A DNA stretch of 37,225 bases, taken from NCBI GenBank assembly GCA_021805665.1, contig JAJZEV010000266.1, forward strand, positions 1 to 37,225, written 5' to 3'. The notes under the pieces are model-generated. The model was not told the DNA's origin and ran no database searches. It saw only the letters and a list, made by a program, of their open reading frames with translations. Source of the stretch: Pseudomonadota bacterium (lineage in GTDB: Bacteria; Pseudomonadota; Alphaproteobacteria; Acetobacterales; Acetobacteraceae). Numbering within the stretch: the first letter of the stretch is position 1; every line of letters starts with the position of its first letter. The position numbers and the translations under genes were made by a program. This document shows positions 1-37,225 of the stretch, one piece after another.

Positions 1-173
1 ATCGCAAGGCCGGCGCGGTCCTTCACCGATCCGCCGGGGTTCATGAACTCCGCCTTGCCCAGGATCGTGCAGCCCGTCGCCTCCGACGCCCGGCGCAGGC
101 GGATCAGCGGGGTGTTGCCGATGGCAGCGGCCAGGTCTTCCTGGAAGCCGGTCCCGTGATACAAGGCAGTCAT
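1..173 (-). CDS. cysK: Cysteine synthase (O-acetylserine sulfhydrylase), 5' part only
   Basis: This is the N-terminal end of a fold-type II PLP enzyme; the rest lies beyond the left edge. Reading leftwards from the ATG at 173, the protein contains IGNTPLIRL and then NPGGSVKDR, the segment holding the lysine that forms the Schiff base with PLP in CysK-type enzymes. The family converts O-acetylserine and sulfide to cysteine in the cytoplasm. An AAGGA lies 8 bases before the start. Cystathionine beta-synthase shares these motifs, so the exact member is not certain from 57 residues. It diverges from the rhodanese gene, with only 30 bases between the start codons. Confidence 0.85.
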
Positions 174-203
174 CGCAGTGTCCTTAAGTCGGAGCGTTCA
201 GTT

Positions 204-611
204 ATGGTCCAGAATGTCGCACCAACCCAAACCTGGGAAGCCCTGGCGCAAGACCCGGCCGCAAGGCTGGTGGATGTAAGGACCGATATGGAGTGGACGA
301 CCATCGGTGTGCCGGACCTGACCACGGCCGGGAAAGAGGCGATCCTGATCTCCTGGCAGGTCGCCCCGGCGATGCAGCGGAACCCGGGGTTCGAGGCACA
401 GTTGCGGGATGCGGGGCTGGAGCCGGACCACAAAATCTACTTCCTGTGCCGCAGCGGCGTGCGCAGCATGGCCGCGGCCGAGGCGGCGCTGGCGGCCGGC
501 TACAAGCATGTGTTCAACATCGCGGATGGGTTCGAGGGACCGCCCGACGCCAGCGGCCAGCGGGGCACCACGGCGGGCTGGCAGGCCGATAACCTGCCTT
601 GGACGCGGTAA
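204..611 (+). CDS. Rhodanese-like domain protein
   Basis: The protein is a single rhodanese domain of 135 residues. An early LVDVRTDMEW (about residues 22-31) is the typical first motif of the fold. The active-site loop is CRSGVRS with the nucleophilic cysteine at residue 82, which can carry a persulfide. No signal peptide is visible, so it should be cytoplasmic. The start at 204 was chosen over an in-frame ATG at 156 because GGAG at 191-194 is well spaced, and because 156 would lie inside the divergent cysteine synthase gene. Its stop overlaps the start of the GST gene by one base, implying translational coupling. A role in sulfur transfer beside cysteine synthesis is inferred from the neighbourhood only. 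Confidence 0.85.
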   Translation: MVQNVAPTQTWEALAQDPAARLVDVRTDMEWTTIGVPDLTTAGKEAILISWQVAPAMQRNPGFEAQLRDAGLEPDHKIYFLCRSGVRSMAAAEAALAAGYKHVFNIADGFEGPPDASGQRGTTAGWQADNLPWTR

Positions 612-1192
612 TGTACACGCTGTATCACGCGCCGGGATCAAGCTCCCTGGCGGTGCATATCGCGCTGCATGAGGTCGGTGCCCCGTTCCAGGGCCGCACG
701 ATCGACTTCGGGCACCGGGAGAACGACCCGCCGGAACTGCGGACGTTGAACCCCGAGGGTAAGGTGCCGACCCTGGTCATCGACGGGCGGCCGCTGACCG
801 AGGTGGCGGCGATCCTGTATTACCTCGCCAGGACCTATCCGGCCGCCGGGCTGTTTCCTGCCGGCGATGTCGAGGCGGAAGCCCGGGTGGTGTCGTGGAT
901 GTCGTTCATCGCCTCCACCCTGCATCCGGCCCGTCAGCGCGGCACGGATCATGCGGGGCGGGTTTGGCGCATCGCCGAACAGAAGCTCGGCGGGCGGGAC
1001 TGGGCGGTTGGGGGTTACTCGATCGCCGATATGCACCTGTTCCGGCTATTCTGGCGGTTCCGCGGGGCGATCGGGGCGGATGCGGCGACGTTCCCCGGGC
1101 TGGTGGCGCACCATGACCGGATGATGGCCCGCCCCGCGGTGCAGGCGGCGTTCCGTGCCGAAGCGGCGCTGGGCTACACGCTGCCGTCGTAA
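611..1192 (+). CDS. Glutathione S-transferase family protein
   Basis: The 193-residue protein has the thioredoxin-like N-terminal half of GSTs: MYTLYHAPGSSSLAVHIAL at the start, then LNPEGKVPTLVIDG (about 46-59) with the conserved cis-proline, and LTEVAAILYYLA (about 62-73) for glutathione binding. An all-helical C-terminal half follows. The N-terminal pattern resembles beta-class bacterial GSTs, but the usual cysteine of the APGACS motif is a serine (APGSSS). The start at 611 overlaps the rhodanese stop codon (TAATG), so an in-frame ATG at 599 is less likely. The substrate is unknown; detoxification or a thiol-transfer role with the upstream rhodanese is possible. Confidence 0.88.
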   Translation: MYTLYHAPGSSSLAVHIALHEVGAPFQGRTIDFGHRENDPPELRTLNPEGKVPTLVIDGRPLTEVAAILYYLARTYPAAGLFPAGDVEAEARVVSWMSFIASTLHPARQRGTDHAGRVWRIAEQKLGGRDWAVGGYSIADMHLFRLFWRFRGAIGADAATFPGLVAHHDRMMARPAVQAAFRAEAALGYTLPS

Positions 1193-1253
1193 GAGGCAGC
1201 GGCAGTTAAGCCGAGGCTGGCGGGCGCGCGCCCGCCATGAGGAAGAGCCGTGG

Positions 1254-2492
1254 CTAAACCGGAATTCGAACCGGCATCGATTTAATGCCGCGGATGAAGT
1301 TCGAATAGACCCGTTCGGGTTCGCCCGTCACCTCGATTTTCGGAAACCGCGCCAGGATTTCCTCCCACAAGATCTTCAGTTGCAGCTCGGCCAATCTGTT
1401 GCCCACGCAGCGGTGAATCCCGAAGCCAAACGACAGATGCTGGCGCGGGCGGGCACGATCGACGATGAAGCTATCGGGATCGTCGATCGCCTCTGGATCG
1501 CGGTTGCCGGAGATATACCACATCACGACTTTCTCGCCGGCCTTGATCTGCTTGCCGCCCAGTTCGGTGTCGCGCGATGTCGTGCGCCGCATGTGGATCA
1601 CCGGGGTCTGCCAGCGGATGATTTCGGAAACCGTGCTATCCACCAGCCCCGGATTGGCCATCAGCTTGGTGTATTGATCGGGGAACTGGTTCAACGCCAG
1701 CAGGCCGCCGCTCATGGAATTACGGGTGGTATCGTTGCCGCCGACGATCAGCAGCGCCAGGTTGCCCATGAACTCCGTCAGCGGCATGTCGCGGGTGGCG
1801 GCCCCGTGCGCCAGCATCGACAGCAGGTCGAACTTCGGCGGGGCGCCCCGGCGTTCGGCGAACAACCGCCCCATGTATTCGGCCATGCCCTTCAGCACGT
1901 CGAACCGTTCTTGTTCGGAATGAACCGGCGAATCGGGCGCGTTCACGTTGCAAATCGCCACGTCCGACCAGTAGGTCAGCTTCGCCCGTTCCTCGAACGG
2001 GAAGTCGAACAGTGTGGCCAGCATCATCGTGGTCAGCTTGATCGATACTTCCTGCACCCAGTCGAATTCAACGCCGCGCGGCAGGCTGTCCAGCACCATG
2101 GCGGTGCGTTCGCGTATCAGCGGTTCCATATTCGCCAAATTGCCCGGCGCCACGATCGGGCTGGCGACCTTGCGCTGGTCGTCGTGCTTCGGCGGGTCCA
2201 TGCGGATGAAGCTGGGGCGGGCCAGGTCTTTCGGTTGCTCTTCGATCTGGATGCCGCCGATTTCGTTTGAAAACACCTCATGATGCACTTCGCAGTGCAT
2301 GATGTCCTTGTACTTGGACACCGCCCAGTACGGGCCGTACGGGCTGTCGGGTATGTAGTTGACCGGCGCCTCCCGGCGCAGCCTGTCGAAATACGGACGC
2401 CAGGAATCCGATTGGTAGAGACCGGGATCGGAGACGTCGAACTGGTCCAGGCGCAACGAGGCCGTGGGGTCGATATCGACCGGAGCGTTCAT
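1254..2492 (-). CDS. Cytochrome P450, CYP153-like (alkane/fatty-acid terminal hydroxylase type)
   Basis: This is a 412-residue soluble bacterial P450. The oxygen-binding I-helix motif is GGNDTT (251-256), the K-helix ExxR is EIIR (290-293), and the heme loop FGFGIHRCVGNRLAE supplies the thiolate ligand Cys362. The C-terminal stretch (GNRLAELQLKILWEEIL, then EPERVYSNFIRG) and the N-terminal GPYWAVSKYKDIM closely resemble CYP153 enzymes, which hydroxylate terminal carbons of alkanes and related chains; this is from memory of the family, not an alignment. The start at 2492 has GGGAGG just upstream; a longer in-frame start at 2609 has no support. No ferredoxin or ferredoxin reductase gene is nearby, so electron partners must be encoded elsewhere. 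It diverges from the CUT2 transporter operon. Confidence 0.9.
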   Translation of the reverse strand: MNAPVDIDPTASLRLDQFDVSDPGLYQSDSWRPYFDRLRREAPVNYIPDSPYGPYWAVSKYKDIMHCEVHHEVFSNEIGGIQIEEQPKDLARPSFIRMDPPKHDDQRKVASPIVAPGNLANMEPLIRERTAMVLDSLPRGVEFDWVQEVSIKLTTMMLATLFDFPFEERAKLTYWSDVAICNVNAPDSPVHSEQERFDVLKGMAEYMGRLFAERRGAPPKFDLLSMLAHGAATRDMPLTEFMGNLALLIVGGNDTTRNSMSGGLLALNQFPDQYTKLMANPGLVDSTVSEIIRWQTPVIHMRRTTSRDTELGGKQIKAGEKVVMWYISGNRDPEAIDDPDSFIVDRARPRQHLSFGFGIHRCVGNRLAELQLKILWEEILARFPKIEVTGEPERVYSNFIRGIKSMPVRIPV

Positions 2493-2577
2493 GTTATCCT
2501 CCCTTTTCGGACAGCGCAGCACGATATACATGGCAACGTCAACGGAAACTTGGATTTGGCGGACCGACAGGGTTAAG

Positions 2578-2605
2578 TTGACAAGGCACCCCGGATCGGT
2601 AGTGT
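2578..2605 (+). promoter_or_regulatory. Possible sigma-70 promoter of the CUT2 transporter operon
   Basis: TTGACA at 2578-2583 is followed after 16 bases by TAGTGT at 2600-2605, a fair -10. It lies in the 166-base divergent region between the P450 and the first permease. A short inverted repeat, GACGC-N9-GCGTC, lies shortly downstream and could be an operator, but five base pairs is weak evidence. No convincing promoter was seen for the P450 strand. Confidence 0.4.
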
Positions 2606-2658
2606 CCATTTCATAAAAATACGACGCATCAACGAAGCGTCAGCACCTGGGGAGGTTC

Positions 2659-3753
2659 GTGACTTGGCAGATAATGCCCGGCTTGCTCGTGCCCGATACC
2701 CGCACCCAACCCTTCGCCCCCGGGGGGCGTCGAATGTCGGCTAGCGCAAATTCCGCTCCACCCCGCCTTCGGGGTCAAGTCGCGAAGTCCGCCGCATTCA
2801 AACCGTCACAGGAACAAATCGTCCTTCTTATCACGCTTTTGCTGTTGGTTGTATTCAGCGTCGCGCTGCCCGGCTTTTCCAGCATCGCCAATTTACTGAA
2901 CCTGATGCGCAGCATTTCCATTCTGGGAATCCTCAGTCTGGGAATGGGGCTGATCGTCATCAGCCGCGGCATAGACCTCAGCGAGGTGGCGATCATGGCC
3001 GGTTCCTGGTCTGTAGCCCTGATCGAGATCCAGAAGGGGATGCCAGTCTTCTGGGCGGCGTCCATCGCCGTGGGTATCGCGGTGGCGATCGGCCTTGCCA
3101 ACGGCGCGATGGTCGCGTTCATCGAGGCACCAGCCCTGTTCGTTACGCTCGCCGCCGGCTTCGTGATCTACGGCGTGGCGTTCTGGTTCGCGCCCGCCTG
3201 GGTGGTTTACGGGCCGAAAGACGCACCCGGCCTGCTGTTCCTGGGGGCGGGGCATATTTTTGGCATCCCGGTGCCGATCCTCGTGTTCGCGGCGGCGGCG
3301 GTCCTTATGCATCTGTTCCTTTCGCGCACATCCACGGGGCGGTTCATCTACAGCCAGGGCGACAATCCCGAATCGGCTCGCATGGCGGGCATCGCGCTGC
3401 GGCCGCTGATCGTCCTGGAATACGTCATCGTCGCGCTGGTGGCCTGGCTGGCGGGGCTGGTCTGGATCGGCACCACCGGCAGCATGCAGATGGCCATCAC
3501 CCAGGGCACCATGGTCTTCGACGTCATCCTGGTGGTCGTGCTTGGCGGTATCAGCCTGGTCGGTGGCCGGGGTGGCGTGTTCAGCGTGGTGGTCGGCTGC
3601 GCCCTGATCGGGACGCTGCTGAATGCCTTCACCATCATGGACATCAACAGCGAAGTGCAGAACATCATCCGCGGCGTGGTTCTGCTGGCCGCGATCATCC
3701 TCGATAACTGGCTGCATCCACGCGACGAGGAAACCGCGCGCCAGGGCGACTGA
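2659..3753 (+). CDS. CUT2-family sugar ABC transporter permease (first of two)
   Basis: This inner-membrane permease belongs to the RbsC/BPD_transp_2 type. It is strongly hydrophobic, with about 8-10 membrane segments. Family hallmarks are LSLGMGLIVISRGIDLSEV, the N-P-E-S-A-R-M-A-G-I cytoplasmic loop, and VVLGGISLVGGRGGV near the end. It should pair with the second permease (4912-7062) and the ATPase (8184-9749) to import a small polar compound delivered by the binding protein. The GTG at 2659 has GGGGAGG only 3 bases away; an in-frame ATG at 2734 would give a 340-residue protein closer to the family length, so the start is uncertain. It opens an operon that runs to 9749. Confidence 0.9.
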   Translation: MTWQIMPGLLVPDTRTQPFAPGGRRMSASANSAPPRLRGQVAKSAAFKPSQEQIVLLITLLLLVVFSVALPGFSSIANLLNLMRSISILGILSLGMGLIVISRGIDLSEVAIMAGSWSVALIEIQKGMPVFWAASIAVGIAVAIGLANGAMVAFIEAPALFVTLAAGFVIYGVAFWFAPAWVVYGPKDAPGLLFLGAGHIFGIPVPILVFAAAAVLMHLFLSRTSTGRFIYSQGDNPESARMAGIALRPLIVLEYVIVALVAWLAGLVWIGTTGSMQMAITQGTMVFDVILVVVLGGISLVGGRGGVFSVVVGCALIGTLLNAFTIMDINSEVQNIIRGVVLLAAIILDNWLHPRDEETARQGD

Positions 3754-3806
3754 TATCGCCCGCCCACAACCGGTAACAAACCAAACAAATAAACGGGAGA
3801 CGGCAC

Positions 3807-4835
3807 ATGAAACATCCAAGACGGTTCGTTTGGACGATCGTATCGCTTGCGTTTACCGCCCTGTTGGCAGGCCCGCTGGTCGTTCGCGCCCAAGAGGCTG
3901 GCACCAAGACCGCCCGGGAACTGCGCGCCGACTACAACAATGCGATCAACGGTAAGACCATCGCCTTTCTGCCGATCGCCCTGGGTGTCCCGTTGCAGGA
4001 CGAGTGGGAACGCGTGATCCGTACCGAAGCCGAGTATAACGGCATGAAATACATCGTGCGCGATCCCAACAACAACCCGTCGGCGATGCTGCAGGCGCTG
4101 ACCGCGCTGGTGAACGACAAGCCTGATGTGCTGATCGTGCAGAATCCCAGCGTCACGCTGCTGGTCAAGGAACTGAAGCGGGCCGAACAGCAGGGCACCC
4201 ACGTCATCCAGATGAACATGTCGTCCAACTACAAATCGGATGGCTTCGTCGGCGCCGACTGGGTCGAAATCGGCCGTTTGCTGGCGCAGGACGTAGTCAA
4301 GCAGTGCGGCACCGGTTCCGGAAAATCCGGCAAGGTGCAGATCGTGCAGGGTGAACTCACCGCGGCCGCCAGTGTCGATCAGATCGGCGGCATCATGGAG
4401 GTGTTCAACAAGGATCCGGCCATCAAAGTGGTATCCAACCAGGCGGCTAACTGGGATGCCAACACCGCGCTGAATATCACCGCGACCGTGATCCAGCAGA
4501 ACCCCGATTTGTGCGCCAGCGTCGGATTCTGGGGCATCATGGAATCGGGGGCCGCGCAAGCCATCCGTAATGCCGGCAAGATCGATCAGGTGAAGGTCTA
4601 TGCCTCGGTCGAAGGTTCCCAACTCGATTGCGACCAACTCACCCAGGGCAGCTTCTATAAAGTGCTTAGCTATACCGCGACGCTCCAGGGCCATGCGGCG
4701 ACCGATGCCGCCCTGATGATGCTGGAAGCGGGTGACAAGCCCGGCACCACCCACCGGCTGCTGTTCACCCGGCCGATCTGGTTGGACAAGACAAATGCCA
4801 CGGGGGGCAACTGTTTCCCGCTGCCGAAGAAGTAG
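3807..4835 (+). CDS. Periplasmic sugar-binding protein of the CUT2 ABC transporter
   Basis: This is a 342-residue secreted binding protein of the ribose/galactose type (Peripla_BP_4). The N-terminus has a basic start (MKHPRR), a hydrophobic core and a likely signal peptidase site after Ala28 (VVRA/QE). The mature part has IAFLPIALGVPLQDEW, KPDVLIVQNPS and QIVQGELTAAASVDQIGG, matching the two-lobed fold that captures a ligand in the periplasm. Two late cysteines may form a disulfide. GGGAGA at 3795-3800 precedes the ATG by six bases. Placed between two permease genes, it surely serves this transporter. The ligand cannot be read from sequence; neighbours with lactonase-like folds suggest a sugar, sugar acid or lactone. 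Confidence 0.9.
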   Translation: MKHPRRFVWTIVSLAFTALLAGPLVVRAQEAGTKTARELRADYNNAINGKTIAFLPIALGVPLQDEWERVIRTEAEYNGMKYIVRDPNNNPSAMLQALTALVNDKPDVLIVQNPSVTLLVKELKRAEQQGTHVIQMNMSSNYKSDGFVGADWVEIGRLLAQDVVKQCGTGSGKSGKVQIVQGELTAAASVDQIGGIMEVFNKDPAIKVVSNQAANWDANTALNITATVIQQNPDLCASVGFWGIMESGAAQAIRNAGKIDQVKVYASVEGSQLDCDQLTQGSFYKVLSYTATLQGHAATDAALMMLEAGDKPGTTHRLLFTRPIWLDKTNATGGNCFPLPKK

Positions 4836-4911
4836 CGATCCAACCCGGCCGCCGCGCCCGTCCACAAGGACCGGGCGGTGGCCGGCCCAAGGAAGCACTC
4901 AAGGAAGTACG

Positions 4912-7062
4912 ATGTCCTCAACGACCCTGGACTTCACGAGCTTTGGTAAACGGCTGCGTTCCAGCTATTCGCCGCGGCTGCTGCTGTCCGAACTTCTGTT
5001 GAAACAGTGGTTCGAACCGGTCATCCCCTTCACCGTGATGATCGCGCTCGGTTTGTATTTTTCCGTAACAATTCCCGAATACGGCACGCTCGCGAATACG
5101 GCATCGCTGCTGCGGCTGTTCGCGGAGTTTGGCTTCGTCGCGCTGGGAATGGCGCTGAGCCTGATCAGCGGCGGTATCGATCTAAGCGTGGGCGCCATCC
5201 TGGCGGCCAGCAATTTCGCCGCGCTCTATTATTTATACGTGCTGGAACTGCCAACCTGGGGGGTGATCCTGGCGACCCTGGCGACCGGCGGCGCGATCGG
5301 CGCCGCGAATGGCGCTCTGGTGGGCTATTTGAAGGCGCGTCCATTCCTGACGACCCTGGTCACGCTGATCATCCTGCGCGCGTCGGTCAATCTTCTGAAC
5401 GAACGCTATGCCACCGTTTTCGCAACCAATTCGGTGGATAGTTCCGCTTGGGACTATATGGGCGACGGCACCCTGCTGGGCATCCCGATCAACGCGGCTG
5501 CATTGCTGGCGGTTTTGCTGGTCGGGCACGTATTGCTAAGCCGGTCCCGCTACGGCTGGCATCTGACCGCCATCGGCGCCAGCCGCAAAGCGGCCCGGCA
5601 TGCCGGAATCCGGGTGGAGCGCATGCTGTTCGCCACCTACGTGCTGTCAGGCATGCTCTGTGCCGTCGGCGGCGTGTTCTACGCCGCTCGGCAAAACAGC
5701 ACGGATTCGACAACCGGCGTCGGCTGGGAATTCCAGGCATTGACCGCGGTGGTACTCGGCGGGGTTTCGCTGGCCGGCGGCAAGGGGACGGTCTGGCGGG
5801 CGATGATCGGCGGACTGATCGTCTTCATGCTGACGAACGGGCTGGTCCGCCTGGGCATCCCCGGCTACGTGACGTCCGCCGTGATCGGCGTGATTTTGCT
5901 GGCCGCCGTCGGGATTGACGTCAAATGGTCGAAGAACCGGGGCAAGGCGGCGCAGAAAATCTATGTGAACCCGGCCCGCCTGCCGCTGGCGGATGCACCG
6001 TCGATCGAGGCAGGCAGCGGCTCGCCATATGCCCACAACAACCGGCTGGTAAATGCCGAAGCGATCGGGTTGAACCAGGTAGAAGGGCCGGAGGACGTTA
6101 TCCTGGACCGCCATGACCGGCTGTACGGATCGACCCGCGACGGCAACATCATTCGGTTTTCCGGCCCGAACCTGGAGCAGCGGGAGGTATTCGCCCATAT
6201 CGGCGGCCGGCCGCTGGGCATGCAGTTCGATGCCAACGAGAACCTGATCGTGGCGGTTGCCGGCATGGGGGTGTACGGCGTCAAGCCGGACGGCACCGTG
6301 TTCAAGGTTACCGATGAAACCAGCCGTACCTGGTACAAATTGAACGACGATTCGCGCCTGCGGATGGCGGATGATCTGGATATCGCGCCGGATGGCAAAA
6401 TTTACTTCAGCGACTGCACCACCCGTTATGAAATGACGACCAATACGCTGGACGTGATGGAAGGGCGGCCAAACGGGCGGCTGGTCTGCTACGACCCGGC
6501 GACGAAGAAGACATCGACCGTGCTCAATCACTTCTACTTCCCGAACGGCATCTGCGTGTCGCATGACGGGAAGTCGGTGCTGATCGCCAGCACCTCGCTG
6601 TGCAAGATATTCCGGTACTGGGTGGCGGGTCCAAACAAAGGCAAGCTGGAGGTACTGATCGACGATCTTCCAGGACTGGCCGACAATATCAACAGGGCCT
6701 CGGACGGGACATACTGGCTGGCACTGGTCGGCATCCGGTCCCCGGCATTCGACCTGGCGATGCGCAATCCGGGACTGCGGTTGCGGATGGTGAAGCAGGT
6801 GCCGATCGACGAATGGCTGGCGCCGGGCATGAACCACGGCTGCGTCCTGAAATTCACCGAATCGGGCGAGGTTCTAGGGTCCTGGTGGGACCCAAGCGGG
6901 GTGTCGCATTCGACCCTGACGTCGATGCGCGAGCACAAGGGCTATCTCTACCTCGGCGGCCTGGAGAACAACCGGATCGGGCGGATCAAGCTCGACGGCG
7001 TCGATGAGACATGGACGGGATATGAGGCGTATTGGGGCGGCAAGCGGCGGGATCGGGGTTGA
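4912..7062 (+). CDS. Fusion protein: CUT2 ABC permease (N) and SMP-30/strictosidine-synthase-like beta-propeller (C)
   Basis: One uninterrupted 716-residue frame joins two normally separate proteins. Residues 1 to about 340 are an RbsC-type permease (LGMALSLISGGIDLSVGAI, the S-R-K-A-A-R-H-A-G-I loop, VVLGGVSLAGGKGTV). After the last membrane helix a basic stretch (KWSKNRGKAAQK, 338-349) and a linker lead to a six-bladed propeller of about 330 residues. Its likely metal-site residues by analogy with SMP-30 are Glu391 (EGPED), Asn545 (YFPNG) and Asp591 (LADN), all retained. AAGGAAG at 4901-4907 supports the 4912 start. E. coli RbsC has a cytoplasmic C-terminus and the linker is basic, so the propeller should face the cytoplasm and could act on substrate as it enters. 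No frameshift or stop separates the halves. Confidence 0.9.
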   Translation: MSSTTLDFTSFGKRLRSSYSPRLLLSELLLKQWFEPVIPFTVMIALGLYFSVTIPEYGTLANTASLLRLFAEFGFVALGMALSLISGGIDLSVGAILAASNFAALYYLYVLELPTWGVILATLATGGAIGAANGALVGYLKARPFLTTLVTLIILRASVNLLNERYATVFATNSVDSSAWDYMGDGTLLGIPINAAALLAVLLVGHVLLSRSRYGWHLTAIGASRKAARHAGIRVERMLFATYVLSGMLCAVGGVFYAARQNSTDSTTGVGWEFQALTAVVLGGVSLAGGKGTVWRAMIGGLIVFMLTNGLVRLGIPGYVTSAVIGVILLAAVGIDVKWSKNRGKAAQKIYVNPARLPLADAPSIEAGSGSPYAHNNRLVNAEAIGLNQVEGPEDVILDRHDRLYGSTRDGNIIRFSGPNLEQREVFAHIGGRPLGMQFDANENLIVAVAGMGVYGVKPDGTVFKVTDETSRTWYKLNDDSRLRMADDLDIAPDGKIYFSDCTTRYEMTTNTLDVMEGRPNGRLVCYDPATKKTSTVLNHFYFPNGICVSHDGKSVLIASTSLCKIFRYWVAGPNKGKLEVLIDDLPGLADNINRASDGTYWLALVGIRSPAFDLAMRNPGLRLRMVKQVPIDEWLAPGMNHGCVLKFTESGEVLGSWWDPSGVSHSTLTSMREHKGYLYLGGLENNRIGRIKLDGVDETWTGYEAYWGGKRRDRG

Positions 7063-7065
7063 GGC

Positions 7066-8187
7066 ATGGGCTTTCTGACCAATGTCGTGCGGGATATCGA
7101 GCAGATCGTCTTCCGCAACCGCGATCGGCACGCGATCCCGGCCATGGATGGGGCGATCAGTCCGAACGATCGTCTGGACGCGTTGCCGCGGATCGGCGCA
7201 CCGCTTGCGGGTGCCGACGACGTGGCCGAAGCGCCCGATGGCGCGTTGTATGTGTCGGCCGGGCGGCAGGTTTTCCGCCTGAGTGGGCCGGACCATGCTG
7301 ATCGCACGGAATTTGCGTCGTTCGACCGCGATGCCGGCGCGCTGGCCGTTCATCCGGATGGGCGCCTGCTGGTGTGCGTCGCGGGCCAGGGGCTTGCAGC
7401 GATCGACGCCGCCGGCCAACGGGCGTGGCTGACCGAGGTCGAGGGTCAGCCGCTGCGGTGTCTGACGAGCGTGGCGGTGGCAAAGGACGGCACGATTTTC
7501 ATGACCGACGGCAGCAGCGCCCATGAGCCGGATGCCTGGTGCCGTGACCTGATGGCGAAGAACCACCTCGGGCGGCTGGTGTCCTGCGGTCCCGCGCTTG
7601 GCACCGCGCGGGTACTGCTTCGGGACATGTATTACCCGAACGGGCTGGCGATTGCCCCCGGCGGAAAGGAACTGTGGTTCACCGAAAGCTGGTCTCACCG
7701 GGTCAGCCGAACCGCGATCGAAGGGCAGGCGATCGGCCGTCCGCGCGTGGCGATCGACAACATGGCGGGATATCCGGGCCGCCTCGCCCCGGCGGCTGGG
7801 GGCGGTTTCTGGATCGCGGTGTTCGCGGTGCGCACGCATCTGGTCGAATTCGTTTTGCGGGAGGACGACTACCGCGAGGAAATGATTCGCACCATTCCGC
7901 CTGCCTTATGGGTCGCCCCGGCGCTGGCCACAAGCAACCATTGCCACGAACCGATGCAGTTCGGATCGATCAAGGCGCTGGGAATCGAAAAGCCCTGGGC
8001 ACCGCCCCGATCGTATGGGCTGGTGGTGCGGATCGACGAAGAGGGCGATCCGTTGGAAAGCCTGCACAGCCGTGTCGGCGGCCGCATCCATGGCGTCACG
8101 GCGGCGCGGGAGACGGCGCTTGGGCTGGTTATCGTCTCCAAGGGCAGCGGCCAGGTCGTTGTGTATAACCCGGAGGGCAGGTCATGA
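7066..8187 (+). CDS. SMP-30/strictosidine-synthase-like beta-propeller protein, probably metal-site degenerate
   Basis: The 373-residue protein is a soluble relative of the propeller half of the upstream fusion. It shares the N-x-L-G-R-L-V-S/C pattern and the YYPNGLAIAPGG blade (Asn192), followed by WFTESWSHRV. Two of the expected metal ligands look lost: the EGPE position reads GADDVAEAP, and the usual D-N pair of GYPDN is GYPGR (Gly238). It has no signal peptide, so it should be cytoplasmic. It starts three bases after the fusion's stop and its own stop overlaps the ATPase start (ATGA), so it is translated as part of the transporter operon. It may be a binding or structural partner rather than a hydrolase; this is inference. 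Confidence 0.85.
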   Translation: MGFLTNVVRDIEQIVFRNRDRHAIPAMDGAISPNDRLDALPRIGAPLAGADDVAEAPDGALYVSAGRQVFRLSGPDHADRTEFASFDRDAGALAVHPDGRLLVCVAGQGLAAIDAAGQRAWLTEVEGQPLRCLTSVAVAKDGTIFMTDGSSAHEPDAWCRDLMAKNHLGRLVSCGPALGTARVLLRDMYYPNGLAIAPGGKELWFTESWSHRVSRTAIEGQAIGRPRVAIDNMAGYPGRLAPAAGGGFWIAVFAVRTHLVEFVLREDDYREEMIRTIPPALWVAPALATSNHCHEPMQFGSIKALGIEKPWAPPRSYGLVVRIDEEGDPLESLHSRVGGRIHGVTAARETALGLVIVSKGSGQVVVYNPEGRS

Positions 8188-9749
8188 ATGTCGCGTTGAC
8201 ACCACCACGCGGCGCGGCGGCGGCGGCGAAGGGGCCGGGAGCCGCACGCGAGCCGGTGCTGCGTATCGTCAACGGGAATAAGATCTATGGCGGCGTCCAT
8301 GCGATCGAGGATGTCAGCTTCGATCTGTTCCCCGGCGAAGTGCATGCGCTGGTAGGCGAGAATGGCGCGGGCAAATCCACATTATGCAAGGCGATCGCGG
8401 GCGCCATCCAACTGACGTCCGGCGATTTCCAGGTGGACGGCAAGCCGGCCCGTTTCGAAAGCCCGCGCGACGCGCTGGCAGCCGGTATATGTATGGTGTA
8501 CCAGGAAACCAGTCTGGTTCCGACGATGACGGCGGCCCAGAATATAGAGCTTGGCAACGAAAAACTGATCACGCGGTTCCGGACGCTGAACATCCAGGCG
8601 CAGCAATTACTGCAATCGCTGAACTTCCATGTCGATCCGGCCACGCCGATCGGCATGCTGGGCACCGCCAAGCGCCAGATGGTGGAAATTGCCCGGGCGG
8701 TTTACAATAATGCGCGTATCATCATTTTCGACGAACCGACGGCAAGCCTGACGCCCGAAGAAATCGTGCATTTCTTCAATCTGGTGCGCGATCTGCGGGC
8801 GCGCGGCGTGGCAATCATCTACATTTCTCACGCACTTGAAGAATCGTTGCAGGTTTCCGACCGGATCACCGTGCTGCGCGATGGCAAGCTGGTGATTACC
8901 GCGGACACCGCCGACATGACGCGGGAAAAACTGGTTCGCTTCATGATCGGGCGCGACATCAGCCAGACGCACTACTCGCACCGGGCAGGACACGCGGAGA
9001 GGCGGCGGGAACGGCGTGGCAAGGTGCTGACGGTGGAAAATGTCACCATGGGCACGACCGTCAAGAACATGTCGTTCTCGATCTATGCCGGGGAGGTCGT
9101 CGGCATCGCCGGCCTGATCGGGTCCGGACGAACCGAAATTGCCAAGATCATCTTCGGTGCGCTCAAGCGGAACCTGATCGACGGCGGCACGATCCGGCTG
9201 CACGGCCGGCCGGTTCGGTACAACGTGCCAAAACAGGCGATCAACGACGGAATCGCCTATATCACCGAGGACCGGAAGCTGAACGGCTTCTTCGAGACAA
9301 TGGTGGTGGACGACAACGTCTATATCGGCAAGCTGGCGACCCGCGCTGGCTGGCGGTTCCTGCTGTCCATGGCGACGCGCGGCAAGCTGGCGAATTACTG
9401 GGTGGACCGGCTGAAAATCGGCACGCTTCAGCGCAAGGCGAAAATCGTCGAACTGTCGGGCGGCAATCAGCAGAAGGTCGTGATCGCCAAGTCGCTGGTG
9501 CAGGATCCGCGGATCATCATCTTCGACGAGCCGACGCGCGGCGTCGATGTCGGAACGATCCCGGAGATTCACGCGCAAATCCGCGCGCTGGCGGACGAAG
9601 GCAAGGCGGTTGTGGTCATTTCCTCCTACCTGCCGGAGGTGCTCAGTATTTCCGACCGCATCCTGGTCGCGCGGATGGGCCGGATCGTCGCGGAGTTCGA
9701 CGCCGCGGACGCGACCGAAGACAAGATCATGTATGCGGCCATCCATTAG
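8184..9749 (+). CDS. CUT2-family sugar ABC transporter ATP-binding protein (two NBDs)
   Basis: This 521-residue RbsA/MglA-type ATPase has two nucleotide-binding halves. NBD1 has Walker A GENGAGKST (58-66) and Walker B IIIFDEP (179-185), but its signature reads LGTAKRQ (159-165) instead of the usual LSxxxxQ. NBD2 has the degenerate Walker A typical of the family (GLIGSGRTE, 310-318), a canonical LSGGNQQ (424-430) and Walker B IIIFDEP (444-450). It powers uptake through the two permeases encoded upstream, on the cytoplasmic face. The start overlaps the preceding stop by four bases. It closes the operon; the 153 bases to proA contain small GC hairpins without a T-run and no clear terminator. Confidence 0.93.
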   Translation: MNVALTPPRGAAAAAKGPGAAREPVLRIVNGNKIYGGVHAIEDVSFDLFPGEVHALVGENGAGKSTLCKAIAGAIQLTSGDFQVDGKPARFESPRDALAAGICMVYQETSLVPTMTAAQNIELGNEKLITRFRTLNIQAQQLLQSLNFHVDPATPIGMLGTAKRQMVEIARAVYNNARIIIFDEPTASLTPEEIVHFFNLVRDLRARGVAIIYISHALEESLQVSDRITVLRDGKLVITADTADMTREKLVRFMIGRDISQTHYSHRAGHAERRRERRGKVLTVENVTMGTTVKNMSFSIYAGEVVGIAGLIGSGRTEIAKIIFGALKRNLIDGGTIRLHGRPVRYNVPKQAINDGIAYITEDRKLNGFFETMVVDDNVYIGKLATRAGWRFLLSMATRGKLANYWVDRLKIGTLQRKAKIVELSGGNQQKVVIAKSLVQDPRIIIFDEPTRGVDVGTIPEIHAQIRALADEGKAVVVISSYLPEVLSISDRILVARMGRIVAEFDAADATEDKIMYAAIH

Positions 9750-9902
9750 CGGCGATGCCGCCGATGGAGATTCTGGAAGGGTGCGGCTCGGCCGCATCCA
9801 GGAACCCGCATTGCGTGCGGCGCACGTCAGCCCCGGGGCCGAGCGCGTCGAACCGGAATTTGGGCACTGGAAACCACGGCATGACTTGGGCACATTGGTG
9901 CA

Positions 9903-11150
9903 ATGGAAGCGACTGAACACCTTCGACTGGCCGCCACCGCCGCCCGTGACGCCGGACGTGTGCTGGCCCGCAGCAGCGAGGCAACCCGCAACGCGGCCCT
10001 GGCCGCGATGGCGGATGCGTTACGCGAGGGCATGCGCGACATTCTGGCGGCCAACGCGCTGGATGTGGCCGCCTATACCGGAACGGCGGCATTCCTGGAC
10101 CGGCTGACGCTGACCGAAGCCCGCGTCGAGGCGATGGCCCGCGGGCTGGAGGATGTGGCCGCACTGCCCGATCCGTTGCAGCGTACGCTGGCGGACTGGA
10201 CGCGTCCCAATGGCTTGCGCATCCAGCGGATCGCGACGCCGATCGGGGTGATCGGCATGATTTACGAAAGCCGCCCGAATGTGGGGGCCGATGCCTCCGC
10301 GCTATGCCTGAAGTCGGGCAACGCGGTGATCCTGCGTGGCGGATCGGACAGCGCGCACAGTGCCAAGGCGATCAACCTGGCGCTGCAACGCGGTTTGGCG
10401 GCCTCGGGCCTGCCGCCGGCCTGCATCCAGGTCGCACCGAATGCCGACCGGGCCTATGTGGCGGCGATGCTGGCGGGCGCGGGGTTGCTGGATCTGATCA
10501 TCCCCCGCGGCGGCAAATCCCTGGTCGAACGCGTCCAGCGCGACGCTCGGGTGCCCGTCCTGGCCCACGCCGAGGGCCTGAACCACACCTATGTTCACGA
10601 AGCCGCCAACCCCGCCATGGCTCGGCGGATCGTGGCGAACGCAAAGATGCGGCGCACCGGGGTATGCGGGGCGACGGAGACGTTGCTGATAGACCAAACG
10701 ATCGCGCCCGGCCTGCTGCCGGTGCTGGTGGCGGACCTGCGGGCGCTGGGCTGCGATTTCCGGGCGGATGCGGCGGCGCGCGCGATCGTCCCCGATCTGC
10801 ACGCGGCGGCGGCGGCGGATTTCGATACCGAATGGCTGGACTCGATCCTGTCCGTCGCCGTGGTCGATGGCGTGGACGCGGCGCTGGCGCATATCGCCGC
10901 GCATGGCAGCGAACATACCGATGCCATCGTGACCGAGGACGCGGCGGTGGCGGAGCATTTCCTGCGCGGGGTGGATAGCGCGGTGGCGCTGTGGAATGCC
11001 TCCACCCAGTTCTGCGACGGAGGCGAATTCGGCTTCGGAGCGGAAATCGGGATCGCAACCGGACGCATCCATGCGCGCGGGCCGGTGGGCCTGGAGCAGT
11101 TGACGACCTATCGGTATCTGGTCCTGGGGACCGGGCAGATACGGCCCTGA
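9903..11150 (+). CDS. proA: Glutamate-5-semialdehyde dehydrogenase (gamma-glutamyl phosphate reductase)
   Basis: The 415-residue cytoplasmic enzyme reduces gamma-glutamyl phosphate to glutamate semialdehyde with NADPH, the second step of proline synthesis. Recognisable segments are TPIGVIGMIYESRPNVGAD, AVILRGGSDS, LDLIIPRGGKSLVE, and the catalytic loop RRTGVCGATETLL with Cys255; HARGPVGLEQLTTYRY closes the protein. Length matches the family. No strong SD precedes the ATG. Its usual partner proB is not upstream; the ABC transporter operon lies there instead. It is followed at 47 bases by nadD, a common alphaproteobacterial order. Confidence 0.96.
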   Translation: MEATEHLRLAATAARDAGRVLARSSEATRNAALAAMADALREGMRDILAANALDVAAYTGTAAFLDRLTLTEARVEAMARGLEDVAALPDPLQRTLADWTRPNGLRIQRIATPIGVIGMIYESRPNVGADASALCLKSGNAVILRGGSDSAHSAKAINLALQRGLAASGLPPACIQVAPNADRAYVAAMLAGAGLLDLIIPRGGKSLVERVQRDARVPVLAHAEGLNHTYVHEAANPAMARRIVANAKMRRTGVCGATETLLIDQTIAPGLLPVLVADLRALGCDFRADAAARAIVPDLHAAAAADFDTEWLDSILSVAVVDGVDAALAHIAAHGSEHTDAIVTEDAAVAEHFLRGVDSAVALWNASTQFCDGGEFGFGAEIGIATGRIHARGPVGLEQLTTYRYLVLGTGQIRP

Positions 11151-11197
11151 ACAAGCTGGCCGCGGATCCGATCCCTCGCTTTGGCGACCGGCGGCGG

Positions 11198-11770
11198 ATG
11201 CGTGTCGGGCTGCTGGGCGGATCGTTCAACCCGGCGCATGCCGGCCATCGGCACATTGCCGAACTGGCGCTGAAACGGCTGCGGCTGGATCAGGTTTGGC
11301 TGCTGGTCTCGCCCGGCAATCCGCTGAAACCGGTGGCTGGCATGGCGCCTTTCGCGGATCGGCTGGCCGGGGCGGCGCGCATCGGCGACGGCAGGCGTGT
11401 GGTGGCATCGGGAATCGAGCATACCGTCGGGACGCGCTATACCGTCGATACCACGAAGGTTCTCATCCGCCTGTTTCCGAACGCCCGGTTCGTCTGGATC
11501 ATGGGCGCGGATATCCTGGAACAGCTTCCGCGCTGGCGCCGATGGGGGGAAATCGTCCGGCTGCTGCCGCTCGCGGTGCTGCCGCGCCCGCGCTATAACA
11601 ATCGGGCGCTTGCGGGACAGGCAGCGCATCGGCTACGGGCTGTACGTCGTCCGGCAAGAGGCGCGATTCTACTGCCCGGTGCGGCGCCCGGATGGATATT
11701 CCTGCCGGTTCGACAGAACGCTATCTCTGCCACTGCTATCCGCCAAGCCGCCGAAGGATCCGTGCTATAA
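11198..11770 (+). CDS. nadD: Nicotinate-nucleotide adenylyltransferase
   Basis: The 190-residue cytoplasmic enzyme adenylates nicotinate mononucleotide to form deamido-NAD. The N-terminal MRVGLLGGSFNPAHAGHRH carries the nucleotidyltransferase (H/T)xGH signature; later LVSPGNPLKP, FVWIMGADIL and the C-terminal ISATAIRQ motif (the S-S/A-T-x-I-R nucleotide-binding element) are all present. The start at 11198 directly precedes the core fold; the frame is open much further upstream, but that part overlaps proA and has no plausible start. It lies between proA and rsfS in a conserved housekeeping order. Confidence 0.93.
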   Translation: MRVGLLGGSFNPAHAGHRHIAELALKRLRLDQVWLLVSPGNPLKPVAGMAPFADRLAGAARIGDGRRVVASGIEHTVGTRYTVDTTKVLIRLFPNARFVWIMGADILEQLPRWRRWGEIVRLLPLAVLPRPRYNNRALAGQAAHRLRAVRRPARGAILLPGAAPGWIFLPVRQNAISATAIRQAAEGSVL

Positions 11771-11835
11771 CCCAGACGCCGAAGACGACCGTTGCCTCCC
11801 CCGCCCGGCACAAGCCGGCGCCGCGCAAGACGGCC

Positions 11836-12291
11836 GTGAAGCCGAAACTGGCGGAGGCTGCCGGCGTGCCCGGCAGCCCGCGCAAGAAAACCATTGCCGC
11901 CGGGCCGAAGAAGCCCAGCGCCCCGCGCGCGAAGAAAGTGAAGACGGAGCCGTCCGAACTGGATCGCCTGCAGGCGATCATCGTCACCAGCCTGGAGGAC
12001 GACAAGGCAGAGAACGTGGTGGCCATGGACCTCGCCGGGAAGGCGATGTTCTGCGACCGGATGGTGATTGCCACGGGCCTCGCCGATCGCCAGATCAGCG
12101 CGATGGCCCAGCATCTGAGCGAGAAGCTGAAAGAAGCCGGCCTGAAGCGGGTGCAGATCGAGGGCGCGGGCGGGTCCGATTGGGTGCTGATCGACGCCGG
12201 CGATATCGTGGTGCATTTATTCAAGCCGGACGCCCGTACGCTGTACGCGCTAGAAAAAATGTGGGGGCAGGACCTGGACGAGGCGGTCTGA
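11836..12291 (+). CDS. rsfS: Ribosomal silencing factor RsfS (Iojap family)
   Basis: The C-terminal ~110 residues form an RsfS domain: LDRLQAIIVTSLEDDKAENVVAMDL, then FCDRMVIATGLADRQISAMA, GSDWVLIDAGDIVVHLF and the closing LEKMWG. RsfS binds ribosomal protein L14 and blocks subunit joining under starvation. An Ala/Lys/Pro-rich, probably disordered tail precedes the domain. The start is uncertain. The only upstream in-frame ATG is at 11692, inside nadD by 79 bases, where the codons look non-coding in this frame. A GTG at 11836 is used here; a non-standard start near the nadD stop (11770) is also conceivable. Usual follower rlmH is absent; the next gene is on the opposite strand. Confidence 0.85.
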   Translation: MKPKLAEAAGVPGSPRKKTIAAGPKKPSAPRAKKVKTEPSELDRLQAIIVTSLEDDKAENVVAMDLAGKAMFCDRMVIATGLADRQISAMAQHLSEKLKEAGLKRVQIEGAGGSDWVLIDAGDIVVHLFKPDARTLYALEKMWGQDLDEAV

Positions 12292-12319
12292 TCCCGCCTC
12301 GCTGGTTGGCTTCAGTTTT

Positions 12320-13135
12320 TCAGACCGGCGGCGGTGCGTCTAACAGCCGCCTTGCGGCGTCGATCGCGCGCCGAATCACCGCACTTGGCCCTTCAGACCG
12401 GGACAGGCTGGTCATCGGCACCTCCAGCGCCACGGGGATTCCGGCCGGCATGCGGGCCAGGACGGCCCTGATTTCGATGCCGCCTTCGCCCGGCGGCAGA
12501 CGTTCCGCCCTGGCGTGATGTAACTGGCCTTCCAGGGTGGCTGGCCGTTCGGCTGGCGCGTCGCAGACATGGACGAAGGGCATCCTGGCGGGCGGGATCG
12601 CGTCCAGATCGGCGGGGACGTTGCCGCAGCGGTCGAAGTGCAGCGTGTCCACCAGTATGCCGCCGTTGGCCCGTCCGGCCGCTTGCACCACCGCGTTGGC
12701 GCGGGCGACGCTGTCGATCCCGGTCCAGGGGAAGAATTCAAGCACCACCCCCTGCCGGTATCGCGCGGCCAGCGCGCACAGCGCGCCGAAGCGGTCGGCC
12801 AGCCTGGCCGGATCGGGATCGTAGGGCGCCGCGACCGCCCAGCCTGCGCCCAGCTCCGCGCCAACGGCGAAGACTGGCTCCAGCGCCGGGATGTCGATGT
12901 CCGGGGCGATGCGGATGAACTCGATATCGTTCACGGTGACTCCGGTATCGGCCATCGCGGCGCGGGTTTCGCGCAGCATCGGCCTGTCGCTCATCAGCGG
13001 ATACCAGGGCGTGTCGCGGGCGACCTGGATCAGGCGCAGCCCGACGGAGGCGTAACCGGCATCGGCCGCGGCGCGGATCAACGCGGGCGGCGGCAGGGAC
13101 AGGGCGGTCAGGTGGGCAAGGGAAAACCGGGTCAT
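12320..13135 (-). CDS. Sugar phosphate isomerase/epimerase-like TIM-barrel protein
   Basis: The 271-residue protein resembles the xylose-isomerase-like/AP-endonuclease-2 TIM-barrel family. Strand ends carry probable metal ligands: Glu133 in LEFFPW, Asp163 and His166 in VDTLHF, a His in FVHVCD, and Glu238 in LEVPM. Such enzymes isomerise or dehydrate sugars and polyols in the cytoplasm. The start at 13135 (MTRFSLAHLT) was chosen because it begins the first barrel strand; an in-frame extension to 13381 overlaps the oppositely oriented small secreted gene and is not protein-like. No operon partner is present on this strand, so the substrate is unknown. Confidence 0.8.
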   Translation of the reverse strand: MTRFSLAHLTALSLPPPALIRAAADAGYASVGLRLIQVARDTPWYPLMSDRPMLRETRAAMADTGVTVNDIEFIRIAPDIDIPALEPVFAVGAELGAGWAVAAPYDPDPARLADRFGALCALAARYRQGVVLEFFPWTGIDSVARANAVVQAAGRANGGILVDTLHFDRCGNVPADLDAIPPARMPFVHVCDAPAERPATLEGQLHHARAERLPPGEGGIEIRAVLARMPAGIPVALEVPMTSLSRSEGPSAVIRRAIDAARRLLDAPPPV

Positions 13136-13214
13136 GCCGGGCAGTTTAGGCCAGCCGGTACGCCGCGGTCGAGCCGGGTGAACGCCTCGATGCGGTCTTG
13201 TTGGAGATCGTAAG

Positions 13215-13481
13215 ATGGACAAAAGTATAGTTGGACCGATCGGTGCTGTCGGGGCGCTGGTTGCCGTCGCGCCGGCCCGGGCCGCCTCTGACGTCCCGCT
13301 GACGATGGAAACGTCGCGCCGGCCCGGGTCCCATGGCGATCTGCTGAAACCGATCCCCAATGCCGCCGCACTGCTGGCCATGGCGCGTTCAGGTCCGGTG
13401 CCCGAGGCCCGGAATCCGGTGCAGCAGGTGCAATATCACCACCACCACGACAACTACTACGGCGGTGGATATTACCGTTAG
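13215..13481 (+). CDS. Small secreted His/Tyr-rich protein
   Basis: This 88-residue protein has a likely signal peptide (MDKSIVGPIGAVGALVAVAPARA), a middle with HGDLLKPIPNAAALL, and a C-terminus of QYHHHHDNYYGGGYYR. I recall similar small proteins in Acetobacteraceae and other alphaproteobacteria: a signal peptide, a D-L-L-x-P-I-x-N-A segment and a His-rich tail. Their function is not established as far as I know. The His cluster suggests metal binding in the periplasm, which is inference. Its TAG overlaps the stop of the convergent gene by four bases. Confidence 0.65.
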   Translation: MDKSIVGPIGAVGALVAVAPARAASDVPLTMETSRRPGSHGDLLKPIPNAAALLAMARSGPVPEARNPVQQVQYHHHHDNYYGGGYYR

Positions 13482-14191
13482 TCGGGCGACGATTTCTTGA
13501 GATGCCGGGCGGCACCGAAGATGCGGCGATAGGTGCCGTCGAAAACCGTATCGGTCGAAGACAACCACCTGGTATCGGCCGATAGCGTCGCCCGGCTTGC
13601 GTAGATACGCTGAGATTGCAATTCGCGTTCGGCTGCTTCTTCGTCCGTCATCGGGATGATGTCGAATTTCGTTTCGGATGGAACGATGGTGATTTGGATG
13701 AATGGCTCACCGGGGCGGAAAATGTGGGTCTGGCCCTCGGCGGGGGATTTGAAGACGAGGAAGAATATCATCGGCCACCAGGGCTGGATGACGGCCGGGA
13801 CGGCGATCGGCGCGGTGCCCGTCGTGTCGGTGTAAAAACCCGGGTGTGTTTCGGTCTTGAAGGCCCACCCGTCTTCCACCTTCAGGTCGATCAGGCTTTG
13901 GTAGGTGTAGTATTCCTTGCCGAATGTGCGGAACGGGGGGCGTTGGCTTTCCAGGAAATCGCCATCGAAGTGAAGCGCACCGTCGCGGGCGGTGACATGG
14001 AGTTCGTGATCGAACGGATACGTAAGCTCGATCCCCGCGCGGGCGGCCTCCGAAAACGGGATGCAGTGCCATGGATATTCGTGGGATCCGTCCGCCCTCG
14101 GTTCCGATTGGCCGGCCCAGCCGGGGACTTCCAGCCGGGTCCGGCGGGGGATGAGGTTGGGGTGGACAGTGCGGTATTTCACGGTTGGCAT
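13478..14191 (-). CDS. Protein of unknown function, 237 residues
   Basis: I do not recognise the family. The frame is well formed with sensible composition and many aromatic residues. It has no signal peptide; the hydrophobic VIQPWWPMIFFLVF (about 137-150) looks like a buried strand or a single membrane-associated segment rather than a transmembrane bundle. Other distinctive pieces are PYPFDHEL-like Y-P-F-D-H and FIQITIVPSETKFDI, the latter beta-strand-like. The C-terminus is basic and polar. It starts at 14191 with only a weak AAGG upstream, and its stop is shared with the convergent His-rich gene. No partner gene is present, so no function is proposed. Confidence 0.65.
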   Translation of the reverse strand: MPTVKYRTVHPNLIPRRTRLEVPGWAGQSEPRADGSHEYPWHCIPFSEAARAGIELTYPFDHELHVTARDGALHFDGDFLESQRPPFRTFGKEYYTYQSLIDLKVEDGWAFKTETHPGFYTDTTGTAPIAVPAVIQPWWPMIFFLVFKSPAEGQTHIFRPGEPFIQITIVPSETKFDIIPMTDEEAAERELQSQRIYASRATLSADTRWLSSTDTVFDGTYRRIFGAARHLKKSSPD

Positions 14192-14555
14192 GGTGGGTGC
14201 CTTTTAGTGGATGACCGGGTGGGAGGATAACGCCGGGCGAGCAGCGCGGGTAGTACCGCATTCGGCTTTTTTGGGGCGGTCACCGGGTTGCCAAACCAGT
14301 GCATTCGTCCATCGCAACGACGAATATCCTCGGAAAAGTCAGGTCCGGATGAAGGCGTTGTGTATCGGCCGGGCAGAACCGGAGTTCGATCGTGGCGTCG
14401 GTTTACGAGACTGCTCAAGGCTTGCATGAGGCGGCATTCCCCCGAATCCCGTCGGCCGATGTGCCCACGTCAGATCATCGTGGCGGGTCCGCGCCCGCCA
14501 CGATGATGAAATGCCGGTGACTTCCGTCAAGCGCCTGGCTATCTGGCTGTGGCCC
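14192..14555. other. Intergenic stretch, no convincing gene
   Basis: These 364 bases lie between the start of the unknown protein and the end of leuA. Short open frames on both strands show no family resemblance, no SD and poor composition. The one clear structure is the 14-bp hairpin at 14475-14508. The part nearer 14191 should carry the promoter of the unknown protein, but no clear -35/-10 pair was seen. Confidence 0.6.
14475..14508 (-). terminator. Perfect 14-bp hairpin downstream of leuA, terminator-like without a T-run
   Basis: Arm 14475-14488 (ATCATCGTGGCGGG) is perfectly complementary to arm 14495-14508, with a six-base loop. It begins 48 bases beyond the leuA stop codon. Neither strand has a run of T after the stem, so it is not a canonical intrinsic terminator. 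It may act as an RNA 3'-end stabiliser, a Rho-assisted terminator, or be a copy of a dispersed palindrome. Confidence 0.5.
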
Positions 14556-16139
14556 CTAAGCCGACAGCGCCGCCGGTTCGGTGCGCAACCGCTTCACCAG
14601 CAGCTTGTTCAACGCATGCACATACGCCCGGGCGGCCGAGACGATGGTGTCGGAATCCGCACCCTGGCCATCGACCATCTTGCCGTTTTCCTCCAGCCGC
14701 ACCGTCGTCTTCGCCTGCGCGTCCGTCCCCTCGGTCACCGCACCGACAGAGAACAGCACCAGATTGGCGGTATGCGGGAAGATCGCCTGGATTGCGTTGA
14801 ACGTCGCATCGACCGGACCGTTGCCGGTGGCTTCGGCCGACTTCACCTCGCCATCGACATCCAGTTCCAGGTGCGCCCGCGCCGGCCCCTTGGACCCGGC
14901 ATGCAGGTCCAGCGAAACGAAACGGACATGCTCGTGATCGCGCATCACCTCGTCATCGACCAGGGCAACCAGGTCTTCGTCGAACACCACCTTCTTGCGG
15001 TCGGCCAGATCCTTGAAGCGGCGGAACGCGTCGTTCAACTGGTTCGCCCCCACCTTGTATCCCAACTGGTCCAGCCGGTCGCGGAACGCCGCCCGGCCGG
15101 AATGCTTGCCCAGCACCAGGCTGTTCTTGGTCCAGCCCACGCTTTCCGGCGTCATGACTTCATAGGTGGAGGCGTCCTTCAGTACCCCATCCTGATGAAT
15201 GCCGGCCTCATGCGCGAATGCGTTGCGGCCGACGATCGCCTTGTTGGGCTGCACATCGAACCCGGTGATGGTGGACAGCATCTTCGACACGCGCAGGATG
15301 TTCGTGGTCTTGACGTTATTGGTATAGGGCACCGCGTCCTGGCGGGTGCGGATCGCCATGATCGCCTCCTCCAGCGAGGCATTGCCGGCGCGCTCCCCAA
15401 TGCCGTTGATGGTGGATTCGATCTGCCGGGCACCGGCCTTCAGCGCGGCCAGGGTGTTGGCCACCGCCAGCCCCAGGTCGTTGTGGTTATGGGTGGACAG
15501 GATGATTGTGTCGGCACCCGGCACGCGGGTGCGGACCATGGTGAAGATGCGTTCCATATCCTCGGGCAGGGCATAACCGACCGTATCGGGGATGTTGATC
15601 GTGGTGGCGCCAGCTCTGATCGCGGCCTCCACACAGCGGCACAGGAAGTCGGGATCGGTGCGGGTTCCGTCCTCGGCCGACCATTCCACGTCGTCGGTGA
15701 ACGAACGCGCCAGTTCCACGCTGTCGGACACCGCCTGCAGAACCTCCTCGGGTTCCATACGCAGCTTGACCTTCATATGCAGCGGGCTGGTGGCGATGAA
15801 GCTGTGGATGCGCTTACGCTTGGCCGACCGCACCGCATCGCCCGCCCGGGTAATGTCCTCACGGCCCGATCGCGCCAGTCCGCAGATCACCGGGCTGTCG
15901 TCGCGCTGGCCGACGCTGTCGGCGATGGCTTTCACACTTTCGAAATCGCCGGGGGAGGCGATCGGGAAGCCGGCTTCCAGCACATCGACGCCCAGTTCGG
16001 TCAGCGCTTCCGCCATGCGGATCTTCTCATGCAGGTTCATGGAGAACCCGGGCGATTGCTCGCCATCGCGCAGCGTGGTGTCGAATATGATGATGCGATT
16101 GTCGTCCAGCGTACCGAAGCTGGGGTGAACGATGGTCAT
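14556..16139 (-). CDS. leuA: 2-isopropylmalate synthase
   Basis: The 527-residue cytoplasmic enzyme condenses acetyl-CoA with 2-oxoisovalerate, the first committed step of leucine synthesis. The catalytic TIM barrel has [12 protein letters not shown] (20-31) and the metal-binding STHNHNDLG. The subdomain motifs [16 protein letters not shown] and [11 protein letters not shown] follow, and a C-terminal regulatory domain (from about residue 390) should bind leucine for feedback inhibition. Length is typical. The ATG at 16139 is preceded by GAGGA about 11 bases upstream. The 205 bases before it contain a Leu-rich leader peptide and attenuator-like structures (see 16150-16344). Confidence 0.97.
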
Positions 16140-16149
16140 TGGCGTTTAT

Positions 16150-16231
16150 CCTCATGGGGTGTCGCGACTATAGCCTCAGGGGTCCCCCTGAGCGAAAGCC
16201 GGCGTCAACAACCCGGCGAGGCGCTCAGGGG
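16150..16231 (-). promoter_or_regulatory. Probable leucine attenuator of leuA (mutually exclusive RNA segments)
   Basis: On the minus strand, segment 1 (16231-16222, CCCCTGAGCG) spans the leader's last codon and stop. Segment 2 (16194-16185, CGCTCAGGGG) is its perfect 10-base complement. Segment 3 (16182-16175, CCCCTGAG) is an eight-base copy of segment 1 that also pairs with segment 2. Segment 4 (16159-16151, CCCCATGAG) pairs with segment 2 with one bulged A and touches the leuA SD. The 1:2 hairpin is extended by an inner 5-bp stem (16202-16198 with 16217-16213). A ribosome stalled on the Leu codons would leave segment 1 free to trap segment 2; one reaching the stop would cover segment 1 and allow 2:3 or 2:4. 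No T-run follows 2:3. Confidence 0.7.
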
Positions 16232-16344
16232 CGGCTAAGTCGAAGCAGGAGCAGCAGGCTGGAGGTGTGGGTGCCGCACAGGCGCGCGGGACGGGACGCA
16301 GAAGCGTCGCCAGTCAGGACCGCAAAGGGGGCGCCGTTGGACAT
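16225..16344 (-). CDS. leuL: Leucine-rich leader peptide upstream of leuA
   Basis: This is a 39-codon open frame ending in SSLLLLLRLSRP: six Leu codons among seven (16237-16257), using CTG, CTC and CTT. Its ATG at 16344 is preceded by AAGGAGAGGT, one of the best SD sequences in the window, so it is very likely translated. Placement 85 bases upstream of leuA, run of regulatory codons and overlap of its stop with an RNA-pairing segment match leader peptides of ribosome-mediated attenuation of amino acid operons. The peptide itself is expected to have no function. The gene symbol follows the enterobacterial name by analogy; sequence homology is not implied. Confidence 0.75.
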   Translation of the reverse strand: MSNGAPFAVLTGDASASRPARLCGTHTSSLLLLLRLSRP

Positions 16345-16450
16345 ACCTCTCCTTCTTAGCGCGATTGAATGCGCGCTGCAACAGGTGCCAGGTGGGCTTT
16401 CAGGGTCACGAGGTTTTGGTCTTTCGCACGCGCAAGTGTAGAAGCGCGAC

Positions 16451-17632
16451 ATGGCACGCTCTTCTCATACCGAATTCCCCCCGCCCGCCTTGATCTCCAC
16501 GACCGACGCGCTGAACGCACTGTGCGCCCGCATGCACCAGGAGGCGTTCGTCACGGTCGATACCGAGTTCATGCGCGAACGAACCTACTGGCCGGAACTG
16601 TGCCTGGTGCAGATCGCCGGCGAGCACGAGGTTGCCGTGATCGACGCCGAAGCGGAAGGCATCGACCTGTCCGCCCTTGGCACCCTGTTCGCCGACGAAG
16701 CCGTCACCAAGGTTTTCCACGCCGCTCGGCAGGACATCGAGATCTTCGTGCTCCGCTTCGGCGATGTGCCACGCCCGATGTTCGATACCCAGGTAGCCGC
16801 CATGGTGGCCGGGTTCGGCGATCAGGTCGGCTACGACGCGCTGGTGTCCGCGCTGACCGGCGGGTCCATCGACAAGGCGCACCGCTTCAGCGACTGGTCC
16901 GTTCGGCCGCTGTCCCCGGCGCAGATCGCCTACGCCGCCGCCGACGTGACCCATCTGCGAGACGTGTACCTGCGCCTGAGCCAGCGGCTGGAAAAGGAAA
17001 ACCGCCTGACCTGGGTGGCCGAGGAAATGGCGATCCTGAACAACCCCGCGACCTATCGCACCGACCCGGAGACGGCGTGGGAACGGCTGCGGCCGCGCAC
17101 CAGCAACCGCCGCCTGCTGTATTGCCTGAAGGAAGTCGCCGCGTGGCGGGAGAAGGAGGCCCAGCGGGTCAACATCCCCCGTCAGCGGCTGATCAAGGAT
17201 GAAGCGTTGCTGGAAATCGCCGCCACCGCACCGAACAACCCCGAAGCCCTGACCCGCGTTCGCGGCATAACCAAGGGGTTTGCCGAGGGCCGTTCCGGTA
17301 CCGCGCTGCTGGAGGTTCTGGCGACCGTGCGCACTGTCGCCGATGCCGATCTGCCGCCGCCGTCCGTCCCGCGCGACTCCGCGCGCCCGTCGGCCGCGCT
17401 GGTGTCGCTGCTGAAGGTGCTGCTCGCGGCGAAAGCCGAACAGCACCACGTCGCCCCGCGGCTGGTAGCGAGTTCCGACGACATCGACCGGCTGGCACTC
17501 GAAGACAGCCCCGATGTCCCCGCGCTAAGCGGCTGGCGGCGGGAGGTGTACGGCAACGACGCGCTGTCGCTGAAGCAGGGCCGCATCGCGCTGGGCGTCG
17601 ATGGGCGGCGGGTGAAACTGATCGCGGTCTGA
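16451..17632 (+). CDS. rnd: Ribonuclease D
   Basis: The 393-residue cytoplasmic 3'-5' exoribonuclease trims tRNA and other stable RNA precursors. The DEDDy nuclease domain fills the first ~200 residues: Asp37 and Glu39 (TVDTEF), Asp95 (HAARQDIEIF), and Tyr161 and Asp165 (YAAADVTHLRDVY). A helical HRDC domain follows, with VNIPRQRLIKDEALLEIA around 215-235. Length fits the family. The ATG at 16451 immediately follows the divergent leu leader region, and there is no strong SD. It sits in front of parE with 98 bases between. Confidence 0.95.
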   Translation: MARSSHTEFPPPALISTTDALNALCARMHQEAFVTVDTEFMRERTYWPELCLVQIAGEHEVAVIDAEAEGIDLSALGTLFADEAVTKVFHAARQDIEIFVLRFGDVPRPMFDTQVAAMVAGFGDQVGYDALVSALTGGSIDKAHRFSDWSVRPLSPAQIAYAAADVTHLRDVYLRLSQRLEKENRLTWVAEEMAILNNPATYRTDPETAWERLRPRTSNRRLLYCLKEVAAWREKEAQRVNIPRQRLIKDEALLEIAATAPNNPEALTRVRGITKGFAEGRSGTALLEVLATVRTVADADLPPPSVPRDSARPSAALVSLLKVLLAAKAEQHHVAPRLVASSDDIDRLALEDSPDVPALSGWRREVYGNDALSLKQGRIALGVDGRRVKLIAV

Positions 17633-17730
17633 TCGGGCGGCCGTAGCCCGTGCCGCCCCAACTCCTCGCAAGCCTGTTGCCGAAGCGCCATGCGGCCATG
17701 TAGGGTGCGGCTCAGATTTGGGAACACAGC

Positions 17731-19785
17731 ATGAACGATCTGTTCGGGTCCGGGTCCGATAAATCCGCACCGAAACCGACCGCGAAGCCGCCGGCCAAGC
17801 CGGTTCGGGCCGATACCGATACGCGCCTGCCGCTGCCGGTTCGCGACGATTCGGACTATTCCGCCAAGGATATCGAAGTCCTGGAAGGTCTCGAACCCGT
17901 CCGCAAGCGCCCCGGTATGTATATCGGCGGCACCGACGAAGCCGCCCTGCATCATCTGGCGGCGGAAATCCTGGATAACGCGATGGATGAGGCCGTGGCC
18001 GGCCATGCCAGCTTCATCGAGGTCTCGGTAGAAGAAGGCAACTGGCTGACCGTGCGCGACAATGGCCGCGGCATTCCTGTCGATCCGCATCCGAAGTTCA
18101 AAAACCTGAGTGCGTTAGAGGTCATCCTGACCACGCTGCACTCCGGCGGCAAGTTCGGCGGCAAGGCGTACGCGACCTCCGGCGGCCTGCACGGCGTGGG
18201 CAGCTCCGTGGTCAACGCCCTGTCGGAGTTCATGGATGTGGAGGTCGCGCGCGACCGCATCATGTGGAAGCAGTCCTATCAAAAGGGCAAGCCGGTCACG
18301 AAGCTGATCAACGCCGGACCGGTGCACAACCGCCGCGGCACCAGCATCCGGTTCAAGCCGGACCCGGAGATTTTCGGCGGCCTGTCCTTTATTCCCAGCC
18401 GTTTGTACCGGCTGTGCCGCTCCAAGGCCTATTTGTTTCGCGGTGTCGAAATTCGGTGGAACTGCGCCTCCGCGCTGTTGAAAGGCGGCAAGGACGACGT
18501 GCCGGCGGAGGCGGTGCTGCACTTCCCGGGCGGTCTGCGCGACAGCCTGGCGGCCGATATCGGCGAGTTGGCGAAGGTTCTGCCGCAAATCTGGGCCGGC
18601 GAGGCTGCGTTGCCCGGCGAAGCCACCGGCAAGGTGGAATGGGCGGCGATCTGGCTGGAGCAGGGCGACGGATTCCTGCATTCCTACTGCAACACGGTCC
18701 CCACCGCGCAGGGCGGCACGCATGAGGCGGGATTCCGAGCGGCTCTGGTCAAGGGGCTGCGGGCGTGGGGAGAGCAGCGGGGCAACAAGCGCGCCGGCCA
18801 GATCACCGCCGACGACGTGCTGGACCCGGTGGCGGCGAAGCTGTCGCTATTTCTGCGCGATCCGCAGTTCCAAGGCCAGACCAAGGAGAAACTGACCAGC
18901 GGCGAGGCCTCTCGTCTGGTCGAAGGGGCGCTGCGCGATCGGTTCGATCACTTCCTGGCCGGCGACCCGGCCTCCGCCGACAATTTGCTGTCCTTCGTCA
19001 TCGAGCGCGCCGAAGACCGCATCCGCCGCAAGGAGAACAAGGACACCGCTCGGAAATCCCCCACAAGGCGCCTGCGCCTGCCCGGCAAACTGACCGACTG
19101 CACGCGGGAGAACGCGGCAGAAACCGAGATATTCCTGGTCGAGGGCGATTCCGCCGGCGGGTCCGCCAAGCAGGCGCGCAACCGCGAAACCCAGGCGGTG
19201 CTGCCACTGCGGGGCAAGATCCTGAACGTCGCCAGCGCCTCGGCCGACAAACTGCGGCAAAATCAGGAGCTGAAGGACCTGATCGAGGCGCTGGGTTGCG
19301 GCGTCGGCGACCGGTTCGATCGAACCAAGCTGCGCTACGGCCGGGTAATCATCATGACGGACGCGGATGTGGATGGCGCCCATATCGCATCCTTGCTGAT
19401 GACCTTCTTCTACAAGGAATTGCCCGAACTGGTGCGCCATGGGCACATCTACCTGGCGCAGCCGCCGTTGTACCGCCTGACTCAGGGTGCCAAGTCGATC
19501 TACGCGATGGACGATAAGGACCGCGAGCAGAAGATGCGCCGAGCGTTCAAGGCCGGGTCGAAGGTGGAGGTCAGCCGGTTCAAGGGCCTGGGTGAAATGC
19601 CGCCCGCGCAGTTGAAGGAAACCACGATGGACCCGTCGAAGCGGACGCTGCTGAAGGTGATGGCGGTGCCGGAAATGCGGGCGGCGACCAACGATCTGGT
19701 GGAAAGCCTGATGGGCCGGCGGCCGGAACTGCGGTTCGCGTTCATCCAGGAACGGGCGAAGACTGTGGAGGATTTGGACGTTTAG
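17731..19785 (+). CDS. parE: DNA topoisomerase IV subunit B
   Basis: The 684-residue ATPase subunit of topoisomerase IV, which with ParC decatenates daughter chromosomes. The GHKL ATPase domain has EILDNAMDE (79-87), DNGRGIP (110-116), SGGLHGVG (150-157) and the transducer lysine loop QTK (383-385). The TOPRIM domain has EGDSAGG (471-477) and DADVDGAH (544-551). KQARNRETQAVLPLRGKILN is closer to ParE than to GyrB. A Lys/Pro/Ala-rich tail of about 40 residues precedes the core. The C-terminus (FKGLGEMPPAQLKETTMDP) is complete. It converges on a small membrane protein gene 12 bases away. Confidence 0.96.
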   Translation: MNDLFGSGSDKSAPKPTAKPPAKPVRADTDTRLPLPVRDDSDYSAKDIEVLEGLEPVRKRPGMYIGGTDEAALHHLAAEILDNAMDEAVAGHASFIEVSVEEGNWLTVRDNGRGIPVDPHPKFKNLSALEVILTTLHSGGKFGGKAYATSGGLHGVGSSVVNALSEFMDVEVARDRIMWKQSYQKGKPVTKLINAGPVHNRRGTSIRFKPDPEIFGGLSFIPSRLYRLCRSKAYLFRGVEIRWNCASALLKGGKDDVPAEAVLHFPGGLRDSLAADIGELAKVLPQIWAGEAALPGEATGKVEWAAIWLEQGDGFLHSYCNTVPTAQGGTHEAGFRAALVKGLRAWGEQRGNKRAGQITADDVLDPVAAKLSLFLRDPQFQGQTKEKLTSGEASRLVEGALRDRFDHFLAGDPASADNLLSFVIERAEDRIRRKENKDTARKSPTRRLRLPGKLTDCTRENAAETEIFLVEGDSAGGSAKQARNRETQAVLPLRGKILNVASASADKLRQNQELKDLIEALGCGVGDRFDRTKLRYGRVIIMTDADVDGAHIASLLMTFFYKELPELVRHGHIYLAQPPLYRLTQGAKSIYAMDDKDREQKMRRAFKAGSKVEVSRFKGLGEMPPAQLKETTMDPSKRTLLKVMAVPEMRAATNDLVESLMGRRPELRFAFIQERAKTVEDLDV

Positions 19786-19797
19786 CGGTTTGGCCGA

Positions 19798-20112
19798 TCA
19801 GGTGCCAAGCGCCGGGATCAGCACATGCACCGCGAATACCAGAAACACCAGTATCGCGATCAATCGCATTTTGCCCCGCAATGCTCGGAACATGGCGAAC
19901 GCTAACAGCAAGGGCAGCGCGACTAGCAGCATGGTTTGCACGGAGTAGGGCAGGCCAATGGCTTGAAGCTGATCGCGAAGCGTGGTTTCGACGAAATCGA
20001 ACGCGAAAACGATACGTCGGAAATACAGGCCGAGGTATTTGTCGGCCATGTCCTGGTAATCGAATTGAACCCCCGCCAGCACGGTGTTCAGTAGCTGTTT
20101 CAAGTCGTCCAT
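19798..20112 (-). CDS. Small membrane protein of unknown function
   Basis: The 104-residue protein has an amphipathic N-terminal half (MDDLKQLLNTVLAGVQF onwards) and two hydrophobic helices near the C-terminus (TMLLVALPLLLAFAMF and LIAILVFLVFAVHVLI) separated by a short basic turn (RALRGKMR). I do not recognise the family. The start at 20112 was preferred over an in-frame TTG at 20133, with a G-rich stretch upstream. It converges with parE and diverges from the alcohol dehydrogenase gene. No partner suggests a role. Confidence 0.6.
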   Translation of the reverse strand: MDDLKQLLNTVLAGVQFDYQDMADKYLGLYFRRIVFAFDFVETTLRDQLQAIGLPYSVQTMLLVALPLLLAFAMFRALRGKMRLIAILVFLVFAVHVLIPALGT

Positions 20113-20271
20113 GCTTGCCCCCGCCCAGAACAAGACCGGATTCGTAACGCGACCCGGTTCAAGATGTTACGATATCGTGGCAACATCGGTTTGGCTATCT
20201 CTTTTGCCGACCCAAGGTGACGGCGGCTGCCCGCCGCGCTAAACCAGCGCCATACCGCAGGAGGACGCGCC

Positions 20272-21459
20272 ATGACCGCCATCAATATGAATTTCGCCTC
20301 GCCACGTCTGTTGCTGGTATCGGCCGGCGCGGTGCGCCAGATCGCCGATGTGCTGGCGAAATTCGGCCTGTCCCGCCCTCTGGTGGTAACCGACCCCTTC
20401 ATGGTCAGTTCCGGCCATGTCCGCGCCTGCCTGGACCCGCTGGCCGCGGCCGGGCTGGCGGTGTCGGTGTTCAGCGAAACCGTGCCCGATCCAACCGATA
20501 CGGTGATCGAGGCCGGTGTGGCCGAACTGTCCAAGGGCGATTTCGACTGCCTGATCGGCTTCGGCGGCGGCTCCCCGATCGATACCGCGAAGGCAATGGC
20601 GATCCTGGCGGCCGGGGGCGGCAAGATGCGCGACTACAAGGCGCCGTTCGCCGCCGATAAGGGCGCACTGCCGGTCATCGCCATCCCGACCACCGCCGGC
20701 ACCGGCAGCGAATGTACCCGCTTTACCGTCATCACCGACACCGAACGCGATGAAAAAATGCTGATCGCGGGGTTGGGCGCACTCCCACTGGCGGCGCTGG
20801 TCGATTACGAACTCACCTACTCGGTGCCCCCACGCACCACCGCCGACACCGGCGTGGACAGTCTGACCCATGCGCTGGAGGCCTATGTCTCCAAGCGCGC
20901 GAACCCGATTTCCGATGCGCTGGCGCTGTCGGCGATGGAACTGATCGGTGCGAACATCCGTACCGCCTATGCCGAACCGCGCAATGCCGCGGCGCGTGAG
21001 GCGATGATGCTGGGTGCGACACAGGCCGGTCTGGCCTTCTCCAACAGCTCCGTGGCGCTGGTGCATGGCATGTCGCGGCCGATCGGGGCGCATTTCCATG
21101 TCCCGCACGGGCTGTCGAACGCCATGCTGTTGCCCGCGATTACCCGCTTTTCCGTTCCCGGCGCCGAGGCCAGGTATGCCGAGGCCGCGCGGCGGATCGG
21201 CTTTGCGGCGTCCACGGATGGCGATGCGGTCGCGGCGGCCAAGCTGATTACCGGGTTGGAGACGCTGAACCGCGACCTGTCGGTGCCGACGCCGGCCGAT
21301 TACGGCATCGACGAAGCCTCATGGAACGGCAAAATGGCGCTGATGGCGGAACAGGCGCTGGCGTCGGGCAGCCCGAACAACAATCCGCGCGTCCCGACGG
21401 CGGCGGAAATCGTCGGGCTGTACCGGGAGGTTTGGACCGGCGCGGCGGCAAACCGGTAA
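20272..21459 (+). CDS. Iron-containing alcohol dehydrogenase
   Basis: This is a 395-residue group III (Fe-ADH) oxidoreductase. The nucleotide-binding motif is GGGSPIDTAK (98-107), followed by IPTTAGTGSE (138-147). Metal ligands are Asp196, His200 (DSLTHALEAY), His265 (VHGMSRPIG) and His279 (HVPHGLSNA). The family interconverts alcohols and aldehydes with NAD(P) in the cytoplasm; the specific substrate cannot be told. AGGAGGA at 20259-20265 is an excellent SD. It converges on the CoA-transferase gene and could belong to the same catabolic theme as the operon at 22761-25771. Confidence 0.93.
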   Translation: MTAINMNFASPRLLLVSAGAVRQIADVLAKFGLSRPLVVTDPFMVSSGHVRACLDPLAAAGLAVSVFSETVPDPTDTVIEAGVAELSKGDFDCLIGFGGGSPIDTAKAMAILAAGGGKMRDYKAPFAADKGALPVIAIPTTAGTGSECTRFTVITDTERDEKMLIAGLGALPLAALVDYELTYSVPPRTTADTGVDSLTHALEAYVSKRANPISDALALSAMELIGANIRTAYAEPRNAAAREAMMLGATQAGLAFSNSSVALVHGMSRPIGAHFHVPHGLSNAMLLPAITRFSVPGAEARYAEAARRIGFAASTDGDAVAAAKLITGLETLNRDLSVPTPADYGIDEASWNGKMALMAEQALASGSPNNNPRVPTAAEIVGLYREVWTGAAANR

Positions 21460-21490
21460 GCGGCCGACACGAAGCCGGCCCCGGGGCCGG

Positions 21491-22618
21491 TTACGCGGCG
21501 AACTCCCGCCGGATCGCGTCGCTGTTCTGGCCGGTCGCCGGGACCGGCCCCAGCGCCAGCGGTTCGCCAACGCGGATGACCGCGGGTGCGACGATCTGTG
21601 CGACACCGCCGCCGGGCAGCCCGACCGGGGTGCGGCGCAGGGCTGGATGGTGCCCCAGTGCCGCCAGATCGTTCACGAACCCATATGCTGTGTTGGACGC
21701 CCGTAGTTTCGCCGCCGCCTGATCGCGCGTCAGCGCGGCGAAGGTCTGGCCGACCCGTTCATCCACCATCGGCCGGTTCGCGACACGGATATTATTCGTT
21801 TCGAACCCCGGTTGCTTCGGCAGATCGGCATCGTCCAGGAATCCGGCGCAGAACGTCGCCCATTCGCGTTCGTTCTGAATAGCGATCAAGACCAGGGAGC
21901 CGTCCGCAGTGGCGAACGCGCCGTACGGGCAGATCGACGGATGCGCCAGCCCCAGGCGCGGCGGGGTCTGGCCCGTGCCCTCGAAATACATCAGCGGCAC
22001 ATTCATAAGGTCGGCGACGGCGTCGAACAGGCTGACCTTCAGACCCTTGCCCCGGCCGGTCAGCGACCGTTCTATCAGCGCCTCCAACACACCTGTATAG
22101 GCATTCATCCCGCAGGCGACATCGGCGATGGAAACGCCCACCCGGCCCGGGCCGGCGGGATGGCCGGTAACGGTGGCCAGTCCGGACTCCGCCTGGATCA
22201 GCAGATCGTAGGCTTTCATCGTGGCATAGTCGCCCGTTTCCCCGTAGCCGGAGATATCGACGGTGATCAGCCGTTCGTACTGCGCGCGCAACGCTTCCGA
22301 CCCGAAGCCGGATCGTGCCGCGGCACCGGGGGCCAGGTTCTGGATGAACACATCGGCCTTCGCCAGCAACCGGTGCAGCAATGCCGCGTCATCCGGCTGC
22401 TTGATATCGGCCACCAGGCTTTCCTTGCCGCGGTTCAGCCAGACGAAATAGCTGGAAAGACCCTGCACGGCGGTATCGTAGCCGCGGGCGAAATCGCCCT
22501 CCGCGCGTTCGATCTTGATGACGCGGGCGCCCATGTCGGCAAGTCTGGACGCGCAATACGGGGCGGCGACGGCTTGCTCCAGCGAAACGACGAGCAGCCC
22601 GGCGAGTGGTTTGGTCAT
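21491..22618 (-). CDS. CaiB/BaiF-type (family III) CoA-transferase
   Basis: The 375-residue protein has the family III CoA-transferase fold: an N-terminal GLLVVSLEQAVAAPYCASRLADMGA (CoA-binding Rossmann part), LNRGKESLVADIK, and the catalytic aspartate Asp166 in VSIADVACGM, which would carry the CoA-acyl intermediate. YDLLIQAESG precedes it, as in relatives. It transfers CoA between organic acids in the cytoplasm. The start at 22618 was chosen; an ATG nine bases upstream (22627) is also possible and an AAGGA lies close to both. The longer open frame to 22960 has no support. It diverges from the hydrolase-monooxygenase-amidohydrolase operon, with 142 bases between. Confidence 0.92.
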   Translation of the reverse strand: MTKPLAGLLVVSLEQAVAAPYCASRLADMGARVIKIERAEGDFARGYDTAVQGLSSYFVWLNRGKESLVADIKQPDDAALLHRLLAKADVFIQNLAPGAAARSGFGSEALRAQYERLITVDISGYGETGDYATMKAYDLLIQAESGLATVTGHPAGPGRVGVSIADVACGMNAYTGVLEALIERSLTGRGKGLKVSLFDAVADLMNVPLMYFEGTGQTPPRLGLAHPSICPYGAFATADGSLVLIAIQNEREWATFCAGFLDDADLPKQPGFETNNIRVANRPMVDERVGQTFAALTRDQAAAKLRASNTAYGFVNDLAALGHHPALRRTPVGLPGGGVAQIVAPAVIRVGEPLALGPVPATGQNSDAIRREFAA

Positions 22619-22760
22619 GGGTCGCATATCCTTAACGGTCGGGCGGACAGGACCACGGAGCGCGGGTTCAGGGCAAGGCCCGCAGCGTGCGGAAAGTTGC
22701 CCTCCGCCGAAGGATGCGTAAGGTTCCAGACAACAAGACCAACCAAAGGGAGGACCGGCC

Positions 22761-23534
22761 ATGGGCCGCCAGCTAACAGTCGCGGGTGTCAGCCTGGAAA
22801 TCGAGGAGAAAGGGCAGGGGCGTCCGATCCTGTTTCTGCATCCGGGCGAGGGGCTGCAAGCCAACCGGCCCTGGATGGACGCCTTGGCGCGCAGCCATCG
22901 TGTGATCGCCCCGGTGCATCCCGGTTTCGGCGGTTCGGCGCTGCCCGACTGGATCGGCACCGTTGACGATCTGGCCTACCTTTATCTGGATCTGGCCCGG
23001 CAGTTGAAGCTGGACGGCGCGGTTCTGGCCGGCAACTGTTTCGGCGGTTGGATCGCTGCCGAAATGGCCGTGCGCAATACCGCGGGTTTTGCCGGCCTGC
23101 TGCTGGCCGCGCCGTTGGGCATCAAGGCGGGCGGGGTGCTGGACCGCGATATTACCGACATGCACGCGATCGGCCGGACGGACTTCATGCGGTTGGCCTG
23201 GGCCGATCCGTCCAAAGGCGAGATCGATTACACCAAACTACCGGACACCGAACTGGCCGGCATCGCCAGGGGGCGGGAGGCTTTATGCGTGTTCGGCTGG
23301 AAGCCCTATATGCATAACCCGCGCCTGAAGCGCTGGCTGCACCGGATCGACATCCCCACGCACCTGATCTGGGGCGAGCAGGACGGCATCGTCTCGACAT
23401 CGTACGGAGAGGCCTGGAAGGCCGAAATCCCCGGCGCCACGATGGAAACGCTGCCGCAAGCCGGCCATTACCCGCATTGGGAACAGCCCGATGCGTTCGC
23501 CGCCCGGGTTAAAGCCTTCACCGACCGGATTTAG
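22761..23534 (+). CDS. Alpha/beta hydrolase with cysteine nucleophile
   Basis: The 257-residue alpha/beta-hydrolase has the oxyanion loop HPGEG (27-31) and the nucleophile elbow GNCFGG (91-96). This places Cys93 where most relatives have Ser (GxSxG). Asp208 (GEQDGI) and His236 (AGHYPHWE) complete a credible triad, so the enzyme looks active. Cysteine elbows are known in dienelactone hydrolases, which cleave enol lactones. GGGAGGA at 22748-22754 precedes the start by six bases. It heads a tight operon with a flavin-dependent monooxygenase (12 bases on) and an amidohydrolase, suggesting hydrolysis of a ring-cleavage or ester intermediate. Confidence 0.9.
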   Translation: MGRQLTVAGVSLEIEEKGQGRPILFLHPGEGLQANRPWMDALARSHRVIAPVHPGFGGSALPDWIGTVDDLAYLYLDLARQLKLDGAVLAGNCFGGWIAAEMAVRNTAGFAGLLLAAPLGIKAGGVLDRDITDMHAIGRTDFMRLAWADPSKGEIDYTKLPDTELAGIARGREALCVFGWKPYMHNPRLKRWLHRIDIPTHLIWGEQDGIVSTSYGEAWKAEIPGATMETLPQAGHYPHWEQPDAFAARVKAFTDRI

Positions 23535-23546
23535 GGAGAAACGAAC

Positions 23547-24737
23547 ATGCGCACCTGGTATTTCTCCGAGATGGCGTATCATCCAGCATGGGAAAAGGGG
23601 CTGGAACGCGGCTCGCTGCGGGTGAATTTTCCCAGCGAGAACCTCGATCCGCGCGAAGCCGGCCTGCTGTTGAACCGGTACCTGGACGAGTTCGCGCTGT
23701 GCGATGAGGTAGGGCTGGACATCATGGTGAACGAACACCACAGCACCGCCACCTGCATGACCGTTTCGGTGCCGATGGCGTTGTCCGTCATCGCCCGCGA
23801 AACGAAAAAGGCGCGTCTGCTCAGCCTCGGCAATCCGATCGCCAACCGGCCCGACCCGGTGCGTGTGGCGGAGGAAATGGCGTGGCTGGATTGCCTGTCC
23901 GGCGGGCGGATCGAAATCGGGCTGGTGAAGGGCGCACCGTATGAAATCGCGCCGGCCAACTCCAACCCCGGGCGGCTGATGCGCCGGTACTGGGAGGCGC
24001 ACGATCTGGTTATCAAGGCGCTGTCCACCAGCACCGGCCCGTTCTCCTGGGAAGGCGAGTTCTACCAGTATCGCGCGGTGAACATCTGGCCCCGCCCGAT
24101 CCAGCAGCCAACGCCGCCGATCTGGATGACGGGCATGAGCGTGGATACCGGCATCGCCGCCGCCGAACGCGGCCATGTGGTAGGCACGCTGCTGTCGGGC
24201 GGACTGGCGAAACCGATGTACGAAGCCTATCGTAAGCGTGCCCGCGAACTGGGATGGGAAGCCGGGCCGGACCGCATGGCCTATGCCGCGCTGATCGGCG
24301 TCGGCAACACCCGCGAGGAGGGGATGCGCCGAGCGCACCAGATCGCGGATTATGTGCGGACGTCGCCGGTGGTGGCGGAGCCGTTTACCAATCCCCCTGG
24401 TTACAACTCCATCGGTGCCAATGTGGCGATGCTGCGGGCGGGGCCGCGGGCGCACCGGATGATAACCGACCGTAACGGCGTGACGATCGACCACCGCACC
24501 GCGACGGTGGAGCAGTTCATGGATACCGAAACCGTGTTTGCCGGCACGCCGGACGATGTGTTCAACCAGTTGAAAGCGTTCAACGCGCGCATGGGCGGCG
24601 TCGGGCACCTGCTGTTCTTCGGTCAGGGCGGTCATCTGAGCCACCAGGACGCCAAGGAGAATATCAGCCTGTTCGGCCGGGAGGTCGCGCCAAGGCTGCT
24701 GGAACTGGGGGTTCCCGAACAGGCGGCGGCGGAGTAG
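23547..24737 (+). CDS. LLM-class (luciferase-like) flavin-dependent monooxygenase
   Basis: The 396-residue protein is a bacterial-luciferase-like TIM barrel. Typical pieces are DEVGLDIMVNEHHSTATCM (about 53-71), LGNPIANRPDPVRVAEEMAWLDCLSGGRIEIGLVKG region (about 92-130) and PTPPIWMTG (about 190-198). Enzymes of this class oxidise substrates with O2 and reduced FMN, which is supplied by a separate flavin reductase; none is encoded next to it. GGGAG directly after the preceding stop serves as SD. It lies between an alpha/beta hydrolase and an amidohydrolase, so it probably oxygenates the substrate whose products these hydrolyse. Substrate unknown. Confidence 0.92.
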   Translation: MRTWYFSEMAYHPAWEKGLERGSLRVNFPSENLDPREAGLLLNRYLDEFALCDEVGLDIMVNEHHSTATCMTVSVPMALSVIARETKKARLLSLGNPIANRPDPVRVAEEMAWLDCLSGGRIEIGLVKGAPYEIAPANSNPGRLMRRYWEAHDLVIKALSTSTGPFSWEGEFYQYRAVNIWPRPIQQPTPPIWMTGMSVDTGIAAAERGHVVGTLLSGGLAKPMYEAYRKRARELGWEAGPDRMAYAALIGVGNTREEGMRRAHQIADYVRTSPVVAEPFTNPPGYNSIGANVAMLRAGPRAHRMITDRNGVTIDHRTATVEQFMDTETVFAGTPDDVFNQLKAFNARMGGVGHLLFFGQGGHLSHQDAKENISLFGREVAPRLLELGVPEQAAAE

Positions 24738-24742
24738 CAGCC

Positions 24743-25771
24743 ATGTCTCAAACCGCCGGCCGCTTTGCCGGTCAGGTCGATCCGGCCTGGCTGGACCGCA
24801 CGATCGAAGCGGTGCTGGAGCCAGACCTGCCGATCGTCGATCCGCACCATCATTTATGGGTGCGGGAGGGCAATGTTTACCTGCTGCCCGAACTGCTGGC
24901 CGATCTGGGCAGCGGTCATAACGTCATCGCGACGGTGTTCGAGGAATGTCACTCGATGTACCGGGCTTCCGAACCGGAGGCGGAAAAATCCCTCGGGGAA
25001 ACCGAATTCGTGACCGGAATCGCGGCGATGGGCGCCAGCGGGACGTTTGGGCCGTCGCGTGTCTGCGCCCGCATGGTGGGCAACGTCGATCTGACGATGG
25101 GCGACCGGGCGCGCGGGCTGCTGGAGCGGCACTTGGTCGCCAGCGGCGGGCGGTTTGCCGGTGTGCGTCACTCGACGGCGTGGGATGCGTCCGATCGCAT
25201 CCACAAGGTCGTGCCGGCCCCTGGCTTGCTGGCCGATTCGCGATTCCGGGCGGGGTTCGCCGGACTGGCGGCGCTGGGGCTGGTGTTCGATGCCTGGGTG
25301 TATCATCCGCAGCTTGGCGAGGTCGCCGCCCTGGCCGACGCGTTTGCGCACACCCCGATCGTGTTGAACCATGTCGGCAGTCCGATCCTGGGCGGCCCTT
25401 ATGCAGCCGATCGCGCGAAGGTGTTCGACGATTGGAAGGCCGGGATGGCCGATCTGGCGAAACGCCCAAATGTAACCGTCAAACTCGGTGCGTTGCCGAT
25501 CCGGCTGCCTGGTGCCGGCGCGGTCTCGCGAGAGTTGCCGCCAGGGTCCGAGGAGATCGCCGCCGCCTGGCGGCCTTGGATGGACACCAGTATCGGGTTG
25601 TTCGGTGCCGGCCGGTGTATGTTCGAGAGTAATTTCCCGGTGCAGAAACGGTGGAGTTCCTACCAGGTCACCTGGAACGCCTTCAAGCGCATAGCCGCCG
25701 GGGCTTCGGCGGCGGAAAAGGCCGCGTTGTTCGCCGGCACGGCCTGCGCTGTGTACGGTGTGGCTGGATAG
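24743..25771 (+). CDS. Amidohydrolase-2 family metal-dependent hydrolase
   Basis: The 342-residue TIM-barrel hydrolase starts with the metal-binding IVDPHHHLWV (31-40; His35 and His37). Further likely site residues are in GVRHSTAWD, WVYHPQ and VLNHVGSP. The final strand reads MFESNFPVQK, with Asn where most amidohydrolases have the catalytic Asp. I recall this ESNFPV form from a whole subfamily, so it is not necessarily a defect. The family includes lactonases and decarboxylases of aromatic degradation pathways. GGAG at 24731-24734 lies inside the end of the upstream gene, five bases separating the genes. It closes the catabolic operon. Confidence 0.9.
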   Translation: MSQTAGRFAGQVDPAWLDRTIEAVLEPDLPIVDPHHHLWVREGNVYLLPELLADLGSGHNVIATVFEECHSMYRASEPEAEKSLGETEFVTGIAAMGASGTFGPSRVCARMVGNVDLTMGDRARGLLERHLVASGGRFAGVRHSTAWDASDRIHKVVPAPGLLADSRFRAGFAGLAALGLVFDAWVYHPQLGEVAALADAFAHTPIVLNHVGSPILGGPYAADRAKVFDDWKAGMADLAKRPNVTVKLGALPIRLPGAGAVSRELPPGSEEIAAAWRPWMDTSIGLFGAGRCMFESNFPVQKRWSSYQVTWNAFKRIAAGASAAEKAALFAGTACAVYGVAG

Positions 25772-25862
25772 GTACGGCGACATCCGGATACAATTCGCAA
25801 TCGGTTTTGAAACAGGGATGCCCTATATCCGGTATGGTGAAACCTGCATCAGGAGGGTTGAG

Positions 25863-26138
25863 ATGTTTGTTCCGAAGCGTCTTGGCACCGTCGCCGCTGT
25901 CGCCGCCCTGGCCGCGGCCGGGACGATCGCCATGCCGCACGACGCGAAAGCCTGGTGGCGCGGCGGCTACGGATTCGGGTTCTGGGCGCCGCCGATCGTT
26001 GCCGTCCCGCCGCCTGTCTATGTCGCACCGCCAGTCGTTTATACGCCGCCGCCGGTTGCCTATTATCCCCCGCCAGCCCGCGTCTGGGTTCCGCCGCACT
26101 GGGAAGGCCCATACTGGGTCCACGGGCACTGGTCCTAA
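25863..26138 (+). CDS. Small secreted Pro/Trp/Tyr-rich protein
   Basis: The 91-residue protein has a signal peptide (MFVPKRLGTVAAVAALAAAGTIAMPHDAKA, cleavage probably after the last Ala) and a mature part of Pro-rich repeats: VPPPVYVAPPVVYTPPPVAYYPPPA, ending WVPPHWEGPYWVHGHWS. The W-x-x-G-x-W type ending is common in small exported alphaproteobacterial proteins of unknown role. AGGAGG at 25851-25856, six bases before the ATG, decides the start over an in-frame ATG at 25758. The mature protein is probably disordered and outer-surface or periplasmic; function unknown. Confidence 0.75.
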   Translation: MFVPKRLGTVAAVAALAAAGTIAMPHDAKAWWRGGYGFGFWAPPIVAVPPPVYVAPPVVYTPPPVAYYPPPARVWVPPHWEGPYWVHGHWS

Positions 26139-26200
26139 CCAGCGGATGAACAGCCGGCCGCGGTTGACGCGCGCGCCGCCAGGGTCCACCGCTAGGCCCC

Positions 26201-28081
26201 ATGTTGCGCCGCTTCGAAGCCCTGCTGGATCCCACCATCGGCGTGCCCGCCCCGCCGCCGAACGCGGGACTTGTGCGGTTTTACTGGTTCTATATCCGCC
26301 AGGTAACCGGCCTGACTGCCGCCCTGTTCCTGTTCGGCGGCCTGATCGCGATCCTGGATACAATGATTCCGGCCTTTATCGGCCGGGTCGTCGGTCTGGT
26401 GTCCAACCAAAGCCCGGACACCTTGTTTCGCGACCATGGCCCCACCCTGTTAGGCATGGGCGCCGTGCTGATGATCGCCCGTCCGCTGGCGTTCGTCGCG
26501 CACAACATCCTGGTGAACCAGATCGTCAATCCGGGGCTGTCCAACATGATCCGCTGGCAGAACCACTGGCATGTGGTGCGCCAAAGCTGGACGTTCTTTC
26601 AAAACGATTTCGCCGGCCGCATCGCCAACCGCGTGCTGCAAACCGGCCCGGCCCTGCGTGAGAGTCTGGTTCTGGCGTTCGATGCCGCCTGGTACATCCT
26701 GGTGTACGGCTCCAGCGCCCTGATCCTGCTTGGTCGCCTCGATTGGCGACTGATGCTGCCGATGGTTTGCTGGTTCGTGATCTACGCGACCATGCTGCGG
26801 TTTTTCGTCCCCCGCCTGCGCGACAGGTCGCGCCGGGTGTCGGAAATGCGCTCCACCCTGACCGGGCGGGTGGTGGACAGCTACACCAACATCCTGACCG
26901 TCAAACTGTTTGCCAGGGCGGCCGATGAGGATGCCTTCGTGCGGGATGCGATCGACGATCATACGGCGGCGTTCCGCGATCAAACCCGAATGACCACGGC
27001 CTATACCTCCACCCTGGTGCTGATGAACGCGACGCTGATCGTGTCGATGGCTGCCGTCGCGCTGTGGCAGTGGTCGGTGGGACAGATCCCCATCGCGGCT
27101 GTTGCCACTGCGATCCCGCTTGCCTGGCAGTTGAACAACATCGCCGGATGGGTGGCGCGCAGCGTGACCTCGATCTTCGAGAATATCGGCACCGTGCAGG
27201 ACGGCATGCGGTCCATCGACGTGCCGCGGCAGATGCCCGACCCGCCCGACGCCGGGGAACTGGTGGTTGGCGGCGGGGAGATACGCATCGAGAACCTGCA
27301 TTTCGACTACGGCCGCGCGCGCGACACCGCCGGCACGCAATATCCGGCGGTGCTGCACGGCATCGACCTGACCATCGCACCCGGGGAGCGTGTGGGGCTG
27401 ATCGGTCCCTCGGGCGCCGGGAAATCGACCCTGGTCAACCTGCTGCTGCATTTCTACGACCCCGCCGCCGGCCGCATCCTGATCGACGGGCAGGACATCG
27501 CCCGGGTCACGCAGGAAAGCCTGCGCCGCCATATCGCGATGGTCACGCAGGATACCTCGCTGCTGCACCGCTCGATCCGCGAGAACATCCGCTATGGCCA
27601 GCCCCGGGCAACGGACGCGCACATCCTTGCAGCGGCCAAACAGGCCCGGGCGCACGACTTCATTCTGGGCCTGGAGGATTGGCACGGCCGAACCGGATAT
27701 GACGCCCATGTCGGGGAACGCGGGGTCAAACTGTCTGGTGGTCAGCGGCAGCGCGTGGCGTTGGCCCGCGCGATCCTGAAAGACGCGCCGATCCTGATCC
27801 TGGATGAAGCGACGTCGGCGCTGGACTCGGAAGTCGAGGCGGCAATCCAGGAGCAACTGGATACGCTGATGGAGGGCCGCACCGTCATCGCCATCGCCCA
27901 TCGCCTGTCCACCATCGCACGGATGGATCGGCTCATCGTGCTGGATGGTGGCCGTATCGTCGAAACCGGCACCCATGCCGAACTGCTCCGCAAGGACGCC
28001 GTGTACGCTCGGTTGTGGCGCCGCCAGTCGGGCGCATTCGTGGGGGTGGAATGCACGGTAATACCGGCCACCCCCGCCTGA
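26201..28081 (+). CDS. ABC exporter half-transporter (membrane domain plus NBD)
   Basis: The 626-residue protein fuses a six-helix type IV exporter domain (about 25-320) with one nucleotide-binding domain (about 355-600). The NBD has Walker A GPSGAGKST (402-410), signature LSGGQRQ (511-517), Walker B with ILILDEATSALD (531-542) and the switch His567 (IAHRLS). It should act as a homodimer, or with another half-transporter, to export a lipid, peptide or drug across the inner membrane. No accessory membrane-fusion protein or substrate gene is adjacent. The substrate is therefore unknown. Length and motif spacing are normal and it appears intact. Confidence 0.94.
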   Translation: MLRRFEALLDPTIGVPAPPPNAGLVRFYWFYIRQVTGLTAALFLFGGLIAILDTMIPAFIGRVVGLVSNQSPDTLFRDHGPTLLGMGAVLMIARPLAFVAHNILVNQIVNPGLSNMIRWQNHWHVVRQSWTFFQNDFAGRIANRVLQTGPALRESLVLAFDAAWYILVYGSSALILLGRLDWRLMLPMVCWFVIYATMLRFFVPRLRDRSRRVSEMRSTLTGRVVDSYTNILTVKLFARAADEDAFVRDAIDDHTAAFRDQTRMTTAYTSTLVLMNATLIVSMAAVALWQWSVGQIPIAAVATAIPLAWQLNNIAGWVARSVTSIFENIGTVQDGMRSIDVPRQMPDPPDAGELVVGGGEIRIENLHFDYGRARDTAGTQYPAVLHGIDLTIAPGERVGLIGPSGAGKSTLVNLLLHFYDPAAGRILIDGQDIARVTQESLRRHIAMVTQDTSLLHRSIRENIRYGQPRATDAHILAAAKQARAHDFILGLEDWHGRTGYDAHVGERGVKLSGGQRQRVALARAILKDAPILILDEATSALDSEVEAAIQEQLDTLMEGRTVIAIAHRLSTIARMDRLIVLDGGRIVETGTHAELLRKDAVYARLWRRQSGAFVGVECTVIPATPA

Positions 28082-28142
28082 GGATTGATAAGCTGGCCCC
28101 GCTGGCCGATGCTCCCTGGATAACCAACAGGAGGGAACACCA

Positions 28143-28910
28143 ATGACAGGTATGTTGCAGGGCAAGGTCGCCCTGGTCACCGGCGGCGGGAACGGCATCG
28201 GCCGGGAAGCCGCCCTGGCATTCGTGCGGGAAGGTGCCAGGGTCGCGGTCGCGGACTTCGAGGCAGCCTCGGCCAGCGAAACCGTCGCCATGATCAACCA
28301 GGCCGGCGGCCAGGCGATATCGCTGTCCGGCGACGTTACCCAGCCGGCGGCGGTGAAAGCGATGCTGGATGCCGCGGTGGCGGCCTATGGGCGTATCGAC
28401 TGCGCCTTCAACAACGCCGGAATCGCCGGGCATCAGGTCGATGCATCCGGCAAACTGACCCACGAATGGTCCGAGGCGTCATTCGATCGCATGATCGAGG
28501 TCAACCTGAAGGGCGTCTGGCTGTGCATGAAGCATGAGATCGAACTGATGCTGGCGCAGGGTGGCGGGGCTATCGTCAATACCGCCTCGGTCGCCGGATT
28601 GATCGGCCTGCGCACGTCCAGCGCCTATGTCGCCTCCAAGCATGGCGTCATCGGGCTGACCAAGACCGCCGCGGTGGAATATGCGGAACTGGGCATCCGG
28701 GTAAACGCGGTGTGCCCGGGTTATATCGTCACCCGCATGACCGCGCCGATCCGCGAAACCCGGACCGAGGGTATTCTGGCGCGCACGCCGATGCGCCGCC
28801 TGGGCGTGCCGCGAGAGATCGCGGAGATGGTGGTCTGGCTGTGCTCCGACAGGGCCAGCTACGTGACCGGCGCAGCGTATGAGGTGGATGGCGGGATAAC
28901 CGCCAGTTAG
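28143..28910 (+). CDS. Short-chain dehydrogenase/reductase (SDR), classical
   Basis: The 255-residue oxidoreductase has the cofactor glycine motif TGGGNGIG (13-20), NNAG (90-93) and the catalytic Ser149, Tyr162 and Lys166 (YVASK). Residue Asp39 (AVADFE) after the second strand favours NAD over NADP. The C-terminal ASYVTGAAYEVDGG is typical of FabG-like SDRs. The substrate is not predictable. AGGAGGG at 28129-28135 gives a strong SD. The stop codon overlaps the convergent TPR gene's stop by four bases. Confidence 0.94.
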   Translation: MTGMLQGKVALVTGGGNGIGREAALAFVREGARVAVADFEAASASETVAMINQAGGQAISLSGDVTQPAAVKAMLDAAVAAYGRIDCAFNNAGIAGHQVDASGKLTHEWSEASFDRMIEVNLKGVWLCMKHEIELMLAQGGGAIVNTASVAGLIGLRTSSAYVASKHGVIGLTKTAAVEYAELGIRVNAVCPGYIVTRMTAPIRETRTEGILARTPMRRLGVPREIAEMVVWLCSDRASYVTGAAYEVDGGITAS

Positions 28911-29692
28911 GGCGACTTAGCTGTATCGCCGGCCCAGTACGGGTCGGCGGTGCCGCTGAGCGGCTGCGCGGTGCCTGCCAGTATCGCGGCGACCTTGGCC
29001 CTGATCTGACTGTAGGACGGCTTTTCGACGTAATATTCGTAAGGCCTAACAACCGCGTGACCATCCGGCAGACGCTCGATCGAGTCCAGATGATACACCA
29101 GCGTGCCGTAGGAGACGGTCCCGTCCTCGCGCCACCGTTGGTTGGTCTCGTCGTCGGAGCCAACGACCATGAGATGGGCTGGATTGACGCCTTCGCCGAC
29201 GGGCTGGAACACGAACAGCACGATATCGCCGCCCCCCGGCTCCAGCGTTTGCGCGGCGATCAGCGTATGCCTCGGCCCGAAAATGCGCTCACGCGCGAAC
29301 GACACGCGGGATTGGATATTCGGGTCCAGGGCGCTGTGCCAAGCCGCGTAGAGTGCGTTGATCGCGGCATCGCGCGCGTCGGTGTCCCCGGCGGCCTGTT
29401 CCGCCTGAATAGCCAACTGCCAACTGTCGAACGATGAGGGGCGCAAGCGGGTCAACTGTTCCGCCAGCGGTTTGGCCGCCTGCCAGTTGCCGTCCTCCAG
29501 ATACATCGCGGCGGCGCTGTACAGGGCCGGCGCCAGGTCGGCCGGGTGGGAGGCGATCACCGCGTTCAGCATCTGAAGTGCTTCCTGGCGCTTGCCGGCC
29601 TTCAGCAGCGCCATCGCCTGGTCCTGGCTGGGTGCCGGGGCAGCGGCGCAGAGGATCAGGATTGGGATGAGCAGCCAGTGGCGAGAGGTCAC
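28907..29692 (-). CDS. Exported TPR-containing protein of unknown function
   Basis: The 261-residue protein starts with a signal peptide (MTSRHWLLIPILILCAAAPAPSQ; the Cys15 could be a lipobox cysteine, ILILC-A, but the pattern is imperfect). Residues 25 to about 125 look like tetratricopeptide repeats (QDQAMALLKAGKRQEALQML, LYSAAAMYLEDGNWQAA), usual scaffolds for protein-protein contact. The rest is beta-rich, with DIVLFVFQPVGEG and LMVVGSDDETNQRW, and I do not recognise it. It is probably periplasmic. The gene follows the small membrane gene at 29733-29936 on the same strand, 40 bases apart, so the two may be co-transcribed. Confidence 0.72.
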   Translation of the reverse strand: MTSRHWLLIPILILCAAAPAPSQDQAMALLKAGKRQEALQMLNAVIASHPADLAPALYSAAAMYLEDGNWQAAKPLAEQLTRLRPSSFDSWQLAIQAEQAAGDTDARDAAINALYAAWHSALDPNIQSRVSFARERIFGPRHTLIAAQTLEPGGGDIVLFVFQPVGEGVNPAHLMVVGSDDETNQRWREDGTVSYGTLVYHLDSIERLPDGHAVVRPYEYYVEKPSYSQIRAKVAAILAGTAQPLSGTADPYWAGDTAKSP

Positions 29693-29732
29693 CCGGGTCC
29701 TTGTTTCATGGCGCCCCGGCGGGGTGCCGCGG

Positions 29733-29936
29733 TTAGCGAAGGTTGGAAGCCAGTTTCCTGGCCAGCAGCCAGCCGGGCAGGGCGGATACCGGCGCGGCGG
29801 GCAGCAGCAGCAGCCACCCCCAGGGCTGGCCGTTGACGATCAGGTCCATGCCGATGCCCAGCATCATGCCGCCGATCAGGCTGCCCATGACGCCGGCCGC
29901 GACGCCAAGCCAAATAATATCGCTGCGTGTGATCAT
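29733..29936 (-). CDS. Small membrane protein, two predicted helices
   Basis: The 67-residue protein has two hydrophobic helices: IIWLGVAAGVMGSLIGGMML (glycine-rich, residues 7-26) and WGWLLLLPAAPVSALPGWLL, joined by NGQP and ending in basic residues (ARKLASNLR). The Gly-rich first helix suggests packing against another helix. No family recognised. The SD before the ATG at 29936 is weak. Probably in one transcript with the TPR gene downstream. Confidence 0.55.
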   Translation of the reverse strand: MITRSDIIWLGVAAGVMGSLIGGMMLGIGMDLIVNGQPWGWLLLLPAAPVSALPGWLLARKLASNLR

Positions 29937-29965
29937 GGGTCAGTTGCTAAACAGCGCCGGATCGT

Positions 29966-29994
29966 TTGACAAGACGCGGCCCTAAAGACTATAC
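29966..29994 (+). promoter_or_regulatory. Sigma-70 promoter of rpsD
   Basis: A perfect -35 TTGACA (29966-29971) is separated by exactly 17 bases from CTATAC (29989-29994). Transcription would begin near 30001, leaving a 5' leader of about 110 bases before rpsD. This is the best promoter match seen in the window and fits a highly expressed ribosomal protein gene. Confidence 0.75.
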
Positions 29995-30110
29995 GCGCCG
30001 CTCTTCACTGCCGGGAACGTGGACGGGCCCTCGGGGTCCGCGCCCGCCCTTGGGTATGCGACCCTTGGGCCTACCGGTGCAACAAGCAGGACGAAAGGGC
30101 CAACGCGCCC

Positions 30111-30725
30111 ATGACTAAACGCGCCGAAAGTAAGTACAAGATTAACCGCCGCCTGGGTATCAACCTGTGGGGCCGCCCCAAATCTCCCGTCAACAAGCGC
30201 GAATACGGGCCCGGTCAGCATGGCCAGCGCCGCAAGAAGCCGACCGATTTCGGCACGCAGTTGATGGCGAAGCAGAAGCTGAAGGGCTATTACGGCAACA
30301 TCAGCGAAAAGCAGTTCCGCAAGTATTACGAGGAAGCGGTTCGCCGTAAGGGCGATACCTCGGAAAACCTGATCGAAATTCTCGAACGGCGCCTGGATGC
30401 GGTGTGTTACCGCCTGAAGTTCGCGGTCACTCCGTTCGCCGCGCGTCAGTTCGTCAACCACGGGCATCTGCTGGTCAACGGCAAGCGCGTGAACATTCCG
30501 TCCTATCTGGTGAAGGACAACGACACGATCGAGGTGAAGGAGAAATCCAAGCAGCTCGCCGTGGTGCTGGACGCGACCCAGAGCAGCGAGCGCGACGTTC
30601 CTGAGTATCTGGAAGTCGATCACCGCGCGATGAAGGGCCGTTTCGCCCGCGCGCCGAAGCTGTCGGACGTGCCGTATCCGGTGCAGATGGAACCGAACCT
30701 GGTGGTCGAATTCTACTCGCGTTAA
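30111..30725 (+). CDS. rpsD: 30S ribosomal protein S4
   Basis: The 204-residue primary 16S rRNA-binding protein nucleates small-subunit assembly. The N-terminal part ([33 protein letters not shown]) is the cysteine-free form lacking the zinc site. The S4 RNA-binding domain (about 94-155) has [37 protein letters not shown]. The ending VVEFYSR is complete. It stands alone here rather than in the alpha operon, usual for alphaproteobacteria, with its own promoter (29966) and terminator (30749). Confidence 0.98.
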
Positions 30726-30748
30726 TCGATCCAACGGGCCGATAAGCG

Positions 30749-30785
30749 AAAGCCGGCGGCGCCTTCTTGGTGCCGCCGGCTTTTT
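30749..30785 (+). terminator. Rho-independent terminator of rpsD
   Basis: A GC-rich stem of 13 pairs (30751-30763 with 30769-30781; core AGCCGGCGGC / GCCGCCGGCT) encloses a TTCTT loop and is followed by TTTTT at 30781-30785. On the opposite strand the stem is followed by TTT, so it may also help end the convergent guaB transcript. Confidence 0.9.
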
Positions 30786-30834
30786 CATTGCGGACGCGCG
30801 GTACAGGCCGGAACCGGCCTGTACCGGCTCCAGG

Positions 30835-32352
30835 TCAGTCCTGACGGTAGTTGGGTGCCTCGCGGTCGATCGCGACGTCGTGGACATGGCTTTCGCGCAG
30901 GCCGGCGCCAGTTACCCGGCGGAACCGTGTGTTCGTCTGCAGGGACGCGATGTCGGCACTGCCGGTGTAGCCCATGCCGGCTTTCAGCCCGCCGACGAGC
31001 TGATGCACCACATTCGCCACCGGTCCCTTGTAGCCGACACGGCCTTCCACGCCCTCCGGCACCAGTTTCAACTGATCCTTGATGTCCTGCTGGAAATACC
31101 GGTCGGCGGATCCCCGGGCCATCGCCCCCAGGCTGCCCATGCCACGATAGGATTTGTAGGACCGGCCCTGATACAGGAACACCTCGCCCGGAGCTTCATC
31201 CGTGCCGGCCAGCAGGCTGCCGATCATGCAGCAATCGGCACCCGCCGCGATCGCCTTGACGACATCGCCGCTGGTCCGCATGCCGCCATCGGCGATCGCC
31301 GGCACGCCTTGCTCTCGGCAGGCGGCGGCGGTTTCCATCACCGCGGTGAACTGCGGCACGCCGACTCCGGCGACGATTCGGGTGGTGCAGATACTGCCTG
31401 GACCGATGCCGATTTTGACTGCATCCACACCCGCCTCGATCAGTGCCCGGGCACCTTCCGGGGTGGCGACATTGCCGGCGATGACCTGCGCGGTGTTGGA
31501 GGCCTTCTTGATCGCCTCCACGGCGCGCAGCACGCCGTCGGAATGGCCATGCGCGGTATCGACCACGATGATGTCGATTTCGGCGGCGACCAGCGCCCTG
31601 GCGCGCGCCTCGCCGTCGGGGCCGACCCCGGTGGCGGCGGCGACCCGCAGCCGGCCGAGTTCGTCCTTGTTGGCCAGCGGGTGCGACTCGGCCTTGTCCA
31701 TGTCCTTGACGGTGATCAGGCCGATGCAGCGGTATGCGTCATCGACCACGATCAGTTTTTCGATCCGGTGCTTGTGCAGCAGGTGCCGCGCGCGATCCGC
31801 TCCGACGTCGGCGGTCACCGTGACGAGGTTTTCCCGCGTCATCAGTTCATAGACCTTCAGGCTGGGATCGGTGGCGAACCGGACGTCGCGGTTGGTGACG
31901 ATGCCGACCAGGCGGTTGGTTTCGCGTTCCACCACCGGGATGCCGCTGATGTGCTGCGTGGTCATCAGCAGCTTGACATCTGCCAGGGTCTGGTCGGGAT
32001 GGATGGTCAGCGGGTTCACCACCATGCCGGACTCGAACTTCTTGACGCGGCGAACCTGGGCGGCCTGTTCTTCGGGCGTCATGTTCTTGTGGATCACGCC
32101 CATGCCGCCGAGCTGGGCCATGGTGATGGCCATTTCCGCTTCGGTGACGGTGTCCATCGCGGCGGAGATCAGCGGGATGTTCAGCGTGATACCGCGCGTC
32201 AGCCGCGTAACGGTGCTGGTCGCGGATGGAAGCACCCGTGAGTAGGCGGGAACGACCAGAACGTCGTCGAATGCCAGTGCTTCGGACACCCGCGACATAG
32301 GCGGGCTGTTGCCGGCAGAATCGGTTGAAAACTGAGAAGTGTCGAGTGCCAT
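30835..32352 (-). CDS. guaB: Inosine-5'-monophosphate dehydrogenase
   Basis: The 505-residue cytoplasmic enzyme oxidises IMP to XMP with NAD, the committed step to GMP. The barrel begins with [17 protein letters not shown] and [16 protein letters not shown]; two CBS domains (about 110-225; [22 protein letters not shown] and IEKLIVVDD) are inserted as usual and bind adenine nucleotides for regulation. The catalytic loop is [15 protein letters not shown] with Cys322; [11 protein letters not shown] and the flap follow. The start at 32352 (MALDTSQFS) has a GGAAAGG a little upstream; the in-frame extension to 32469 is not supported. Confidence 0.97.
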
Positions 32353-32480
32353 GGGCGGGCGAGCCTTTCCGCTACCTTGGCGCCCCCACATAGGCGGGTG
32401 TCGGGGAGTCCGCAAGCGTTGGGTTGATGACGGGGAGGTCGAAGCGGCATGGCTGACCAGCGCGGCCATGCGGCCGGGGG

Positions 32481-33818
32481 TTAAGTCCGCCGCCGTCGCC
32501 GCAGGGCCGCGAAGCCCGCCAGACCCGAACCGATTATCGCGAGACTGGCCGGTTCGGGGGCGGCAACCGAGGTTGTGCTGGTTAGAACCGGCGATGCCGT
32601 CGTCGAGGGGAATGTGCCGGTGAAGGGATGACTGTGCAGTTCCCCATTGCCGGAGTAGCTCGCCGCCACGAGGGTGCCGTCGATGGGCGCGTTATTGGTC
32701 ACCGCGGCCAGCGGGGCAAGGACCGATCCGCCGAATTCATTGCTGAACGTCAGGTTGGTCGCATTGACGAAATTCCACAGCACCGTGGCCGCATAGCCGG
32801 TCGGGTTATTGAAGTTCACGCTGTTCGGCATCGCGAAGGAACAGTTGCTCTGCACACAGCTATCGACACTGACGTTGACGATAACGGTCGTCGCGCCATC
32901 CAGGTTGATGGTGACGGTGGAGTTCGGCGCGAATCCCGATGTGTTGACGTCGAACACCGCGACGCCGCCGCTGTTCGGGGCGGCATTGAAGGCGATCGCG
33001 CCGTTCGATGCGGACATGGTGCTGTTCGCAGTCATGCCGTCCAACTGCGTGGACAGTGTGGTCAGCGGATTCTGGAAGACCGAGGCGAACGACCCCAGTG
33101 TGCTGGCGGGCGGCGTCAGGTTAAGGCTGGACACCTGTGTCGCGGTTGCGCCGCCGTTCAGGTTCATGTTGCCCTTGGACCCGGTATAGGTGACCGACCC
33201 GCCGCTGAGGCTGATAGTGCCATAGTTGCTGCCGGCCAGTGCGACCGTGCCGCCGCCGTTCAGGTTGACATTGTTGCTGCTGTTACCGGCGATCGATACC
33301 GCCGTGCTGCCGCCGGTGCCGATACCGCCGGTCGTGCCGCCCACATAGACGCTGCCGCCGCTGTTGAGTTGCAGGTTACCGGAATTGGCGCCGACCACCG
33401 TTACGCTGGCCGGCGCGTTGGACGTGGTCAGGTTGCCGCTGTTGGTGCCGCCGATATAGGCAGACCCGCCGCCGTTGAGATTGAACGAGGCGTTGTTGGA
33501 ACCCGCGATGGTGACGCTGCCGGCGTTGTCGATGTTCAGGTTGCCGCCCGACGTGACACCGCCATAGACCGTCAGGGCAGAGTATGACGACGCGGCTGCC
33601 GCGGCCGGATTCAGGTAGAATGTCGCCCCACCGGTCACATTCCCGCCAGCGACGGTGCGGCCCTCGACGTCCGACGTGCTGCTGAAATTACCGAACACGA
33701 CGGCGTTGAACTGACCGAATATGTCGCCGGCCGACAGGCTGCCCGCACGCGCCGATGTAACGGACAAAGAGGCCAGGGCGGCGAGCAATGCGGCTATACG
33801 GATTTGGCTGCGGCGCAT
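32481..33818 (-). CDS. Choice-of-anchor A family exported protein with PEP-CTERM sorting signal
   Basis: The 445-residue protein has a signal peptide (about 1-25, ending SARA), a choice-of-anchor A domain beginning [24 protein letters not shown] (about 37-60 in pieces), and a Gly/Asn/Ser-rich repeat region (84-225) with recurring LNGGG and AGSN motifs suggesting a beta-helix. The C-terminus is a textbook PEP-CTERM: Pro421-Glu-Pro423, a hydrophobic helix and RRRRR. Such proteins are processed by an exosortase (EpsH/XrtA type) and go to the surface or extracellular matrix; the exosortase is not in this window. It lies next to a GT2/GT39 pair, and PEP-CTERM proteins are commonly tied to exopolysaccharide production. 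Confidence 0.85.
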
Positions 33819-34009
33819 AATGCGGGTGGGACTTCTACGTTCGATGTAATCTTACCATACACCATCTGTCCAAAAAAACAATAAAAAAATTCTAAAAAAT
33901 CTCACTAATAAACAATCTGTGGTTGTATTTCAGGCTTCTTACTTGACCTGCCGCACCCGTCTTGTATCTCCGCCGCTGTCGTCCGCCCAAGCGATTGAAA
34001 CGGAACCCA
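33819..34009. other. AT-rich divergent intergenic region with A/T tracts
   Basis: These 191 bases separate the PEP-CTERM gene from the GT2 gene. The part from about 33850 to 33930 has several A tracts (AAAAAAA, AAAAAAA, CTAAAAAAT) in an otherwise GC-rich window. It should hold promoters for both genes. On the minus strand TAAGAT could be a -10 for the PEP-CTERM gene, but no well-spaced -35 is seen. A-tract bending or nucleoid-protein (H-NS-like/Ros-like) binding is possible. Confidence 0.5.
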
Positions 34010-35149
34010 ATGCCCGACATGACAACTCAGGATAGACAGGCGGGCAAATCGGCCGGCGGACGCACCCCGGTACTCAGCGTGATCGTCCCGTGTTACAACG
34101 AACGCCCCAATGTGGCCCCCATGATTGCCAAGCTGGATGCCGCCCTGACAGACATCGCCTGGGAAGTCATCTATGTCGATGACAACAGCCCCGATGGCAC
34201 CGCCGCGGAGGTTCGCCGCATCGCACGTCAGGACCGGCGCGTGCGCTGCATCCGCCGGATCGGCCGGCGCGGGCTTGCCTCGGCGGTGATCGAGGGCGCG
34301 CTGTCGTCCTCGGCCGACTATGTCGCGGTCATCGATGGCGATCTGCAGCACGATGAAACCCGCCTGCCGGCGATGCTGGCGGCGCTGCAAGCCGGCGGCT
34401 GCGATATCGCCGTCGCCAGCCGCCACGTCGATGGCGGGGACAATTCCGGCCTGTCCAGCAAGTTCCGCCATATTCTGTCCGATGGCGGCATCTGGCTGGC
34501 GCAGGCGTTCCTGCCGGTGCGCCTGACCGACCCGATGAGCGGCTTCTTCATGCTGCCCCGTCCGCTGTTCGAGGACCTGGCCCGCGGCCTGAACGGGCAG
34601 GGGTTCAAAATCCTGCTGGACCTCATGCTCAGCAGCACCGCACCGCTGCGGGTGCATGAAGTTCCCGCCCGGTTCCGCGAACGGGCTGCCGGCGAGAGCA
34701 AGATGGACGCGCTGGTGATGATCCAGTTCGGCGGCCTGCTGCTGGACAAGGTGTTCGGCGGGCTGCTGCCGCTGCGGTTTTTCTCGTTCGCCCTGGTCGG
34801 CGCGCTGGGGGTGGTCGTGCACCTTCTCATCCTGGCCCTGGTTCGGCAGACCACGCCTCTGGGGTTCGAGGCGGAGCAGACGATCGCGACCATCGTCGCC
34901 ATGGCGTTCAACTTCCAGCTCAACAACGCGATTACCTATCGCGATCAACGTCTGAAGGGGCCGGCGCTGTGGCGCGGGCTGATCCTGTTCATGGTGGTCT
35001 GCGGCTTCGGCGCGATCGCCAATATCGGCATCGCCCAGGTATTGTATGAGCGGCACACCGCCTGGACCGTTGCCGGCGGCATCGGTGCGATGATCGGCGT
35101 GGTCTGGAACTACGCGGTCTCCGCCACGCTGGTCTGGCGCGCTCGGTGA
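34010..35149 (+). CDS. Polyprenol-phosphate glycosyltransferase (GT2) with C-terminal GtrA-like membrane domain
   Basis: The 379-residue protein begins with a dolichol-phosphate-mannose-synthase-like GT2 domain: LSVIVPCYNERPNV (about 22-35), VIYVDDNSPDGT (53-64), the DxD metal site IDGD (Asp109, Asp111) and DPMSGFFMLPR. From about 255 on, four hydrophobic helices form a GtrA-type domain (FFSFALVGALGVVVHL; NFQLNNAITYRD). It would load a sugar onto undecaprenyl phosphate and help flip it. The start at 34010 has a poor SD; an ATG at 34019 is possible. The stop overlaps the GTG start of the GT39 gene, which would use the lipid-linked sugar as donor. Confidence 0.93.
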   Translation: MPDMTTQDRQAGKSAGGRTPVLSVIVPCYNERPNVAPMIAKLDAALTDIAWEVIYVDDNSPDGTAAEVRRIARQDRRVRCIRRIGRRGLASAVIEGALSSSADYVAVIDGDLQHDETRLPAMLAALQAGGCDIAVASRHVDGGDNSGLSSKFRHILSDGGIWLAQAFLPVRLTDPMSGFFMLPRPLFEDLARGLNGQGFKILLDLMLSSTAPLRVHEVPARFRERAAGESKMDALVMIQFGGLLLDKVFGGLLPLRFFSFALVGALGVVVHLLILALVRQTTPLGFEAEQTIATIVAMAFNFQLNNAITYRDQRLKGPALWRGLILFMVVCGFGAIANIGIAQVLYERHTAWTVAGGIGAMIGVVWNYAVSATLVWRAR

Positions 35150-36570
35150 GGCGGCTCGCCGCCGGGCTGGCGGCGCTGACGCTGATCCGGCTGGCGGTGG
35201 CGGCCACGATTCCGCTGGCGCCGGATGAGACTTATTACTGGGTATGGTCCAGGGCGCTGGCGGGCGGTTACCTGGATCATCCGCCTATGGTGGCGCTTTG
35301 GATCAGGGCCGGCACGCTGCTGCTGGGGCAAACCGGGCTGGGCGTCCGCCTGCTGGGGCCGCTGGCCGCTGCCATGGCATCCTGGATGCTGTTCGATGCC
35401 GGGCGGGTGCTGTTTCCCGGAACCAAGGCGGGCGTGGTGGCGGCGGTGCTGATCAATGCCTCGCTGCTGCTGGGCGTCGGGTCAGTGATCATGACGCCGG
35501 ATTCGCCGCTGCTGTTCTTCTGGACCGCGGCGCTGTGGGCGATGGCAAATGTCGCGACGGCCAAGGGGCCGGACGAAGGCGGACGGTGGTGGCTGGCCGC
35601 CGGAGTCGCCGCCGGACTGGCGCTGGACAGCAAATACACCGCCGCATTCCTGTGGATCGGCATCGGGCTGTGGACCTTGCTGGTCCCGTCCGCGCGCCCA
35701 TGGCTGCGGCGTTGGCAGCCATGGGCGGCTGCCGCGATCGGCGCCGCCCTGTTCGCCCCGGTCGTGCTGTGGAACGCGGCACATGGCTGGGCCGGCTTCG
35801 TCAAGCAGGGCGGGCGGGTAGGGGACTGGCAGCCAGCCCGGGCGCTGGGGTTTTTGGCGGAGTTGGTGGGCGGCCAGATCGGGCTGGCGACTCCGCTGGT
35901 CTGGCTGCTGTGCATGGCCGGTCTGGCGGCGGCGATCCGCCGCTGGCGCGACCCGCGCTGGGCGCTGCTGGCGGCGCTGTCTGTGCCCCCGGCTCTGGTC
36001 TTCGTGCAGCACGCTTTCGGCGACCGGGTGCAGGGCAACTGGCCGGCGATCCTGTATCCTGCCCTGACGCTGGCGGCCGGCGGTCTGGCGGTTCGCGACC
36101 GGTGGTGGAAATCGGCGGCGGCGTTAGGCTTCGGCATCACCGCGCTGGCTTATATACAGGCCGCCGCGGGCGTGATTCCGCTGCCGCCGCGTCTCGATCC
36201 GGTAGCAATGCGCCTGCGCGGGTGGGACGGCCTCGCCCGGCAGGTTGCGGCTGCGCGCGAGGCGGCGGGTGCCAGTTTCGTGGCGGCGGACGGTTACGCT
36301 GTGGGCAGCGAACTGGCATGGCACCTGCCCGGCGAGACCATTCTGGGCGTCGATCCCAGATGGCGGCTGTTCACACTGCCATCCCGGCCCATTGCCGGCG
36401 CTACCGGCCTGCTGGTCATGGATATCCGCCACAGCGAAGCGCCCGATCCGGCGGTGTGGGCGGAGGTGGAGCCGATCGGCACCGCCGTCCGCCCCGGTTC
36501 CGGCACTACCGGATATGCGCTGTTTCGCGTGAAGGGCCGGGCTGGTGCTGCCGGCAAGCCGGTCTTGTAG
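35146..36570 (+). CDS. GT39/PMT_2-type membrane glycosyltransferase (ArnT-like)
   Basis: The 474-residue integral membrane protein has about 9-10 hydrophobic helices followed by a soluble tail. The first periplasmic loop carries PDETYYWVWSRALAGGYLDHPP, containing the catalytic Asp-Glu of the GT39/GT83 fold, and ALDSKYTA further on is also typical of the group. Such enzymes move a sugar from a polyprenyl phosphate to lipid A, protein or another envelope acceptor on the outer face of the inner membrane. The start is GTG at 35146, overlapping the GT2 stop (GTGA), so the two are translationally coupled. The acceptor is not predictable. Confidence 0.9.
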   Translation: MRRLAAGLAALTLIRLAVAATIPLAPDETYYWVWSRALAGGYLDHPPMVALWIRAGTLLLGQTGLGVRLLGPLAAAMASWMLFDAGRVLFPGTKAGVVAAVLINASLLLGVGSVIMTPDSPLLFFWTAALWAMANVATAKGPDEGGRWWLAAGVAAGLALDSKYTAAFLWIGIGLWTLLVPSARPWLRRWQPWAAAAIGAALFAPVVLWNAAHGWAGFVKQGGRVGDWQPARALGFLAELVGGQIGLATPLVWLLCMAGLAAAIRRWRDPRWALLAALSVPPALVFVQHAFGDRVQGNWPAILYPALTLAAGGLAVRDRWWKSAAALGFGITALAYIQAAAGVIPLPPRLDPVAMRLRGWDGLARQVAAAREAAGASFVAADGYAVGSELAWHLPGETILGVDPRWRLFTLPSRPIAGATGLLVMDIRHSEAPDPAVWAEVEPIGTAVRPGSGTTGYALFRVKGRAGAAGKPVL

Positions 36571-36581
36571 CCCCGCCCGTT

Positions 36582-37225
36582 CTAACGCCGATCCCCGGCG
36601 CGCAGGAAGTCGATGAACCGTGCGGCGAGCCTGCCTGTCGCCGGGTCCCAGTTAATCTGGTCGGCGTCCTCGTCCACCTGCCGGGTCACCACTTCCCGAT
36701 AGACACTGTTCCGCAGCATCCGGTGCGCTGCCTGCGCCACTGCCGGAGGGTGGATTTTGTCGTTGCCCGGGACGACGATCGCGGGCACGCCGATTCGGCG
36801 AATGTCCGGCGAATCGATGCCCGCCACGGGGTAGGCGCACCCGGCCCGGAAGCCCGCCAGCCAACGCACCATCGCTTCCCGGAACGCCGCGGCGCCCATC
36901 CGGCGCAGGGTTTCGCCGCTCGCGGGGTTGGCCTCGGCCATGGCAGCGAAGTGTTCGGTCGCCAGCACGGCGTCGATGCCGCCCCGGTCCACGGCGTCGA
37001 TGTACTGCTCGTAATAGTTGAACGCCAGGCATTCGGCGGCATGGGCGCCACCGGTCACCCGCCACAGCAGCAGGCCTCGGACGGCCTCCGGATACCGATG
37101 CGCCAGCAGCAGCGACATGCGGGCCCCGGAGGAAGAACCGGCAATATACGCGGGGCCGGTGCGGAGTTCGCGCAGCAGCGCCGACAAATCCTCGGCCTGT
37201 TCCTCGCTCTCGCTGATCCCGGGAA
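36582..37225 (-). CDS. Alpha/beta hydrolase, C-terminal part (start outside window)
   Basis: The visible 213 residues begin upstream of EDLSALLREL and include the nucleophile elbow AGSSSGARMSLLLA (G-S-S-S-G), then IGVPAIVVPGNDKIHPP, where the Asp is the likely acid of the triad. The expected His may be missing or shifted: the C-terminal stretch has DEDADQINWDP and no clear histidine after it. The frame is open to the right edge of the window. It converges on the GT39 gene, with 11 bases between. The substrate is unknown. Confidence 0.82.
   Translation of the reverse strand, partial: PGISESEEQAEDLSALLRELRTGPAYIAGSSSGARMSLLLAHRYPEAVRGLLLWRVTGGAHAAECLAFNYYEQYIDAVDRGGIDAVLATEHFAAMAEANPASGETLRRMGAAAFREAMVRWLAGFRAGCAYPVAGIDSPDIRRIGVPAIVVPGNDKIHPPAVAQAAHRMLRNSVYREVVTRQVDEDADQINWDPATGRLAARFIDFLRAGDRR

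Follow-up and report, generated by a model that had tools for sequence, protein, structure and literature searches.

The gene at positions 4912-7062 of the analysed DNA (37,225 nucleotides of an Acetobacteraceae bacterium, contig JAJZEV010000266.1, referred to below as the window) encodes, in one chain, a CUT2 permease of the RbsC type and a six-bladed propeller of the strictosidine-synthase-like (SSL) type, and it belongs to a five-gene cassette that encodes a second propeller. The chances appear about even that this cassette is an importer with a tethered lactonase or esterase and a non-catalytic propeller partner. The window features given below with their coordinates all lie on the forward strand.

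The open reading frame runs from ATG to TGA in a single frame without internal stops and encodes 716 amino acids. The preliminary description had noted a good Shine-Dalgarno sequence at 4901-4907, and the motif AAGGAAG is indeed found there, 4 bases 5' of the ATG. The permease part (residues 1-336, 4912-5919) was assigned about ten TM segments and an inside C-terminus on the basis of Pfam, the helices of the AF2 model and the charge pattern; BPD_transp_2 matched residues 63-333 over profile positions 2-269 of 269 with 134.7 bits (cut-off 26.8). The last TM segment is followed by a K/R-rich basic linker (residues 337-371, 5920-6024), in which W339 and K341 were invariant and N342 and R343 nearly invariant among 24 sequences. 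The SSL-type propeller occupies residues 372-716 (6025-7062) and was recognized by SSL_N (372-416, 52.4 bits, cut-off 18.9), SGL (436-607, above cut-off) and Str_synth (487-573, 84.8 bits, cut-off 25). In the AF2 model of the whole protein (mean pLDDT 81.6, pTM 0.65) helices extend up to residue 350 and strands begin at 383. The reading frame, the Pfam matches and the fold matches given below bear out the earlier view of a permease and a propeller in one frame without a stop. A sequencing error near 5930-6030, hiding a stop or a frameshift, was checked as a possible source of an artefact and could be excluded, since 42 aligned relatives (45-97 % identity) share the fusion point and are free of stops.

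The cassette begins with PERM1 (2659-3753), a CUT2 permease with BPD_transp_2 and no propeller, which is the presumed partner of the fused permease. It is followed by SBP (3807-4835), a periplasmic sugar-type binding protein (Peripla_BP_4), and by the fused gene. PROP2 (7066-8187; SGL, Str_synth) encodes a free second propeller of the SSL fold with the metal site lost, and its stop is overlapped by 4 bases by the start of the last gene (8184-9749), encoding an ATPase of the RbsA/AraG type with two nucleotide-binding domains. Two ABC_tran stretches were found in the ATPase and the AraG, XylG and RbsA models span both its halves. All sugar-specific NCBIfam models scored under cut-off on the cassette proteins; the best model for SBP, that of the D-allose-binding protein, reached 75.6 bits against a cut-off of 335. 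CUT2 importers carry sugars, and the cassette has in common with RbsABC, AraFGH and AlsABC the binding protein, the two BPD_transp_2 permeases and the double-NBD ATPase. It differs from them in the propeller on one permease and in the second propeller gene; the permeases of these known importers are not known to carry an enzyme domain.

The cassette was compared in 45 loci: that of the window, seven from plasmids, 19 from a scan of genome contigs (L023-L041) and 18 from genomes, with no pair more than 95 % alike in cassette DNA. The order PERM1-SBP-PERM2::PROP-PROP2-ATPase was complete in 41 of the 45. Contig ends truncate the four incomplete loci (L028, L031, L036 and L038), and L026 has only a partial ATPase. 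PROP2 is encoded in every locus not cut before its position. Both junctions around PROP2 were readable in 43 loci, in 38 of which the in-frame start of PROP2 overlaps the stop of the fused gene by four bases, the same arrangement being present between PROP2 and the ATPase gene in 32. The window has a gap of three bases at the first of these junctions and an overlap of four bases at the second.

The compared loci span Alpha-, Beta- and Gammaproteobacteria, and the bacteria sharing the cassette come from soil, sea and plants. In the genus of the window 7 of 33 genomes have a fused copy. Five of them hold a copy with 89-100 % identity; a second kind, with an identity of about 50 %, is likewise present in five, and three genomes belong to both sets; the window's own genome harbours both kinds (C331 and C173). 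In even samples that counted the window's genome, the fusion was present in 10 of 385 genomes of the class, with one partial match, and in 11 of 398 genomes of the phylum; none was found in 274 genomes of the class of G392. Among 72,556 plasmid records, 15 covered at least 80 % of the query, with matches in Shinella, Rhizobium, Salipiger, Sulfitobacter, Paraburkholderia, Pantoea and others, and the loci of seven of these 15 were inspected. Of the 80 matches listed in the contig scan, 19 were the further fused loci mentioned above (L038 being cut inside the propeller) and in the other 61 the permease part or little more was covered. A fusion private to the window's genome is ruled out by these relatives in the genus, class, phylum and plasmids. 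The architecture, for which a search in other genomes had been suggested, was thus found in 45 loci over three classes, and the initial assessment as rare holds for the sampled genomes of the class, but it is by no means unique. The preliminary description did not include the metal-less PROP2, the constant arrangement of five genes or the occurrence of this cassette in three classes. In databases the fused protein is named SMP-30/gluconolactonase/LRE family protein, ABC transporter permease or RbsC.

In a midpoint-rooted tree of 126 permeases the 45 fused permeases and the second permease of locus L133 grouped together with support of 1.0. The split placing L133 outside the fused permeases had support of 0.26, so that both the gain of the propeller after the split and its loss in L133 are possible. 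The L133 permease is the nearest one without a propeller that was found and is fused straight to an ATPase (846 aa); the L133 cassette consists of PERM1, SBP and permease::ATPase, with no propeller gene in it. This sister importer, also present in G810 and G822, has the PERM1-SBP order of the fused cassette, but its second permease carries the ATPase instead of the propeller. The permease::ATPase type occurred in 3 of 100 genomes of the L133 family, G392 included. In a tree of 108 propellers the fused, PROP2 and free propellers formed one clade each.

The membrane side of the propeller was deduced from ten TM segments, which were placed by the analyst from the AF2 model and the hydropathy profile. 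The K+R sums of the fused permease were 15-20 for the inside (even-numbered) loops and 0-2 for the outside (odd-numbered) loops in 43 of 43 sequences. Since this pattern holds throughout, and in line with the topology of the family, the C-terminal propeller should face the cytoplasm, which supports the cytoplasmic permease C-terminus assumed at the outset. The nearest free homologues found are bacterial SSL/SMP-30 proteins such as L018 of Pseudomonas aeruginosa (38.5 % identity to the fused propeller) and L115, with scores up to 239 bits. They possess a hydrophobic N-terminal segment and their propeller is predicted outside, whereas the fused one is predicted inside. The most hydrophobic 15-residue N-terminal stretch had a Kyte-Doolittle mean of 1.79-3.55 in the free homologues (6/6) and of 0.5-1.43 in PROP2 (11/11), and N-terminal hydropathy revealed no export signal in the 11 PROP2 proteins examined, in contrast to the free homologues. 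ABC transporter genes were looked for beside the free SSL gene at L018 and none were there.

The listed structure matches of the AF2 model were all propellers and therefore said little about the fold of the permease part. The fused propeller (residues 373-693) aligned best with TGW6 of rice (8kg3; Z 32.7, rmsd 2.5, 278 residues aligned), followed by the strictosidine synthases (STR, Z about 31), DFPase (Z about 30), the lactonase RPA3624 (Z 29.9) and Drp35 (Z 28.7, rmsd 2.8, 279 residues aligned, 16 % identity over the structural alignment). Among those listed, the fold relatives are mostly hydrolases or strictosidine synthases. TGW6, the best match by both sequence and fold, is a plant protein with no transporter part, unlike the fused propeller, which is part of an ABC importer.

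The four-residue metal site of SMP-30/DFPase/PON-type hydrolases (Glu, Asn/Asp, Asn, Asp/Asn) is matched, by alignment only, by E394, D/N487, N545 and N592 of the fused propeller. These four positions align with Glu59, Asn167, Asn226 and Asn272, the Ca-site equivalents given for TGW6 (PMC10958001). The ligands were assigned by counting by hand along the HMMER alignment to TGW6, in which the stretch with E394 is weak (0.9 bits); the structural match starts with model residue 373 on TGW6 residue 38 and, if ungapped, puts 394 on 59. E394 and the neighbouring D395 (codons at 6091-6096) were both invariant in 45 of 45 sequences. At 6370-6375 residue 487 is Asp in 35 and Asn in 10 of the 45 and residue 488 is always Asp (45/45); N545 (6544-6546) is likewise invariant (45/45), as are D591 and N592 (6682-6687) in the 44 of 44 sequences reaching them. 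The preliminary description had named Glu391, Asn545 and Asp591 as ligands. The last two are invariant as it implied, but residue 391 varies among the 45 sequences between Glu (37) and Asp (8) and falls on Val in TGW6, and the metal ligand, as far as the alignments tell, is most likely Glu394 rather than Glu391.

The catalytic Glu309 of STR falls on T670, and this position is Thr in all 44 fused propellers reaching it; the pairing was read off manually, using the residue numbers of the structural comparison, from the third stretch of the alignment with STR, which is weak (5.2 bits). Strictosidine synthase (Pictet-Spenglerase) activity, one of the options first considered for the enzyme, is therefore thought unlikely. 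TGW6 is reported to be an IAA-glucose hydrolase with an incomplete site and no Ca2+ bound, and its authors point to the single acidic ligand regarding the absence of Ca2+ (PMC10958001). In contrast to this one acidic ligand, the fused propellers mostly have two (E394 and, in 35/45, D487), which makes the binding of Ca2+ by the bacterial site plausible.

PROP2 yielded an AF2 model (pLDDT 83.5, pTM 0.84) that matched TGW6 8kg3 with Z 32.8 and rmsd 2.9 over 278 aligned residues. The metal site is missing from the 43 copies aligned (two truncated copies were left out): Asp occurs in none of them at 488 or 591 and Arg is present in all 43 at 592. At position 394 Asp predominates (33 of the 43, with Glu in 7), and position 545 is Asn in 10, including the window copy, which keeps N at 545 and has G and R at 591-592. 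The invariant Arg would stand at a former metal-ligand position. PROP2 looks like a partner that has kept the fold and not the metal site. In a mirror-tree analysis of 26 loci all pairs of cassette proteins correlated at 0.63-0.92, the fused propeller with PROP2 at 0.74, so that no special partnership between the two propellers emerged.

The genes flanking the cassettes vary between loci. A single pathway common to all was not found: no Pfam family occurred in more than 6 of the 80 neighbour proteins scanned, which the analyst had selected from 244 predicted with a crude gene finder. A CMD-family gene was near the cassette in 10 loci, an acyl-CoA ligase gene in three (L024, L025 and L144) and ADH plus ALDH genes in three (L016, L030 and L040), and a lactone is not evident in all of these neighbourhoods. 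A degradative HMG-CoA reductase was encoded in the gene run of the cassette in 3 of the 45 loci (L015, L023 and L138) and in L178 (G734), which entered through a class-wide search for the reductase and is not among the 45. The reductases of L015, L023, L138 and L178 scored 434, 442, 431 and 431 bits, respectively, with TIGR00532 (cut-off 260). In L023 (Mesorhizobium) the run comprises reductase, CoA-transferase III, ECH, the cassette and HMG-CoA lyase, with four-base overlaps at ECH-PERM1 and at ATPase-lyase. L138 has the reductase, CoA-transferase III and ECH genes upstream of the cassette in the order of L023 and a lyase-like gene after it on the other strand. In L015 (Shinella), placed apart from L023 and L138 in the tree, the reductase gene abuts PERM1, and in L178 the reductase gene, the cassette and the lyase gene are followed by a second complete cassette. 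An HMG-CoA lyase gene thus lies directly behind the cassette in two of the four reductase loci (L023 and L178; 398 and 370 bits with PRK05692, cut-off 246).

In the loci within such mevalonate-degradation runs the substrate is most likely mevalonate and its lactone. Drp35 of Staphylococcus aureus has the propeller fold of the fused domain but is not fused and only distantly similar in sequence; it is tied to mevalonate, as are these four cassettes through their neighbour genes. Its hydrolysis of mevalonolactone proceeds at 478 umol/min/mg and exceeds that of the other lactones in the same study at least 100-fold (PMC6052127).

In the class sample of 385 genomes the reductase was present in 12; of the ten genomes with the fusion it occurred in two, G608 (about 256 kb off the cassette) and G734. 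The surroundings of ten of the 12 reductase genes were inspected (11-17 kb each) and in nine the cassette was absent. In L184 and L187 the reductase-CoA-transferase-ECH run occurs with no cassette in the stretch inspected, hence mevalonate breakdown does not depend on the cassette; in L185 other CUT2-like permease and ATPase genes lie near the reductase gene and the cassette is absent. No degradative HMG-CoA reductase was found in the window's draft genome (94.5 % complete), leaving mevalonate unsupported, via this enzyme, as the window's own substrate. The window cassette is flanked by proA downstream and by an upstream ORF with no Pfam or NCBIfam match, and no pathway is named by these flanks. 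It is proposed that the transported substrate differs between lineages.

The reading preferred here is that the genes at 2659-9749 would encode one CUT2-type ABC importer equipped with its own enzyme for the first step. The channel would be built from PERM1 and the fused permease and would sit above the double ATPase, and the propeller of the fused permease would hang from the C-terminus in the cytoplasm, as the charge pattern and family topology suggest. With a metal, probably Ca2+, held by E394, D487, N545 and N592, the fused propeller may act hydrolytically on an ester or lactone of the substrate during entry. The product acid, being charged, could not easily leave and uptake would therefore be pulled forward. 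PROP2 would be the non-catalytic partner, probably docked beside the fused propeller, either to keep that propeller at the channel mouth or for sensing or passing on the ligand. In the mevalonate-run loci the fused propeller would open the lactone ahead of HMG-CoA reductase and HMG-CoA lyase. The fusion, the gene order, the mostly coupled junctions, the metal site kept in the fused propeller and lost in the constant PROP2, the fold matches to hydrolases, the predicted cytoplasmic side, the mevalonate runs and the activity of Drp35 speak for this reading; against it stand the incomplete site of the nearest solved relative, TGW6, the mevalonate link, seen in only 3 of 45 loci plus L178, the reductase loci and the other neighbourhoods described above that do not fit this link, the lack of a reductase hit in the window's draft genome and the mirror-tree result. 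A more specific form, in which the importer converts its cargo chemically by a lactonase at the inner mouth that opens mevalonolactone or other lactones, the catalytic and the metal-less propeller being an obligate pair, is put forward tentatively, as possible rather than probable.

The propellers could instead be a pair of ligand-sensing regulators, with no enzyme involved, through which substrate accumulated in the cytoplasm closes the transporter (trans-inhibition). PROP2 has been kept in the cassette with its metal site lost in all 43 aligned copies, so at least part of the pair acts without such a site, and the occurrence of the cassette beside many different pathways would be expected of a control module. 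The metal-site residues of the fused propeller, however, are invariant or nearly so down to 45 % identity, which binding alone does not obviously demand, and the prevalence of hydrolases and strictosidine synthases among the listed fold relatives does not favour pure sensing either. Regulation of this kind is considered rather unlikely.

Hydrolysis might also concern a sugar ester or conjugate, like IAA-glucose in the case of TGW6, rather than a lactone, the cassette being an importer of conjugates that frees the acid inside. This would agree with sugars as the usual cargo of CUT2 importers, and the acyl-CoA ligase, ECH and CoA-transferase encoded near several cassettes would process the freed acid. 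The best match by sequence and fold, TGW6, points the same way, being reported as an IAA-glucose hydrolase (PMC10958001), but the mevalonate gene runs do not suit a glycoside ester and a substrate of this type is regarded as quite improbable. That the fusion serves only as a membrane anchor for some unrelated SSL protein with a housekeeping role and no tie to the transported compound is the least credible explanation and a very improbable one: the hydrophobic N-terminus of 6/6 free homologues makes anchoring or export seem an old family trait which the permease may have replaced, but the single operon order, the mostly coupled genes and the retained second propeller argue against it, as do the opposite membrane sides predicted for the free (outside) and fused (inside) propellers.

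Among the literature matches listed, no description of a CUT2 permease::propeller fusion or of the paired cassette was found, and nothing on bacterial mevalonate uptake described the cassette. The domains and the database names were already known; the fused architecture and the paired cassette are apparently undescribed. Their significance lies in the direct attachment of an enzyme-like domain to the channel, within a cassette that has been retained in three bacterial classes together with a constant dead-site twin. The general view is that ABC importers release their cargo without altering it. If the conversion of the cargo is true, an ABC transporter would import and hydrolyse its substrate in one vectorial process, which would make the cassette a counterpart to group translocation. 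Confirmed activity would reveal a way of coupling uptake to the first catabolic step, would assign a function to a group of proteins that so far bear no more specific names than 'SMP-30/gluconolactonase' or 'ABC transporter permease', and would provide a concrete candidate for a mevalonate/mevalonolactone uptake system.

A tandem pair of complete cassettes was present in the whole stretch of L178 (G734:C25), the locus reached via the HMG-CoA reductase search, with the first cassette flanked by the genes for HMG-CoA reductase and HMG-CoA lyase and a partial further gene similar to that of the first CUT2 permease at the edge of the stretch. The window's own genome also encodes the fused protein of a second cassette (G000:C173:17818-19917; 49% identity).

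In the window itself the cassette is followed, after a gap of approximately 150 bases, by proA, encoding glutamate-5-semialdehyde dehydrogenase (9903-11150; 542 bits, above the cut-off), and no connection between proA and the cassette is evident. The 371-aa ORF upstream of the cassette (1155-2270) had no matches in Pfam or NCBIfam and may not be a real gene, since a longer ORF (1254-2609) is present on the opposite strand.

The free SSL/SMP-30 protein of Pseudomonas aeruginosa (L018:5920-6981), whose N-terminal segment is hydrophobic, is encoded close to genes of urate and allantoin degradation. Within the matched region it shares 38.5% identity with the fused propeller. At L137 an extra SMP-30/gluconolactonase (SGL) protein is encoded on the same strand as the cassette (12801-13784), approximately 219 bases upstream of it.

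The closest relative found of the propeller-fused permeases was the 846-aa in-frame fusion of a CUT2 permease to a double ATPase encoded by the sister importer L133 (7433-9973; G392:C14), whose cassette contains no propeller gene. Two relatives of this permease-ATPase fusion, at 53%, were present in genomes G810 and G822.
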